Positions 1 to 53,974 of a stretch of DNA of 53,974 nt are shown piece by piece. Position 1 is the first letter of the stretch; each line of letters begins with the position of its first letter. The DNA is from a virus. Under the pieces are notes generated by a model. The model ran no database searches and was not told the origin of the DNA. It saw only the letters and a program-made list of their open reading frames with translations. Made by a program: the position numbers and the translations under genes. The stretch spans positions 1-53,974 of IMG/VR virus record IMGVR_UViG_3300044648_000096. One strand, written 5' to 3'.

Positions 1-543
1 GGTAAGATCGCCTGTATATCCTTCGGAAAGGCACTTAATGATGAGTTTAAGACGTTTTCTTTTACCGGGGCAAATGATAAGTCCATTTTAAGTAATTTCA
101 TCACAGGAGCCAAATTTATCCATCAGGATATGGGCAAGTCCGATGCAGACTTTATATGCATACATAACGGTAAGCAATTTGATATACCATTTATTTCTAA
201 GCGGATTATGTATCATGGGCTTTCTCTCCCCGCCGTGTTTGAGATTGCCGATAAGAAGCCTTGGGACTTGAATTACATCATTGATACCAAAGAACATTTA
301 AAGTTCGGCGGGATGGATGCTCCTTCATTAGAACTATTATGCTATCAGTTGGGGATTAAGACTGCCGCAGAGCATTTTGAAGCAGAACCAACAGAGATTG
401 CTAAATGGTACGCGGCGGGGGAATTTGACAAGATTAAAGACTACTGTGAATATGACGTAAAAGCCTTATTCAAGTGCTTTTTAAAGCTTGTAAGATCAAA
501 AGAATATCCAACAGGAATTAACGACTCAACAATTAAATTATAA
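1..543 (+). CDS. DEDD-type 3'-5' exonuclease, 5' end cut off by the window
   Basis: The frame is open from base 1, so only the last 180 residues are visible. The segment HNGKQFDIPFISKR matches the ExoII motif of the RNase H-like exonuclease fold seen in PolB and DnaQ proofreading domains. The segment YCEYDVKALF near the C-terminus fits ExoIII with its final metal-binding Asp. ExoI (DxE) would lie before the window. The protein stops after the exonuclease fold with no polymerase domain attached in the visible part, so it is probably a free-standing exonuclease of the PolB-exo2 type, acting in phage DNA replication or repair. It heads the nucleic-acid operon in this window. Family is fairly sure, exact substrate is not. 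Confidence 0.75.
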   Translation, partial: GKIACISFGKALNDEFKTFSFTGANDKSILSNFITGAKFIHQDMGKSDADFICIHNGKQFDIPFISKRIMYHGLSLPAVFEIADKKPWDLNYIIDTKEHLKFGGMDAPSLELLCYQLGIKTAAEHFEAEPTEIAKWYAAGEFDKIKDYCEYDVKALFKCFLKLVRSKEYPTGINDSTIKL

Positions 544-567
544 ACCGCAAAAAACAAAACCAAAAAA

Positions 568-1383
568 ATGACACCTAACGCAAGAGTAGAGACGATTACG
601 CCAAATATGGCAAGACAACTACTAGAAAAAAACTCAATGAATCGTCCATTTAACCAAAATAATTTGGACGCTTTAAAGAAAGAAATCAATAACAACAACT
701 ATTTCCTTACGGGCGAGTCTATTAAAATCGCCAAAGACGGAACGCTACTTGACGGACAACATCGCTTAAGAGCCATTCTGGAAACTGGCAAAGCGGTAAA
801 AATATTTGTTATCCGTGATTTAGAAACAGAAGCCTTTAAATACATGGATACAGGTCGCCCACGACAAGCGGGGGATGTTTTAGCGATTGAAGGTATTAAA
901 AACCCTATGAAGATTGCCTCTATTGCTAAATTCATTATTGGCTACAACAAAGACAAAACGTTTAACTCCGCCATTCGCGGGAACGCAGACAAAGGCTCAA
1001 GAAGAATAACCAATGCTGATGTTTCTGATTTCGTAAATAAAAATCTCAATTCACTTGTAGATAGCTATGAGTTTGGATATGGCAAAGGGCGTAAATTGAT
1101 TCAAGGAAAGCTTGTCGCATCCATGCACTATGTTTTAAAGAAAATAGACCCAATGCAAGCAGACGGCTTTATTGAAGCATTGGTGACTGGCACAGGATTA
1201 ATAAAAGGACATCCAATTCATCAATTACGTGATATTTTCATTCACGACAATCGAAGCACTAAAAAGCTTCCAACAAGAGCAAAAGTTCACTTAATTATCC
1301 GCGCATGGAACCTAGTAAGAACTAAAAAGACGGTATCGAACTTAAAATACGACAAACGCGACCCGTTCCCAAAACCACTTTAA
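568..1383 (+). CDS. ParB/Srx-fold domain protein
   Basis: A 271-residue protein. Residues 60-70 read LLDGQHRLRAI, the signature of the ParB N-terminal (sulfiredoxin-like) fold, which binds nucleotide and DNA. It is preceded by a region matching the usual start of this fold (NRPFNQNNLDALKKEI). The C-terminal 180 residues are helical and basic without a motif I recognise. Stand-alone proteins of this kind are common in phage early regions, where their role is mostly unknown; partitioning is unlikely because no ParA is present. The start is the ATG 24 bases after the exonuclease stop, following an A-rich leader with no Shine-Dalgarno. Confidence 0.7.
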   Translation: MTPNARVETITPNMARQLLEKNSMNRPFNQNNLDALKKEINNNNYFLTGESIKIAKDGTLLDGQHRLRAILETGKAVKIFVIRDLETEAFKYMDTGRPRQAGDVLAIEGIKNPMKIASIAKFIIGYNKDKTFNSAIRGNADKGSRRITNADVSDFVNKNLNSLVDSYEFGYGKGRKLIQGKLVASMHYVLKKIDPMQADGFIEALVTGTGLIKGHPIHQLRDIFIHDNRSTKKLPTRAKVHLIIRAWNLVRTKKTVSNLKYDKRDPFPKPL

Positions 1384-1419
1384 TTTAATAGATATAAAAC
1401 CAATAAAAAACCAATAGAT

Positions 1420-2070
1420 ATGTCAGGATTAGTAGACAAACAAGGAAGCAGCAAGCAATTCTTTAAACTTCAGGAAGATAAGCGAGACGCTTCAAAAACA
1501 AAAGGACAGTACCGATTTTTTCAACAGGAAAAAGTTAACGGGGCATGGGCTTCAACAAACGAAGGTAATTCCATGTCCGGGATTGTAAAATCAATCAATG
1601 TAAAATCTTACAAATGGCAAGATCAAGACAAAGAAAACGTTGAGCTTGAATTAATGGGTCAGGATGGAAGTATTTATGTCATCAGCTTTGGGTTCAATAC
1701 CATGCTTAACGAGAATCTTATTAACACCCTCGCCTCAGAGCCTATTATAGGCGAAATAGAGCTTTCTTGTGGCGCAGTTAACCAGCAAGGGTATCCAACA
1801 TTTTACATCAAGCACGATGGTCAGAAAACCAAATGGAAGTACTCTAAAGAGAACAGTAACTGGGATGAGATACCTAAAATCACCACTGAGGTTATTGAAG
1901 GGCAAAAAATAAAGCGCGGGGCAGCTAAAAGAACTGAGTTCTGGAAGAAAGTATTGAATGAGCAGATTTTACCTAAGCTTAAAGATGTAAGCATTAAGGA
2001 TAAGGTTATGGCTAAAAATGAAGCTCAGGCAAGCTCTACTATTGATACAGAGTCTGATCTCCCCTTCTGA
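1420..2070 (+). CDS. Single-stranded DNA-binding protein analogue with SSB-type tail
   Basis: A 216-residue protein. The core (about residues 45-140) is beta-rich, compatible with an OB fold but without clear similarity to bacterial SSB. The C-terminus is a low-complexity linker ending in ESDLPF, which matches the acidic-tip consensus (DDDIPF) through which SSB recruits replication and repair partners. It lies among recombination nuclease genes, as phage SSBs usually do. I infer that it coats phage ssDNA and recruits host proteins through the tail. The tail is directly visible; the fold assignment is inferred. Confidence 0.6.
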   Translation: MSGLVDKQGSSKQFFKLQEDKRDASKTKGQYRFFQQEKVNGAWASTNEGNSMSGIVKSINVKSYKWQDQDKENVELELMGQDGSIYVISFGFNTMLNENLINTLASEPIIGEIELSCGAVNQQGYPTFYIKHDGQKTKWKYSKENSNWDEIPKITTEVIEGQKIKRGAAKRTEFWKKVLNEQILPKLKDVSIKDKVMAKNEAQASSTIDTESDLPF

Positions 2071-2077
2071 TGTGTAA

Positions 2078-2506
2078 ATGGAACTAAAGTACCGACATAT
2101 AGCTTCTGTATCTAAAGATGGTAAGAAAATACTATTTGAGAACAAAGGTTTATTTGATCGGCATGTAGCGAGTCTGGCGGGGAAAAATATAGAAGTGTTT
2201 TTAAGGCAAGAGTTAGTCCCCGCCAGCACTGCAAAAAAAAGCTACTTTCACATGATACTAAAGGAAGCTTATACAACTAATATGTTTTCCGGGTATGATA
2301 AGCCGATAGACATATACTATGAAGTATTAGCTCCAATGTTCACTAAAACAATAGTAGTAAGGAATGGTGAATTAACAGAAGATGTACCAAAGCTGTCAGA
2401 GATATTCAGAAGCCAAGAACGTACTGATGATCTGATAGAAAAAACAAAGATATTTCTCACCCAACAAGGGATAGAGGTTGGCGAGAGTAAAAATTACAAA
2501 CTATGA
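2078..2506 (+). CDS. Hypothetical protein, 142 aa, recombination operon
   Basis: I do not recognise this family. The protein is mixed alpha/beta and fairly basic in its first half, with no Cys clusters, membrane segment or nucleotide-binding motif. Its length and position beside SSB-like and RusA-like genes resemble NinB-type recombination mediators, but I see no motif supporting that. It starts 7 bases after the SSB-like gene and overlaps the next gene by 4 bases, so it is translationally coupled in the operon. Confidence 0.75.
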   Translation: MELKYRHIASVSKDGKKILFENKGLFDRHVASLAGKNIEVFLRQELVPASTAKKSYFHMILKEAYTTNMFSGYDKPIDIYYEVLAPMFTKTIVVRNGELTEDVPKLSEIFRSQERTDDLIEKTKIFLTQQGIEVGESKNYKL

Positions 2507-2889
2507 CAGCAAGAGAATTAGCAATACAGATAGATGGGCGGCAATACCGCCATGAAATGACCAAAGAGATTGTACAACTAGCTAAGGACAATAACCTTGT
2601 GATTGTTTACGGGGCAAGCGATGATCTTATGGAAATGCGCGGGGAAATAGATGATGAATTTGATTGCTGGAATGGTGGAAAGTTTTGCGTAAACAAATCC
2701 AAAGACAAGTTGAGAGTTTCAAAATCGCCGGGGAAAACAAATTACATAGAAGCCGTTTGGTGTTCTGATGAGTTTGAAGGGATAAGCTGGACTTATAAGA
2801 CTGATATTCCCCACGCCACTTTTGACATTATGGAAGATGGCGAGAAATATTGCATAGGAATAGTATTTAGTATTAATGATTTAAAATAA
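2503..2889 (+). CDS. Hypothetical phage protein, 128 aa
   Basis: The N-terminus (MTARELAIQIDGRQYRHEMT) and the stretch IVYGASDDLMEMRGEIDDE belong to a conserved phage and prophage protein of unknown function that I recall from several lineages. It has an acidic middle (GEIDDEFDCWNGGKF) and several aromatic residues. There is no catalytic motif I can name. It overlaps the upstream gene by 4 bases (ATGA), indicating coupled translation. Confidence 0.75.
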   Translation: MTARELAIQIDGRQYRHEMTKEIVQLAKDNNLVIVYGASDDLMEMRGEIDDEFDCWNGGKFCVNKSKDKLRVSKSPGKTNYIEAVWCSDEFEGISWTYKTDIPHATFDIMEDGEKYCIGIVFSINDLK

Positions 2890-2899
2890 CAACCATATT

Positions 2900-3178
2900 A
2901 TGATAAAAACAACAGCAAAGCCAGCATTAACTCATATAGAGCGTTATACAGATGCTAATGAAGGAGAATTAGAATTCGCGGGGGAATCATATACAGAGCC
3001 TTTAAATAAGTTTGGAGAGCCTAAAATTTACAGCCAAATAATTATCAAAAGAGTGAGCAACAATACTCTTTATGGAATTGTATATTATCCCTTCCAGATG
3101 TATATAGAAGATCTGAAACAAACAATTTCAGAACTAAAACCATTAGTGAAGAACTATAAAATAGAGGTAAGAAAATGA
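2900..3178 (+). CDS. Hypothetical protein, 92 aa
   Basis: Unrecognised. The sequence alternates polar and hydrophobic residues in a pattern suggesting a small beta-rich fold (QIIIKRVSNNTLYGIVYYPF) followed by one amphipathic helix (IEDLKQTISELKPLVKNYK). The stop overlaps the next start by 4 bases, so it belongs to the same operon. Confidence 0.65.
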   Translation: MIKTTAKPALTHIERYTDANEGELEFAGESYTEPLNKFGEPKIYSQIIIKRVSNNTLYGIVYYPFQMYIEDLKQTISELKPLVKNYKIEVRK

Positions 3179-3507
3179 GTAAAAGCATTATAAAAGAAAA
3201 CAACGACATTAGGCAAGCCCTTATTGATCGATGGAAAGAACTAAACCTTAAACCGGGACAAATTGCGGCGGATGCAGCAGATAAATCTTCCCATATTTGG
3301 GGGAAATCTAAAGATACATGGGCGCAATGCCTTAGTAGGTATCTTCATCACGGAGTTGGCAAGAATTCGCTCACAGAAGAAATGATAGAATTTTTGTCGA
3401 TTCGGTGGGGAGTAAAATACGAAGTAGACGTAGAGGTTGAAGTGTTGCCTTACGATGAAAAAGAAGCTGTTAAGCAACTTAAAAAGAAATACCCTAAGAA
3501 GAAATGA
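3175..3507 (+). CDS. Small basic protein, possible HTH DNA-binding
   Basis: A 110-residue protein. The region NDIRQALIDRWKELNLKPGQIAADAADKS could form a helix-turn-helix, and a lysine-rich tail (KQLKKKYPKKK) fits nucleic-acid binding. Recurring Trp residues (WKEL, IWGK, TWAQ) may form the core. DNA binding is inferred from composition only. It overlaps both neighbours by 4 bases. Confidence 0.65.
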   Translation: MSKSIIKENNDIRQALIDRWKELNLKPGQIAADAADKSSHIWGKSKDTWAQCLSRYLHHGVGKNSLTEEMIEFLSIRWGVKYEVDVEVEVLPYDEKEAVKQLKKKYPKKK

Positions 3508-3662
3508 GAAAAATATTAGGACACGGAATTATAGCTTTTATTTTCATTTTTATTTTTGTAATGACAGTTATTACTTGTGGGCTAAATGTAGCGGTATTGT
3601 CATTTATAACCACGTTTGTATTAATTGGCTTAATAGGCGTAGCGGTACATTTAATTAACTAA
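3504..3662 (+). CDS. Small hydrophobic membrane protein, 52 aa
   Basis: The ATG at 3504 overlaps the previous stop (ATGA) and the frame runs to TAA at 3660-3662, just before the next ATG. The product is almost entirely hydrophobic: one segment rich in Phe and Ile (GHGIIAFIFIFIFVMTVI) and a second (AVLSFITTFVLIGLIGVAVHL), so two membrane helices are likely. Perfect operon spacing on both sides argues it is a real gene. Early membrane proteins of this size are sometimes superinfection or host-takeover factors, which is speculation here. Confidence 0.65.
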   Translation: MRKILGHGIIAFIFIFIFVMTVITCGLNVAVLSFITTFVLIGLIGVAVHLIN

Positions 3663-3663
3663 T

Positions 3664-4236
3664 ATGGCAAAGCGGATGAGCATAGCTGATCTTGAAAAGA
3701 TGGGATTAGTAGATATGGGTAATGGTGTTTATGCTCCAAAAGGTAGCGTAAAACCTAATACTGTTAAAAGAACGATTCAAAGACGAATAAACGTTCCCGC
3801 CGAACTAGTGGCAAAGCAACCCGTTATAGAAACCCCTAATTTCACCATAAATAGCCCCGTAGAGTCATTTTTAACCATTGATGGGGTTGTGGCAGGGCTA
3901 AATGGAAAAGACGGGTTAATGAGGTCGCATTGGACAAATATCAAAAAGATCAAAGACCTATACTGCGCTATTATTACTCAACACATGAAAGAGGGGAAAG
4001 TTCGCAAACACGGCGGGGAAGTAATTATAAATTACGTTGGCTATAAGTCTTTATTGATGGACTGGGATAACTTTTGCGCCAGCTTTAAACATATTGGCGA
4101 TAGTTTGGAAAAGTGCGGGGTAATACTAAAAGATAACCCCAAGATCGTTCGTAAGTTTCTGCCGGAACAAATCAAGTGTAAGCGTTCAGAACAAAAAGTA
4201 ATTGTAATAATTTCAGATTATGTTCCGTCCACATAA
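3664..4236 (+). CDS. RusA-like Holliday junction resolvase (probable)
   Basis: A 190-residue protein whose C-terminal half follows the RusA pattern. Residues 131-146 (LMDWDNFCASFKHIGD) match the family's D-x-DN...K..D core, followed by a 'L..CGVI.KDN..IV' block corresponding to the usual 'G.i.DDs.V' and a final strand (QKVIVIIS). The canonical DD before the last block is KDN here, so one acidic ligand may be shifted. Residues 1-55 are an extra basic N-terminal arm. RusA enzymes cut four-way junctions during phage recombination or packaging, consistent with the SSB-like and HNH neighbours. It overlaps the next gene by 17 bases. Confidence 0.55.
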   Translation: MAKRMSIADLEKMGLVDMGNGVYAPKGSVKPNTVKRTIQRRINVPAELVAKQPVIETPNFTINSPVESFLTIDGVVAGLNGKDGLMRSHWTNIKKIKDLYCAIITQHMKEGKVRKHGGEVIINYVGYKSLLMDWDNFCASFKHIGDSLEKCGVILKDNPKIVRKFLPEQIKCKRSEQKVIVIISDYVPST

Positions 4237-4711
4237 AAATACCTGCTCTGGATGCGGTCAGGAAACCATTGTGGTGGTAAAAGCTATGCTTTGCGCTAAG
4301 TGTAACCACGAAAAGAAGCAAGCTAAAAAAAAGGCGGCGGGGAAAAAACCAAGCAAGTCTTTTGGCTCTTATGGATATAAAGAACCAACCGGGGAGAAAA
4401 GCGTATTTGAAGCATTCTTGGAATCACTACCTGACGAACAGCAGACAAGATGCTTTGTATGTGGGGAAAGAATAAGTCTTGTGATGCCTCATAATTTTGC
4501 CCATGTATTGCCAAAAAAACAATATGAAAGGTTTAGATTAAACCCCGCGAATTTGCGCCTGTTATGCTTTAAAATAATCGCAGATGAAAGTGGGCAGGGT
4601 TGCCATTACGACTGGGACTTTAAACCCCGTAGCGAGCTTAAAAACGACCCTAAATGGGATAAAATGTTTGAACTAGAAGAACAACTTAAAGAAGAATATA
4701 AGAGGTTATGA
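4220..4711 (+). CDS. Zinc-finger HNH protein, NinG-like architecture
   Basis: A 163-residue protein. An N-terminal zinc ribbon uses C9, C12, C25 and C28, followed by a Lys-rich linker (about 31-46). The C-terminal half carries C78-x2-C81, H91/H95 (PHNFAHVL), NPANLRLLC ending at C116, and C128-H129, the layout of a treble-clef HNH nuclease. Lambda NinG (Rap), a recombination endonuclease, has the same ribbon-linker-HNH order, so I infer a branched-DNA nuclease next to the RusA-like gene. It could instead be an ordinary HNH protein. Confidence 0.55.
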   Translation: MFRPHKNTCSGCGQETIVVVKAMLCAKCNHEKKQAKKKAAGKKPSKSFGSYGYKEPTGEKSVFEAFLESLPDEQQTRCFVCGERISLVMPHNFAHVLPKKQYERFRLNPANLRLLCFKIIADESGQGCHYDWDFKPRSELKNDPKWDKMFELEEQLKEEYKRL

Positions 4712-4944
4712 CCAAAGAACAGCAAATATTAAAACAACACATAGATGAGTTTTCTCAGCACAACGGAGGTTTTGCCAGTTATAAGCACATGGATATTGAA
4801 TTCAAATACGCCATATTAGCGGCAATAACTGACTGCTTAGAGCCGTACAAAGAAGCTATGCAAGAATTTGTTGACCGCGTAGATCGCGGGGAAGTAAAGT
4901 CAACTTACACATATAATAAATTTAAGAAATTGCTTAATGAATAA
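4708..4944 (+). CDS. Hypothetical protein, 78 aa
   Basis: Unrecognised small protein, predicted mostly helical (LKQHIDEFSQHNG, LEPYKEAMQEFVDRVDRGEVK). No motif. It overlaps the genes on both sides (ATGACC at the upstream stop; 8 bases downstream), so it is part of the operon. Confidence 0.65.
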   Translation: MTKEQQILKQHIDEFSQHNGGFASYKHMDIEFKYAILAAITDCLEPYKEAMQEFVDRVDRGEVKSTYTYNKFKKLLNE

Positions 4945-5155
4945 AAATGATGATATAAGCCATTTACACACCCACGAATTGACTTATCCATCTGGACAAA
5001 AAGAAACGTGTCAAGTGATTTATATGGACTTATACGAATACGATAACAGTGGGAAAAAAATAATGAAAGGAAAAGCTTTTGTTGAAACTAAACGCGGTAT
5101 ATATTATGAGATTAAACATGAATATTTGAAGAAGCTTGGGTTACAAAAAGAATAG
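4937..5155 (+). CDS. Hypothetical protein, 72 aa
   Basis: Unrecognised. Small, beta-rich and tyrosine-rich (TCQVIYMDLYEYDNSGKK), with no catalytic motif. It overlaps the upstream gene by 8 bases and the downstream HNH frame by 20 bases if that gene uses its first ATG. Confidence 0.6.
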   Translation: MNKNDDISHLHTHELTYPSGQKETCQVIYMDLYEYDNSGKKIMKGKAFVETKRGIYYEIKHEYLKKLGLQKE

Positions 5156-5504
5156 TAAAAAGATGAGGGAAAGATATGTTCTTTGTGGAGAGCAGTGCTT
5201 TTACTGCCTTACACCAAAGGAATTTAGGCTTATAACAATAGATCATTTTTTCCCGCGCAGCTTACAAAACAGCGGAACTGGCAATAGAGTATTTGCTTGT
5301 AGGGAGTGTAACAACATGAAGCAATCTTTAAATGTTTACGAATTCAGGGAACGGATGTGCAAAGAAGCCACTAAGTATATGAAAAGAGACACAATAAGAA
5401 AATTACCAAATCACATTAAAAATCTTAGGCTAGAATATTACAAAAGACTTATTGTTAATTGCAATAAAATACTTAAAATGAATCCATCAGAATTTTGTTT
5501 TTAA
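5136..5504 (+). CDS. HNH endonuclease
   Basis: A 122-residue protein with a full HNH/treble-clef motif: C21-x2-C24, the catalytic ITIDHFFPRS (D36-H37), and FACRECNNMK with C55, C58 and N59/N60. The C-terminal half is basic and helical. An alternative ATG at 5163 (MRERYVLC) would remove the 20-base overlap with the preceding gene and keep every motif, so it may be the true start. It could be a recombination or packaging nuclease of the phage or a small free-standing homing nuclease; tight operon packing favours the former. Confidence 0.8.
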   Translation: MGYKKNSKKMRERYVLCGEQCFYCLTPKEFRLITIDHFFPRSLQNSGTGNRVFACRECNNMKQSLNVYEFRERMCKEATKYMKRDTIRKLPNHIKNLRLEYYKRLIVNCNKILKMNPSEFCF

Positions 5505-5506
5505 AT

Positions 5507-5659
5507 ATGAAAAAGAGTAAATTAAAACTAGTCATTCGTAATGCCATAAAGAGACATTATGGTGATAAAGGATTAACCGCAACTGCTGACAAACTTCGCG
5601 GGGAAATAATGATGGCTGTTGACAAAGAATACAATAAAATACATTTAAGAAAAAGATGA
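5507..5659 (+). CDS. Small basic protein, 50 aa
   Basis: The ATG lies 2 bases after the HNH stop, and the stop overlaps the next ATG (ATGA at 5656). The product begins MKKSKLKLVIRNAIKRHYG and ends with LRKR; it is strongly basic and predicted helical. Precise spacing on both sides supports it as a gene. Nucleic-acid binding is plausible from charge alone. Confidence 0.6.
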   Translation: MKKSKLKLVIRNAIKRHYGDKGLTATADKLRGEIMMAVDKEYNKIHLRKR

Positions 5660-5958
5660 ATATTGGCGACAAATATATTGACACCTATAATGAATTTAAT
5701 AATCCTAATTTTAACTTTATAGAAGGGCAATCTTATGACCCCGAAAAGTCCATTGTTGAAATAGTGGATATAACGCCAACATCGGTTTGTGTAAAATTAA
5801 GATCAAGACCGCTTAGGATTATGTACAAAGACGGCGGGGGAATATCTAAACCACTGGACAATTATAATCAGTGGTTTAAGCTCAAAAGAGAACATGAAGA
5901 AGAAATAGGATTTCACTTTAGATTTACAAAATCAGTAAATAATAATCAAACCAAATAA
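5656..5958 (+). CDS. Hypothetical protein, 100 aa
   Basis: Unrecognised. The middle is beta-rich (KSIVEIVDITPTSVCVKLRS) and looks like a small barrel such as those of phage DUF proteins that bind nucleic acid, but no diagnostic residues are visible. Translationally coupled to the 50-aa gene upstream. Confidence 0.65.
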   Translation: MNIGDKYIDTYNEFNNPNFNFIEGQSYDPEKSIVEIVDITPTSVCVKLRSRPLRIMYKDGGGISKPLDNYNQWFKLKREHEEEIGFHFRFTKSVNNNQTK

Positions 5959-5961
5959 TAA

Positions 5962-5976
5962 TTACAAAATCTGTAA
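5962..5976. promoter_or_regulatory. TTACA-N5-TGTAA palindrome before the GroES-like gene
   Basis: An exact copy of the dispersed palindrome, with spacer AAATC, ending 3 bases before the ATG at 5980. At this distance a bound repressor would sit over the start of the message, or the stem could mask the ribosome site. See the separate finding on this motif family. Confidence 0.6.
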
Positions 5977-5979
5977 ACT

Positions 5980-6501
5980 ATGAATCAAGATCAAAAACGC
6001 CAAGAATGGCGAGAAGCAAGACTAAAAGAACTTCAAAATCTGCCAATAGACGAATCATTCTCTATCCCGGCGGGACTTATCATTCCATTTGGAGATAACA
6101 TTCTCTTAAAGGAAGTAATGCAGGGAGAAATCAAATCCAAAAGCGGTATAATCACTAAAGTCCCTGCATCTAAAACAATCGGCGCATCCGTTGGATTAGT
6201 AATGGGCATTGGTGAGGAAGTTACAATCCCTGTACATTTAGGAATGAAAGTGTATTACGAACCAACTACAATGCTTAGGGTTTATCACAACGGGGATGAG
6301 TATATCCAAATGTCACAGCACTTGATTTTTGGAGCCGTACCACCTGAGACTTACCTAGAAGCTTATGTACCAGATTCTATCGCGCTTCGCCGGGAATCAA
6401 GACAAACCAATATGGCTAAGGTAGACGCTCAAGAAGAAGAAATCTTAAAAGAGTCGATTGAAACCAACACTCCTGTTGAAATAATAAAAAACAGACAATA
6501 G
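5980..6501 (+). CDS. GroES-like co-chaperonin
   Basis: A 173-residue protein. Residues about 34-120 resemble GroES: 'IIPFGDNILLKEV' matches the first strand of the fold, 'SKSGIITKVPASKTIGASVG' has the position and composition of the mobile loop that docks on GroEL, and 'GLVMGIGEEV...VHLGMKVYYEP' matches the later strands. Extra N-terminal (about 30) and acidic C-terminal (about 45) extensions distinguish it from the 95-residue bacterial protein. Phage co-chaperonins such as T4 Gp31 replace GroES so that the host chaperonin can fold the capsid protein. No groEL is in the window. Confidence 0.7.
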   Translation: MNQDQKRQEWREARLKELQNLPIDESFSIPAGLIIPFGDNILLKEVMQGEIKSKSGIITKVPASKTIGASVGLVMGIGEEVTIPVHLGMKVYYEPTTMLRVYHNGDEYIQMSQHLIFGAVPPETYLEAYVPDSIALRRESRQTNMAKVDAQEEEILKESIETNTPVEIIKNRQ

Positions 6502-6503
6502 TT

Positions 6504-6532
6504 TGTAACCTTTTATCAAAACATTCGTTTAA
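6504..6532 (+). promoter_or_regulatory. ECF-sigma-type promoter of the lipoprotein gene
   Basis: TGTAAC (6504-6509), a 16-base spacer, then CGTTTAA (6526-6532), 24 bases before the ATG at 6557. A 20-base string containing the -35 and most of the spacer recurs exactly upstream of the CAP-domain gene on the other strand near 24.38 kb. The form fits what I recall of Bacteroidota ECF promoters, so a host envelope-stress-type sigma factor may drive this gene independently of phage promoters. Confidence 0.6.
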
Positions 6533-6556
6533 GTAAGTAGCAAAAACAAAACTTAA

Positions 6557-6958
6557 ATGAAAAAGATAATTGTAATTACATCCGTAATGTTTAGTTGTAA
6601 TAAGGATAAAAAAGTTATTTATTCCCCGCCGATTAGGGATAAAATGCCTTACGGAAAGGTTAGCGTTTGGTCGCCTTTCGGCGGGGACACAACACTTAAA
6701 TCCGATCTTACACTTACTCACTATTACACCGAAAAGAAAGATTCCTGTAATCTTTATTATTACGAATTAAGCTACCCTATTTGGAGTGAATACGACTATA
6801 ATCATTGCGTTAATGAATGTGGTTATAATAAGGACACGCTGGTTATTAAAGACTTTAATTCTAATAAAAAAGCTATTTTTATAAGGAACTGGAACCACGA
6901 AAGACTCATAAGCGACATTGCTTCTAATGCAAAATTAACAAAGGCGGATGGAGGATAA
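6557..6958 (+). CDS. Putative lipoprotein, 133 aa (probable moron)
   Basis: The N-terminus MKKIIVITSVMFSCNKDKK is a short lipoprotein-type leader with Cys at position 14, though the hydrophobic part is short and the lipobox (MFSC) is not canonical. The mature part is tyrosine- and tryptophan-rich with four further Cys residues and no family I know. The gene has its own ECF-type promoter and breaks the dense operon. Its stop codon lies in a TAACG string like those that open the fold-back repeats downstream. I infer a host-modifying surface protein expressed in the lysogen or under stress. Confidence 0.6.
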   Translation: MKKIIVITSVMFSCNKDKKVIYSPPIRDKMPYGKVSVWSPFGGDTTLKSDLTLTHYYTEKKDSCNLYYYELSYPIWSEYDYNHCVNECGYNKDTLVIKDFNSNKKAIFIRNWNHERLISDIASNAKLTKADGG

Positions 6959-7002
6959 CGTACCGTGTGCAGGCTGAATGCGGTCATTTTGAGCCTTGCG
7001 GC

Positions 7003-7125
7003 TAACGGTTGCAAGTATGGCAAGGCAGGGATTAAGAGTACTGACCTGTCAAACCGTGATAAAGTAAATTAGAAGTACTCTGTTAGCATACAGAACACGC
7101 CCTTGCTTTGCTATACTTGTTGTTA
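7003..7125. repeat. Nested fold-back repeat (cassette-boundary-like)
   Basis: The left arm 7003-7030 (TAACGG..., containing CAAGTATGGCAAGGC) is complementary with a few mismatches to the right arm 7100-7125 (...GCTATACTTG..GTTA). Inside, AGAGTACT (7035-7042) pairs perfectly with AGTACTCT (7074-7081). The whole element begins TAACG and ends GTTATAGGG and has no convincing gene inside. It resembles an integron attC-type or Bacteroidota intergenic fold-back element; the attC core consensus is only partly met. Confidence 0.55.
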
Positions 7126-7150
7126 TAGGGTGTTTTTAGTTCAGTCAAAA

Positions 7151-7477
7151 ATGGAAACAATAGTAAAAAGAGAAGAAATTACAGAAGAAACATACCGTGA
7201 AATATTGGATGTAGAAACTCATCATAACCACGAAATTATTAAGGATGATAACGGGACTTTAAGATGGAAAGAAAATCCAACTGTAAGCCATTATTTAAAA
7301 AATATATCACTAAATGATTTGTGTCCGCTATTAATGACACTTGGGTATGGTAAAAACTCAGAAGTTTATAGAAAACTTTATCGTGATATGGGATATTCAT
7401 TATTTGGGTATTGGGAAATATTTTTTTGGGAAGCAAATAACGAAGATGCTTCGGAGTACGTTCCAAATGCCCTATAA
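7151..7477 (+). CDS. Hypothetical cassette-like protein, 108 aa
   Basis: I start it at the ATG at 7151 (METIVKREEITEET), because the upstream ATG at 7103 would place 16 codons inside the fold-back repeat arm. The protein is acidic, aromatic-rich and unrecognised. Its TAA stop is the first three bases of the next TAACG repeat arm (7474-7496), the arrangement expected of a gene carried as a cassette between repeats. It could be a moron or defence gene; nothing in the sequence decides. Confidence 0.6.
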   Translation: METIVKREEITEETYREILDVETHHNHEIIKDDNGTLRWKENPTVSHYLKNISLNDLCPLLMTLGYGKNSEVYRKLYRDMGYSLFGYWEIFFWEANNEDASEYVPNAL

Positions 7478-7854
7478 CGTTTTCGGGCTTGGCGCAGTTA
7501 CTTTAACTTTTTGAGCGAAGGAAATTTTAAAAACTAAAAAAAATATGAATAACGAAGCAAAAGAAAAATTAAGCAAACACGGGATTGAAATGACAGACTT
7601 CATTTCATCATCTGGATATGAAGCAGTAAAACAGCTTTTAGAAAATCAACTCATTGAGCGAGACAGATTACTTAATGCGCTGGACGGACTATTGAATAAA
7701 AACGAGGGTAGCGGATGCCCTATGTGTGATAATGGCAAATTAAGGAACGCAGGCAAGGAGCATTGGGACGATTGCGTTTGGAATAATGCCCGTGTTGAGT
7801 ACGAATGGGTGTTGGCAAAAAAAGTTGAAGTAATTGCTCGCCAAGCCCGTGTTA
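7474..7854. repeat. Inverted repeat arms around a cassette-like gene start
   Basis: The left arm 7474-7496 begins TAACG and carries CGGGCTTGGCG. The right arm 7835-7854 carries CGCCAAGCCCG and ends GTTA. The core pairing is 11 bases and exact. The arms lie about 340 bases apart and enclose the 5' half of the following gene. The right arm is translated as part of that gene, suggesting the reading frame was extended through what was once a boundary element. Confidence 0.5.
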
Positions 7855-8024
7855 GTGGTTCGTTGCCGCCTGACGGACTTGTTAATGTTTACGAAAACTG
7901 TTATGAGGCTTTAAAGACTTTAATAGTTGACAGGTGGAGTGCAGATAACGTTAATAAGATTCAAGCCTTAGACAAGAAAATTATTGAGGCAAAACAGAAG
8001 TATTTAGGCGGCAATGACCACTAA
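7545..8024 (+). CDS. Hypothetical protein, 159 aa, with CxxC-containing centre
   Basis: Residues 1-50 are helical. The centre (GCPMCDNGKLRNAGKEHWDDCVWNN) has CPMC plus a later H and C, compatible with a small zinc site; similar segments occur in phage-associated proteins. Residues from about 97 (RQARVSGSLPPDG) are encoded by the repeat arm, so the C-terminal 60 residues may be a fused addition. The leader between repeat and ATG is A-rich with no Shine-Dalgarno. Function unknown. Confidence 0.65.
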   Translation: MNNEAKEKLSKHGIEMTDFISSSGYEAVKQLLENQLIERDRLLNALDGLLNKNEGSGCPMCDNGKLRNAGKEHWDDCVWNNARVEYEWVLAKKVEVIARQARVSGSLPPDGLVNVYENCYEALKTLIVDRWSADNVNKIQALDKKIIEAKQKYLGGNDH

Positions 8025-8078
8025 CATATATTATATCTAGCAATAAACAAAACACGCTAATTATAAGTTAATTAAATT

Positions 8079-8951
8079 ATGAATATTCCGAAGTATATAG
8101 AAAGGTATCGGAAAGACTTAGAGTTTTTAAGATACCGCCAAAACTCAGTAGAATCATACGTTTCTTGCGTAACGGTATTTCTTAACCATTTTATTAACAA
8201 AAAAGATCACGAACACATAAACGAATCAGAAATAAAAGACTTCTTATATCAATTCAAAGAACACAACACACAAAGAGCATATCACTCTGCTGTAAAGGCT
8301 TTTTATAAATATACTTGTAAGCAACCAAATAAATTCAAATGGATTCAGTATTGTAAACGCAATCGTAAATTACCAATAGTTCTTTCCCCCGCCGAAATGC
8401 AAAGAATTATATTCTCATGCACTAATCTTAAGCACAAAACCATCATTTGCTTAATGTACTCAACAAGCATTAGGGTAAGTGAAGTAATAAGCCTTAAAAT
8501 AGCAGATATAGACCCGGATAGAATGATTATAATGATTCGTGACGCTAAGGGCGGGAAAGATCGGCAAGTGCCGCTAGACCCAATTCTATTAGAATTAATA
8601 CGCGAATATTACAACCAATATTCTCCCGCCGAATATTTATTTAACGGGCAATTTGACTTGAAATATTCTACGCGAAGCATCGCTCAATTTTTACAAAAAT
8701 ACACAGATGCGGCGGGGATAAATAAACGAGTTTATCCACACCTAATCCGCCATTCATCAGCAACACATTTACTAGAAGCTGGACTAGATTTAAGCATTAT
8801 CCAAAAAGTTCTTGGTCACAACTCAATACAAACAACTCAAGGTTACACTCATATAAGCAATACGTTAATAAGCAGAGTTAAAACCCCGCTCAGTTATATT
8901 ACAATTCCTGTAAAAAATCAAATAGAAAGAAATAATTTACAACTTGTGTAA
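8079..8951 (+). CDS. Tyrosine recombinase / integrase
   Basis: A 290-residue protein with a SAM-like core-binding domain (1-90) and a complete catalytic domain. The six active residues are visible: R132 (SIRVSE), K160 (GGKDRQVPL; K157 is the alternative), H221 and R224 (PHLIRHSSATHL), H247 (VLGHNS) and the nucleophile Y256 (GYTH). It is of Xer-like length, with no arm-binding domain. It may integrate the phage, resolve genome multimers, or act on the cassette-like repeats just upstream. It ends 4 bases before the convergent late operon. An in-frame TTACA-N5-TGTAA copy lies at 8899-8913. Confidence 0.9.
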   Translation: MNIPKYIERYRKDLEFLRYRQNSVESYVSCVTVFLNHFINKKDHEHINESEIKDFLYQFKEHNTQRAYHSAVKAFYKYTCKQPNKFKWIQYCKRNRKLPIVLSPAEMQRIIFSCTNLKHKTIICLMYSTSIRVSEVISLKIADIDPDRMIIMIRDAKGGKDRQVPLDPILLELIREYYNQYSPAEYLFNGQFDLKYSTRSIAQFLQKYTDAAGINKRVYPHLIRHSSATHLLEAGLDLSIIQKVLGHNSIQTTQGYTHISNTLISRVKTPLSYITIPVKNQIERNNLQLV

Positions 8952-8954
8952 ATT

Positions 8955-9206
8955 TTAAGAAAGCAATTTATTTAAAAGTCCTATTGCTGTTTGCCATTCA
9001 TCTACTGAATAACAATTATCTTCCCCATCAATCGTATAGCACTCTACCTTCCTTACAAGCCTTTGAATAAACAAATACTTAGTAATGCAACATTCGTCTA
9101 CCAGATCGCCTGATTTAGCTTTATTGAGCATATTATCAGCGATATTGGTAAGCTTACATTTAGCGGTAAGCACAATAGAGATTTGTTGATCTTGGTAGGT
9201 TGCCAT
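8955..9206 (-). CDS. Hypothetical late protein, 83 aa
   Basis: Unrecognised small protein with five Cys residues and a mostly helical prediction. Last gene of the minus-strand late block, facing the integrase stop with only 3 bases between and no visible terminator. Four bases separate it from the structural-like gene upstream, so it is probably co-expressed with virion genes. Confidence 0.65.
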   Translation of the reverse strand: MATYQDQQISIVLTAKCKLTNIADNMLNKAKSGDLVDECCITKYLFIQRLVRKVECYTIDGEDNCYSVDEWQTAIGLLNKLLS

Positions 9207-9210
9207 TTAA

Positions 9211-9720
9211 TTATTGTATGATATTAATATCAGCGTAAGCACCTTTTAATACTGCTCCAACCGCGCCGGAAGAACTCAAGTAACTAATTTTAATCACATC
9301 GTTCTGTCTTAAATTACTCAGCTTAAAGCTAAACGGAACTGCTGTCCATGTTGCCCCGGCGATTGCCGTAGCTGCCGTTACCTTCATGGTGATGTTAGCC
9401 ACCGCCACGCCATTCTTAAGAACAGAAGCGGTTATAAGGTGAACATCCGTAGCGTAAATTTGAGCTACTGTTTCAAACTCAGAAGTGTTTGTTGTAGCTA
9501 TTGAATCCGATATGGTTAATACCGTCCAGTCATATCCTACCCCGGCAGTATTAATTGAATCAGAAGATGTATCTAAACGCTGTACAGTTACTTCCTTAAC
9601 AGAAACAACATTAACGCCATCAATGGTGCGCCCTGCGCCAGCATCCCCTGTGGCTCCGCGCTGTACTGTTATGCTGTTGCAACCAGCCCCGGCATTACTA
9701 TCTGAACATCCACATCCCAT
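9211..9720 (-). CDS. Putative virion surface or fibre-like protein, 169 aa
   Basis: A Cys-rich N-terminus (MGCGCSDSNAGAGCN) is followed by a short collagen-like or hinge stretch (RGATGDAGAGRTIDG) and a beta-rich C-terminal domain high in Ala, Val, Thr and Ser. This hinge-plus-jelly-roll composition is typical of small phage adhesins and head fibres. Position at the end of the late operon agrees. Function is inferred from composition only. Confidence 0.55.
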   Translation of the reverse strand: MGCGCSDSNAGAGCNSITVQRGATGDAGAGRTIDGVNVVSVKEVTVQRLDTSSDSINTAGVGYDWTVLTISDSIATTNTSEFETVAQIYATDVHLITASVLKNGVAVANITMKVTAATAIAGATWTAVPFSFKLSNLRQNDVIKISYLSSSGAVGAVLKGAYADINIIQ

Positions 9721-9754
9721 AATATATAAATTTTAATTTTTAATAGTTAAACGT

Positions 9755-10375
9755 TTAACAGTCGCACTCGGCCTCACATAGGTCTTGCGCCTTTTCAAAA
9801 TATTCTAATCCTTTAGTTGTTTCCCCGATATTCACTGCGTAAATAGCGGCGTTAAACCAAAACTCAATTTCATTTACCTGAGCCATTTTATCATCGCATC
9901 CACATTCAGCCGCTTCAATATATTTCTCAGCTATACAACAGCAAAGGTCGCCAGTAGTTATGAAATCAACCGATGTTGTGTATGAATAAGCACTTCCTGA
10001 TGTTCCATTGATTGTGTAATCAAAAGACATTAAACCATCTTCCATTTCGGGGAGTTCCGCCCCGTAATCGGTATCCCTTAGATCAAACTTATTGCTTGAC
10101 GTAAATGGGAAAGTTGTGCTGGAAAGGTCAGCTAAAATATTGATCGTAGTCCCTTCCGCGTCAACCATAGAAGCGGCAGTAATGGTATTGCTGCTTACAG
10201 TAAAATTGTAAGTTATATCGACCCCTAATGACTCATAGTGATGTACGATTTGGAATGTTGTAACCGTAGAGGTTAAAATAGTTCCCGCGCCGTAGTTGTC
10301 TGTATCATCAATGAAATAGATAGTTGAATTATCGGCGGGAATGTACCTATCGCAACTTAAATCAGGTCTTGCCAT
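9755..10375 (-). CDS. Putative structural protein, 206 aa
   Basis: The first 135 residues are beta-rich and Thr/Ser-rich (TVTTFQIVHHY, ITYNFTVSSNTITA). A helical, Cys-rich tail follows (CCCIAEKYIEAAECGCDDKMA, ending CEAECDC). No family recognised. Its ATG overlaps the stop of the 43-aa gene upstream (TAATG), implying coupled translation. The stop lies in a 14-base perfect palindrome at 9746-9759. Confidence 0.6.
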   Translation of the reverse strand: MARPDLSCDRYIPADNSTIYFIDDTDNYGAGTILTSTVTTFQIVHHYESLGVDITYNFTVSSNTITAASMVDAEGTTINILADLSSTTFPFTSSNKFDLRDTDYGAELPEMEDGLMSFDYTINGTSGSAYSYTTSVDFITTGDLCCCIAEKYIEAAECGCDDKMAQVNEIEFWFNAAIYAVNIGETTKGLEYFEKAQDLCEAECDC

Positions 10376-10506
10376 TATTGAGTGGAATTTTGGTTAATGT
10401 AATTAAAATGTGACGGGTTGGTATAGGTACAAGTTACTCCGCAATCGGCGGGGGAAAGTTGCCAAACCTCATCAAAAGAATCTACATATAAGTATGTGAT
10501 TTTCAT
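10375..10506 (-). CDS. Small protein, 43 aa, possibly leaderless message
   Basis: ATG at 10504-10506, stop TAA at 10375-10377 overlapping the next ATG (TAATG). The product begins MKITYLYVDSFDEVWQ and has two Cys. It is supported by coupling and by a perfect -7 promoter element TATATTTG at 10512-10519, only 5 bases upstream of the ATG, so transcription would begin almost at the start codon. No homologue comes to mind. Confidence 0.55.
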   Translation of the reverse strand: MKITYLYVDSFDEVWQLSPADCGVTCTYTNPSHFNYINQNSTQ

Positions 10507-10511
10507 ACTGT

Positions 10512-10519
10512 CAAATATA
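10512..10519 (-). promoter_or_regulatory. -7 promoter element TATATTTG
   Basis: Matches TAnnTTTG of the Bacteroidota housekeeping sigma factor. No clear -33 TTG at 17-23 bases, so the match rests on one element. It could start the terminal late sub-operon 10506 to 8955. Confidence 0.4.
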
Positions 10520-10652
10520 TACGATAATACTTATGAGCTATTACAGAATTATTAACAAACCTCAGCGATCTTTTAAACCTCAGCCTTATGGCGGTCTTAT
10601 TTTTATTAATATTCTCCCCCGCGCAAAGCCACGCACAATCGAAGCTATATTA

Positions 10653-10736
10653 ACATAACGCTGAATTATAGCGGGTTTTGTCCGATTGATTTTAAACAGC
10701 TTTATTCAAGAAACCCGCTATAATAAGTCGTTATGT
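10653..10736. repeat. Long hairpin, copy 1 of a duplicated boundary element
   Basis: ACATAACG...TATAGCGGGTTT pairs with AAACCCGCTATA...CGTTATGT: about 26-base arms with four mismatches and a 32-base loop. The 29-base string 10642-10670 that includes the left arm recurs exactly at 11607-11635. The termini ACATAACG/CGTTATGT loosely resemble integron attC ends. The stem can form in single-stranded DNA or RNA. Confidence 0.6.
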
Positions 10737-10786
10737 CTGCGGAATTGTCATTCCTTGTCCGCCTGAGGCGGATAAATAGCCTCACG

Positions 10787-10826
10787 AAAAAAGAGGTTTT
10801 CGGGAAATAGTTTTTTCCTCTTTTTT
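10787..10826. terminator. Possible rho-independent terminator
   Basis: An A6-GAGG arm (10787-10796) pairs with a CCTC-T6 arm (10817-10826), loop about 20 bases. It would work on the plus strand (T-run 3') or the minus strand. It lies just upstream of the plus-strand gene at 10883, perhaps insulating it. The GC core is only 4 pairs, so strength is doubtful. Confidence 0.35.
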
Positions 10827-10882
10827 CTTACAGCCCCACGCCCCTCCGTAAAAATTTCATGCGAATTGCGTAAATTAAGGGA

Positions 10883-11260
10883 ATGGAAATTATAGATAGT
10901 ACCTTTAAAGGAGTTTGTTCTTTTTCTGATTACGAGTTTTTTACTTGGGATAAAGAATTAAAAATAGCACATAATATAAAATTAATTACAGAAACAAATT
11001 CAATTACGGCTTTAGTAGAAATTGTAAACGAAAAAGAAGAAAAATGTTGTTATGCTAAAGGTGTTTTAAAATATACGCCACTAATAAATCCACTAACTGA
11101 TGAGGGTAAATATTTTTTAACCAAAGGAATTATTTATTATACATTAAATGAAATTGGAATTTCTGTATCTAACAACATTCACACTCAGGTACAAATAATC
11201 CCTCCCAGCGACGACACGATTTATCGTTATTATATTTCGGCATATAAAAATCAGAATTAA
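10883..11260 (+). CDS. Orphan plus-strand gene, 125 aa, in an insertion-like island
   Basis: The only likely gene on the plus strand within the 43-kb minus-strand late region. It is acidic and soluble, predicted alpha/beta, with a CC pair (KEEKCCYAKG). I do not recognise it. It begins after an AT-rich leader and lies between two copies of the same hairpin element (10653-10736 and 11618-11660), so it is probably a recently inserted cargo gene. Role unknown; a moron or anti-defence function is possible but unsupported. Confidence 0.6.
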   Translation: MEIIDSTFKGVCSFSDYEFFTWDKELKIAHNIKLITETNSITALVEIVNEKEEKCCYAKGVLKYTPLINPLTDEGKYFLTKGIIYYTLNEIGISVSNNIHTQVQIIPPSDDTIYRYYISAYKNQN

Positions 11261-11360
11261 TATAAGATTGTGTTTTAGAACTAACGACTTCCTGACCTAC
11301 ATTAATCCGTTTTCTTTGAAAACGTAGCTTACTTAAAATAAAAGTAATTAGTTTTTTCAT
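11169..11360 (-). CDS. Doubtful small frame sharing KLRFQRKRI with its neighbour
   Basis: A 63-aa frame beginning MKKLITFILSKLRFQRKRI. The first half is the only part outside the opposing plus-strand gene, which it overlaps by 92 bases. The segment KLRFQRKRI is encoded by a 27-base exact repeat also present in the 11404-11688 frame. Either both are small basic membrane-associated proteins at the operon end, or this is a decaying duplicate. Low confidence. Confidence 0.25.
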   Translation of the reverse strand: MKKLITFILSKLRFQRKRINVGQEVVSSKTQSYINSDFYMPKYNNDKSCRRWEGLFVPECECC

Positions 11361-11547
11361 TTTTTGATGAATTATTTGAGAGTTATGTTTGGATTTAGAG
11401 ACGCTAATAATCTTGTAATGGTGAAATATAAAGAGACTGTTTTCTTAGAGGTAAGAAAACTTGATCTTGCATAACATTAGCGGTAAACGAATACCCATCA
11501 ACTATAAAGGTTTTAGTAACAATCCGTTTTCTTTGAAAACGTAGCTT
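11304..11547. repeat. 27-base direct repeat with internal palindrome
   Basis: 11304-11330 and 11521-11547 are identical over 27 bases. Each contains GTTTTC-TTT-GAAAAC, a perfect 6-base stem. On the minus strand the repeat reads KLRFQRKRI in both overlapping frames. The exact nucleotide identity implies recent duplication or a conserved nucleic-acid function. Confidence 0.6.
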
Positions 11548-11688
11548 CATCACTCCGATGAAATTTTTACCCTTCTGCTTTACTTGACTTAAAAGTCTAC
11601 GTACCAAAGCTATATTAACATAACGCTGAATTATAAACAGATTTATAATTTTCGTTATGTGAGTAAATAGCCGTTTTAAAAATTTCAT
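11404..11688 (-). CDS. Small basic protein, 94 aa (or 48 aa from an internal ATG)
   Basis: It lies 12 bases downstream of the giant gene in the same direction. The frame begins MKFLKRLFTHITK and passes straight through the hairpin element at 11618-11660. An internal ATG (MKLRFQRKRIVTKTF) would give a 48-residue product starting at the 27-base repeat. The N-terminal part is basic and hydrophobic. Unknown function; the element insertion may have fused a leader to an older gene. Confidence 0.4.
   Translation of the reverse strand: MKFLKRLFTHITKIINLFIIQRYVNIALVRRLLSQVKQKGKNFIGVMKLRFQRKRIVTKTFIVDGYSFTANVMQDQVFLPLRKQSLYISPLQDY
11618..11660. repeat. Hairpin, copy 2 of the duplicated boundary element
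   Basis: ACATAACG..AATTATAAA / TTTATAATT..CGTTATGT, arms about 19 bases with two mismatches and a loop of about 5. The 29-base flank-plus-arm string at 11607-11635 is identical to 10642-10670. Compared with copy 1, the distal stem differs while the ends ACATAACG/CGTTATGT are kept, as in recombination sites whose ends matter more than their middle. Confidence 0.6.
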
Positions 11689-11700
11689 ATTGTAAAAATA

Positions 11701-14700
11701 CTACTTTTTAGTATCTCCCGCAACAAGGTCATAAGATTTATTGTACGGGATAAGCTTTTTAGCGTTTTTATTGAAGTTTTTACTATCACCCTTCATCATT
11801 GCCTCAAGAGCATTGATAAACTTCTCCACAGTTCCAATAGAGGCTACTGGGGACTTTAAAAGATACTTAAGCTGGCTTGGGTCATACACGAATAAAATCT
11901 GCTCTAAAGCGTTCTCTAGGCTTAATGCCTGTTTACGCTTTTTCTCATCTTCATCACCCGAATGAGTCATTACGTATAACGCTCCTATAAACATCGCCTC
12001 AGTCAGATTTTGACGGGCTTGCTTGTTCTTCCATGCCGTAGCGATATTATACCTGTTCCAATCTTCTTTTAATTCCTTAATCGCCTGTTTAGTAAACATA
12101 TTGTAAGACCCGCGATGTAACACCCCTTTAGAGTCGTAATATTCTGACCCAAAGCGTTCACGCCACCAGTCCGGCATCCAGTTCTTAAACTGAGCGGCAG
12201 ATTTACCAAGTTCGCTTCTCATAAACATACGGCGATCTTTAGGGTTGTATTTCCCTTGAATATTAGAAACCTCATCCTTATACTGAGTTATCTTTTTCAT
12301 TAAGGCTTTCTCATCTACTCCCGGTTTAATATTGCCGTTTTCGTCAAAAGAATTCCATTCTTCATCAGTCATTTGTCCTAAGAACATAGACCCCTGAATT
12401 TGATACTCGCCAAATCTTGTTGCTCCAAATGACAACATTTCAAATAGTTTGCCAATATGGGCTTTAGGGTTACTGTCAAGGTCGGAACTTACTACGTTAT
12501 ACCTATCCAAGATATTCACCGCTTTTTTACTTACGGTTCCGTACCCAGCGCGATCTTTCCCGCCAAAGAACCTTCCTTGTCCTTTTAGCCAGTATTTGCC
12601 ACCCTCAGCCCTAAAGTTATTGTAATTACCAATAACAACGTTCATAACTGCTGCGGGGGCGTTAAAGGCCATTATAGTCATAGATGTAAGTCGCCTAAAG
12701 AAACTTAGCGGCAAATCAATAAACGGGTCGATTTCCTTAGTTCTTTGATAGATTTGCTCATCCTTCCATTCCTTAATGTATTTCAGGATGTTTCCGTACT
12801 GCATTTGCGCTTTACCTTCATCCTTACGGTCAACACCAAGCCTTTGATAAAACAACTCCACCGAATCCGCCAACGGAACAACCTTATTCATGTGCTTAAC
12901 ATGAGTAATATCATCAATTAGCTGCATAGCGGCGGCGTAGTAATCTTTGCTATATCCAACTGGTTTGTCGTATTCCTTATCAAACTTGGAAGTAAGCATC
13001 CCGCCGTAATTGATATTGTACGGTGATTTGTAGGCTGCTTTTTTGGCTTTATAAGCAAGTGAAAGTAATTTCCCTACCGCAATACCTTTTTGCTTTAACC
13101 CCTTCTCAGCGTAGCTTAAAATGGCTCTCTGCGCCTCTTTATACGGAACCTTCTCTGTTTTGCCAGTATTTGGGTTAGTGTAGGTCACTTCAACGTCAAC
13201 ATTATTTCCCCCGCCCATATACAAACTAACGGCTTCCATAAATCCACCGTTACCGAATGCTTCCCAAAACCCTTGATCGGTTTTTATTACTTGCAAATCA
13301 CCATTTGTTTCTTTGCCACTAATTTTGTTCTGCTCAGAAACCAACTCACGCATGATCTTAAGGAAATTGATTTGAGCATCAGATAATCCTTTCTTCCTAC
13401 CTTCTTCAATAGTCAATAGTTTTCCGTTGTTCTCTACGAACTGGAAGTATTTAGCGGAATTAGATGTAACCAAACCCTTAGCCCAGTCAATAACACCGTT
13501 CTTTTTGTTCACCTCGCGGATTACCGCCTTACCAGCTTTTTCTAATTCTGTCTTAAGCTTATAGCGTTCTTTTTCCCGGTCAAGGTTCGCTTGGTTAAAC
13601 TCATTGTATAATTCCTGAATCGCAGGGAATTCTTGGCTAATGTTGCCCATTGATTTAGTCCAGAACTCTCGCCCGGTTAAATCCCTTTGATTAGCAAGCT
13701 CAGTAATTTCCTTACCGTACTGTTTTTCTAATTCTTCTTTACGGATGTTATTTAAGACATATCCAATGCGCTCTTTTATTTTCTTTAACTGGGCGCGGTC
13801 AGGATACGTTTCATTAGCCTTAGCTTCATCGTAAATAGCTTGGTAGGTCTTAATCAATTCATCTAAAGGAATATCTTCTAGGCTAGTAGAATTCTCTATC
13901 TTATCAAGGCTTTCTTCTGTCTTAAGATAATCAATGTAAGCTTGCTTATCCGCTTCAATCTGATCTAAAATATTATCGCGCTCTGATTCTGCTAATGCTA
14001 AATCTTCCTCAGATAAATCTTCATTTTCAATAGCATCTTCTAAAGCTTTGAGTAATTCTTTTTCTTCTTTAATATCCCGCCCAATTTTTTTACGGTAAAG
14101 ATTAAATTCCTTTTGGTCAAAATCATCTAAAGACACTTGCTCTTTTCCGGGAATAGCACTTATCTGTTCAGAACGTTTAAAACTTTCCGTTTCAGATATT
14201 GGTGTTTTAACTCTATTTTCTTCTGATAGAGAAGTTCTATAAGTAGCATTTCTAGCTTCAACTTCCCCTGCCAATCTTAAATAAGCCTCTTTAGGCAAGT
14301 CATCTGGCAATTCTTTATTTTCAGAAATAAGTTTTTTCTTTAGCTTATCAGCCAACTTCTGATTTGGCTCTCCGCCCGGCTCTAAAAAATCTATTTTTTG
14401 TATGGCGTGTTGTATTTCGTGGAGAAGGATTCCTCGTAATCCACGCAAACGCCGTTCTTTTGTATGTATTCCTCCGTCAGTATTGGCGGTTCTCCCGTTA
14501 ACTCTACCTCTATCCCCAAGTCCAAAGCTCGTTGCATTAATTCTGATACTATTTGTTCCTGAGTCATAGATTCCTTTTGCTTTTTCTTCCGTTTCGTTTT
14601 TTGGGTCATCATAAAATTCTACTTTTAAGTTTTTTAAATCAGGGTATGCCTTAAATACGTTAGCATTTGGAGAAAGTTTCCCTAATTTAATAGAAAATCT

Positions 14701-17700
14701 TTCTTTGGTTTTTGTTAAAAAGTCATTAATTAGATTTAAAATGCTATCATTCAGTAAAAAATCATCTTGATTTTCAATTAAATCATATCTAAAGATTCCA
14801 TCAAAACCTCTTTCCCATCCAGTCGCCTGATATATTTCTTCTGCCGATTTACCCTCTGTTTCCATCAAAACAGCGGTTTCTAATGCCCTTTGCTGATATT
14901 CTTCTAAGTTAGCATTCGCGCTGATTATTTGCTTCTGCTCCACCTTATTATCAGTCCCCGCCAATTGCTTTGTACGAACACCCGCTATAATCTGTTTTGC
15001 AAGCGATTTAGCGATGTTTTTATCTAAACCAAGCTTTCTCTTAAACCAGTCAAAAATATAGCTTAAATAGGCTTTAAAACGGCTTGTTTGAGATTCTTTA
15101 GCAAATATCCCTGCTCCTTCCCTCCCGATTGCCTCAGCTAACACCTCTTTACCCAACATTTCTTCATTCAACTCTGAATATCGGGATTTAGTATCACTCC
15201 ACAATTTAGTTCCTTTCAATTGCTTAATAGCATCTTGAATAGTTTTATTGTTGTATCCGATAGCATCTATGAGTACGTGACCAGCTTCGTGAATTGGTGT
15301 ATCAATCCCCGCATAAAACGGATTAATTGATATTGTCTTACCATCGGCGGATAATTTACCAGCTACAATCATTGTGGGGTCAATCACCACTTTAATCTTA
15401 GGCATTACCTTTTGAATGTGTTCCGCTACCTTAATAGCATCACCCTCTACACTACTGAATTTCTGAAAAGGAGTGTCGGTTCCATCATCTGAAATAATAT
15501 CGCTAGTATCACCTTCCCAATTTTCATCCTGATCGAGCTTCTTTAAACTCTCATCATCCAATTGCTCTAATTCGCTTATAGCCTGATTAAGTTCCTCGCC
15601 AATACCTTTCTCATCGGCAATCTCAGAAATTTCATTTATAATGTCCTGAACAGGGTTGTTCTCCGGGCTGTTTTTACCAACAACTTCATTCAAAGCTCTT
15701 GCCATTTCGGTAGGGCTATGAAATCCAATAACAACATCTTCTACGGCGTTAACCACCTCATCCATTGGCAAAATAAGCCCTTCGTTATTAGCAATGATAT
15801 ACTCGGCTATTTGTTCAATAGTTCTTGCATTCTTGCCAAAATAAGAAATACGCTTATCGCGTTCAGCTTTTGAATTCTTGAACAACTTATTGATTGAACT
15901 AATAGCAACCCTACCGTTACCAATAAAGTATTGCAAAGCCAAACCATAAGGGTCAAATACCTCATGCTTTAAAGCTTCTACCTTTTCGGAATGCTTAATT
16001 ACTCCGCTTCTTTTTTTCTTTCCCGTGCCAAGCTTTTTAGTTTTTTGCTGTTTAGAACCTTCGTCAGTAGACTCTTTACTAGGTCTGGCGACAGATTCCT
16101 CTTGGCTAACGCTTTGGGCGTTTTCAGTTTGGTTAGTTTTTCCATATATCTTGTCATATTCGTTACCGAATAAATATTCATACGTGCCGCTATCAGCCAA
16201 ATCTTGGTCGAAATCGGCATCAGGGTCATTCTGTAATTCTTCTATTCTTTGATTAACAAAGTCTTGTTTTGTTGCTACTCCTTTTACGTTAGGTTTCGGA
16301 GTAGGTTTCACTGGCGGCTTAGTTTCTCCCTTACTTTCCGAACTCGGCGGGATGTCATTAAGCTTAATTTCTTCATCTTTAAGCCATTCTTCTTGCTCAT
16401 CAGTGAACTCTTTTTTCTTCCCGGTATTGGTAGCCTTTAACCATCCAACAGTCTTTCCGTTGTCTGTTCTAAATGCTTTAATAGCTTTTTTAGAAGTTGA
16501 ACCTTCGCCAATCGCAGGAACTTCTACTGCCTTTATCGCAATAGGAACTCCCACCATATTCTTTTCATCAAACTCTGGGAAAAACTCTTGTCTGAAATGT
16601 CCTTTAAACCCTTCCTCTCGCGTCATAGTAGACGCAAATTTCATCTTCTTACCATCAGGAAGTTCCACGCTATATGTTTCGTTAATCTTTGGCTCATCGC
16701 CAAAATTATCTATGAATTGATCTTCCGATAGTTTCCCAACAATCACTTTGTCACCCATGCTCTCGGCTAACTTGGCGTGTTTGTCGCGGTAACTCATCTT
16801 GCTCTTATGATTCCATTCTTTAGCGTCTATTTCATCATAAGAACGCTTATCTTCTTTCTTGGCTGTCTCTGTCCCATCCGACTTCATTCGTCCTAATAAA
16901 GCCTTTAAAGCAGGGTTTTTAGGTTCGACTTTCTTCTCCCCGTCCTTCTTTGGCTGTTCCTTCTTAATCTGATCTTGAATGGTTTTATCCGATACAACTA
17001 TCTCATCTTTAATTTGAGACTCTAGTATCAAATCATTGATTTGTTTCTGAATAGCCTGAGATTCTTTTTCAATGCTATTGTAAATTCCCTGACCAATCGG
17101 TTGTAATTTTTCCTTATCACCAATTACGCGAAGCTTTGATTCTAAATTTTCTTTCTGAAACGTCAGATCAAATAATTCTCGCTTCTTAGCATCATCAATC
17201 TTTAAATCCCTTGTTTGATTGTTATAATCATTGAAAGCATTAAGCTTGGTTAATATAGCTTCGCTTTCAGATTCAGTTATTTCCCCGCGCTTTAGTGCCT
17301 CAGCAACATTTAATCTTGTTGCTTCTACCGCCTGAGTACCTTGTCTTACGATATTAAAGGCATTCTCAGAGCTTTTCTTATCGCGTTCAATCTTGCGTTC
17401 CTGAGAAACAAAAGCAAGTCCCGGCGCACCTCCGCCAATAGCACCTGCGGCAAATTCATTTAAGTATTCCGCGATGCTTTGTGGGCTAAACGTTTGAGTA
17501 TTAAACTTTGGGTCTTTCTTTAAACTATCATAAATCTGTTCAGAAGCATTTAAAATCGCAGCCTGACCGCTTTCCGTTGCCCCTTCCTCAACTATATTTC
17601 CAACAGCTTGTTTGACAAATGACTGCTCATTCACCGCTTGCTTGGTAGCCTCATTGAATAGTTTTTCTAATGACTCTTTGGTTAATGCCTCGCCACCTTC

Positions 17701-18780
17701 TTTTTCTATACCCTTAGCCAAAGCTTCAATACCTTGTTTACGGGCATTCTTAGCAATTTGATTCTTTACAAACAAACCTTCTGTACCAAACATAATATCC
17801 ACTAGGGCGATAGGGGCGGTTACAATAGATGCAAATGCGATCTTGTCCCTTCCTTCTAACCCTGCGTTTTCGGCAGCACTTAAAGCCTCTGTATAGTTTG
17901 TGGCGTAGCTTGCCGTGTAAGCTTTACTTAATTGTCCCCCGCGACTTGCCCCAGTAAGAAACTTAGATACCCCGCCAGTTTCGCTTAAAAGCCCTGTGGC
18001 TTCGCCGCTAACCGCAGCAAGTTCTCCAATGCCACCAGTCATAGCGGAAGCTGTTAAAAAGGACGTAATGCTTTCCAGCCCCCCAAATACCATTCCCTTC
18101 ACCCCATCGGCTGAATAATTATCAAGGTTAAATATGTCACCATATCCTTTTACCTTGCTTACATCAATAAGCGGTACGTTTTCAGAACTAGGTGTTTTTT
18201 CTTTTGAAATTTCCAGATTACGCTCGGCTGTCTTTACATAATCAGCTTCCTCACCAGTTACCAAAGCATAAGGTAATCCACTTAACCGAACCATATTATT
18301 TACCCCTTCCATCACACCATTTACAATGTGTTTTCCAGCAGAGGTAAAAGAACCATCATCCTCAGCGTCCTTTTGACGCGAAGCAGATAGATATTCTAAT
18401 TTTTCTGAAAGATTAGGGATAGCCTCACCTTTTTTTAATGGACGGGGAATACCGCTATTGTCGTAATAGAAACGACCATCTTCTTGATTTGGATGTTTAC
18501 CTTGTAATGTAAGGATAGAATTGCTTAAATCTTCTCCTTTTACGCCATTAATAGCAAGTTTCTTGATGTAATTCTTTTTAGAGTCATCAAGATCGGTTAT
18601 ACTATTAACAACTTCATCAACCCTACCTTTAGCGTCTTGCTGTTCTTGAACAAGTGTAAAAGCGTCTTTTTCTATTGGTTCCTGAATAACTCCAATCGGT
18701 TTAAGATTGCCAACTGGTTTAACTCCGCTATCAACAGCACCTATTGGTTTTAAAGTGCCTATTGGTTTAATGTCGCCCAT
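11701..18780 (-). CDS. Giant internal virion / large polyvalent protein, 2359 aa
   Basis: The N-terminus has four KP(I/V)G repeats within 35 residues (KPIGTLKPIG, KPVGNLKPIG). Hydrophobic segments occur at about 230-270 and 315-335. A long charged, coiled-coil-prone region with Lys/Glu linkers follows. Two zinc-protease-like HExxH motifs are visible: IHEAGHVLIDAIG (about residue 1163) and LLHEIQHAIQ (about 1454), the latter in the context typical of large polyvalent protein-associated domains. The C-terminal 350 residues begin with an amphipathic stretch (IMAFNAPAAVMNVVIG, about 2030). It is the last of three consecutive genes (838, 487, 2359 aa) separated by 2-base gaps, recalling podoviral ejection proteins gp14-gp15-gp16. 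I infer that it is packaged and injected, with peptidase and perhaps membrane-tunnel roles. Polymerase signatures were not seen. Confidence 0.75.
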   Translation of the reverse strand: MGDIKPIGTLKPIGAVDSGVKPVGNLKPIGVIQEPIEKDAFTLVQEQQDAKGRVDEVVNSITDLDDSKKNYIKKLAINGVKGEDLSNSILTLQGKHPNQEDGRFYYDNSGIPRPLKKGEAIPNLSEKLEYLSASRQKDAEDDGSFTSAGKHIVNGVMEGVNNMVRLSGLPYALVTGEEADYVKTAERNLEISKEKTPSSENVPLIDVSKVKGYGDIFNLDNYSADGVKGMVFGGLESITSFLTASAMTGGIGELAAVSGEATGLLSETGGVSKFLTGASRGGQLSKAYTASYATNYTEALSAAENAGLEGRDKIAFASIVTAPIALVDIMFGTEGLFVKNQIAKNARKQGIEALAKGIEKEGGEALTKESLEKLFNEATKQAVNEQSFVKQAVGNIVEEGATESGQAAILNASEQIYDSLKKDPKFNTQTFSPQSIAEYLNEFAAGAIGGGAPGLAFVSQERKIERDKKSSENAFNIVRQGTQAVEATRLNVAEALKRGEITESESEAILTKLNAFNDYNNQTRDLKIDDAKKRELFDLTFQKENLESKLRVIGDKEKLQPIGQGIYNSIEKESQAIQKQINDLILESQIKDEIVVSDKTIQDQIKKEQPKKDGEKKVEPKNPALKALLGRMKSDGTETAKKEDKRSYDEIDAKEWNHKSKMSYRDKHAKLAESMGDKVIVGKLSEDQFIDNFGDEPKINETYSVELPDGKKMKFASTMTREEGFKGHFRQEFFPEFDEKNMVGVPIAIKAVEVPAIGEGSTSKKAIKAFRTDNGKTVGWLKATNTGKKKEFTDEQEEWLKDEEIKLNDIPPSSESKGETKPPVKPTPKPNVKGVATKQDFVNQRIEELQNDPDADFDQDLADSGTYEYLFGNEYDKIYGKTNQTENAQSVSQEESVARPSKESTDEGSKQQKTKKLGTGKKKRSGVIKHSEKVEALKHEVFDPYGLALQYFIGNGRVAISSINKLFKNSKAERDKRISYFGKNARTIEQIAEYIIANNEGLILPMDEVVNAVEDVVIGFHSPTEMARALNEVVGKNSPENNPVQDIINEISEIADEKGIGEELNQAISELEQLDDESLKKLDQDENWEGDTSDIISDDGTDTPFQKFSSVEGDAIKVAEHIQKVMPKIKVVIDPTMIVAGKLSADGKTISINPFYAGIDTPIHEAGHVLIDAIGYNNKTIQDAIKQLKGTKLWSDTKSRYSELNEEMLGKEVLAEAIGREGAGIFAKESQTSRFKAYLSYIFDWFKRKLGLDKNIAKSLAKQIIAGVRTKQLAGTDNKVEQKQIISANANLEEYQQRALETAVLMETEGKSAEEIYQATGWERGFDGIFRYDLIENQDDFLLNDSILNLINDFLTKTKERFSIKLGKLSPNANVFKAYPDLKNLKVEFYDDPKNETEEKAKGIYDSGTNSIRINATSFGLGDRGRVNGRTANTDGGIHTKERRLRGLRGILLHEIQHAIQKIDFLEPGGEPNQKLADKLKKKLISENKELPDDLPKEAYLRLAGEVEARNATYRTSLSEENRVKTPISETESFKRSEQISAIPGKEQVSLDDFDQKEFNLYRKKIGRDIKEEKELLKALEDAIENEDLSEEDLALAESERDNILDQIEADKQAYIDYLKTEESLDKIENSTSLEDIPLDELIKTYQAIYDEAKANETYPDRAQLKKIKERIGYVLNNIRKEELEKQYGKEITELANQRDLTGREFWTKSMGNISQEFPAIQELYNEFNQANLDREKERYKLKTELEKAGKAVIREVNKKNGVIDWAKGLVTSNSAKYFQFVENNGKLLTIEEGRKKGLSDAQINFLKIMRELVSEQNKISGKETNGDLQVIKTDQGFWEAFGNGGFMEAVSLYMGGGNNVDVEVTYTNPNTGKTEKVPYKEAQRAILSYAEKGLKQKGIAVGKLLSLAYKAKKAAYKSPYNINYGGMLTSKFDKEYDKPVGYSKDYYAAAMQLIDDITHVKHMNKVVPLADSVELFYQRLGVDRKDEGKAQMQYGNILKYIKEWKDEQIYQRTKEIDPFIDLPLSFFRRLTSMTIMAFNAPAAVMNVVIGNYNNFRAEGGKYWLKGQGRFFGGKDRAGYGTVSKKAVNILDRYNVVSSDLDSNPKAHIGKLFEMLSFGATRFGEYQIQGSMFLGQMTDEEWNSFDENGNIKPGVDEKALMKKITQYKDEVSNIQGKYNPKDRRMFMRSELGKSAAQFKNWMPDWWRERFGSEYYDSKGVLHRGSYNMFTKQAIKELKEDWNRYNIATAWKNKQARQNLTEAMFIGALYVMTHSGDEDEKKRKQALSLENALEQILFVYDPSQLKYLLKSPVASIGTVEKFINALEAMMKGDSKNFNKNAKKLIPYNKSYDLVAGDTKK

Positions 18781-18782
18781 AA

Positions 18783-20246
18783 TTATTTTCTAAAATCAGA
18801 AGCTTTACCTAAATATTTACCATTTGCATCAAAAGCATTTCCAGCCTCATCTTCAAAAATTTGAGTTTGCCCTCCGCCAAAATTACTTTGTTGTGGCAAA
18901 TCAACTAACTTATCAGGCTGAATGCTTGCATCGTATTTAATTCTAGCCCTATTATCGTTAGCATCAATCGGTAAAGAGTATTTTACTTTAATATAATCGT
19001 ACTCTTTCCCGTCTTTATCTACTCCCTTTTCCTCTGTGGCTTGCCCTACAAAGTCTGACGCAATGCCATCTACTGTAAACGCACCTTGTTTGTAAATTTC
19101 ATACTTCTCAGCCACATCTTTAGGCAGCTTAACATACCCGGTTAAAAACTTAATACCATTTGAGGTAATGAAGCGATTATCGTAATGAAAATCATGCCCG
19201 GTAAGATCAACCTTTTTACCACTCTGTCCCTGTAAAACAATCTTAGGGTTGTCGCCCCAAACTTTTCTTACCGCTTCCGGGTCAACGTATCCGGCAAGTT
19301 TATTAGGGTTTTTAAAATTCTCATCAAACGAGCTAAACGTTGGTTGATTAGAGCTTCCGCTTGCTTTTGCTCTCGCTGCACCTTCCATAGACATATTGTG
19401 TCTTTTTTGTTCAGCTAATTGCGACCACTGTAACTGTCTTTGGAATTTAGCATTAGGGTCAGCAACATGATAATTCTTATCAAAACCTCCGCTAATCTGA
19501 TCTTCTACCCACTTCTCTATCATGTTAGGGTCAGTCATTCCTAATTTTCTTGCCTCTACCTCGATCTGTCTTGCGTGTTCTTGCCATGCGGATTTCTTTG
19601 TAGCTCCAAGCGACTCTGGATTAGGGACAGTCCACCAATCACCATCTTGGTTCTTAACAACCTCGTAGTTTTTAATTCCCTTACCCAACCCTTGTAATGT
19701 TTGGGATAAATTGGCAACAAAATCTCTTGGTCTTTGATAAACAAAAGCTTTTGCTCCTTCTTTTTCTGCACCTTCTATTCCAAATTGATTTCCGTATTTA
19801 TCGTAATTATCAAACTGTTTTAAAATTTCCTGATAAGCTTCCTGATCGTACATATTAGGATTCTTCTGCATCGCAGCTAAATCTTCTTTTAGAGCCTTTT
19901 TAGCATCACTGTAAGCAACAGCCCTAATCACATTCTCATTGCCCTTAATATCATTCTTAATGCTTTTTAATTCAGCTAAAGTATTTGGGTCATATTTCCA
20001 ATTAGGTCTTTCCCTGATTATTTTAGCAGCATCCATCATGCGTTTTTTCGCGTAGTCCTTGATGATAGGGTCATCGTAAACGCTACCAGTAGCTTCTGCG
20101 CTAAATTGATCTGCAAATAATTGTGCAGAAGCGGCAGATTGAGCTTTAGCCCTTTCTATCTGTAAGTTGTGATACCGTGAGTCATTTAACCTTTGGTCTG
20201 CTTGTAAATCCTGAGCAAGCCCTAAAAGTTGTCCGTATTCTGCCAT
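18783..20246 (-). CDS. Internal virion (ejection/cargo) protein, 487 aa
   Basis: Hydrophilic and helical in its first 300 residues, Gln/Ala/Lys-rich (LQIERAKAQSAASAQLFADQF), then more beta-like (about 340-450) with DHFHYDNRF-type aromatic patches. It has no enzyme motif and no membrane helix. The middle position between the 838- and 2359-aa proteins, with 2-base gaps on both sides, supports a gp15-like role in the injected core. Product name is inferred from context. Confidence 0.6.
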   Translation of the reverse strand: MAEYGQLLGLAQDLQADQRLNDSRYHNLQIERAKAQSAASAQLFADQFSAEATGSVYDDPIIKDYAKKRMMDAAKIIRERPNWKYDPNTLAELKSIKNDIKGNENVIRAVAYSDAKKALKEDLAAMQKNPNMYDQEAYQEILKQFDNYDKYGNQFGIEGAEKEGAKAFVYQRPRDFVANLSQTLQGLGKGIKNYEVVKNQDGDWWTVPNPESLGATKKSAWQEHARQIEVEARKLGMTDPNMIEKWVEDQISGGFDKNYHVADPNAKFQRQLQWSQLAEQKRHNMSMEGAARAKASGSSNQPTFSSFDENFKNPNKLAGYVDPEAVRKVWGDNPKIVLQGQSGKKVDLTGHDFHYDNRFITSNGIKFLTGYVKLPKDVAEKYEIYKQGAFTVDGIASDFVGQATEEKGVDKDGKEYDYIKVKYSLPIDANDNRARIKYDASIQPDKLVDLPQQSNFGGGQTQIFEDEAGNAFDANGKYLGKASDFRK

Positions 20247-20248
20247 AA

Positions 20249-22765
20249 TTAGATATTATTTATCCAAGAATTATTGTAATAATCGTATTGGTTTTGATTC
20301 AAAGATTCATTAGCTAATCTAGCCCCGCCAACTATATTTTTTATGCCAGCACCAGCTAATGCTGCCCCAGCCTGTTGCTTGGCGTTGAAAGCATTCATGG
20401 CATCGTTAAATAATTGCCTTGACATACCCGCTCTTTGCGCCGATAAAGACGTTGCGTATTCTTGCTTATTTTGCTTTACTTGATTATCTGCTATTGAATT
20501 TTGTAAATTACTCATCACCGCATCATTAATTGCAGTACGCTCCATATTAAAAGCTGCCCCGGCATTACCCCCCGAATAGTTTCTTGCAGCAAACCTAGCA
20601 TCATTTAATAACGCTTGGTTCTTTTGATCTAAAGCAAACTTTTCATCATTTGTAAATCCAAATTTAGCATTTGCTTGAGCTAAGTTTACATTAGCGTCAA
20701 ACGTTGGGTCTATTTTATCAATAGGGCGTTGTTCGTTGGTCGCCTCTAATCCTTTCTTTAATTGCCACGCTCCAAATCCCATATCCACTAATCCTGATGG
20801 CATATTAAAATTCTTAAATAAGTTTTGAAGTTTTCCGCCCCTGTTATCATCACCGCTACTTTCAATTTGCGGATGTTCTTTCTGATACTTCTGAGCCGAT
20901 TGGTTTAATTCCTTTGCTTGCGCATCAGTCAAATCATTGGTTTTTGTTCCCGGCGCAAGTGGGGTTTGCTGAGTTCCGGGAACCATAGGGTAATCTCCCG
21001 TATCATCTGCCATTGAAGGGGCAAATCCTAACGCCTTAGCTAATGCGCTATTGTTAGGCTTTTTTGTGCCGCTAGAAACGGTTTTGCTGTTTTGATTAGT
21101 ACTAGGCTTGGTTGCACCACCTTTAAATTGATTAAAAGACGGTTTAGCCATTACGTTAGGTATTCCGCTAGCTGGCTGTTTTGCTGATTGAGTATTAACT
21201 GACGCAGACTTTGTTTTAAAGGTTCCGTCATCGTTCCAGTTCTTATCATCATTCACAAACTTCAACCTGTTATCAGCCTCATCAAATTCTTTTTTTGCAG
21301 CATTTATTTTATTAAGCACATCTTCTCTTTCGGCATCATTCCCTGCCAACTTATAAGAAATATCCTTTAATGAATTATACTTATTTTGTTTTGCTTTCCA
21401 ATCCTTGTAAAGTTCAGTTCTTACTTTCTTTTTCTTTTCGCCAACCTCATAAGCAGATGCTCTTTTGTTTCTTGCCGCCTCATCAGCTTTTAACCTAGCC
21501 TCTTGATCTGATTTTGCTTTAGCTTCTTTAGCTTTTTTCTCGGCTAACTTCTTTTTCTCGGCTGCCACAAAATCATCATCCTTTTCTCCACCTTCTCTAA
21601 AATTATCTCCGCCCTCTGCATTAGGGGCTAAGGCATCTACATCAACACCTTTTTCTTCGAGTTCAGACACCTCTGATTTAGTAAATAAATATTCTTCATC
21701 GGAAAGCTTTACAGGCGTTCCGTTCTTCTGGTGAAGTTTAGCTTTCGTATTTGGGTTTTTACCCAATACAGCGGCTTTAAGCATTTTCGCAATGTGAAGA
21801 TTTTCATTTGGAACAACAAATGAACCGTCTTTAATCTCAGCATTAATACTGTCAGATTTAGGCGTTCCCTTACCTTTAATTTCCCCGCCATTTGCGTATG
21901 TAGCTTCGTATATTTTATTTGTTTTATCAGAAGCTAATATTCCAGCTTCGCGGTTCTGAATACCTTCTTTTGCTAACTCCTGTTGTTTTCTTTTCTTTTC
22001 TTCGTTAACCTTAATTACATTGGCAATTTCTTGGTTATCTAAATTATCCCTGTAAGCTTTTGCGCTCACTCCCGGTAAAAACACAGAACCTATTTTTTCA
22101 GCAGTACTAGAATTCTCATTCGACCAAGTTTCGGTCATACCCCTAAATGGGTCAACAAATGCACCAATCTGAGCGTTTCTTTTTGCCGCTTTTTTATCAG
22201 TGAATGTTCCGTCAGAATTAGTTCTTTCAGCGTTTTGCTTTATTGGGTCGCCAATCATATTTCCAAATGCAGCAATACCCCCAATAGCCCCTCCAATCGG
22301 GCCAATTTTAGATACCGTACCCATTCCTGAATTGTAAACTGTATTGCCTTTTCCTTGAGCTTGCTGACTAGCAAAATAAGAGCTTCCAACAGCCCCTAAT
22401 GCTTCCCCTGCTGCGTTTTGAGCGGCTTTTGAATTTGCTGCTTTCCTATCACCGTCAGACATATTAGAGTTCTTGCCTACGTAATTTCCCTGAAAAGAAT
22501 TAACGCCTTGAGAAATTCCCCCTCCAATAGCAGATGAATTATCTGAGAAATTATCATAGAAACTAGAGCTTCCTTTTGATTGAAATTCGCCACCTTGTTG
22601 TGATTGCAAAGTATTACTAGAAATATTTTCTCTTGTAATCGGTTGCCCGTAAGAATCTGTGATAATATTACCGCTTGAATCTATCGCCCTGCCCCTATCA
22701 TCATAACCAGCGATTTCCCCGCCGATTGAATATCCTTTTCTTTTATAACCTTTTGGAACTTTCAT
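20249..22765 (-). CDS. Internal virion protein, 838 aa, with PKG-KR-GY N-terminal tag
   Basis: I start at the ATG at 22763-22765 (MKVPKGYKRKGYS) rather than the upstream TTG at 22786, because that TTG is the end of the -7 element TATATTTG. The N-terminal tag matches that of the 269-aa gene just upstream (MKLPKGFKRTGYA). About residue 295 has YANGGEIKGKGTPKSDSIN followed by KDGSFVVPNEN, a pattern known in phage virion proteins ('GG..GPGT..SDSIPA.LS.GE.V'). Residues 385-480 are a charged helix (KKKLAEKKAKEAKAKSDQEA). Gly/Ala-rich segments at 115-180 and near the end may insert in membranes. Likely the first of three ejected proteins. Confidence 0.65.
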   Translation of the reverse strand: MKVPKGYKRKGYSIGGEIAGYDDRGRAIDSSGNIITDSYGQPITRENISSNTLQSQQGGEFQSKGSSSFYDNFSDNSSAIGGGISQGVNSFQGNYVGKNSNMSDGDRKAANSKAAQNAAGEALGAVGSSYFASQQAQGKGNTVYNSGMGTVSKIGPIGGAIGGIAAFGNMIGDPIKQNAERTNSDGTFTDKKAAKRNAQIGAFVDPFRGMTETWSNENSSTAEKIGSVFLPGVSAKAYRDNLDNQEIANVIKVNEEKKRKQQELAKEGIQNREAGILASDKTNKIYEATYANGGEIKGKGTPKSDSINAEIKDGSFVVPNENLHIAKMLKAAVLGKNPNTKAKLHQKNGTPVKLSDEEYLFTKSEVSELEEKGVDVDALAPNAEGGDNFREGGEKDDDFVAAEKKKLAEKKAKEAKAKSDQEARLKADEAARNKRASAYEVGEKKKKVRTELYKDWKAKQNKYNSLKDISYKLAGNDAEREDVLNKINAAKKEFDEADNRLKFVNDDKNWNDDGTFKTKSASVNTQSAKQPASGIPNVMAKPSFNQFKGGATKPSTNQNSKTVSSGTKKPNNSALAKALGFAPSMADDTGDYPMVPGTQQTPLAPGTKTNDLTDAQAKELNQSAQKYQKEHPQIESSGDDNRGGKLQNLFKNFNMPSGLVDMGFGAWQLKKGLEATNEQRPIDKIDPTFDANVNLAQANAKFGFTNDEKFALDQKNQALLNDARFAARNYSGGNAGAAFNMERTAINDAVMSNLQNSIADNQVKQNKQEYATSLSAQRAGMSRQLFNDAMNAFNAKQQAGAALAGAGIKNIVGGARLANESLNQNQYDYYNNSWINNI

Positions 22766-22783
22766 TATGGATGAGTTTTGATT

Positions 22784-22791
22784 CAAATATA
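22784..22791 (-). promoter_or_regulatory. -7 promoter element TATATTTG for the internal-protein operon
   Basis: TATATTTG lies about 18 bases upstream of the 838-aa gene's ATG and immediately after a terminator (22839-22870), marking a new transcription unit covering the three internal virion genes. No convincing -33 TTG at the expected distance. Confidence 0.5.
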
Positions 22792-22838
22792 ATGCTTATA
22801 TACAATAATTTATAAACAACTTATAAAACAAAAAACAA

Positions 22839-22870
22839 AAAAGCCCGTAACATTTAAGTACGGACTTTTT
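22839..22870 (-). terminator. Rho-independent terminator after the 269-aa gene
   Basis: Read on the minus strand: AAAGTCCGTA, a 9-base loop, TACGGGCTTTTTT. The stem is continuous only in the minus-strand RNA, where a U-G wobble replaces what would be a mismatch on the plus strand, so it is built for minus-strand transcripts. It separates 22917-23726 from the internal-protein operon. Confidence 0.75.
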
Positions 22871-22916
22871 GTAGACTACTATCTGGTCGAACCCTATTTT
22901 CAACCAAACAGCTTTG

Positions 22917-23726
22917 TTAGCACATTCTACCGCCCTTATTCATTCTTGGCGGCTTTCTGAACCTCTTTACTTCCCCGCCATCCTTAAATGATGCGGAAAC
23001 GCCCGTAATACCTCTTTTAACTGGTTTATTAATTAAATATGGATTATTGTCTTTTTCAGTTACCACTTCGCCAGAAGTTGTCCTGTTCGGCAACATAGTC
23101 TTGCCAGTACCATCATCGCGTATGGTCGTTTGCCTTAACTGATCTAATGTTCTTCCCGTTCTGTAAGGTGTTAAATCCTGTCCCGGAGTCCATTTAGCTG
23201 GGTCAACCTTAACTTCAAAGCCATCTTTATCAACAGTTACAACTTCACTTTGATTAACTTGCCCATCAATGTTATGAAGCTTATATCCAGTCCAGTAATC
23301 ATTGGTTTGCTCAGGTACAAACGTAACCGCCTCTTGTCGGCTTACCGCTGGTTGAACCTTTGCGCTTGCAACGGATGGCTCTATAAATAGAATTTCTTCC
23401 GCCGATTGCTGTGCGGGTAGAGTGGTGGTAGTTGACCTTCTTGGCTTGATTGGTGGAGCTTTTTTAAACCCGGTTGGATTTGTTGTCTGTATGGGTGTTG
23501 GATTAACGGGTCGAGTCCTCGTTTTTTCAACTGGCGGAGTTGTACTTGCTGATTCTTTTACGAAATAAGTTTTTCCATCAGAAGATGTTTCTTCTTTGTA
23601 ACCAGACCTCAATAATTCATCCCTAGTCTTGTTACTTTTTAAACCTTTAGAATAATCTCGTAATCGCGGGTCTTGTGTTCCGCCATCTGCGTAACCTGTA
23701 CGCTTAAATCCTTTTGGTAATTTCAT
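22917..23726 (-). CDS. Putative virion-associated protein, 269 aa, with the same N-terminal tag
   Basis: It begins MKLPKGFKRTGYADGG, nearly the same tag as the 838-aa internal protein. It is then low-complexity and Pro/Thr-rich (residues 60-110, with TRTRPVNPTPIQTTNPTG), and ends in a basic Gly/Arg-rich tail (GGEVKRFRKPPRMNKGGRMC). It has no enzymatic motif and is probably largely disordered. The shared tag suggests targeting to the same place in the virion, perhaps the portal-proximal core. Followed by a strong terminator. Confidence 0.6.
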   Translation of the reverse strand: MKLPKGFKRTGYADGGTQDPRLRDYSKGLKSNKTRDELLRSGYKEETSSDGKTYFVKESASTTPPVEKTRTRPVNPTPIQTTNPTGFKKAPPIKPRRSTTTTLPAQQSAEEILFIEPSVASAKVQPAVSRQEAVTFVPEQTNDYWTGYKLHNIDGQVNQSEVVTVDKDGFEVKVDPAKWTPGQDLTPYRTGRTLDQLRQTTIRDDGTGKTMLPNRTTSGEVVTEKDNNPYLINKPVKRGITGVSASFKDGGEVKRFRKPPRMNKGGRMC

Positions 23727-23774
23727 AGGTTGAATATAATTAAATAAAACACCACAAAATTAACTATTTACTAA

Positions 23775-24350
23775 CTAATAATAAGAACGCCTCATAAACA
23801 CCGCAGTAGCCCATCCGTTTTTAAACGAAACCCCCTGCTTATCCTGTTTTCCAAAAATAATTTGATGATGTCCCTTCATTGACATATTCCAATTCTCAAA
23901 AGCAGATTTAGCTAAGTTGTCAGAAATTTCATCAATAGTTTTGCCCTTACTATAAACGTAAGTTATTACCTCAGCAAGCCCATATTCAAGCCCCAAAGCC
24001 TCACCCCTGTCGGAAGGTGTAACCCCTGAAAAAAAATCAGTATTCGGTGTTTCGTAATGAGTCATTTGAGAATTATTGCCGATCAGCCAGTCGTTATGGT
24101 TCTTCGCCACTAAACACAAAGTATCACAAACCTTTATCGGGCTTAAGCCTTGCCTAATCCTGTGCCTATTCAGGAGATCACAAAACTTCTTAGCTGCCAA
24201 CTTCTCAATCTTTTGAATTGAGTCGTTCTGTCCATTACAAACATAAGCCCCAAGCAAGAATAATACACAAAATAAAAGGATGACAAGCTTTAACCTTCTC
24301 TCGTTTCTTTTAGTGGTTTCCATATCGTTAAACTCTAAATTATTAAACAT
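23775..24350 (-). CDS. Secreted CAP/SCP-domain protein
   Basis: A 191-residue protein. A charged N-terminus (METTKRNERRLK) is followed by a hydrophobic signal segment (LVILLFCVLFLLGAYVCNGQ). The mature part matches the bacterial CAP (SCP/PR1) domain: FCDLLNRHRIRQGLSPIKVCDTLCLVAKNHNDWL, then MTHYE, then GEALGLEYG, and GWATAVFMRRSYY at the end. An internal ATG at 24323 gives a more usual signal peptide and may be the true start. CAP proteins are extracellular and bind lipids or cell-wall material; phage copies are unusual. Its own ECF-type promoter lies just upstream, so it probably acts as a moron altering the host envelope. Confidence 0.75.
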   Translation of the reverse strand: MFNNLEFNDMETTKRNERRLKLVILLFCVLFLLGAYVCNGQNDSIQKIEKLAAKKFCDLLNRHRIRQGLSPIKVCDTLCLVAKNHNDWLIGNNSQMTHYETPNTDFFSGVTPSDRGEALGLEYGLAEVITYVYSKGKTIDEISDNLAKSAFENWNMSMKGHHQIIFGKQDKQGVSFKNGWATAVFMRRSYY

Positions 24351-24366
24351 CGTTTGAATTGTTTAG

Positions 24367-24395
24367 TTTAACGCAAGTTTTGATAAAAGGTTACA
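24367..24395 (-). promoter_or_regulatory. ECF-sigma-type promoter of the CAP gene
   Basis: On the minus strand: TGTAAC (24395-24390), 16-base spacer, CGTTAAA (24373-24367), 16 bases before the ATG at 24350. Same spacer length and 20 identical bases with the promoter at 6504-6532. The -35 overlaps the stop codon of the large tail gene upstream. Confidence 0.6.
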
Positions 24396-27300
24396 ATTTT
24401 AATTCCAAGATTGATCTTAGCCACTGTATAACGGTTCGCCTACCAGCTTCCGTAGTTGGTACGGTATCGTAGTTCTTCTTAACCAATTTCATCTTATAGT
24501 AATAGTCAGTTATGCGTCCCTTCATGCGATCTAACGCTACACTCCATGTCCATGCCCCGTCTATGTACTTATAATCTTGGTTCCATGACTTGATGTTGGT
24601 ATCCGACGAACTTTCTGTTGTTCCTGTATAATAAACATCAGTAATATTACTTCCAACGGCTTTAGCTATTACGTTTAATGGACTAAATGCTGTTTGGGTT
24701 TTAGGATTAACCACAACTTCAACTTCGTTATTCACTACCCTGCCGTAGAATTTATTGTACATATACCCCGGTGGAGTTGTAGCATAACTTGACTCTTGAT
24801 TCTCTACGTAAATCTCGTTGGTTTTATTTAGAGGGGCAAATATTAATACACTTGGAGTAGCGGCATAAGTAGGTACATTTCCAGCCGCAGTAACGATATA
24901 TTCAGTCGAAGCAACACCTATAACCTCACCAACCACAAAATCAGTGCTAGGCATACTCGCCCCGTAATACTTAGTCAGGTTCTTTGGATTGTTTGCCGAC
25001 AAAACTATCTGACCATGCCTATGCCAAATCGCAGGGTATTTATCGTAAAAGCCAATAAATTTACCAAGCCTATGGTGATAGCCAATAGTGAAATCTTTGT
25101 TCAAAATACTTAATGTGGCCGTGTTAACCTCGTTCTTAAACTTAAAGGTCAAATAGCTCATTTCAAACTTAGGGTCATATACACCAACAATACCTACGCC
25201 CATAAGCGGCATATCGCTTGTTCTCGCCCATGTAGGGTCGTTCAAAAAGTTAATGGTGTATGTTTGACTACCGCGCTCTACAAATATCTCGTTAAAGAAG
25301 GATTTAAGCCCTTTAGCGGTTGTTATTGCTTGTACCCCACCATCCATAATACACACATCCTTATTGCGCATATCAAACCAAATCCATCCGCCATCGGTTT
25401 CAGTTAACCCATGCTGGTGTTGGTTGCCGTAAAACTCTGATAAGGTAGTAAAGTTGTCTATTACCCCGCCAGTTCCCAATGAAGTAGCTGAACCGCTTGT
25501 ATTAGAAATAACCTGACGTTCTAGCACCGGGCTTGTACCTATACCGTGATTTTGCCAGTATATAATGCGATCACCTTTAGTTCTTACGTTGTTTATTTCC
25601 CCAAGCTGACCATCAACATCCTTATAATCATTGGTTAGAAACTTTCTGAATGAATCTTCCGTTTCCCCCGGATATTTTAATCCCGCAAATCGCATCCTGA
25701 ATTTAAACTTTCCGATATTAGGAAAAGCCACAGGAAGCGCAGGGTATTTTACATTCTGACCTTGTGCTGAGTATCCCGGATTGTATGAGTATTCTTCGGG
25801 GCGCGATGGTGAATAACAAACTCCGTTAGCCCCACCCATTCTATCATTGCTTATTTTTCTTCCCCGGCGAAGGTTATAATTCACATTAGACTCACAAGGG
25901 AAATATAATCCTAAAGAATATCTTATTGCTGAGGCGTTATTTTGCAATCCATAACCATAATCAACCAATGTTGTATAACAATCTCCCCCACCAATCTCTA
26001 CGTTATTAAACTGATACACGTTAGCTTTTGCGCTTAAAGCGGCTGTTGCTCCCGATGTTGTATCGTTTATTGTTTCGCCAACCGAGAATGTGCCGACAAC
26101 GTTTGTTACGTATATCTTAGTCCCAACAACATTTCTTACCGTTGCAGTCGCTCCCGATGTTCCGCCAGTAATACTATCACCTGCCGCAAATACACCAACA
26201 ACAGTTGTTAATGATAATTCTAAACAAGAGGTATCTGTTAGCACAGAAGATGTTATTGGCTGGAAATGCCCCGTTGACATATACAGCGTGTTTGCTATTG
26301 CCTGATCTGTACTGCCTCCGTAAAAAGTAGATTTATCAGTAACAACATTCATAATAATTTTTCGGGCATTCAACGGGTCTACAAATGTCCCTACATAACT
26401 ATAATTATAACCAGCCGGAAATTGACCATAGTGCTTAAATTCTGACGCTGGATTGATTATTATTTTCTTACCACCAGTGGCTCCACGACCCTGTAATGAT
26501 GTATAACCACCCCCGCCAGAGCAAGTATCATCTGCATTTGAAATAGCGTGAGGTATAATGTTATAATTTGTATAATTATCACCAGTAGTAGGAAATCCAA
26601 CAACGGTAGCATTCTCATTAATAGAAACAAAATTGCTTATCTTAACGCTACGCAAACTACCAGCATCGGCAGCTAATGGATAAAACAATTTAGCGTACAC
26701 ATCTTCTACGCCATTACCAGACCTCATTGCCGTTGCGCCCCCGCCCGGATTCCAAGTAACTGGGTCTAACCAACAAGCTTCCTCTATGCTTTGGTTAACC
26801 TGAATATCAGTGTCAGGCGTAAATCCTGATAAATGATCTGGCGAAATGTAACTTAATACACTACTAGGCACAGTCGTAAAACCAAGTCCACTAGCTCCAA
26901 AAGTATCAGCTATTGTAGGGGACGGCCTTACGTTATCCGGCGACAATGCGGTGTCCTCTACATTTTGAAACACTAATCCCTGAGATACAATTCTAGCATC
27001 CCTTTCCGCGCGTACAATACTAAAACCACTAACGTTATTAGCTAATTCTTCTGAAATTGTGATGTTGCTTGCCTTTATCAAAGATGGGTTTAAGCACCAC
27101 ATATTTGTCCCGGCATAATTGAACCCCCTCATTAAACCACCCTTTGTCGAAACATTAGGTATTTGGTAGTCCCCCAAATGACGCACATAAAATGGATTTC
27201 CTTTTTTATCGTAAAAAAGAATACCAAATCTATACCACTCCCTTGACCAATATCCGCGAACTGTACTTGACACTAATGGGTCTTTGTAATCCCAAAATGC

Positions 27301-28923
27301 CGTTCTTAATTCTAAAGGATTCTCTCTTGAAATTGAAGTGGCAACAGTTGTGTACTTGTTCAGGTTAACGCATGGACGAATTGTTGGTGCGCCAAAAAGA
27401 GTATAGTTGTTGTTACCAGCTGTACCTACAAAAACAGTCCCAAGCGGCTGTCCTGTTCCGTAAAAATTACCAGAACCAGTTGGATATTCCACGTAGTCAA
27501 CTCCAAATGCTCCGCCAGTAACCATGTACCTTGAATAAGGTTTGATTCCGTTTAAAGCCGGGGCTGCGCCAACACCCGGAGATTGATTCGCGTAAATGTA
27601 CCCATTTGAACATGATTGGTCATCGCCATGTACAATAAGCGGATATTCAAAGGCAGTAATACTTACTCCTGTTTTATCAAAAGTATATTCCTGACGCTCT
27701 ACTGTATTGCCTATTATGTTGTAGTTCTTGTTTGTGGTTATTGTTTTACATTTAAGAATACTCGCAGGGAACAGTGTAATGTCGTTTAATGTTAGAACAC
27801 CTGAGTTCTCATTACCGAAATGTTCAAGCGTCATTGACGTTCCCGTAATTGGGTATTGACCAACCTTTACTATTTGACGCGGCGTAGCATCATCCTGATC
27901 GAACTCAGCACACGCTAATTCTATGACATCAAAATTAGTGTCAATATTTGATACATTTAATTTAATAGACTTGTTACTTACTTGAGTAACCGTAGCTGTT
28001 CCATTACCAACGAAGTCATGGTAAGCATTACCCGTTATTATAGTATTGTCTCCGCCAATATGTATAGGATAAGAACCATACGACCATGAAGTAAAATATC
28101 CCGCCGATGTTGAACCTAAGCGTGTAAAATACACCTTGCTTCCGTAAACTTGCACCCCACTTCCGTATTCGTAAAAAACGGCACTACAATACGATCTTGT
28201 TGGTGTCCACCCAAGCAACTCATAAGGGTAATATTTAATCACCAAAGGAGTTCCCGCCGCAGTTGCAAATGTAGTTGTTGCATTAGCGGTAAATATGTTT
28301 GTCGCTGTTAATCCGCAACCGTAATTGACAGCATTATACGTAATAGCCCCCTGCAATACCATGTATTGCTGACCTGAGACTAAAGAGCCTGATGAAATAT
28401 AAGTTGTGAAAATAGGATTGTCTATATTGAACACTCTTGGCTCATTATAGAAATCTGTCCAATACACTTTCTTGTTCTGTTCCGCCTCATCATACCCAAA
28501 CCCTTCAATCTTGTATTGTCTTGAAAACAATAAGCTGTTATGGTGATAAAGCGGTGTATATCCAGTAGCGGTCAGAGCTTGCACTCCCTCGCCGTATTCT
28601 GCCCATTTTAATTCGCCAATTTCACCATACCCACCCGTAGTGTCATCTTTATTGGTAAAGAACACTATAAGGCGATCTGTGAAGGAAATAAAGCCTATTG
28701 GCATTGGTTCTACCTCAGTAGCGGCAATAGTAGCCGAATATCTTACAGGTAAAGTAAATGTCAAGCGATTGCCTAATACATCAGCAATGGTGTATGAATT
28801 ACCATCTTGGCTTACAAGCTGAAAGTTCTTCATATCCCTATAAGTCCCGTCCGGCTGCAATAAAAGGCTTGTATCCTTAAATAATCCGTTCTGAAATGTG
28901 TTAGTGAAATCTATATTACTCAT
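24391..28923 (-). CDS. Large tail / stabilisation-like protein, 1510 aa
   Basis: The start is the ATG at 28923, overlapping the upstream stop (ATGA); the frame also opens at a TTG two codons earlier. The N-terminus (FTNTFQNGLFKDTSLLLQPDGTYRDMKNFQLV) resembles the opening of crAss-like tail stabilisation proteins. The rest is beta-rich, Gly/Thr/Tyr-rich, with a pair of tandem units near residues 925-985 ('VVG.F..G..I..TSGATA' twice). It is likely a tail hub or fibre-bearing protein folded as repeated beta elements. It follows the ring-like proteins as in podoviruses. Precise role is inferred. Confidence 0.65.
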   Translation of the reverse strand: MSNIDFTNTFQNGLFKDTSLLLQPDGTYRDMKNFQLVSQDGNSYTIADVLGNRLTFTLPVRYSATIAATEVEPMPIGFISFTDRLIVFFTNKDDTTGGYGEIGELKWAEYGEGVQALTATGYTPLYHHNSLLFSRQYKIEGFGYDEAEQNKKVYWTDFYNEPRVFNIDNPIFTTYISSGSLVSGQQYMVLQGAITYNAVNYGCGLTATNIFTANATTTFATAAGTPLVIKYYPYELLGWTPTRSYCSAVFYEYGSGVQVYGSKVYFTRLGSTSAGYFTSWSYGSYPIHIGGDNTIITGNAYHDFVGNGTATVTQVSNKSIKLNVSNIDTNFDVIELACAEFDQDDATPRQIVKVGQYPITGTSMTLEHFGNENSGVLTLNDITLFPASILKCKTITTNKNYNIIGNTVERQEYTFDKTGVSITAFEYPLIVHGDDQSCSNGYIYANQSPGVGAAPALNGIKPYSRYMVTGGAFGVDYVEYPTGSGNFYGTGQPLGTVFVGTAGNNNYTLFGAPTIRPCVNLNKYTTVATSISRENPLELRTAFWDYKDPLVSSTVRGYWSREWYRFGILFYDKKGNPFYVRHLGDYQIPNVSTKGGLMRGFNYAGTNMWCLNPSLIKASNITISEELANNVSGFSIVRAERDARIVSQGLVFQNVEDTALSPDNVRPSPTIADTFGASGLGFTTVPSSVLSYISPDHLSGFTPDTDIQVNQSIEEACWLDPVTWNPGGGATAMRSGNGVEDVYAKLFYPLAADAGSLRSVKISNFVSINENATVVGFPTTGDNYTNYNIIPHAISNADDTCSGGGGYTSLQGRGATGGKKIIINPASEFKHYGQFPAGYNYSYVGTFVDPLNARKIIMNVVTDKSTFYGGSTDQAIANTLYMSTGHFQPITSSVLTDTSCLELSLTTVVGVFAAGDSITGGTSGATATVRNVVGTKIYVTNVVGTFSVGETINDTTSGATAALSAKANVYQFNNVEIGGGDCYTTLVDYGYGLQNNASAIRYSLGLYFPCESNVNYNLRRGRKISNDRMGGANGVCYSPSRPEEYSYNPGYSAQGQNVKYPALPVAFPNIGKFKFRMRFAGLKYPGETEDSFRKFLTNDYKDVDGQLGEINNVRTKGDRIIYWQNHGIGTSPVLERQVISNTSGSATSLGTGGVIDNFTTLSEFYGNQHQHGLTETDGGWIWFDMRNKDVCIMDGGVQAITTAKGLKSFFNEIFVERGSQTYTINFLNDPTWARTSDMPLMGVGIVGVYDPKFEMSYLTFKFKNEVNTATLSILNKDFTIGYHHRLGKFIGFYDKYPAIWHRHGQIVLSANNPKNLTKYYGASMPSTDFVVGEVIGVASTEYIVTAAGNVPTYAATPSVLIFAPLNKTNEIYVENQESSYATTPPGYMYNKFYGRVVNNEVEVVVNPKTQTAFSPLNVIAKAVGSNITDVYYTGTTESSSDTNIKSWNQDYKYIDGAWTWSVALDRMKGRITDYYYKMKLVKKNYDTVPTTEAGRRTVIQWLRSILELKL

Positions 28924-29678
28924 AACCAATTATCAAGTGTACTGTGCATTCCTAAATATAATCCTTGTCCCGCAAAAGGGTCAGAAAGTTTTTCTACAAT
29001 CATTCTGCGCTCTGACTCAGAAGGTACAGCATCCGTAGCCCTAGCATCAGCGCATAACTGTTCCCATTCGCGTTTGTGTCGATCAACTATTCCAATATCA
29101 ATTCCGCTTTTAATTCTGTTGCGTTTGTATTTCCACATACAAAATTCACCGATAGCTTCTAAGTGATTTTCTCCAACATAAGGGATTCCGTCACAATCAG
29201 TTTCTACCCCCAAATATTGAATAGTCACTTTTTGACCATCATAGTTGTTTAAAAAAATGATTTTGTTATCCTGAACTTCATATCTTACAAATCCAAAATT
29301 GACGGTATTAGATGATGTTTCTGTCCCGCCCAAATCCACGATCAAAAATGAAGATAAATCGTATTGATTAGCGAATGTACTCCCTACCTCTGCATTAAAA
29401 CAAAGAAATCCACGCTCTAAAATATCAGTACAGCAATCTTTCACATCGCCGAGTATCGCCACCTGCAAATACTCACAGTCGCATGGTAAGTCGGCGGTAC
29501 AGCCATCAATGGTCAATACGTCAACTTTCTTTTTCTTAGCGTAATAAGAACCTATTTTTTTCTCCGCCAATATCGCCCAATTTACAAACATAGGCGTATG
29601 CTTATTGTGCTGCAATCCTAAGTCATCCATAAGATTGACAAGAACGTTTTTTACTGATACTAATTTATTCTGGCTCAT
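28920..29678 (-). CDS. Connector/ring-like structural protein, 252 aa
   Basis: Cys-rich centre (GCTADLPCDCEYLQV, GDVKDCCTDIL) in an alpha-beta-alpha layout: an N-terminal helical pair (VLVNLMDDLGLQHN), a beta core, and a C-terminal helix bundle with RNRIKSGIDIGIVDRHKREWEQLCADARA. That layout recalls crAss-like ring proteins and P22 gp4-type adaptors. It is coupled (4-base overlap) to the large tail protein, supporting a head-tail junction role. Confidence 0.55.
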   Translation of the reverse strand: MSQNKLVSVKNVLVNLMDDLGLQHNKHTPMFVNWAILAEKKIGSYYAKKKKVDVLTIDGCTADLPCDCEYLQVAILGDVKDCCTDILERGFLCFNAEVGSTFANQYDLSSFLIVDLGGTETSSNTVNFGFVRYEVQDNKIIFLNNYDGQKVTIQYLGVETDCDGIPYVGENHLEAIGEFCMWKYKRNRIKSGIDIGIVDRHKREWEQLCADARATDAVPSESERRMIVEKLSDPFAGQGLYLGMHSTLDNWL

Positions 29679-29680
29679 AA

Positions 29681-29896
29681 TTAATTCTTGTGTACTACAA
29701 AATAAACAAATGCTGTTTTATATTCCGACCAAATGTTTCCAAACATAGGGTCGCCATTTGATAGCAAATATCGCGGGTGAACAAAATCAAATTGCTCTAC
29801 CTGACCAAAATCAATTCTTCTAGGAATACACCTATCATTCTTGTTCCCTATCTGAACCAAGTGGTGATTACAATTATTGTAAATTTCCTTACTCAT
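29681..29896 (-). CDS. Hypothetical protein, 71 aa, between connector genes
   Basis: Unrecognised; rich in Asn, His and aromatic residues. Located between ring-like genes with a 2-base gap to the next gene, so it is probably a small virion or assembly component. A palindrome copy lies 9-24 bases upstream of its ATG. Confidence 0.6.
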   Translation of the reverse strand: MSKEIYNNCNHHLVQIGNKNDRCIPRRIDFGQVEQFDFVHPRYLLSNGDPMFGNIWSEYKTAFVYFVVHKN

Positions 29897-29898
29897 TT

Positions 29899-30357
29899 TT
29901 ATTTTTTACAGATTTTGTAATAAGTATCTGTTTCAATTAATGCTTTATGTACTCGCCGGGAAAAACTCTGAGCGGGTTTAAAGTAAATCTTTTTATCCCC
30001 CGCCAAACTGTTTTTATACTCAATACCATACTTCACATTTCCTCTCTTTCTATTGATATTATCAGCTTTCTTTAACTTCCCGTCCCTTGTTACATAAAGT
30101 CCTTTTTTTAATAACTCTAAACTCTTGCTTTCAAGTATCGGCTCACCTACTACTTGAATACTTGCGTGTTTACCAAGCTTCACCTCATTACCATCCAACA
30201 CTTCCTGAATCACACCATACTCAAGCCAATTTCCTACTATTTCATTTATGTCCTTTGTACTGATCGGCTTACCAAATTTCTTCTTAAACCGTTTCTTCAC
30301 CAAAGAAATAAATCTCTTTTTACTGAACTGATTGCGTGGTTTTTTCTTTAATGTCAT
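29899..30357 (-). CDS. Basic late protein, 152 aa
   Basis: Strongly basic (KKRFISLVKKRFKKKFGKPIS at the N-terminus). The segment WLEYGVIQEVLDGNEVKLGKHASIQVVGEP loosely recalls the beta-arm region of HU/IHF-like proteins, which several crAss-like phages carry in this region. No definite family. It overlaps the 284-aa gene by 38 bases. The final codons lie over the palindrome at 29906-29920. Confidence 0.5.
   Translation of the reverse strand: MTLKKKPRNQFSKKRFISLVKKRFKKKFGKPISTKDINEIVGNWLEYGVIQEVLDGNEVKLGKHASIQVVGEPILESKSLELLKKGLYVTRDGKLKKADNINRKRGNVKYGIEYKNSLAGDKKIYFKPAQSFSRRVHKALIETDTYYKICKK
29906..29920. promoter_or_regulatory. TTACA-N5-TGTAA palindrome
   Basis: Exact copy with spacer GATTT, inside the last codons of the basic protein and 9 bases upstream of the 71-aa gene's ATG. 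Confidence 0.5.
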
Positions 30358-31174
30358 CTACGCTGTTATTTAAAATATCAGGTATTTCGGTTTGCTCAAT
30401 CTTAAATTCTTTAGTCAGAATCTCTAACACAATTTGCCTTGCCATATCTCCTGATACCGGGTATGCGCGGGTTTCTGTTATAGACTGAACCTGACTGTTC
30501 AAATACACTGTTCCGTTGCCTGTAAACGTTGTAAATCCAGCTACGCCAGTAAATGTGCTGTCGGGAGCATACAAGGTGCTGTTATAGTAAATCTGCTTGT
30601 ATTTAACCTTATATACAGTCCCCGCCGCAATCGTGGTTACAGGAGCGGAATTAATCAAATACCCATCTTCCGGGGAAGATAGTATAGCAATAATCCTTAG
30701 CTGTTCAACTTTTTTATTCACATACAACTCAGTGTTATTTCTGTGATAATACGCGAACTTTGATCTTACGTGTTCTTTAGGAATATCCTTCCAAATAGTT
30801 ATGGGGAACGGATAATATTTGGTCTTACCGCACAGTGACATAACGCCCCACAAACCAATGTCAGGGTTGCCGCCATATTCACCAAGCAAAGTAACTACAT
30901 TGGGAATAGTTGTTTTAGAAATGTCACAATCACAGTAACTAACGGTGATGTCATCAGCGAAATTTACCTTGTGAAAGTCTACAGCATCAAGATTAGATAG
31001 CCATGTATAATCAATGGCTTTTGTTTCGTTGAACTGATTAATGATTAGTTGCTCACGAATCTGGTCTATCTTAAAAGAAAGCCAGTCAGAATCGAGCCTT
31101 GCGTCATCAGTTAGTCCGAACCTTGACAAAACAATCTCAATGTCGTTTATAATTTTTTTCTTGGTGATAGCCAT
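30320..31174 (-). CDS. Connector/ring-like structural protein, 284 aa
   Basis: The N-terminus (MAITKKKIINDIEIVLSRFG...LDSDWLSFKIDQIREQLI) resembles an opening I associate with crAss-like portal-adaptor or ring proteins: a helix with KKxI and a second helix with LxFKIDxxR. A beta-rich centre and a C-terminal helix (MARQIVLEILTKEFKI) follow. It starts a new unit after a terminator at 31221-31248. Structural role likely; exact ring uncertain. Confidence 0.6.
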   Translation of the reverse strand: MAITKKKIINDIEIVLSRFGLTDDARLDSDWLSFKIDQIREQLIINQFNETKAIDYTWLSNLDAVDFHKVNFADDITVSYCDCDISKTTIPNVVTLLGEYGGNPDIGLWGVMSLCGKTKYYPFPITIWKDIPKEHVRSKFAYYHRNNTELYVNKKVEQLRIIAILSSPEDGYLINSAPVTTIAAGTVYKVKYKQIYYNSTLYAPDSTFTGVAGFTTFTGNGTVYLNSQVQSITETRAYPVSGDMARQIVLEILTKEFKIEQTEIPDILNNSVDDIKEKTTQSVQ

Positions 31175-31220
31175 AATTGGTATAAATATAACTAATTATG
31201 GCTCTGAGATATTAGCGGAT

Positions 31221-31248
31221 TATAAACAACAATCCCGCCGAAGCGGGA
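31221..31248 (-). terminator. Terminator hairpin after the lysis cassette
   Basis: TCCCGC-CGAA-GCGGGA at 31233-31248; on the minus strand this is a six-pair GC stem with a UUCG tetraloop followed by TTGTTGTTTAT. It ends the 33139-31304 unit and precedes the 284-aa gene. Confidence 0.65.
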
Positions 31249-31303
31249 CTGATGAAAATAAAAAATATGAAAGAAATACCCCAAAGAGGTACGTCAAATA
31301 TAG

Positions 31304-31744
31304 TTACAATATAACCACTACAATCACAACTATTATTAACAATTCAATTAAAATTGCTGACAATTCCCATGCAGCTATTTTCTTCCAAAGACCTATTTTT
31401 TTTTCAGCCCCAGCGTATTTTACAGAACATTCCTCCACCCCTTCCCTATACAAAACGATTTCTGTATTAAAGTTACTCATTTTAAGACTATCAAGCAATA
31501 TTCGCTGACCCTGTACGCCCACCTGATAAGCCAAAGTCTTGACCTGCTTTTTGTATAAAGCTGTATCAGCTTGTAGACCGTTAGCCACAACATTTCGTTT
31601 CAATAAAAAATCTATTTGCTTATTTTTTAGACAAGTGACCGAATCACTTAATACCTGCGCTTGTCCAAAGCGAGTCAAGGTAACGCTGGCGAGAAATAGC
31701 AGTAAGCTCAGTGATCTCTTTAATTTTTTTACCTGTTTTATCAT
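31304..31744 (-). CDS. Spanin-like protein with signal peptide and C-terminal TM, 146 aa
   Basis: A signal-like N-terminus (SLSLLLFLASVTLTRFGQAQ) without a lipobox Cys, a helical periplasmic middle with regular hydrophobics, and a C-terminal membrane anchor (AWELSAILIELLIIVVIVVVIL). This topology (exported, coiled, C-terminal TM) resembles unimolecular spanins of Bacteroidota phages. The first 101 bases overlap the preceding gene out of frame, as Rz/Rz1 pairs do. I infer an outer-membrane disruption role at lysis. Confidence 0.55.
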   Translation of the reverse strand: MIKQVKKLKRSLSLLLFLASVTLTRFGQAQVLSDSVTCLKNKQIDFLLKRNVVANGLQADTALYKKQVKTLAYQVGVQGQRILLDSLKMSNFNTEIVLYREGVEECSVKYAGAEKKIGLWKKIAAWELSAILIELLIIVVIVVVIL

Positions 31745-31997
31745 GGTTTTTTGCTTGTAATATCATTAGGTTTTCTATGACAATCCCCGCCGAATCCAGT
31801 TTAGCCTTATACGCTTTATTTAAAGCTGAAATGCTGTCGTTTGACTTATGTAGCTGTAACACTTCTTCGGTGTCCACAAATGGCTCTATGACGATCTCAG
31901 GCTTAAAAATAAGCCCATGAATGCAAAACCCTACCCATAAAAAACAAACGGCGGTAATGATTATTACTGCCCAGTCCCCTTTACTTAACTTCTTCAT
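31644..31997 (-). CDS. i-spanin-like protein, 117 aa
   Basis: One N-terminal TM segment (WAVIIITAVCFLWVGFCIHGLIF) followed by a helical, coiled-coil-prone domain (VLQLHKSNDSISALNKAYKAKL...). That is the Rz-type topology. It overlaps both neighbours: 17 bases with the holin-like gene and 101 bases with the next spanin-like gene. Role inferred from topology and context. Confidence 0.5.
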   Translation of the reverse strand: MKKLSKGDWAVIIITAVCFLWVGFCIHGLIFKPEIVIEPFVDTEEVLQLHKSNDSISALNKAYKAKLDSAGIVIENLMILQAKNHDKTGKKIKEITELTAISRQRYLDSLWTSAGIK

Positions 31998-32211
31998 TGT
32001 TTACTTCTTCAAAATAAAAACAGGCCAAACTAGCATCTATAACCGCGCCCAATATGGCAACATACAAAGCATAGGTCGCGTTGGTTCCGTACCATGTAGT
32101 ACCAACAATAACAGACATAATGCCCTTAAAAATTGATTGTAATTTGACAACCTCTGCTTGGCTATCAGCGAATAGATTGAATATTGAAAAGTGAACTTTA
32201 TACTTTTTCAT
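31981..32211 (-). CDS. Holin-like membrane protein, 76 aa
   Basis: Two probable membrane segments (SIFKGIMSVIVGTTW and YALYVAILGAVIDASLACFYF), a short basic N-terminus and an acidic C-terminus (FEEVNNEEVK). Size, topology and position between lysin and spanin-like genes fit a holin. Its ATG overlaps the lysin stop by 4 bases. Confidence 0.5.
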   Translation of the reverse strand: MKKYKVHFSIFNLFADSQAEVVKLQSIFKGIMSVIVGTTWYGTNATYALYVAILGAVIDASLACFYFEEVNNEEVK

Positions 32212-32792
32212 GCTAAATCTTTTTCTAAAATTAATGTATATGTAAATCGGTTCCCTGTTACGTTTTTAAAATGCTCACAAATAGAAATTAATTCTTCCTT
32301 ATCCTTCCAATTCTGAAACACCTGACAGCCCGCCGACCAACTACCAATTTTTTCTGTTTTAGTAAGCTTGTTCGCTCCATGAATATTAATCCCAAATAAC
32401 CCGGAATCTTCTGTTCCTGAATTACCAGCAATGCCGTCCAAATCCTTATCTCTTATTACCGTAACCTTTCCGACTTGAACTAACGCCTTGTGATCTGCTT
32501 TACTTTGATGTAAGCTAGAAGCATAAGCATTTACATACTGTCCCGGCTTAAGCACCGCGCACCCTTTAGAGTTTAGCAATTTTTTCTGATACGTTAATCC
32601 CGGCTCTGTTGTAATCGTATATGTTTTAAGAACTTCTTTTCCACACTCGTTATAAACCAAACACAAAAGATCATTGAACACATCTGCTACATACAGATTG
32701 GTTCTAATACCAATAATGTTCGGCCTATCATTGTACCAAACATACCCTTTTTTTGATAAAGTTGTCTTTAATGTGTTTATTGTTAACTGCAT
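32208..32792 (-). CDS. Putative endolysin with YkuD-like H...SxGC motif, 194 aa
   Basis: I start at the ATG at 32792 (MQLTINTLK), preceded by GGAG, one of the few Shine-Dalgarno-like sites in the window; the longer frame begins with TTG. H138 in GINIHGAN and S153-A-G-C156 in SWSAGCQVF are spaced like the HxxG...SxGC motif of L,D-transpeptidase (YkuD) folds. In that family the Cys is the nucleophile acting on peptidoglycan cross-links. Adjacent holin- and spanin-like genes support a lytic role. Whether it cuts or forms cross-links cannot be read from the sequence. Confidence 0.6.
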   Translation of the reverse strand: MQLTINTLKTTLSKKGYVWYNDRPNIIGIRTNLYVADVFNDLLCLVYNECGKEVLKTYTITTEPGLTYQKKLLNSKGCAVLKPGQYVNAYASSLHQSKADHKALVQVGKVTVIRDKDLDGIAGNSGTEDSGLFGINIHGANKLTKTEKIGSWSAGCQVFQNWKDKEELISICEHFKNVTGNRFTYTLILEKDLA

Positions 32793-32836
32793 AACTCCTT
32801 TTAATTCCTGAAATAAATATTGATGCCTCCTACTTG

Positions 32837-33139
32837 TCAATCTTCTTTCTCAAACTTTATTCTTGTTTCCTTTGATAAAATAGCAACCTTTTCCCTTATG
32901 TTAAAGATTAACTCAGTGTTCTTTTTTTGATTAACCCTCAAATCCGCGATCTGAAACTCATACTGGTCAACTTGTTTAACCTGAGAATTCACAAAAGAGT
33001 CTATCTTATCATTAAGCCGCTCGATTTTAGAAACTATACCCGCGTACAGAATTACCGCGGCAGCAGTAACGGATATTGCCCCTCCGCCAATTTTAATCAC
33101 ATCCTTAGTCTCCCACTTTATGTCCGAAAACTTAGTCAT
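32837..33139 (-). CDS. Membrane-anchored coiled-coil protein, 100 aa
   Basis: One TM segment (GGAISVTAAAVILYAGIVS, about 17-36) followed by a long coiled coil (IERLNDKIDSFVNSQVKQVDQYEFQIADLRV). First gene of the lysis cluster; it could be a holin, antiholin or i-spanin. Topology is clear, function is not. Confidence 0.5.
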   Translation of the reverse strand: MTKFSDIKWETKDVIKIGGGAISVTAAAVILYAGIVSKIERLNDKIDSFVNSQVKQVDQYEFQIADLRVNQKKNTELIFNIREKVAILSKETRIKFEKED

Positions 33140-33149
33140 AAATTATTAA

Positions 33150-33758
33150 TTATATGGCAACCTCTTTCCAAACAAATTCACCAAAGAAACCTGTTGCGCC
33201 AGAAGCGGTAGACGTTTGAAACGAAATAGCTGTTCCCGGAGCAATTATTATTGACCCGTCAAAAAACCTTCCTAACGGTTCGCGGCTTGGTGTTGTGGTG
33301 ATCGCACCAGTAAGCCCTACTCCTAATGTAGCAATAGCTACGGGAGCGGCTGGTAATGTTGCGGCTAATAAAGCTTGAATATTATTTCCCGCCGCTTTAC
33401 CAAGAAAACCATTCCTGTGAGCAGTAGTTAGCGTTCCTGTAACGGCAGCAGCTACTACGTTAGTATTTGCACCTAGCCAAATAACAGAAGCAGCAGCAAA
33501 CGCCACGGTTTGTACACATCCGGCATAAATCAGAACGCCATTCACCCCGCTACCTGCGGGATTGTATAAAGTTAACGCTGGTTCGGTTGCCGAAAGACCA
33601 GCCTGCGTAGTGATACCTGTTTGGTTAGCCACAGAATAAACACTTCCGTCAAGAACTAAATTTTCATATTTAGTTTCTGACATAGAAACAAGAACGTTAC
33701 CTTCTGCATCGAGAGCAACTTTCTTTACTGTGCCGTTATATAAACCTTCAATTTCCAT
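33150..33758 (-). CDS. Putative capsid-decoration or fibre protein, 202 aa
   Basis: Ala/Thr/Val/Gly-rich and beta-rich, with a C-terminal half (PLGRFFDGSIIIAPGTAISFQTSTASGATGFFGEFVWKE) characteristic of small jelly-roll virion proteins of environmental podoviruses as I remember them. It overlaps the upstream gene by 11 bases. Structural role inferred. Confidence 0.5.
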   Translation of the reverse strand: MEIEGLYNGTVKKVALDAEGNVLVSMSETKYENLVLDGSVYSVANQTGITTQAGLSATEPALTLYNPAGSGVNGVLIYAGCVQTVAFAAASVIWLGANTNVVAAAVTGTLTTAHRNGFLGKAAGNNIQALLAATLPAAPVAIATLGVGLTGAITTTPSREPLGRFFDGSIIIAPGTAISFQTSTASGATGFFGEFVWKEVAI

Positions 33759-34101
33759 AGTTGTATTTTAAATATATGTTCAAATTTTCAATTAAATCCT
33801 TATTATTAATCTTCACGCCCTGATCTACAATTTCAAAAGTAAGCTGTGCAATTAAATGTTTCAAAAAAAGTATTTCTTTTGTATTAACATTTATACTATT
33901 CGCCAAGCTCAACAATATGTCGCCAAGCTCTACATTAGAATACGGGTCGCCCTCAATGTTCTCAAATAACGGGGTTATGCTACTACCCAAAAGGCCATTT
34001 ACATTCGTTAGCCTTGTCTTAAACTCCGTAGTGCCGCGCAAAATCGTTAGCACATCTTCAAGAGTTAATTCATTTGGAGCTATGTTTTGACCTTCTGCCA
34101 T
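33748..34101 (-). CDS. Hypothetical late protein, 117 aa
   Basis: Start set at the ATG at 34101 (MAEGQNIAPNELTLEDV), overlapping the upstream stop (TAATG); the longer frame starts with TTG inside the previous gene. Leu/Asn-rich, predicted mostly helical with LGDILLSLANSINV and LFLKHLIAQLTFEI. Possibly a chaperone or trimerising virion part. Unrecognised. Confidence 0.6.
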   Translation of the reverse strand: MAEGQNIAPNELTLEDVLTILRGTTEFKTRLTNVNGLLGSSITPLFENIEGDPYSNVELGDILLSLANSINVNTKEILFLKHLIAQLTFEIVDQGVKINNKDLIENLNIYLKYNYGN

Positions 34102-34616
34102 TAATGTGAAATACAATTCCTTAACTGTAAACAACTCAAATAGCCATAACCCTGAATCACATCCATAAAATCACTTACACCAGCGTTAGTTGATGCAAAA
34201 TACCAGTAAAAGTGTAAATAATAATTTTGATAAACAGCATCAGATTTCCAAACTCTCGATTTCGGAAACTTACCATAGTGAACGGTTAAATCAATATTGT
34301 ATCCAGAATTAGGAATAATCACCTTATTCAAGGGATTTGTTATATCTAGGCTTTCTGTTGGAGATAAAAGAATACCAGACGTTACTTGACAAACATAATT
34401 TAAGTTTTGCCTACATTGTCCATCGCCAGTTACAATCAAAACATCATCAATTGCTATATAAGGTATTTGTGTTCTATAAACTGTTTTATAATTATATGAC
34501 ACGCCAGTAGTTATTTGAATAGTCGAAACTAATTCGGAAGAAGTATTATGATATAGAGCGTCCATATTAGATGAAAAAAATGTACTAATTAAACTATTGT
34601 CACCATTAACATACAT
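34101..34616 (-). CDS. Putative structural protein, 171 aa
   Basis: Start set at the ATG at 34616 (MYVNGDNSLI), 2 bases after the previous stop; the longer frame uses TTG within that gene. Beta-rich, Tyr/Ser/Thr-rich. Unrecognised; virion surface protein likely from its neighbours. Confidence 0.55.
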   Translation of the reverse strand: MYVNGDNSLISTFFSSNMDALYHNTSSELVSTIQITTGVSYNYKTVYRTQIPYIAIDDVLIVTGDGQCRQNLNYVCQVTSGILLSPTESLDITNPLNKVIIPNSGYNIDLTVHYGKFPKSRVWKSDAVYQNYYLHFYWYFASTNAGVSDFMDVIQGYGYLSCLQLRNCISH

Positions 34617-34618
34617 AC

Positions 34619-35248
34619 TTAAGCTGATAACCTTAACCAAATGGCTGGGTCAGCCCCGCCAAAAATATCACTATCTGTGAATGCTGGAAATGTAGACGGT
34701 AAAGCCCCATAGGCATTTGATACAGCTAAAAGTGTTCTTGCCGTTGCTCCAAGCGTACTTGGTTGCCCGAATACGTTTGGCAATGCCACCGCGTCTATTG
34801 CTCTAAATGTTGGAGCAGATGCGGCATTATGAACCCAAGCTAACCAATAAATACCCCTATTCAGAGTGGCGTTAATAGTGATAGACTGCACAGTTGCGCT
34901 ATCCCCATTAATTAATCCGGCATCAACAAGAAGGGTTCCGGGAACGTTATTCCCATTATCCCTGTATATTCCCAATCTAACCTTGCTTCCGGCGGTTCCG
35001 GCAACGGTGATTTCCATAGCTATTCTATCAGCAACACAATCTTTACCAACTATAAAAGGGACACCGTGAAGAAAATTTGACAATAAACTTCCGCGAGTTG
35101 TTAGCGCTGCGTTGTTTATGGCTTGAGAATACCAAGCGTTATAAGTGGTAGTTCCTGTCTTTCTATACAGAAACTCTCTTGCTTCTATGAGCGTATTTAC
35201 GTCATCCTCATCTAATTCGTGAGGTAAAACAACATATTGATTTGCCAT
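34619..35248 (-). CDS. Putative virion surface protein, 209 aa
   Basis: The N-terminal 35 residues are helical and acidic (LDEDDVNTLIEAREFLY). The rest is a beta-rich domain (SKVRLGIYRDNGNNVPGTLLVDAGLING, ...IYWLAWVHN) with the pattern of carbohydrate-binding or fibre-tip jelly rolls. It overlaps the neighbour start by one base. Adhesin or decoration role inferred. Confidence 0.5.
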   Translation of the reverse strand: MANQYVVLPHELDEDDVNTLIEAREFLYRKTGTTTYNAWYSQAINNAALTTRGSLLSNFLHGVPFIVGKDCVADRIAMEITVAGTAGSKVRLGIYRDNGNNVPGTLLVDAGLINGDSATVQSITINATLNRGIYWLAWVHNAASAPTFRAIDAVALPNVFGQPSTLGATARTLLAVSNAYGALPSTFPAFTDSDIFGGADPAIWLRLSA

Positions 35249-35634
35249 TACTTCTTGAAAATTAAATCACATTTAATAGTTCCTGACGAAACAGTTCCTT
35301 TATTCCAGTGGGGTCTAACATATTTATTTGTGAGTTCTGAATAACTAATAACATTAGATGACGTTCCCGAATTAACTGTTATTGTCGCTAAAGGAATGTC
35401 TACAAAATTCACATTATCAGAAGATTCTTGAAGCTTTATAACGCCATCAGCGGTATCCAAACTGGTCGCGTCAAGTTGCAAACATACTTTAGTAAAGCCA
35501 GATGCGTCAGTCGCACTAATTGATGTTAGACTTGTTGCAGCAGATGTTCCGCTTGCAATTGGAGTTACTTTTTCAGTAAGAATATTTCCCCTATCAATTG
35601 CATGAACAATTCTGTTTAATTCATTAGTTGTCAT
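35248..35634 (-). CDS. Small structural protein, 128 aa
   Basis: A short helical N-terminus then a beta-sandwich-like sequence, Thr/Ser/Ala-rich (SGTSAATSLTSISATDASG). It resembles small decoration proteins found in series in Bacteroidota phage late operons. No specific family. Confidence 0.5.
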   Translation of the reverse strand: MTTNELNRIVHAIDRGNILTEKVTPIASGTSAATSLTSISATDASGFTKVCLQLDATSLDTADGVIKLQESSDNVNFVDIPLATITVNSGTSSNVISYSELTNKYVRPHWNKGTVSSGTIKCDLIFKK

Positions 35635-35645
35635 AATAAATGTTT

Positions 35646-36146
35646 TTAAATATAAACCTCAATAAAAATTTCAGTGTTAAGCAACAAATCGTCAACTGCA
35701 ACATTAAGTAGCACATCACTAGCGTCAGCAGTAGCTAAAAATGAATTTAAGTAAATTGAATTCGCATCATTGCGTCCCATGCTAAACTGTATCGTTGCTG
35801 GCTTATTACTTACCGCGTAAACTAAATCAGGAGCTTGGTAATTACTTGGATGATGAAAAAATACTTTGTTAGCAGTAAAAGCACCTGTTAAAGTACCTGT
35901 ATATGCCCCCGCCGAATCCCTTGTCCAAGCAATATCGCCTAGAGTGTTTTCCAGCACTCTGACAGTTGGATTATCAGTTGAAGATTGAGTTAAAAGACCC
36001 TTGTAAATCTTTTTGTAGGCCGTTACGCCCATCTGATTTAGCTGACCCAAAGGAACAACCTCATCTTTGTTTTCCGCGTTTAAAACCCCACCCAAACGTT
36101 TTGGTTCAGGTAGGATTTCAGCGCGATCATTTTTGCTCTTAATCAT
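35646..36146 (-). CDS. Putative fibre/decoration protein, 166 aa
   Basis: The N-terminal segment (EPKRLGGVLNAENKDEVVPLGQLNQMG) has the same plan as the N-terminus of the 321-aa neighbour (residues 1-40, ending ...DDVVTKRQLSDGG): a conserved 'D-x-V-V-[PT]-x-x-Q-L' anchor of the kind used to attach fibres to a virion. The rest is beta-rich. The shared anchor suggests both bind the same site. Confidence 0.55.
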   Translation of the reverse strand: MIKSKNDRAEILPEPKRLGGVLNAENKDEVVPLGQLNQMGVTAYKKIYKGLLTQSSTDNPTVRVLENTLGDIAWTRDSAGAYTGTLTGAFTANKVFFHHPSNYQAPDLVYAVSNKPATIQFSMGRNDANSIYLNSFLATADASDVLLNVAVDDLLLNTEIFIEVYI

Positions 36147-36157
36147 TTGTGATTAGA

Positions 36158-37123
36158 TTATAGATTAGTACGATGTAAACGATAAGCAACTTGGCATCTT
36201 AAAACGCCAGCAGCAGTTCCCGGCTGAGTCCAAGCGGTAGACTTAAGGCTAATGCCTGTACCTACTGATAAAGGATTTCCGGCAGTTGTTAAAGGGTAAA
36301 CGGCAACGATTTTGTCACCAGCAGCACCAAGTAAGTTAGCAGCAGTTGTCGCTCCCGATAAGGTAGCTCCACCACCCGAAATACAAACTACAAGGTCATC
36401 AGCACCACCTGTATAGGCAGCAGTATCGAAATCATAGATTAATACAGCAGAAACAAATTCCATTGCATAAGCAGAAGATACCCCTGCGATTAGGGCTGCG
36501 CCGTTTGCGTGACCAAGATCACCAGCCGCAGTTCCTACAATTTCAGTAGCGGTTAGGGTAGTTTGCTCAGTGATAATTCCACTCGCGATGTTTAAAGTAC
36601 CTACACTTGTTTTCCAAGCAGTAGCACTAATTCCTCTGAAAATGATTGTCTCATTCGGAGCAACAACAACAGAAGCGTTTGCAGAGTTACCATCAATGGT
36701 AGCCCCCGTTTGACCAAACACAGCCATTGGTTTTGCAGCAGAGTTTTTTACAATTCTGATTGCTCCTAAAGCAGCAGTTGGTAATTGAGCAGAATCTAAC
36801 GCGGTAGCAACGGTTGTGAAATCGTTGAACTCAGAAGATAATGCTGTCCCGGCTTGTGCGCCACCAGCTAACGCTGTTAAAGAAGTGCGAGAGTAATAAC
36901 TATTCGCTGCGCCAAATGTAGCCCCGCCAGTTAGCGTAGACGCTCCCGTTGTGGTTAAAGTGTTGTTTATGACAACATCTTCAAACGTTCCGTCAAAACC
37001 ACCATCTGAAAGCTGTCTTTTGGTGACAACATCATCATCTTGTTCGCCCTCAGCGATATTTCCGATTTTACGGGCTTTAGTTCCCATTGGGACTAATTTT
37101 CCGTTTTTAATTCTAAAATTCAT
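36158..37123 (-). CDS. Putative head or tail fibre protein, 321 aa
   Basis: N-terminal anchor with DDDVVTKRQLSDGG, then a Thr/Gly repeat-like shaft (VVINNTLTTTGASTLTGGATFG) and an Ala/Thr-rich beta C-terminal domain. Anchor-shaft-tip organisation is typical of trimeric fibres. It opens a unit just after a terminator. Receptor specificity cannot be read. Confidence 0.55.
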   Translation of the reverse strand: MNFRIKNGKLVPMGTKARKIGNIAEGEQDDDVVTKRQLSDGGFDGTFEDVVINNTLTTTGASTLTGGATFGAANSYYSRTSLTALAGGAQAGTALSSEFNDFTTVATALDSAQLPTAALGAIRIVKNSAAKPMAVFGQTGATIDGNSANASVVVAPNETIIFRGISATAWKTSVGTLNIASGIITEQTTLTATEIVGTAAGDLGHANGAALIAGVSSAYAMEFVSAVLIYDFDTAAYTGGADDLVVCISGGGATLSGATTAANLLGAAGDKIVAVYPLTTAGNPLSVGTGISLKSTAWTQPGTAAGVLRCQVAYRLHRTNL

Positions 37124-37140
37124 AATTGAAAGTATTTATA

Positions 37141-37176
37141 TAAAAAAGGGGAGGCTTTTAACCGTCCCCGTTTTTT
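37141..37176 (-). terminator. Rho-independent terminator after the 534-aa gene
   Basis: Minus strand: GGGGACGGTT-AAA-AGCCTCCCC then TTTTTT. The stem has a single bulged C. It divides the 534-aa gene from the fibre gene cluster. Confidence 0.7.
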
Positions 37177-37193
37177 ATTGGTTATTAATTTGA

Positions 37194-38798
37194 TTACTGA
37201 ATTAATTGATCTGTTGGTACAGCAAAGAATTCGCTGATAGTTACCGCAGGGTCGCCACCACCAATATTCAAGTGCTGATAGAAAGCAATCATTTCATCGC
37301 CAGCATCAAACACTAAATCAGTAGTTCCAGCAGAATATACCGGGTATTCAGTTCCGTTTAAGAAACAAGTAACATTACCATTGATGTCAACCTTAACCCA
37401 CATCATAGCTGAAACAGCATCAGTGAAGTTTACGGCTGTATCAGTAGCAACAGTAGCAGCGTTATTTAAAATACCAAAGGTATAAACACTGTCGCCGTCA
37501 GCAGCACCACCGCCAATAGCGGCTAGGTCAGTATAGTCGTTGTAGTCAGCAGTGTAAACTGCTTTCTTACGGAAACCGAAGATAAACTGAGTGTCAGTCC
37601 AATCAGCAGCCACAACGCGGCAACCTACCATGAAAGGAGTCTTGCCAACGATAAACGACTGATCGCCTAATGTTTGCTGATTAGCAGATGTGTGAGAACC
37701 TTCGCCAGCAGTGTCATCTTGATCTAACAATAGACCAGCGGCAGCAAGAACCGGGGCAACAATAGTTTGAGTACCGATGTTTGTACGATTCATTGGGGTA
37801 TAACGAGATAACTGCCATCCTAATGTGTTGGCTGTACCTGTCGGAGCAGCACCTAGTGGGTCTTGGAACACGATAGGGGCATCAAACCACTCTTGCAGAG
37901 TAGAAGCATCACCTTCGTAAACCTGAACCATTAATTTGTGCATTACGCGCTCAAACGCTTTAAATCCTGTAAGGTTAGTTGTAGAAGAACCTGTTCCGTT
38001 GTCAGCATAAACAATCTGAACCTTTGGAACATAAGCTAATTGACCTTTTTGATTATGAGCAGCAGCAGTTGTCAAAGAAGTGATTGCAAATCCATCGTAA
38101 TTCTGACCACTAGTTGCGTAAGCACCAGCAGTAGTTTTAGGAGCAACACCACCAAGATAACCTGAAATAAGATTACCCCACATTTGGTCGATAACTGGTC
38201 GCCATTCAGCAAGATCAGCACCAACACCAAAGCTGTAAACAGCAGCGGTAGTTACTGAGTAGTTGTCATCAGCAAAGCCAGTTCCGTCAGCGTTAGTACA
38301 AGGACGAACAGTAGAAGCACCTAAACGGGCAGTCATACCTTGCTCTGGCACTGGATAATATCCAGCATCATCAGTGATAGAAAGTCCTGTTCCTAATAGC
38401 AAAGAAGCAGCAGTAACGAAGTTACCAGTGTCAGCATTGATCTTAGAAACTAATTCACCATGAATTGCTTCGCGCTGTAAAGCGGCAGTAGCACCCAAAG
38501 TTGTGATTACAGGAGGGGTTACATAAGTGTAACGCTTTAGAACTTCCTGTACACCATTACGGGTACGGTTAGTGTCGCCAATTTCGATTGTGTAAGCTGT
38601 ACTTGCTGTTGGAGTGTAAGATGTTGCGCCTACACTAACTACTTGTACTACTTCCGCACGATATTTTGTTTGGAGAATTGAGGTAATGTTTCTTTTGTCT
38701 GTACCACTCAGACCTGCGATGGTTACTACACCACCACTGCTTTGAATGTCACTCGCTGCCGAGCTTGCACTCAAAACTGATTCATTGATTGGTTTCAT
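37194..38798 (-). CDS. Major virion-associated protein, 534 aa, with lectin-like C-terminal domain
   Basis: Ala/Thr/Gly-rich throughout. The N-terminal 100 residues include SSGGVVTIAGLSGTDKRNITSILQTKY. Residues about 375-530 (FIVGKTPFMVGCRV..., FIFGFRKK, NDYTDLAAIGG, NNAATVATDTAVNF, MWVKVDINGNVTCFLNGTEYPV) have the strand pattern of a concanavalin/LamG-like sandwich. I recall similar domains in environmental phage structural proteins. It has its own promoter (38827-38857) and terminator, implying strong expression, so an abundant decoration or fibre protein is likely. Confidence 0.55.
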   Translation of the reverse strand: MKPINESVLSASSAASDIQSSGGVVTIAGLSGTDKRNITSILQTKYRAEVVQVVSVGATSYTPTASTAYTIEIGDTNRTRNGVQEVLKRYTYVTPPVITTLGATAALQREAIHGELVSKINADTGNFVTAASLLLGTGLSITDDAGYYPVPEQGMTARLGASTVRPCTNADGTGFADDNYSVTTAAVYSFGVGADLAEWRPVIDQMWGNLISGYLGGVAPKTTAGAYATSGQNYDGFAITSLTTAAAHNQKGQLAYVPKVQIVYADNGTGSSTTNLTGFKAFERVMHKLMVQVYEGDASTLQEWFDAPIVFQDPLGAAPTGTANTLGWQLSRYTPMNRTNIGTQTIVAPVLAAAGLLLDQDDTAGEGSHTSANQQTLGDQSFIVGKTPFMVGCRVVAADWTDTQFIFGFRKKAVYTADYNDYTDLAAIGGGAADGDSVYTFGILNNAATVATDTAVNFTDAVSAMMWVKVDINGNVTCFLNGTEYPVYSAGTTDLVFDAGDEMIAFYQHLNIGGGDPAVTISEFFAVPTDQLIQ

Positions 38799-38826
38799 AA
38801 TTGATTTTTTTTAATTGATTATGAAC

Positions 38827-38857
38827 CAAATGTACTAAACAATAGATGTTATAACAT
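38827..38857 (-). promoter_or_regulatory. Promoter element with TAGATGTTATAACA palindrome
   Basis: -7 TACATTTG (38827-38834) and the perfect palindrome ATGTTATAACAT (38846-38857), 29-60 bases upstream of the 534-aa gene. The same palindrome flanks the portal and scaffold promoters. Confidence 0.55.
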
Positions 38858-38891
38858 TAAATGTTTCCACATTTAATTAACACCTTAATTT

Positions 38892-39671
38892 TTACTGTTC
38901 AGCTTGCTTTGAGATTTTATCTGCGAATGCAGATTTGTCGTATGCAGAGATTCCGCCCTGTAAGATTTGAGCCATTGTTCTTGCTAAATCTTCGTGCATA
39001 ACATCGGGTAAATTGCTTGTAAGAGTTTTAGAAGCAAGTATTACTTGACCACTTGTTAGGTTAGTATTGGCGGAAGTAAATTGATCGCCCGGATTGTAAT
39101 TAACGCTATTATGTGTAGAAGGAGCGGTACAGATATAAGATGTGGCGTTTACTAAAACACCAGTTCCTTCATTAATAAGGTCAGATTCGGTTCCTATTGT
39201 GTAATTTGCGGGAGCTATAAGATAGTTTAATTCCCCCGCCAAAGTGCCGCCTAAGCCTCTATAAAGAGTCCACCCAGTCGAATCCTCTAAGTGATACACC
39301 TTTGAATTACTTGGCTTACGGAAAGAACACAATAGCAATGGATTTAACTCATTATTATTGATGGGCTTCACATACGCCCTCTCGCCATCCACAAGTAAGT
39401 CTAGGAAGCTTAAATAATGATAATCGGTAGGATAATTGATGTGGTTAATAGTGAATTCAGTCCCCACCGAAGTTGTTGTAATGGTAGCTGTTATTTTTTT
39501 AAGAAGCGTGTATAATTTCTCACGAATAGATACTTCATTCTTTTTGTACATATCAAATATAATCATCTGAGCTTCCCGCCCGGCATTGTTATACTGATTG
39601 AATGAAAATCTACCAGACCTTGATCTGTCCATGTAAAAATCACATCTTTCCCTTATTTGTACACTATTCAT
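38892..39671 (-). CDS. Head-tail adaptor-like structural protein, 259 aa
   Basis: The N-terminal helices (VQIRERCDFYMDRSRSGRFSFNQYNNAGREAQMIIFDMY) followed by a beta domain and a C-terminal helix (DVMHEDLARTMAQILQGG) match the layout of podoviral gp4-type or crAss-like ring adaptors. The ATG overlaps a TTACA-N5-TGTAA palindrome. Adaptor role is inferred from layout and position near the capsid gene. Confidence 0.55.
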   Translation of the reverse strand: MNSVQIRERCDFYMDRSRSGRFSFNQYNNAGREAQMIIFDMYKKNEVSIREKLYTLLKKITATITTTSVGTEFTINHINYPTDYHYLSFLDLLVDGERAYVKPINNNELNPLLLCSFRKPSNSKVYHLEDSTGWTLYRGLGGTLAGELNYLIAPANYTIGTESDLINEGTGVLVNATSYICTAPSTHNSVNYNPGDQFTSANTNLTSGQVILASKTLTSNLPDVMHEDLARTMAQILQGGISAYDKSAFADKISKQAEQ

Positions 39672-39723
39672 TACAATATTTGTAAATTAAATTAGCACTA
39701 AATTATTATTACAGTATTTGTAA
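39671..39723. promoter_or_regulatory. Two TTACA-N5-TGTAA palindromes at the adaptor gene start
   Basis: 39671-39685 (spacer ATATT, containing the start-codon position of the 259-aa gene) and 39709-39723 (spacer GTATT). The 38-base centre-to-centre spacing would place two dimers on roughly the same helix face. Confidence 0.6.
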
Positions 39724-39746
39724 AAAAGCGGGGTTTTTAGCCCCGC
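39722..39746 (-). terminator. Terminator hairpin below the 259-aa gene promoter, facing the 379-aa gene
   Basis: GCGGGG...CCCCGC stem with a 7-base loop and a T6 run on the minus strand. It ends transcripts of the 379-aa gene at 39756. The stem itself uses the over-represented GCGGGG/CCCCGC word. Confidence 0.75.
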
Positions 39747-39755
39747 CGTTTACGT

Positions 39756-40895
39756 TTATTTTTTAGCTTCTGCTAGTTTTGCTTTAAGCTTATCCATGCT
39801 ATCACGGTTCGGCTTATACAAATGCAGTCCTTTAAACTTTAAAGTTTTTGCCTCAGCAATCAGTTCGTTAAATTCTTTTTCTAACGGATTAGAAATAGAA
39901 TCTTCGCCTACTGTTTCGCGTATCTTCGACGCTGCTAGATCAGCATTTTGTTTCTTCAAAGCTTCAAGTTCTTTCTTCATCACTTCAAGCTCAATATCCT
40001 TGTCGTCTTTCGCTGCCGACATTGAACTTGAATTTCCTTTCATAATTTTTTCTGACTGAGATATTTTTTCTTTTGATCTCAAATCAATAGTCGTAAGAAC
40101 ATCCGAGTGGTCTTGCAAGAACTTAACCGCAAGATCAAACGTATGCCCAAACGTATATCCATGAAACTTATAACCAACGGTTAAGTCATGCTCAATCACG
40201 CCTGTTTGTAATGCGCGGTTAAACACTGTTATAATTCCAAGATTAGGGTTTTCATGCACTGATAAAAATTCCGCTGGCTCTTTTTCCGCTTTCTTTAGAA
40301 CCTCTGCTTGAACCATTGTATAACTCATGTGGTTCGGGTCAAATCCTAAGTTACGAGCGTAATCAAACAATTCCTGACCATGTAATCCCTTAGCGATAGT
40401 AACCGCACGTTGACCTTTCTCAATACGCATAATTTCGTTATGAGCGGCTTTGTCCTTGTCTACTACGCGGAATAAATGGTGTTTAATGTTATGTGACAGA
40501 TTTGGAGAATCCACCACAATAGGACTCTTTGATAAGATGCAAGCTTTACGAGCTTCGGCGGGAATAGTACGGTCAAATACATTAATCATTCCTAAAGGAA
40601 ATCTTTTCCATTTAGGCTGACCACTTTTAGTAAAGCCGTTAAATTCTCCGTAATAAAGCCCCGATGCTTTGTCGAGTACCGCCGGACAAGAAAAGTCCGT
40701 AGTTCTCATTCTTTCAAAATCTCTTTTCTTTATAGCTTCATATTCTACGATTCCTTCTGTTGGACAAACATCAGGGTTATCAAGATTTGCTACTTTAAAT
40801 TCTAATCCATCGTTGTTCCTAAACACGATGTAAAGTGGCTTACCACTCTTTGTTCTTGGAATACCAACTGTGTTGGTTGCTTCTGCAATTTCCAT
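39756..40895 (-). CDS. Late protein with C-terminal coiled coil, 379 aa
   Basis: The N-terminal part (1-240) is mixed alpha/beta without a familiar motif. Residues 285-330 form a coiled coil (DKDIELEVMKKELEALKKQNADLAAS). It is immediately downstream of the capsid gene and enclosed by terminators on both sides, so separately regulated. It may be a capsid-associated or assembly protein. No enzymatic motif. Confidence 0.6.
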   Translation of the reverse strand: MEIAEATNTVGIPRTKSGKPLYIVFRNNDGLEFKVANLDNPDVCPTEGIVEYEAIKKRDFERMRTTDFSCPAVLDKASGLYYGEFNGFTKSGQPKWKRFPLGMINVFDRTIPAEARKACILSKSPIVVDSPNLSHNIKHHLFRVVDKDKAAHNEIMRIEKGQRAVTIAKGLHGQELFDYARNLGFDPNHMSYTMVQAEVLKKAEKEPAEFLSVHENPNLGIITVFNRALQTGVIEHDLTVGYKFHGYTFGHTFDLAVKFLQDHSDVLTTIDLRSKEKISQSEKIMKGNSSSMSAAKDDKDIELEVMKKELEALKKQNADLAASKIRETVGEDSISNPLEKEFNELIAEAKTLKFKGLHLYKPNRDSMDKLKAKLAEAKK

Positions 40896-40924
40896 TTTGT
40901 TGTTTTTTGTTTTGATTTATAAAT

Positions 40925-40955
40925 AAGCGGCGAGTTTTTATCCCCGCCGCCTTTT
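40925..40955 (-). terminator. Terminator after the major capsid gene
   Basis: GCGGCG...CGCCGC six-pair stem with a 12-base loop and T-rich tracts on both sides, so it could act on either strand. It ends the capsid transcript. Confidence 0.65.
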
Positions 40956-40964
40956 TGATTTTTA

Positions 40965-42446
40965 TTACGCTGCCTTGTAAAGGATACCGCAAAGTGTCGG
41001 GTTGTATACGCAAAGCATATCTTCCTTCAACATTGCTACCTTATCAGCATCAACTTCTGACTGAACTAATCCTTTAGAACCAGTTAAACCAATATAAGAT
41101 GCCTCTACGCTTGAACGGTTAACACCGTTAGCTTCTTTACAAAGGATTTCCATTGTAGGTTGGTCATCAGTGCTGATACCCATTGCGAAGTATGTAGATG
41201 ACATTAAAGAACGTCCATCTGCACCAACTTCTGGGAACAGTTGCTCATCATCAAACATTGGGTCAAGCACGAAATACGCGCTGTTTCCATTGATGTTGAA
41301 CTTAGTGAAGTTGTAACCAACTTCTACCTCAGCACCACCAGCTTGTGAGCTTTGAGTGATGTTCTGAACCATTGTGATGTTCTGATTACCAGAAAGGTTA
41401 ACCATCTTCTGTTGAGCATTCTCATACCCATCAGTTCCAGTTAAGAATACCCATACGATGTTCTGAACTTGGTTAGAACTCTTTTGCATGGTTTTCATCA
41501 AATCAGCAAAGTCATCTTCTGTTGCCTCACCGTTAGTTCCTGAACCAGTCGCTACGTTTGTAGAAGATACTTGTTCTTCCCATCCGTCACCGATCATAAT
41601 TGGAAGCCCGGTTTCAGGGTCGTTACCAAGTTTTGATTCAGTTGCTAAAGAGCCGTCAGAATTCTTCATAGAAGATACTGAGAACTTCTTGTGACGCTCG
41701 TTTTCCATAGCGTACTGTGCGCGAGCTTGCTCTACTGCCCAATACATCCATCCAATTTGCGCTCCGTCTGCATATTCATACCAAAGAATATCCGACTTTG
41801 CACTACCAGTGATGGCAATAGTCTTACGTTGGATAGTCATGTGGTTGATATAAGTATCAGGGTGCTTTGAACGGCTATCTGACCTTAGTGAACCTTCTGA
41901 GTAAGAAGTAAAGAGCGGGAAACAAGTTTTGATTGACCCTACGTGAGTTGCGTAAACAAACGCAGTTCCAGTTACCGACTTGAAGTTATATACATAACCT
42001 GTTGCGCTAGAACCAGAAGCATAACTCATTACACGAGCTTGGTAACCGCTAGAAAAACGAACTACTTGACCCGGATAAAGGTAAGTGTCTTGCATTTTAA
42101 GGCTGAAATCGCCATTTGCGCCTGATGCTCCTACTTGAGAAAGGATTGTGGCTGCTTTTTCGATACGTCCGATTACATCAAAACGATAAGCATTGTTTCC
42201 AATACCTTTTGACTCGTTCATCTTTGGAACCTTAGTATCTACTTTTCCGTTGATTCCATAACGTCCTACCGCGCCGGAGGTTAGGTAAGTCATCATATAA
42301 CGCTTGTTACGGAACTCAAGCATTTTGCGGTAAGCTGGCTTAACCGCTTGATTTGTGATTAAATCATTTTGTGTTGTACAAGTATCTGCGTTGTACGTAC
42401 CCCTTTTAATATTAATTTGACCGGGGTTAGTTGGTGCTACTGACAT
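40965..42446 (-). CDS. Major capsid protein (HK97-type, crAss-like)
   Basis: A 493-residue protein immediately downstream of the scaffold-like gene, flanked by a terminator, with the even Ala/Gly/Ser composition of a capsid protein. The length is close to that of crAss-like capsid proteins. Residues 198-224 (YINHMTIQR..., ending WYE) recur in the 82-aa gene at 52294-52542, which is unusual. Individual HK97 elements (E-loop, A-domain) cannot be placed without structure prediction. The GroES-like protein of this phage probably assists its folding. Confidence 0.8.
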   Translation of the reverse strand: MSVAPTNPGQINIKRGTYNADTCTTQNDLITNQAVKPAYRKMLEFRNKRYMMTYLTSGAVGRYGINGKVDTKVPKMNESKGIGNNAYRFDVIGRIEKAATILSQVGASGANGDFSLKMQDTYLYPGQVVRFSSGYQARVMSYASGSSATGYVYNFKSVTGTAFVYATHVGSIKTCFPLFTSYSEGSLRSDSRSKHPDTYINHMTIQRKTIAITGSAKSDILWYEYADGAQIGWMYWAVEQARAQYAMENERHKKFSVSSMKNSDGSLATESKLGNDPETGLPIMIGDGWEEQVSSTNVATGSGTNGEATEDDFADLMKTMQKSSNQVQNIVWVFLTGTDGYENAQQKMVNLSGNQNITMVQNITQSSQAGGAEVEVGYNFTKFNINGNSAYFVLDPMFDDEQLFPEVGADGRSLMSSTYFAMGISTDDQPTMEILCKEANGVNRSSVEASYIGLTGSKGLVQSEVDADKVAMLKEDMLCVYNPTLCGILYKAA

Positions 42447-42503
42447 TTTATTTTTGTTTTAAGTTTGACATTTATTTTTTTGTCAATCCTTAAATCAAAA
42501 AAG

Positions 42504-43679
42504 TTATCTTCCAAAATCTGCTTCTAATCTTTGTTCTACTGCTGTTTTGTCTTTTGCGGAGACATCCACCCTGTTTGCATTACCTTGTGTAAGCGGGGGA
42601 ACGTTGTGTTGTTTGGATTTTTGATCTAAAAGAACTTTTTCGCGCACTCTGGCCTCGAAGTCTTTTATGCCTTGTTTACCAAACTTATTATACAAGAGAT
42701 AATCAACTTTCTGTTCAGGGGTTCCCGGAGCTTTTAGATAAAAGTCCGAACTCAATTCTTGCAACAACTGAGGTTTAATAGCATCAGGAATCTTTCTGTC
42801 CATATACGTTTGAACTCTGTCAAGCGCGGTTTTTAGGAGTAAAGTTTTCTGATTGCGTTCTTGTTCCTGAACTTGTTTTTGATTTTCTGTATATTCTCTT
42901 AATTTTATTTCTCTTTCTGCGTTTAATTTCTTTTCGTATGAGTCAAGTTTAAAATCAATAAGCCCTGCCTCTTTATCTATCAATCCACCCTCTACAAGCT
43001 TATTAAATTCATAATCCACCAACTCAGGTGTCATCCCGGATTGCTCCAAATTGAAACGAACCTTTTGCTCAGGCGACAATGCTTTGAATGATCGTAATTG
43101 GTCAAACGGCTCATTAATCTCAGCCAGTGTTTTCCCCGACTTTAGCTCATCCATTAAAAGACGGGCTTCGGGGGTGTATTCTGATAAAAATACTTCGCGA
43201 TCAAACTTCTGTGCCTTTTCAACCTCTTGTTTTAAGCGGTTTTCAAATGACTGCTTAAAATACTCGTACCCTTTTTCTTCCGAATAATCTTGGGGTACTT
43301 CCCCGCCGATTTCGGCAATAAGGTCTTTCCACGAACCACCATCGGCTTCTTCCTGAGTGGTAGCTTCTGCTGTTTCAAGCGACCATTCATCTTCCTTTGG
43401 TTTAGCGGCATTCTCAGCTTTTTTAGCCTCTATTTCTTCTTTAGTGGCTGTTTCTGCTAATCCAAGTTCTTTTGCCTCATTAGCCAATGCCTGTTTTTCT
43501 TCGGCGGTTGGTTCTGTGGTTGCGGTTTGAGTGTTTTGGGTTTCTGTATTTGTTTCGGTTGTGGTTGTTTCCGCGCCGAAATCTGACAGAAGCCTATCCT
43601 CTACGGATACGGTTGTTGTAGCATTATTTTCAGTCTGTGACTGCACTGTTTCAGTGGATGCTTGGTTTTCTGTTGACAT
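42504..43679 (-). CDS. Scaffold-like protein, 391 aa, with the same motif at both ends
   Basis: Acidic, low-complexity N-terminal 110 residues (Thr/Glu/Gln-rich), a helical charged middle with coiled-coil character (KKLNAEREIKLREYTENQKQVQ), and no catalytic residues. It lies between portal and capsid, the usual scaffold position. VEDRLLSDFG (residues 26-35) and VEQRLEADFG (near the C-terminus, followed by a final R) share 7 of 10 residues and may be two capsid-docking peptides. Own promoter upstream. Confidence 0.75.
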   Translation of the reverse strand: MSTENQASTETVQSQTENNATTTVSVEDRLLSDFGAETTTTETNTETQNTQTATTEPTAEEKQALANEAKELGLAETATKEEIEAKKAENAAKPKEDEWSLETAEATTQEEADGGSWKDLIAEIGGEVPQDYSEEKGYEYFKQSFENRLKQEVEKAQKFDREVFLSEYTPEARLLMDELKSGKTLAEINEPFDQLRSFKALSPEQKVRFNLEQSGMTPELVDYEFNKLVEGGLIDKEAGLIDFKLDSYEKKLNAEREIKLREYTENQKQVQEQERNQKTLLLKTALDRVQTYMDRKIPDAIKPQLLQELSSDFYLKAPGTPEQKVDYLLYNKFGKQGIKDFEARVREKVLLDQKSKQHNVPPLTQGNANRVDVSAKDKTAVEQRLEADFGR

Positions 43680-43698
43680 TTATAATAAATTATTTAAA

Positions 43699-43727
43699 CA
43701 AATATAAATAGATGTTATAACACACAA
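43699..43727 (-). promoter_or_regulatory. Promoter of the scaffold-capsid unit with palindrome
   Basis: -33 TTG (43725-43727), 18-base spacer containing TAGATGTTATAACA, -7 TATATTTG (43699-43706), 19 bases before the ATG. This is the best Bacteroidota-type promoter in the window. The palindrome in the spacer would let a regulator control it directly. Confidence 0.7.
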
Positions 43728-43750
43728 TTCATAAGTTATTAACACTCACA

Positions 43751-45961
43751 TTATTCTGAGAGCATATCATTTGACATTTTGTGATTTTGCTCAATAACTT
43801 TGTTCTTTGCTTTATTGTCATCGACTTCCATTTGCACTTTACCTTTCAGCATAATATCATTGGAAGCTTGGTTTTGGCGATCTTCTCTGTCCTCTTGAGC
43901 GATCTGTAAGTTTGTTTGAAGTTGTTGTTGTTGCATTTGCATTTGCGCCTCACGGTCTGCTTGCGCTGACTCCTGAGCTATTTGCTGCACTCTTTGAAGT
44001 GATTCGCGGAAAATATTCTCAGCCTCAACAGTAGTCTCAGCCATTTCAAATCTCAAAGCATCTAAAGCACTTATTTCTTTGGTATTCATTCCAAACTCAA
44101 TATAAGCCCTCATGCGACTTCTTAATTCATTGTACTTGCCACCATCGTTAATATGCACACCATAATCCCTATATCCCAACTCGCGGGTGACTTGCATATA
44201 CTTATACTTCTCACTGCCTAGTATCTGCTCACCCTTGTCAAGTTTGTAAAACGCCCAGCTTACTTTTGTAGCCTCTACAATCTTTGTCATTACATTCTCG
44301 ACAAATAATTGCATCTGATAAAACAACGGTTCTGTCATTGTTCTACTTGCTTTAATCGCATCTTGAGAATTTGTTACAGTGGCGGAAGCGGCTATTTGTC
44401 CTTGTCGATTATCGTTAATCCCGGTAAGTCTATCTAGCGTATTTAAAAGCGTATCAAGTAATGCTAATATTCCTTCAAAGGATTGACTAAAACCAAGATC
44501 GTGTTCTTGCATCATTGATTTTAAATCAAGATTTTTCCCTGAGAAGTTTCCTGATGCTGCTGAGTTTGTAGTAATAAACCCATCATTCACCGCGTCATAC
44601 ATCAATTTCTTTAAAGTGGTGTTCTTTGGCAACGCAGCTAAGTCATACGCTAAAATCTTTCCTTTTGCCCTGTTAAGCTCTTTCATTAATTGGTACATCC
44701 CAATATCAAAAGCGGTATCAAAGTTCTCTATAACCTGCTGTAAAGGGATTCTGATACCGTCTACGGTTCCGAACAAACATCCAACATAAGAACTATCCAA
44801 AATATACGCTGGCGCATCATGGCTTCTCATTTGGAATGGCTTACGCCTCATGTTTACATCAAGCTCAGGCAAGCCACCAATTCGCGTAGCTTCCCATAAA
44901 TCTTCTTCCCACCCGGTTTCAATTTTGAAATGTCCTTTCTCCACACCCTTATCGTATTTAGCCTTGTTTGGCTCATATACATCATAAGGGATTTCATTCA
45001 TAATTTCAGTGGTAGTATCATCATAAGCCAACTGATTTGGGGTCTTTGGCATTATTTTATAATAAGACGGTTTAACTGATTTCCATTCTATATGAAGCAC
45101 AGTACACATTACCCCGCCTCCTTCGCCTTTAGCTAGCATACCCCGGCTTTGGCGTATATATGTTTCAGGATTTTGCTGCACATTGTACAATAAATCCCTT
45201 TGTTCTTTAGTTAATTCATACCTACGCAATACCTCATGGATAGGCATACGCATTCTGCATCCTTTGATCGGACTTTTCTCAATGAAATCATCCCCTTCTA
45301 TTTCTTCGTAAATGAAATCACGCGGGTCAATCTTCATAAAATCAACATCACCCTTTTCATTTATTTCAATCTTAGCAAAACACTTCCCGGTAATCCTTGC
45401 ATCTAAAAAACACTCTCCAAATTTCTTTACAAGTTTTAATGCTTTGATTTGCTCATTGACAATAATCTGCATTATATCTTCTTGCTTGTCCTTTGGACTC
45501 ATCTTTGCCCACAGAGGGTCGTCCTCACTCTCAGGTACGGGCGCACCTTCCATTACGTCTACCCCGGCTATTTCTTTTAATTCCGCTAATTCATCCTTAG
45601 CGATCATTGCTCCCATCATAAAATCCATTGCCGCCATCTTTTCAGATTTAGCCTGAATGTTTACGGTTTCAACAGTAGCGTTTAATGGTCTTGTTAACCA
45701 CTCTCCGCTCAATAAATCTTGTTTGGTTCTCCCCACGCGATAGGCAATGAATTTAGCCCTGTTCTGCACACCGTAAGTAGCTTCTAGCCACTTTATACTA
45801 TCGGGAGATTTAACGCCGTTATATGAGTTATAAAGCCGCGTAGCTTTATTTCTTTCGTTGTCTGCGTTGTTTAATAATGATTCTGCGTAGTCTAAGTGTT
45901 TTTTACACCATTCTGGTGTCTTTTCACTTTGCGGAATATCCTGTCTTGGAAAAATTGACAT
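43751..45961 (-). CDS. Portal protein
   Basis: A 736-residue protein next to TerL and the scaffold, of the size found in crAss-like portals. The core includes IDPRDFIYEE (wing region), HDAPAYILDSSYVGCLFGTVDGIRIPLQQ, and the conserved ILAYDLAALPKN...SAASGNFSGK (436-476). A Gln-rich C-terminal barrel-like helix (AQADREAQMQMQQQQLQTNLQIAQEDRED) matches the crown of other portals. It forms the dodecameric DNA channel. The 436-476 segment is repeated in the separate 73-aa gene at 48974-49195. Confidence 0.8.
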   Translation of the reverse strand: MSIFPRQDIPQSEKTPEWCKKHLDYAESLLNNADNERNKATRLYNSYNGVKSPDSIKWLEATYGVQNRAKFIAYRVGRTKQDLLSGEWLTRPLNATVETVNIQAKSEKMAAMDFMMGAMIAKDELAELKEIAGVDVMEGAPVPESEDDPLWAKMSPKDKQEDIMQIIVNEQIKALKLVKKFGECFLDARITGKCFAKIEINEKGDVDFMKIDPRDFIYEEIEGDDFIEKSPIKGCRMRMPIHEVLRRYELTKEQRDLLYNVQQNPETYIRQSRGMLAKGEGGGVMCTVLHIEWKSVKPSYYKIMPKTPNQLAYDDTTTEIMNEIPYDVYEPNKAKYDKGVEKGHFKIETGWEEDLWEATRIGGLPELDVNMRRKPFQMRSHDAPAYILDSSYVGCLFGTVDGIRIPLQQVIENFDTAFDIGMYQLMKELNRAKGKILAYDLAALPKNTTLKKLMYDAVNDGFITTNSAASGNFSGKNLDLKSMMQEHDLGFSQSFEGILALLDTLLNTLDRLTGINDNRQGQIAASATVTNSQDAIKASRTMTEPLFYQMQLFVENVMTKIVEATKVSWAFYKLDKGEQILGSEKYKYMQVTRELGYRDYGVHINDGGKYNELRSRMRAYIEFGMNTKEISALDALRFEMAETTVEAENIFRESLQRVQQIAQESAQADREAQMQMQQQQLQTNLQIAQEDREDRQNQASNDIMLKGKVQMEVDDNKAKNKVIEQNHKMSNDMLSE

Positions 45962-45981
45962 ACTATGGGTAGATTATTACC

Positions 45982-46000
45982 CAAATATATGTTATAACAT
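45982..46000 (-). promoter_or_regulatory. Portal promoter with ATGTTATAACAT palindrome
   Basis: -7 TATATTTG (45982-45989) overlaps by one base the perfect palindrome at 45989-46000, 20 bases before the portal ATG. The -7-to-ATG distance equals that of the scaffold promoter. A -33 TTG is not evident, so an activator at the palindrome may compensate. Confidence 0.6.
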
Positions 46001-46022
46001 CTAATTTGTATTAATAACTTAT

Positions 46023-48032
46023 TCACATCCAACGTTTAGGATGGTCATGCTCATCACCCAAGAACGGGTTTAAGTTTTCTAACGGAACAACATTCCCATT
46101 TTTATCCTGTTGCCAAGAGCCTAAATCAAGAATATCAGGGTTATTCCAATCCTCTTTATTGCGCGGCTGGATTTCAAATGAAACATCTTGCATCAGAGCC
46201 ATGCCATAAGCATCAGCAAGGTCATTATCTGAGCCAATATAAGCTATATCGAAGTTTTGTAATTGATTTAATAATTCAGGGAACCATATCTGATTGCAGA
46301 AATAATCCACCGCCGACTGCATTAATCCCAACATCAACGGCTTGCTATAATTATTAAGAGATACACCCCACAAATGGGTTTGCTCAGAATTTTCAGATTC
46401 AAATTTACGTGGGCGGTATGCTAAATACTGCGCCATACCTTTCATTTCAAAGTGCTTTATCACCCCTGCCGATCTTACGTCACAAAGCACAGCTTCATGT
46501 AAATTAAAATGCACAGCTAATTTACAGCACATTTCATAAAACAATTCTTTGCGTTCCGGGCGGCAACAAATAGTGGCAACCGGGGCTAATTGCAATGCGT
46601 TAGGAATAGTGTTTCGTCTTATAATAACACACATACCTCCTTTAGATTTTGAGGTACGCGACAAATCCTGATCGTAACCATCTGTCCCAGAGCAATATAA
46701 GTGGTCGTAACCTTTGATAGGAGCAAGATGGTCTTGGTGTATTAAAAAACAAACACCATCTTCTGTAACGCTATTATCAATTTTAACTTCGGTTTGCGCG
46801 GGGAATAAATACTCTCCTGTTTTTAAGTCTTTTTTCCATTCAATCTGACATCTTACATACTTCTTTGGACTTGACATAATCTTGTCCATTTGGTCATTCA
46901 TTATATCAGTATCAAAAGCATTTACGATGGTCTTTCTGAAAATGTCAGCTTCGGTTAAAGGGTAATCTTTTAAATGCTCTTGGTATTTTTCAGAGTTCTT
47001 ACCCTTCATTATCTCTTTTCTCTCCGCGATAATGGTTTCTTTTGCAGCCTCAGTATCTTCTACCCCAACAGACTCAAAAGTCTTGTATTCCTTCTCTAAA
47101 TTCGGAATTTTTGGGATTTCTAAAGAACATCCACCATAAAACGGTTTATGAAATCTCTCTGCGGTTACTAAGAACTTAATAAAGTTGTTTTCTTCCGCCT
47201 CGTGCCACATTTTTTGAAAATCGCGGCTTCCTTTATTCATGTTACCGCCTGTTCCCCACATCCAAAAATTACCAATTTGAATACTACCGTCCATAATACA
47301 GGGGCGAGTATGGCTATAAAATTTCTCCAAGTGTTCAAACTCCCCGCATTCCTCAGCCATAACATCTACCAACGCCAATCCTTTAAACAATGCGGGAGAT
47401 TGTTTCATTGTACGTACATAAATAGTATTACGCGTTCCCCCTTCAATTAAAGAGCCATCTTCCCCGCGAAACTTGTATCCGGCTATTACCTGATCGTCGT
47501 TGTCCTTTAATTTCTTTACTCGTAGTTCAGGCGGCAACATAGATTCTGATGTGCGCCATTTACGCATAAAATCCTGAGCGTATAAGTCTTGTCCCGCCGC
47601 AACACCACACTGATATGCACCATTACGAAATCTAAAGTCATAATCGACCTTTGCCTTTTGGAACAATTCAGACGCTCCAATACGGCGTTTCTTAGCGCAA
47701 ATGAAATTCTTCTTATTAGCAATGCAATACTCAATCAAATAGATCATTTCAAGGTGTAAATCCACCATGTCGGGCGAGATAATACCCGCCGCCGCCGCCA
47801 TTGAGTTAAAATTGAGGTAATAATAGTAGCGTCCCGGTATAAATAACCCGCCAGTTTGGTATCCGTTGGTGATGTAATATAATTGCTCGTTCCACCAATC
47901 TTCCCATTGTGGAGTGCCGATAACTTTAGGATTTCTTATTGAGTCTGCAAAATCAGGGATTCCGTACTTTACAATAGGATTTGGACAATAGTTTTTGCCC
48001 TTTCTGTATGGTGGGCGGGCAATTATACTCAT
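46023..48032 (-). CDS. terL: Terminase large subunit
   Basis: A 669-residue protein with both TerL domains. ATPase: a Walker A-like CAKKRRIGAS at 112-121 (a deviant P-loop with KRRIGAS) and Walker B ALVDVMAEECGEFE at about 220-232. Nuclease (RNase H-like): acidic residues D451 (CSGTDGYDQD), D518 (VLCDVRSAG) and D604/D607 (GSDNDLADAYGMA). It pumps DNA into the prohead and cuts concatemers. Directly downstream of the probable small subunit with a 4-base overlap. Confidence 0.9.
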   Translation of the reverse strand: MSIIARPPYRKGKNYCPNPIVKYGIPDFADSIRNPKVIGTPQWEDWWNEQLYYITNGYQTGGLFIPGRYYYYLNFNSMAAAAGIISPDMVDLHLEMIYLIEYCIANKKNFICAKKRRIGASELFQKAKVDYDFRFRNGAYQCGVAAGQDLYAQDFMRKWRTSESMLPPELRVKKLKDNDDQVIAGYKFRGEDGSLIEGGTRNTIYVRTMKQSPALFKGLALVDVMAEECGEFEHLEKFYSHTRPCIMDGSIQIGNFWMWGTGGNMNKGSRDFQKMWHEAEENNFIKFLVTAERFHKPFYGGCSLEIPKIPNLEKEYKTFESVGVEDTEAAKETIIAERKEIMKGKNSEKYQEHLKDYPLTEADIFRKTIVNAFDTDIMNDQMDKIMSSPKKYVRCQIEWKKDLKTGEYLFPAQTEVKIDNSVTEDGVCFLIHQDHLAPIKGYDHLYCSGTDGYDQDLSRTSKSKGGMCVIIRRNTIPNALQLAPVATICCRPERKELFYEMCCKLAVHFNLHEAVLCDVRSAGVIKHFEMKGMAQYLAYRPRKFESENSEQTHLWGVSLNNYSKPLMLGLMQSAVDYFCNQIWFPELLNQLQNFDIAYIGSDNDLADAYGMALMQDVSFEIQPRNKEDWNNPDILDLGSWQQDKNGNVVPLENLNPFLGDEHDHPKRWM

Positions 48033-48589
48033 ACTCGTTGCGGTTTTTTATTCCGCACAATTTCGTAATTTTTCTTATTACGCTGTAAAATTTCTATGTA
48101 GCTGTTCTGCTGATCGCCTTTTAGTTGACCTTCCTTCAAAACATCTTCGTAAATCTCATTCTCGATAGCTTTTATGCGGTTATTAAGCATATCAATAGAC
48201 TTTAGACAGTTTTCAAGTGCTTTCCCGTCCAAAGTTGGGATTTCCCCCTGCAACTGCGCGACTTTATTGCGATAGGTTTGCTTTAATTCTTCTTTTTCAT
48301 CGTACTGCAACGACTTGTATGCCTCAATAGCCACCATTATACGGTGACTTTTATCATCATCTTCAATGGCCTTTAGGATTTTTGGGTTGTTGTCCCCAAA
48401 AGCCTCTATCATTGCCCTGCGAATTCGGTCTTGTTGGTTAAAACGACGAAATGGGCTGTGATAATCGTAGGCGGCAGCTATAAAGCATAATTCTTCGTCA
48501 GATATTCCCGACAGTTCAGGGCATAAAGCCACGCAAGCTGGGCGCAAGGCGACTTTGTTTTTTGTATCAAGATATATGACGTAGCTCAT
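48029..48589 (-). CDS. Probable small terminase subunit, 186 aa
   Basis: Position immediately before TerL with a 4-base overlap is the main evidence. The N-terminal half (LRPACVALCPELSGISDEELCFIAAAYDYHSPFRR) is a conserved block I recall from Bacteroidota phages upstream of TerL. The C-terminal half is helical (KALENCLKSIDMLNNRIKAIENEIYEDVLKEG), suitable for ring assembly. No visible HTH, so DNA recognition is unproven. Confidence 0.55.
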   Translation of the reverse strand: MSYVIYLDTKNKVALRPACVALCPELSGISDEELCFIAAAYDYHSPFRRFNQQDRIRRAMIEAFGDNNPKILKAIEDDDKSHRIMVAIEAYKSLQYDEKEELKQTYRNKVAQLQGEIPTLDGKALENCLKSIDMLNNRIKAIENEIYEDVLKEGQLKGDQQNSYIEILQRNKKNYEIVRNKKPQRV

Positions 48590-48933
48590 TAGTTGCTGTT
48601 TGGATTAAGCGATAACAATTCATCGCCGCTATCGAATTCCTCAACTAAAATTCCGTCAACTTCTTCCCCCCATCCGCGTTGTTCGGCTATATCTCTAGCC
48701 TCATTCCAATCGCCTGATTTTGAAACAATGATAGTTCCGCAATATGGGCGCGGTTCAAATTCGTTGTAAGGGCAATCGGCGGGAGCTTCCCCCATAACTT
48801 CGGTTGCTTTTTTGGCATCGAATACAGCTCTAGTTGTAAAAACTCGCTCATCGACTAACAAAACCTTCTTAAAGTTTTCGTCTTTAACCTCATCAAAAGC
48901 TCGGAAGTGTTTATTTACGTTTTTAGGTATCAT
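48589..48933 (-). CDS. Hypothetical protein, 114 aa
   Basis: Acidic, with scattered Cys and the stretch GTIIVSKSGDWNEARDIAEQRGWGEEVDGILVEEFDSGDE. Unrecognised. It abuts the small-terminase-like gene (one-base overlap). A variant palindrome lies just upstream of the ATG. Confidence 0.6.
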   Translation of the reverse strand: MIPKNVNKHFRAFDEVKDENFKKVLLVDERVFTTRAVFDAKKATEVMGEAPADCPYNEFEPRPYCGTIIVSKSGDWNEARDIAEQRGWGEEVDGILVEEFDSGDELLSLNPNSN

Positions 48934-48935
48934 TT

Positions 48936-48988
48936 TTACGGATTTTGTAATTTTTATTTCGGCGGGAGATTATTTACTGATTTTGTAA
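48936..48988. promoter_or_regulatory. Two variant palindromes around a GGCGGGA word
   Basis: 48936-48950 (TTACG-GATTT-TGTAA) and 48974-48988 (TTACT-GATTT-TGTAA), each one base off consensus, separated by GGCGGGA (48961-48967). The second overlaps the stop codon of the portal-fragment gene. They would control the 48933 gene and the terminase genes below. Confidence 0.5.
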
Positions 48989-49195
48989 AGAGGTGTCAAT
49001 GAATTTTACATCCGTCCCGTCAGGATTGAAAATTTTAACTGGATTTTCTACGTCTTTTCCAGAATAATTTCCACTTGCTTTTGAGCAATACACAATTACG
49101 CCCTCTTTTTTGTATTTCTCTATAATGTCATTCATTTTAGCGTTTTTGGGCAAGGCGGCTAAATCATAAGCTAGTATTTGTTTTTCTTCACTCAT
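48974..49195 (-). CDS. Stand-alone portal-segment protein, 73 aa
   Basis: Residues 6-17 are ILAYDLAALPKN, identical to portal residues 436-447, and residues 39-47 (ASGNYSGKD) align with portal ASGNFSGKN at the same relative spacing. Overall about 22 of 45 aligned residues agree, so the copy is old and under selection rather than a fresh duplication. The remainder is a new N-terminal MSEEKQ and a C-terminal tail (VKIFNPDGTDVKFIDTSLQNQ). It overlaps the PD-(D/E)XK gene by 4 bases. Function unknown: an assembly modulator or a decoy for a portal sensor are candidate ideas. Confidence 0.7.
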   Translation of the reverse strand: MSEEKQILAYDLAALPKNAKMNDIIEKYKKEGVIVYCSKASGNYSGKDVENPVKIFNPDGTDVKFIDTSLQNQ

Positions 49196-49947
49196 ATCAA
49201 AATGCTTTTTTGTAATAATTTCTCTTTTATCTTATCCTTGTTCAGCTCCAATAATGCCATGACATCGTGCTTTAAGTAAGGTACGTGTATTTTCTTGTGA
49301 TTCACTTTTCCCACGCGACAGGTCGATGGTTGTATCAAATGTATGAAAAGTTCTTTAATCTTTTTCCCGGTCAATTTCTCAGCGTGATACCCATAATAAC
49401 TTAACTGGAACGCTGTTTTCATAAACTTACTATTGGGTAAGTGATCGAAAGGAGCAAATAACCAACCTCTGCCTTTATACAAATCATCTTCCATGTTCTC
49501 ATAACATTTGGTGTCCGATAAAACAATTTGGCTGTCTTTGCGGTTAGTTGTTAGGCAAAGGGTGTCGGTTGTCCCGGCGGTTCTGAATTCTTCGCAATAA
49601 AGTATAGTTTGTGGGAATTTCTTAGCATACGCTCCGTACATCACCGACAGTTCTAACACCGCTAGCTGTATATCATTGAACTCGGCGGGGATTTCATCAT
49701 GCTTCAAGTAATGAGTTAAAGCGGCATCAACTCTTACCCCCTCCGATCTTTGTTCGTCCCATTTGGCTAATGTTTTTTCCATACCCTCTTGGTTTTTACC
49801 GCCAGTAAAGTATGCTATCTTATTAGCGTCAAATCTAGGGGCTAAGAATTCATAGCACTCGCTAAAAGACATATAGTAATTCCCCGCCGAATCGGTGTAT
49901 TCATGCGTTTCTTCATTAAGATTTACCTTTGCGGGGAATAAGCTCAT
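49192..49947 (-). CDS. PD-(D/E)XK nuclease
   Basis: A 251-residue protein with the RecB/Cas4-type arrangement: E119/E120, GTTD (D128), a strand with D145-T-K147 (IVLSDTKCY) and QLSYYGY (Q181-x2-Y184). These fit the acid, D, D-x-K and Q-x2-Y positions of exonucleases that process duplex ends. It is coupled by 4-base overlaps to the exoribonuclease-like gene upstream and the portal-segment gene downstream. Likely recombination or host-DNA degradation. Confidence 0.7.
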   Translation of the reverse strand: MSLFPAKVNLNEETHEYTDSAGNYYMSFSECYEFLAPRFDANKIAYFTGGKNQEGMEKTLAKWDEQRSEGVRVDAALTHYLKHDEIPAEFNDIQLAVLELSVMYGAYAKKFPQTILYCEEFRTAGTTDTLCLTTNRKDSQIVLSDTKCYENMEDDLYKGRGWLFAPFDHLPNSKFMKTAFQLSYYGYHAEKLTGKKIKELFIHLIQPSTCRVGKVNHKKIHVPYLKHDVMALLELNKDKIKEKLLQKSILI

Positions 49948-50594
49948 AGTGACTGTAAGAATTTATATAATTCAAAATTCCACCTCGCGTCCGAAAGCGC
50001 ATTGTGTTCGTTTATTTGTTTCGGATATTTAGAGTGCCCCTTAAAAGACTTTAACGCAACATCAAAGCTGTTATTCCCTTTTATTCTATTAACCTCAAGG
50101 TCTACCATTTGCTTTAAGTCAACACAAAACATTGGAAATCCTTTTGGTAAATCAATCATTCTGCCAAACAAAGAACAAAATAATACCCAATCATAATCAG
50201 AATAATATCCATAAAACTCAGGATTATCAACTTTCATTTTAAGTCCATGTCTAATTCCACGAACTTCCTTCATTTCTTCTGGTAGCGGGTCATAAACCTT
50301 ACAACAACCCTCTCCATTATCACAAACGGCATAAGGCATTGTAAAATCAATGATTTCACTTGCTATTTGCCGATTTGATTTGGCGTATTTTTTTTCGTAA
50401 TTAATTGGTTTGATAACATTTTCTTTAACCCATTCATCTGCATCGTTTGGGTTAAATTCGTTGCTAACAGCATAATATTCGCGTCCGTCCTCAGCAATAA
50501 TTCCAACACTAATAAGGTCAATAAAATGCCTACGCTTACCAAATAAGGGCTTATGAAAGCCCTCTATGAACTCAAAATCTATAAAATACTTCAT
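49944..50594 (-). CDS. DEDDh-type 3'-5' exonuclease (Rv2179c-like)
   Basis: A 216-residue protein. D6-x-E8 (FIDFEF), D133/D135 (YYSDYDWVLF), H197 and D202 (EHNALSDARWNFEL) make up a DEDDh active site. The compact form with SDYDW and HNALSDA resembles the Rv2179c-type exoribonucleases frequent in phages, which trim RNA 3' ends. Substrate choice (RNA or DNA) is not certain. Confidence 0.75.
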   Translation of the reverse strand: MKYFIDFEFIEGFHKPLFGKRRHFIDLISVGIIAEDGREYYAVSNEFNPNDADEWVKENVIKPINYEKKYAKSNRQIASEIIDFTMPYAVCDNGEGCCKVYDPLPEEMKEVRGIRHGLKMKVDNPEFYGYYSDYDWVLFCSLFGRMIDLPKGFPMFCVDLKQMVDLEVNRIKGNNSFDVALKSFKGHSKYPKQINEHNALSDARWNFELYKFLQSL

Positions 50595-51272
50595 TTATGC
50601 TGTTTTAGCGTTTAATTCTATTACAGGGGTTGTTTCTTCGTCGATAACAAAGTTCTCGTCGGGGTTAACGGTAATATATCCTTTGCCTTGTAAAAACTCC
50701 TGACAAAACGCCTTTTGTTCTTCCTCGCTCATGTTCTTGAAGTCATTCAAATCTTCCTCTCCTTTTTTACCCTTCCTTATAAGATTCTCCACATACCTCA
50801 GTCCCATTTCCTCAACCGATACTGGCCTATTCCCAGCCGCGTACTCCCTTACTTCCTCCAAAATCTCGCCAAAAATTTTCTTAACCTCAGCAAATTCAGG
50901 GTACTTATCTTCTTCCTCTAATACGGCGGTTTTCAACTTAATCGTTTTCCCCGTTTCCTGATTCACCAGCTTTGTCCCGGTAATTACAAAGGCATTGTTA
51001 CCTTTTAATTCCACATCGGTAATCGTAGTGTCATTCACCGCGAACTCAAATTCCATTTCATCGCGCGGGTTTTGACAAACTTCGCAGAGATTCAACAAAT
51101 GTGATCGCAATTCTTTAAACTTTTTCTCTAATCCCAAATGGATAGGATACTTCGGTTCGTGTTTGGCGGGAGTCATATAACTAAACCCGTCCTTAAATTC
51201 TTCTACTTTCCCTTTTAATTTTAAACCGCTAATTCCGTTTTCAACTAGCGTAACCCGTTCTATTATGTTCAT
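50595..51272 (-). CDS. Hypothetical protein, 225 aa
   Basis: A family I associate with Bacteroidota phages but cannot name. The first 135 residues are beta-rich (VTLVENGISGLKLKGKVEE..., FVITGTKLVN); the rest is helical and acidic (NDFKNMSEEEQKAFCQEFLQG). Two Cys (CEVCQ) near residue 65. It abuts the exonuclease gene and overlaps the GIY-YIG gene by 4 bases. Function unknown. Confidence 0.65.
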   Translation of the reverse strand: MNIIERVTLVENGISGLKLKGKVEEFKDGFSYMTPAKHEPKYPIHLGLEKKFKELRSHLLNLCEVCQNPRDEMEFEFAVNDTTITDVELKGNNAFVITGTKLVNQETGKTIKLKTAVLEEEDKYPEFAEVKKIFGEILEEVREYAAGNRPVSVEEMGLRYVENLIRKGKKGEEDLNDFKNMSEEEQKAFCQEFLQGKGYITVNPDENFVIDEETTPVIELNAKTA

Positions 51273-52162
51273 ATTTCTATTTTTAATTGATTTTTTCTTT
51301 TGTTTTCATAAAACTTTAACATTGATTGTCTCATTTTTTCAAGGGTTTCTTTACTTCTTGGCGGCCTTTTACTTTGAAATTCACTCATTTTTTTTCTAGC
51401 CTCAACAGATGCTTTCCTACCTTTTAGTTTAGCTTTAGTTTCATCAGAAAGCTTTTTGCCTAATTTTGCTTCTCTTATTTTCTGCTTAGTCTCGATAGAA
51501 TGTTTCTTGCCATAAAAAGGATTTCGCTCTCCATTTATGTTATCGCAAAACTTTAACCGATGCTCTTTAGATAATTTTTTTCCCTTCTTTTTTTCACTAA
51601 GAAGTTTTTTAGTTTCTTCATTGTGCTTTTTTCCAAAAAAAGGATTGCTCTCTCCAAATTTCCTAACACCATTAAAATTAGAATTTTTTCTCATTTTTTC
51701 TATGGTTTCAGGTTTATGTTTTTTACCAACCCACCATTTAGATATTTTTTCTGCGTGTTCTGGCGATAATTTTTTTCCTTTTCTAGCTGCGCTAATTTTC
51801 TTTTTAGCTTCTTCTGATAACGGAATACCCATCCTAGAGTCAGCCTTTTTAAGAACATTATATTCTGGACATAAAGAATCAAGATAAAACTGCTCCCTTG
51901 AAATAATAAACTCTTTTTTTATTTCTTCTATAATTTCTAAAACCTCAAACGAAAAAGAAGATTCTCCATACTTATTAAAATCATTTTGGAGTTTGAAGCT
52001 GTGATGTTTTCCTTTTCTCAACGTAATCAAATGAGAATTTTTTCTAATTCTCATGTTTAATGTAGAACCAATATATATCTTTCCGTTTATAACATTTGTT
52101 ATACTATAAATACAACAAAAATCTGTTTTGCTGTGATCTTCTATTTTATTCCAAAATGCCAT
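51269..52162 (-). CDS. GIY-YIG endonuclease with NUMOD3 repeats
   Basis: Residues 14-100 are a GIY-YIG domain (CCIYSITNVINGKIYIGST, R38 in the helix, later SREQFYLD with the catalytic-Glu region). Residues 110-285 contain repeated DNA-binding NUMOD3 units (SEEAKKKISAARKGKK; NPFFGKKHNEETKKLL; NPFYGKKHSIETKQKI; SDETKAKLKGRK). This is the classic free-standing homing endonuclease of phage genomes. It lies directly downstream of the capsid-segment gene, so its homing target could be nearby. Confidence 0.9.
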   Translation of the reverse strand: MAFWNKIEDHSKTDFCCIYSITNVINGKIYIGSTLNMRIRKNSHLITLRKGKHHSFKLQNDFNKYGESSFSFEVLEIIEEIKKEFIISREQFYLDSLCPEYNVLKKADSRMGIPLSEEAKKKISAARKGKKLSPEHAEKISKWWVGKKHKPETIEKMRKNSNFNGVRKFGESNPFFGKKHNEETKKLLSEKKKGKKLSKEHRLKFCDNINGERNPFYGKKHSIETKQKIREAKLGKKLSDETKAKLKGRKASVEARKKMSEFQSKRPPRSKETLEKMRQSMLKFYENKRKNQLKIEI

Positions 52163-52293
52163 TTAATTAAATTACGTGTTTTATTCCAGATTCGGTGGGG
52201 AAAAGAAAGACGCATAATCGTACCATATCTGTACTTTTCTTCTTTCCAATATACATCAAACTCCGTCATCTAAAACAATATATTGATTCGTAC
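52163..52293. other. Short gap before the capsid-segment gene's 3' end
   Basis: 131 bases separate the GIY-YIG start from the stop of the 82-aa gene, much longer than other gaps in this operon. No stem, promoter or frame I can support. It may be a remnant of the homing-gene insertion. Confidence 0.3.
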
Positions 52294-52542
52294 TCATCTT
52301 GCATATTCATCCAATTTTTTAAAATATCCACAAACTGCATCACCCTCATACCAAATAACATTAGTCTTTGCTCTCCCAGTTACACTAATCGTTCTTCTTT
52401 GAATGGTCATGTGGTTCATGTATTTCGGCGGGGAAATAGACTTCTTCTCTACAAAGTCCGTCACAGCCAAAACCTTATCCGCCGGGATTAAACCGCTCCC
52501 AACCAAAAAACCCAACGATCTTAAAAATCCCCTTCTTTCCAT
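52294..52542 (-). CDS. Capsid-segment protein with twin-arginine-like leader, 82 aa
   Basis: The N-terminus MERRGFLRSLGFLVGSG... fits a Tat signal: RRxFL followed by a hydrophobic stretch and KVLA. Residues 41-66 (YMNHMTIQRRTISVTGR..., ending WYE) align with major capsid protein residues 199-224, with 17 of 27 positions identical over the extended block. The last 16 residues are unrelated to the capsid. The message begins inside a TTACA-N5-TGTAA palindrome. It may be exported or only membrane-attached. I know of no described function for such a fusion. Confidence 0.65.
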   Translation of the reverse strand: MERRGFLRSLGFLVGSGLIPADKVLAVTDFVEKKSISPPKYMNHMTIQRRTISVTGRAKTNVIWYEGDAVCGYFKKLDEYAR

Positions 52543-52594
52543 TACAAGTTCTGTAAATTTTTATCGTCGGCGGGATTTTTTACATCTTCTGTAA
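52542..52594. promoter_or_regulatory. Two TTACA-N5-TGTAA palindromes around a GGCGGGA word
   Basis: 52542-52556 (spacer AGTTC; the first base is part of the capsid-segment gene's ATG) and 52580-52594 (spacer TCTTC), with GGCGGGA at 52569-52575. Both lie in the last codons of the preceding gene. Same 38-base spacing as the pair at 39671/39709 and the variant pair at 48936/48974. Confidence 0.6.
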
Positions 52595-52790
52595 ATTCTA
52601 CACTCAATATCCCCAACAACTCCGATCTATTCTTAGCCAACCTCGCAGCAATCAAATTTAAAACCCTGTCCCTTTCTTTCTTATCCGACTCATAATTCTC
52701 ACTATACAAAATAGGAAAACTAACAAGACTCATTAATTCCTCATCACCCCTTATCAACCCAATCAACTCACCCTTACGACTACTTTCCAT
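52542..52790 (-). CDS. Hypothetical protein, 82 aa
   Basis: Start set at the ATG at 52790 (MESSRKGELIGLIRG), overlapping the RHH-like gene by 11 bases; a longer frame from 52826 would extend deeper into it. Predicted helical, charged (SDKKERDRVLNLIAARLAKNRSELLG). The last codons encode the two palindromes. Unknown function. Confidence 0.55.
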   Translation of the reverse strand: MESSRKGELIGLIRGDEELMSLVSFPILYSENYESDKKERDRVLNLIAARLAKNRSELLGILSVEFTEDVKNPADDKNLQNL

Positions 52791-52986
52791 TCGCCAACCC
52801 CTTCCTATATTCCTCCAACTTCTCAATCTCCGCCAACTTCAAATCAATAGCACCATTCATCAAATCCGTCAAACTCCCATACTTACCCTTCCACTCCCGC
52901 AACCTCGCCAACCTTACCCTGCTAACCCTTACACTATCCGTCTCATCAGCCATAATCCTTTCACTACTATTTTTATTCTCACTCAT
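52780..52986 (-). CDS. Ribbon-helix-helix-like regulator, 68 aa (candidate)
   Basis: SVRVSRVRLARLREWKGKYGSL followed by TDLMNGAIDLKLAEIEKL has the Arc/MetJ plan: a short strand with alternating residues, a helix, a G-S-L turn and a second helix with N.AIDL. The C-terminus is helical and charged. First gene of the minus-strand block and next to the palindrome-rich region, so it is the best local candidate to bind TTACA-N5-TGTAA. A -7 element TACATTTG lies 4 bases upstream of the ATG; an internal ATG at 52953 would give a 35-base leader. Confidence 0.5.
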   Translation of the reverse strand: MSENKNSSERIMADETDSVRVSRVRLARLREWKGKYGSLTDLMNGAIDLKLAEIEKLEEYRKGLANGK

Positions 52987-52990
52987 ACCA

Positions 52991-52998
52991 CAAATGTA
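52991..52998 (-). promoter_or_regulatory. -7 element TACATTTG of the minus-strand block
   Basis: Matches TAnnTTTG, 4 bases upstream of the regulator's first ATG. No matching -33 TTG at 17-23 bases. If used, the message would be leaderless or begin translation at 52953. Confidence 0.4.
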
Positions 52999-53216
52999 AG
53001 CAAACCTCTACAATAAAATTATTTTATATAATATTTTTTCTAACATAGTTTTCCACAATCTAACACAAATTAATCCGATATGGGGTGGGTAGGTTTATGG
53101 GATAATTACACCCTCTTTGCGTTTTCGGGAATCGCCCAACGTAGGGGGGGCGGTTGAATTTTAGAAGCTGGATTTAGAAAGCATTCTTTTTTAGGATTTA
53201 CGGCTGTTAGTAAGTT

Positions 53217-53250
53217 TTGCACTACTACACTGCATTTATTTGTAAGTTTG
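53217..53250 (+). promoter_or_regulatory. Bacteroidota-type promoter for the rightward operon
   Basis: TTG (53217-53219), 23-base spacer, TAAGTTTG (53243-53250), 24 bases before the ATG at 53275. Spacer is at the upper limit of the known range. It would fire divergently from the minus-strand block. Confidence 0.45.
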
Positions 53251-53274
53251 GCATCAAATCAATTTATAGTTTGC

Positions 53275-53502
53275 ATGAGAATATATGGTATATCCAAAGA
53301 AAACGAGCTAATGCCGGACGCGTACAAGTCATTAAGGCCACTTTGTAAGGCATACGGCATTAGTTATAGCACCGCAGCACACGGTAAGACAGAGTTCTTA
53401 ATAGGTGGCGTGAAGCTTAAAATCCACACCTTTTATTTAAACAAAATTAAGGGAAGGGGCAACCCTAATATAGGCAAGTATGCTAAAGGCGGCAATAATT
53501 AG
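53275..53502 (+). CDS. Small plus-strand protein, 75 aa, possible DNA-binding
   Basis: Start set at the ATG at 53275 (MRIYGISKENELM); the longer frame begins with TTG. SLRPLCKAYGISYSTAAHGK could form a helix-turn-helix, and the C-terminus is basic (LNKIKGRGNPNIGKYAKGG). First gene of the rightward arm, opposite the RHH-like gene, so it may be the second of a divergent regulator pair. Not recognised. Confidence 0.55.
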   Translation: MRIYGISKENELMPDAYKSLRPLCKAYGISYSTAAHGKTEFLIGGVKLKIHTFYLNKIKGRGNPNIGKYAKGGNN

Positions 53503-53631
53503 ATATAGGCGCGTTTCGTTTGCTTCTAGCGTTAGATACTGGCTTCATATATTATTGCCTTAAATCGCTTTATTTTACGTTATACGGTGTTTTAGGGTAA
53601 TTTGTATTATATCCCCTCTGTTTTGATTTGT

Positions 53632-53659
53632 GGGTTTTGGGTTGGTGTTTGGGTTTGGG
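53632..53659 (+). other. Potential G-quadruplex
   Basis: GGG-TTTT-GGG-N9-GGG-TTT-GGG on the plus strand, in an otherwise AT-rich genome, within a 130-base tract that is nearly devoid of C. Confidence 0.5.
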
Positions 53660-53774
53660 TTTAGGTGTGTTTTGTGATTGGTGTTAGATGTTTTGAATCA
53701 ATTTTAACATAATATGAGTTAAGTGTATGTGTTATGTCTCTGTTTGAGTCTTGTGTGTTATTTCCCCGCCGAGT

Positions 53775-53962
53775 TTACAGAATTTGTAAATATTGGGTGT
53801 TTGGGTTTTACCGGGATTCCCGGTGCGTTTATGGCTTTTTAGTTTACTTTGAGGTGTTAAAGTATATTAGCTAGTGTTATAGTTTACTTTAGTTTCTCCC
53901 CGCGCGATTTACAAATCTTGTAAATTATCAATAGATCATCTTATTATTTACACCCTCTGTAA
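53775..53962. promoter_or_regulatory. Three-copy TTACA-N5-TGTAA operator cluster
   Basis: Exact copies at 53775-53789 (GAATT), 53909-53923 (AATCT) and 53948-53962 (CCCTC). The last two are 39 bases apart, close to the 38-base spacing of other pairs. A half-site with the same CCCTC spacer lies at 53117, beyond the small gene. The last copy ends 2 bases before a possible start codon at 53965. Confidence 0.6.
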
Positions 53963-53974
53963 TTGCATGAATAA

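What the first reader, a model, noticed from the sequence alone, without database searches (positions are those of the whole stretch)
48974..49195. A second mini-gene copies a conserved portal segment
The 73-aa protein carries ILAYDLAALPKN, identical to portal residues 436-447, plus ASGN(Y/F)SGK at matching spacing, about 22 of 45 residues identical. It has its own start, stop and tight operon overlap. It is not a recent tandem copy: the portal gene is 4 kb away and flanking residues differ. Portal is a known trigger of some host defences (Avs-type sensors), so a free portal peptide could titrate a sensor, or it could dock on the portal oligomer or TerL.
Basis: partly seen in the sequence, partly recalled or inferred. 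Interest (0 to 1): 0.9.

Follow-up and report, generated by a model that had tools for sequence, protein, structure and literature searches.

The report
Stand-alone portal clip domain gene
This distant crAss-like phage, and a few of its relatives, carry a small optional gene that is a detached copy of the part of the portal protein sticking out of the virus head (the clip), the part that docks the DNA-packaging motor and the tail and that some bacterial immune sensors detect.

Summary
In detail: the 73-aa gene matches its own portal at residues 435-479 (22 of 45 identical; alignment score 107, against a maximum of 62 in 2000 shuffles). Synonymous codons are fully randomised, so the match is at protein level.

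It is not a one-off. Profiles find detached portal-like small proteins in four more phages of this crAss-like clade (six proteins in all), and a profile of two minis finds the portals back. The copied stretch lies between the portal's two stem helices: it is the clip domain, the docking site for terminase and tail, and a region bound by the portal sensors SpbK and Avs4.

The gene is accessory. One phage carries it in a clean 710-bp two-gene insertion; near-identical sisters have the empty site. In another pair it is swapped for an unrelated gene. The copies are not consistently tuned to the carrier's own portal, which argues against an essential assembly role.

Of 61 long-gene profiles tested, only portal and major capsid protein have such detached pieces.

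Best guess for function: a decoy that occupies clip-reading host sensors (about 0.42). Rival: it blocks packaging or tail docking (about 0.3). Binding is untested.

The parts
48974..49195 (-). Stand-alone clip-domain gene (mini-portal), 73 aa
   Evidence: Match to portal 435-479, score 107 vs shuffle maximum 62; portal-clip profile E 4.7e-12; family members in L116, L117 (two), L143, L002/L003
44492..44662 (-). Clip region of the portal gene (portal residues 434-490), the stretch that is copied
   Evidence: AF2 model: between helix 407-431 and helix 493-513; clip definition in PMC8703570; phmmer match of the portal to phicrAss001 gp20
43751..45961 (-). Portal protein gene, 736 aa
   Evidence: PHROG portal 3.4e-51; Foldseek phicrAss001 portal 7.6e-28
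46023..48032 (-). Terminase large subunit
   Evidence: PHROG terminase 2.9e-59
48029..48589 (-). Conserved gene before TerL, called TerS-like here from its position only; right border of the variable slot
   Evidence: Conserved in all relatives; no family match that would prove TerS
48589..48933 (-). 114-aa gene sharing the slot with the mini; no homologue found
49192..49947 (-). Exonuclease-like gene, left border of the slot
   Evidence: PHROG exonuclease 1.7e-9; conserved in relatives
52294..52542 (-). Second detached virion piece: 82-aa protein with Tat-like start carrying a copy of capsid protein residues 190-224
   Evidence: 54% over 35 aa, E about 1e-11 to 1e-12; homologue L001 3084-3359
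41775..41879 (-). Capsid gene stretch copied by the 82-aa protein (MCP residues 190-224)
52780..52986 (-). [quoted passage not shown]
   Evidence: 48% identity by alignment; tblastn 46% over 50 aa, 1e-9

Best explanation
Shown here: the gene encodes a stand-alone portal clip domain (strand, helix alpha4, strand, ending before stem helix alpha5), without the wing, stem and crown. It is an old, protein-level-conserved accessory gene of a crAss-like clade, usually in a variable slot beside the packaging genes and on the same strand as terminase and portal. Inferred: a free clip cannot join the dodecamer through the stem, but it presents the surface that clip-reading proteins bind. The likeliest use is as a monovalent decoy: it occupies host sensors that read the portal clip (SpbK-like TIR proteins, which need a ring of clips to cluster; Avs4-like STAND proteins, which contact stem, clip and wing of a monomer) without triggering them. 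The same phage's detached capsid piece may do the same for a capsid sensor.
For: The copied stretch is the clip by topology. The clip is the recruiting platform of SpbK, escape mutation A291P lies in it, and Avs4 contacts it (PMC12847820). Accessory carriage: filled/empty site between near-identical phages L143 and L140 and cassette swap L116/L124, as expected of an optional host-specific gene. It sits in the packaging operon, so it is probably made when the portal is made. It is not consistently tuned to the carrier's portal, which suits a decoy for a broad sensor. The only two virion proteins with detached pieces are portal and capsid, both known immune triggers (portal: PMC12847820; capsid: Thoeris ThsB with the phi80alpha capsid, cited there).
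Against: No binding or phenotype data, host unknown. Helix alpha4, the part SpbK is modelled to touch, is the least conserved element of the minis and more charged (47% vs 25%). SpbK is from Bacillus and Avs4 was studied in E. coli; no such sensor was looked for in the host. A free clip might trigger rather than block. The mini's own model is poor (pLDDT 58), so its folding as a clip is not shown.
Confidence: 0.42

Rival explanations
1. The free clip competes at the packaging or tail docking site: it binds terminase or the tail-barrel adaptor and blocks motor or tail docking, mainly against co-infecting related phages (interference), or tunes the carrier's own packaging.
For: The clip is the docking station of terminase and tail (PMC12847820, PMC6702177). 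The gene lies next to the packaging genes. Several minis resemble portals of other lineages more than the carrier's own. The strands, which pair between neighbouring clips in phi29-like portals, are better conserved than the helix.
Against: No evidence of binding. Self-interference would be expected in carriers whose mini resembles their own portal, as in the window. The position beside terminase could simply reflect a tolerant slot that also holds HNH endonucleases and unrelated genes.
Confidence: 0.3
2. Assembly helper for the carrier's own portal: the free clip caps or guides portal ring formation.
For: Window mini fits its own portal best (107) and shares 12 consecutive residues with it.
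Against: Absent from near-identical phages with the same portal; L116, L117 and L002 minis fit their own portals poorly.
Confidence: 0.1
3. Regulator that reads portal or packaging state: the clip module is the sensing part of a DNA-binding protein.
For: In L002/L003 the clip module is fused to a domain that is a separate 68-aa gene (52780-52986) in the window; by eye that domain resembles ribbon-helix-helix proteins.
Against: No family search supports a DNA-binding fold; the fusion is seen in one lineage only.
Confidence: 0.06
4. Non-functional remnant of a duplicated or recombined portal gene.
For: Small, variable, missing in most relatives.
Against: Intact frames in six proteins of five phages; same domain borders each time; half of the residues kept although synonymous codons are randomised; shared C-terminal strand in most members; horizontal gain with clean borders.
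Confidence: 0.08

Closest known systems
Clip domain of Caudoviricetes portal proteins (phicrAss001 gp20, 7qog; phi29, GA1, T7 portals)
   Same: Homologous to the clip of the crAss-like portals of this clade; strand-helix-strand order between the stem helices
   Different: Encoded as its own 70-80-aa gene without stem, wing or crown; extra C-terminal strand; optional gene
Portal sensors SpbK (TIR) and Avs4 (STAND), as possible targets
   Same: Both read the portal; SpbK docks on the clip, Avs4 on stem, clip and wing (PMC12847820)
   Different: They are host proteins; binding of the mini to them is untested and the host of this phage is unknown
Phage inhibitors of structural-protein sensors, such as DSAD1 against DSR2 (PMC11087589, abstract)
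   Same: A phage protein that counteracts a sensor of a structural protein
   Different: No homology was tested here, and whether DSAD1 is derived from the sensed protein was not examined
Phage accessory (moron) genes in variable slots
   Same: Clean gain and loss of a small cassette between conserved genes
   Different: The cargo is a piece of the phage's own type of virion protein

Membership tests
Portal clip domain (homology) | Significant profile similarity to portal clip stretches, in both directions | tested here: met
   Portal-only profile finds the mini at 4.7e-12; mini profile finds portals; hhalign 98.1%, 8.6e-14
Portal clip domain (homology) | Copied stretch lies between stem helices alpha3 and alpha5 | tested here: met
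   AF2 topology of the portal against the published definition; local pLDDT 50-62
Portal clip domain (homology) | The free protein folds as a clip | tested here: inconclusive
   Mini model pLDDT 58, pTM 0.40; no structural match
Complete portal protein | Wing, stem and crown present | tested here: not met
   73 aa, clip only
Accessory (moron) gene | Presence/absence at one site in near-identical genomes | tested here: met
   L143 filled, L140 empty; L116/L124 swap. Inferred for the window from the same slot
Anti-defence decoy | Binds a portal sensor and blocks its activation | not testable with these tools
   Needs binding and infection assays
Terminase or adaptor docking competitor | Binds TerL or the adaptor | not testable with these tools
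Any catalogued protein family | Match in Pfam, PHROGs or PDB sequences | tested here: not met
   Best E 0.057 in PHROGs and Pfam for the window mini; PDB 0.06; homologues also without match in PHROGs, and L143's also in NCBIfam and Pfam
Pseudogene | Broken frame in carriers | tested here: not met
   All six members are open frames

The most novel reading that the evidence does not exclude
The phages of this clade build a set of decoys out of detached pieces of their own virion (portal clip; capsid E-loop strand; possibly a second capsid helix), carried as interchangeable accessory genes, to blind host immune sensors that recognise conserved structural proteins.
Probability: 0.33. Interest if true: 0.92.

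Novelty: new variant of a known kind. Interest (0 to 1): 0.74.

Why it matters
Portal and major capsid proteins are recurring triggers of bacterial immunity. A phage gene that is exactly the exposed docking domain of the portal, gained and lost as a cassette, would be either a self-derived immune decoy or a dominant-negative blocker of packaging. Either can be tested with one small protein, and a clip fragment would also be a useful tool for dissecting SpbK, Avs4 and packaging-motor docking.

Tried and rejected
Recent tandem or DNA-level copy of the window's portal: rejected, synonymous codons are as different as random draws. Chance similarity: rejected by shuffles and reciprocal profiles. 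A self-similarity screen of 70 more distant crAss-like portal loci gave only two hits; both are ORFs on the opposite strand from the gene they match, and the L022 one was inspected and dismissed. Generic fold shared by unrelated proteins: no match in Pfam, PHROGs, PDB or the phage collection. Single or repeated capture of the clip: not resolvable from 46 columns; all minis as one clade gives p-AU 0.50, without L117Pb 0.33. L117Pb looks most like clade-II portals, which hints at a second capture but does not prove it. L117 3911-4423 as another capsid mimic: only its Tat-like N-terminus matches; the rest is not significant. Structure search with the mini model: uninformative, low confidence. Search for relatives in bacterial genomes with the TerL profile: none. 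Direct searches of viral contigs with the mini alone: none; the homologues came from terminase and terminase-neighbour scans.

Full report
1. The observation. ORF 48974-49195 (-) encodes 73 aa and starts inside the stop of the exonuclease-like gene 49192-49947 (ATGA overlap). Without gaps, mini residues 6-50 match portal residues 435-479 at 22 of 45 positions, including ILAYDLAALPKN (portal 436-447) and ASGN(Y/F)SGK. The score is 107; shuffles reach at most 62. Of the 22 identical residues, 13 use different codons; 14.4 are expected if codons were drawn at random from this phage's usage. The similarity therefore lives in the protein. Either the two copies have been separate for a long time, or the copy came from another phage's portal.

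2. What the window is. The portal matches phicrAss001 gp20 (7e-17) and the capsid gene matches Pfam's Crassvirus capsid. The closest named phages have portals only about 23% identical, and no named phage has a TerL match at E 1e-20. The window belongs to a deep, uncultured crAss-like branch. Related IMG/VR contigs were collected by portal, TerL and TerS-like scans.

3. A family, not a single oddity. A profile of the clip stretch built from portals only was run against non-portal ORFs. It found the window mini (4.7e-12), L117 8795-9040 (4.7e-8), L002/L003 3093-3503 (1.5e-5), L116 4121-4345 (6.6e-5) and L117 3538-4005 (4.9e-4), and later L143 8524-8742 (1.6e-7). The reverse also holds: a profile of only two minis recovers portals in all 10 relatives first searched and in most of the second set of 16 that hold a portal. 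Profile-profile comparison gives probability 98.1%, E 8.6e-14. The window, L117 and L116 minis are closer to each other (scores 112-141) than any is to a portal (at most 107). Most share a C-terminal strand of the form (I/V)K(F/I)(I/V)D; whether it corresponds to the portal's third clip strand is unclear. The L002 mini is individually weak (score 57-66 against shuffle maxima 53-60) and rests on the profile and on its similarity to L143 (supported pair, 95/97). In L002/L003 the module is fused to a domain that is a separate 68-aa gene (52780-52986) in the window.

4. Which part of the portal. The AF2 model of the window portal (35-sequence alignment, mean pLDDT 78.8) shows a helix at 407-431, then strand 435-439, helix 450-460, strand 484-488, helix 493-513, a loop 514-528, and a 44-residue helix 529-572. 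Foldseek places it with phicrAss001 and other portals. In portals the clip is the strands plus helix alpha4 between stem helices alpha3 and alpha5, followed by the tunnel loop and the long helix (PMC8703570; T7, PMC6702177). The mini covers the inter-helix part, from 434 to at least 479 and possibly about 490. It is therefore a detached clip domain. Caveat: this region has pLDDT 50-62, and the assignment is by topology, not from an experimental structure of this portal.

5. It is an accessory gene. L143 (from a 76-kb contig) and L140, L141 and L144 are 96-99.5% identical on both sides of the site. L143 carries a precise 710-bp insertion (L143 8035-8744, 27% G+C against 32% for the locus) with exactly two genes: a 152-aa gene and the mini. 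L140 shows the joined empty site. L116 and L124 (78-82% identical flanks) differ by a clean replacement between exonuclease stop and TerS-like start: the mini in one, a 108-aa gene (phrog_10666, unknown) in the other. In about 30 further distinct relatives the slot holds nothing, HNH endonucleases or other small genes. The gene is therefore dispensable and exchangeable in these relatives; for the window phage this is inferred from the shared slot.

6. Not consistently tuned to the carrier's portal. The window mini fits its own portal best (107, but L113's gives 103). L116, L117 and L002 minis fit their own portals poorly (31, 48, 39) and foreign portals better (69, 79, 57). L143's fits L130's portal (95) slightly better than its own (86). 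The second L117 mini fits clade-II portals (L106, L109, L112, L116; 72-76) better than its own (57). A tree cannot decide whether the clip was captured once or more often.

7. Specific to portal and capsid. In a systematic screen (61 long-gene profiles against all small ORFs of about 80 loci), the only detached pieces were clip minis and capsid minis. Two other hits, L124 and L109, look like N-terminal pieces of truncated portal and TerL genes in their usual place. The capsid minis (window 52294-52542; L001 3084-3359) resemble MCP 190-224. By position this is probably the strand returning from the E-loop insertion (in phicrAss001 the insertion is residues 79-180); that is an inference. They begin with a Tat-like M(E/N)RRGF(L/I) motif, with only weak Pfam support on the L001 homologue (E 0.27), and both are followed by a GIY-YIG gene. 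L145 carries a 22-aa match to its own MCP 308-329 at the end of a 109-aa protein.

8. How it might work. In the literature, the clip of the SPbeta portal YonE is the platform on which the TIR defence protein SpbK clusters, and clip mutation A291P lets the phage partly escape. [quoted passage not shown] The clip also docks terminase and tail (all from PMC12847820). A monomeric clip would offer the binding surface without the ring that SpbK needs or the stem and wing contacts that Avs4 uses, so it could act as a competitive decoy, made from the packaging operon when the portal appears. The same anatomy would let it compete for terminase or adaptor. Accessory carriage and poor fit to the carrier's portal argue against an essential assembly role and leave decoy (about 0.42) and docking competitor (about 0.3) as the main readings. 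Against the decoy: helix alpha4, which SpbK is modelled to touch, is the least conserved element and has become more charged (47% against 25%), and nothing is known of the host's defences.

9. Known or new. No Pfam, PHROGs or PDB family matches the mini, and literature searches found no report of a stand-alone clip gene, within an open-access library only. Shown: homology, clip identity by topology, family, accessory carriage. Inferred: folding as a clip, expression, any binding partner, function.

Noticed in passing
window 52294-52542 (-); L001 3084-3359: Small proteins with a Tat-like start (M[EN]RRGF[LI]) carrying a copy of capsid protein residues 190-224; in both phages a GIY-YIG endonuclease gene follows (window 51269-52162; L001 3356-4228).
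   Followed up: partly
L145 1262-1591; L125 6360-6692: A 109-aa protein ends in 22 aa that are 68% identical to its own phage's capsid residues 308-329 (GPATEDDFLEAMKLLTKRNESN), 47 of 66 bases identical; a related 110-aa protein in L125 has a weaker version.
   Followed up: partly
L117 3911-4423: Protein with the same Tat-like N-terminus as the capsid mimics but other cargo, overlapping the second clip mimic of this phage (3685-4005).
   Followed up: partly
L002 6775-9927 (same phage as L003): TerL ORF of 1050 aa, interrupted by an insertion of roughly 400 aa after about TerL residue 260, possibly an intein.
   Followed up: no
exonuclease to TerS-like slot: L125 8490-8999, L127 1152-1703, L128 8472-8999, L161 8204-8743: The same variable slot that holds the clip gene often holds HNH-type endonuclease genes (read by eye, not searched) and unknown small genes: a hotspot for accessory genes next to the packaging genes.
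   Followed up: partly
window 52780-52986 (-); L002 3093-3300: A 68-aa gene in the window corresponds to the N-terminal domain of the L002 clip fusion protein; it looks like a ribbon-helix-helix protein by eye, but no database match supports this.
   Followed up: partly
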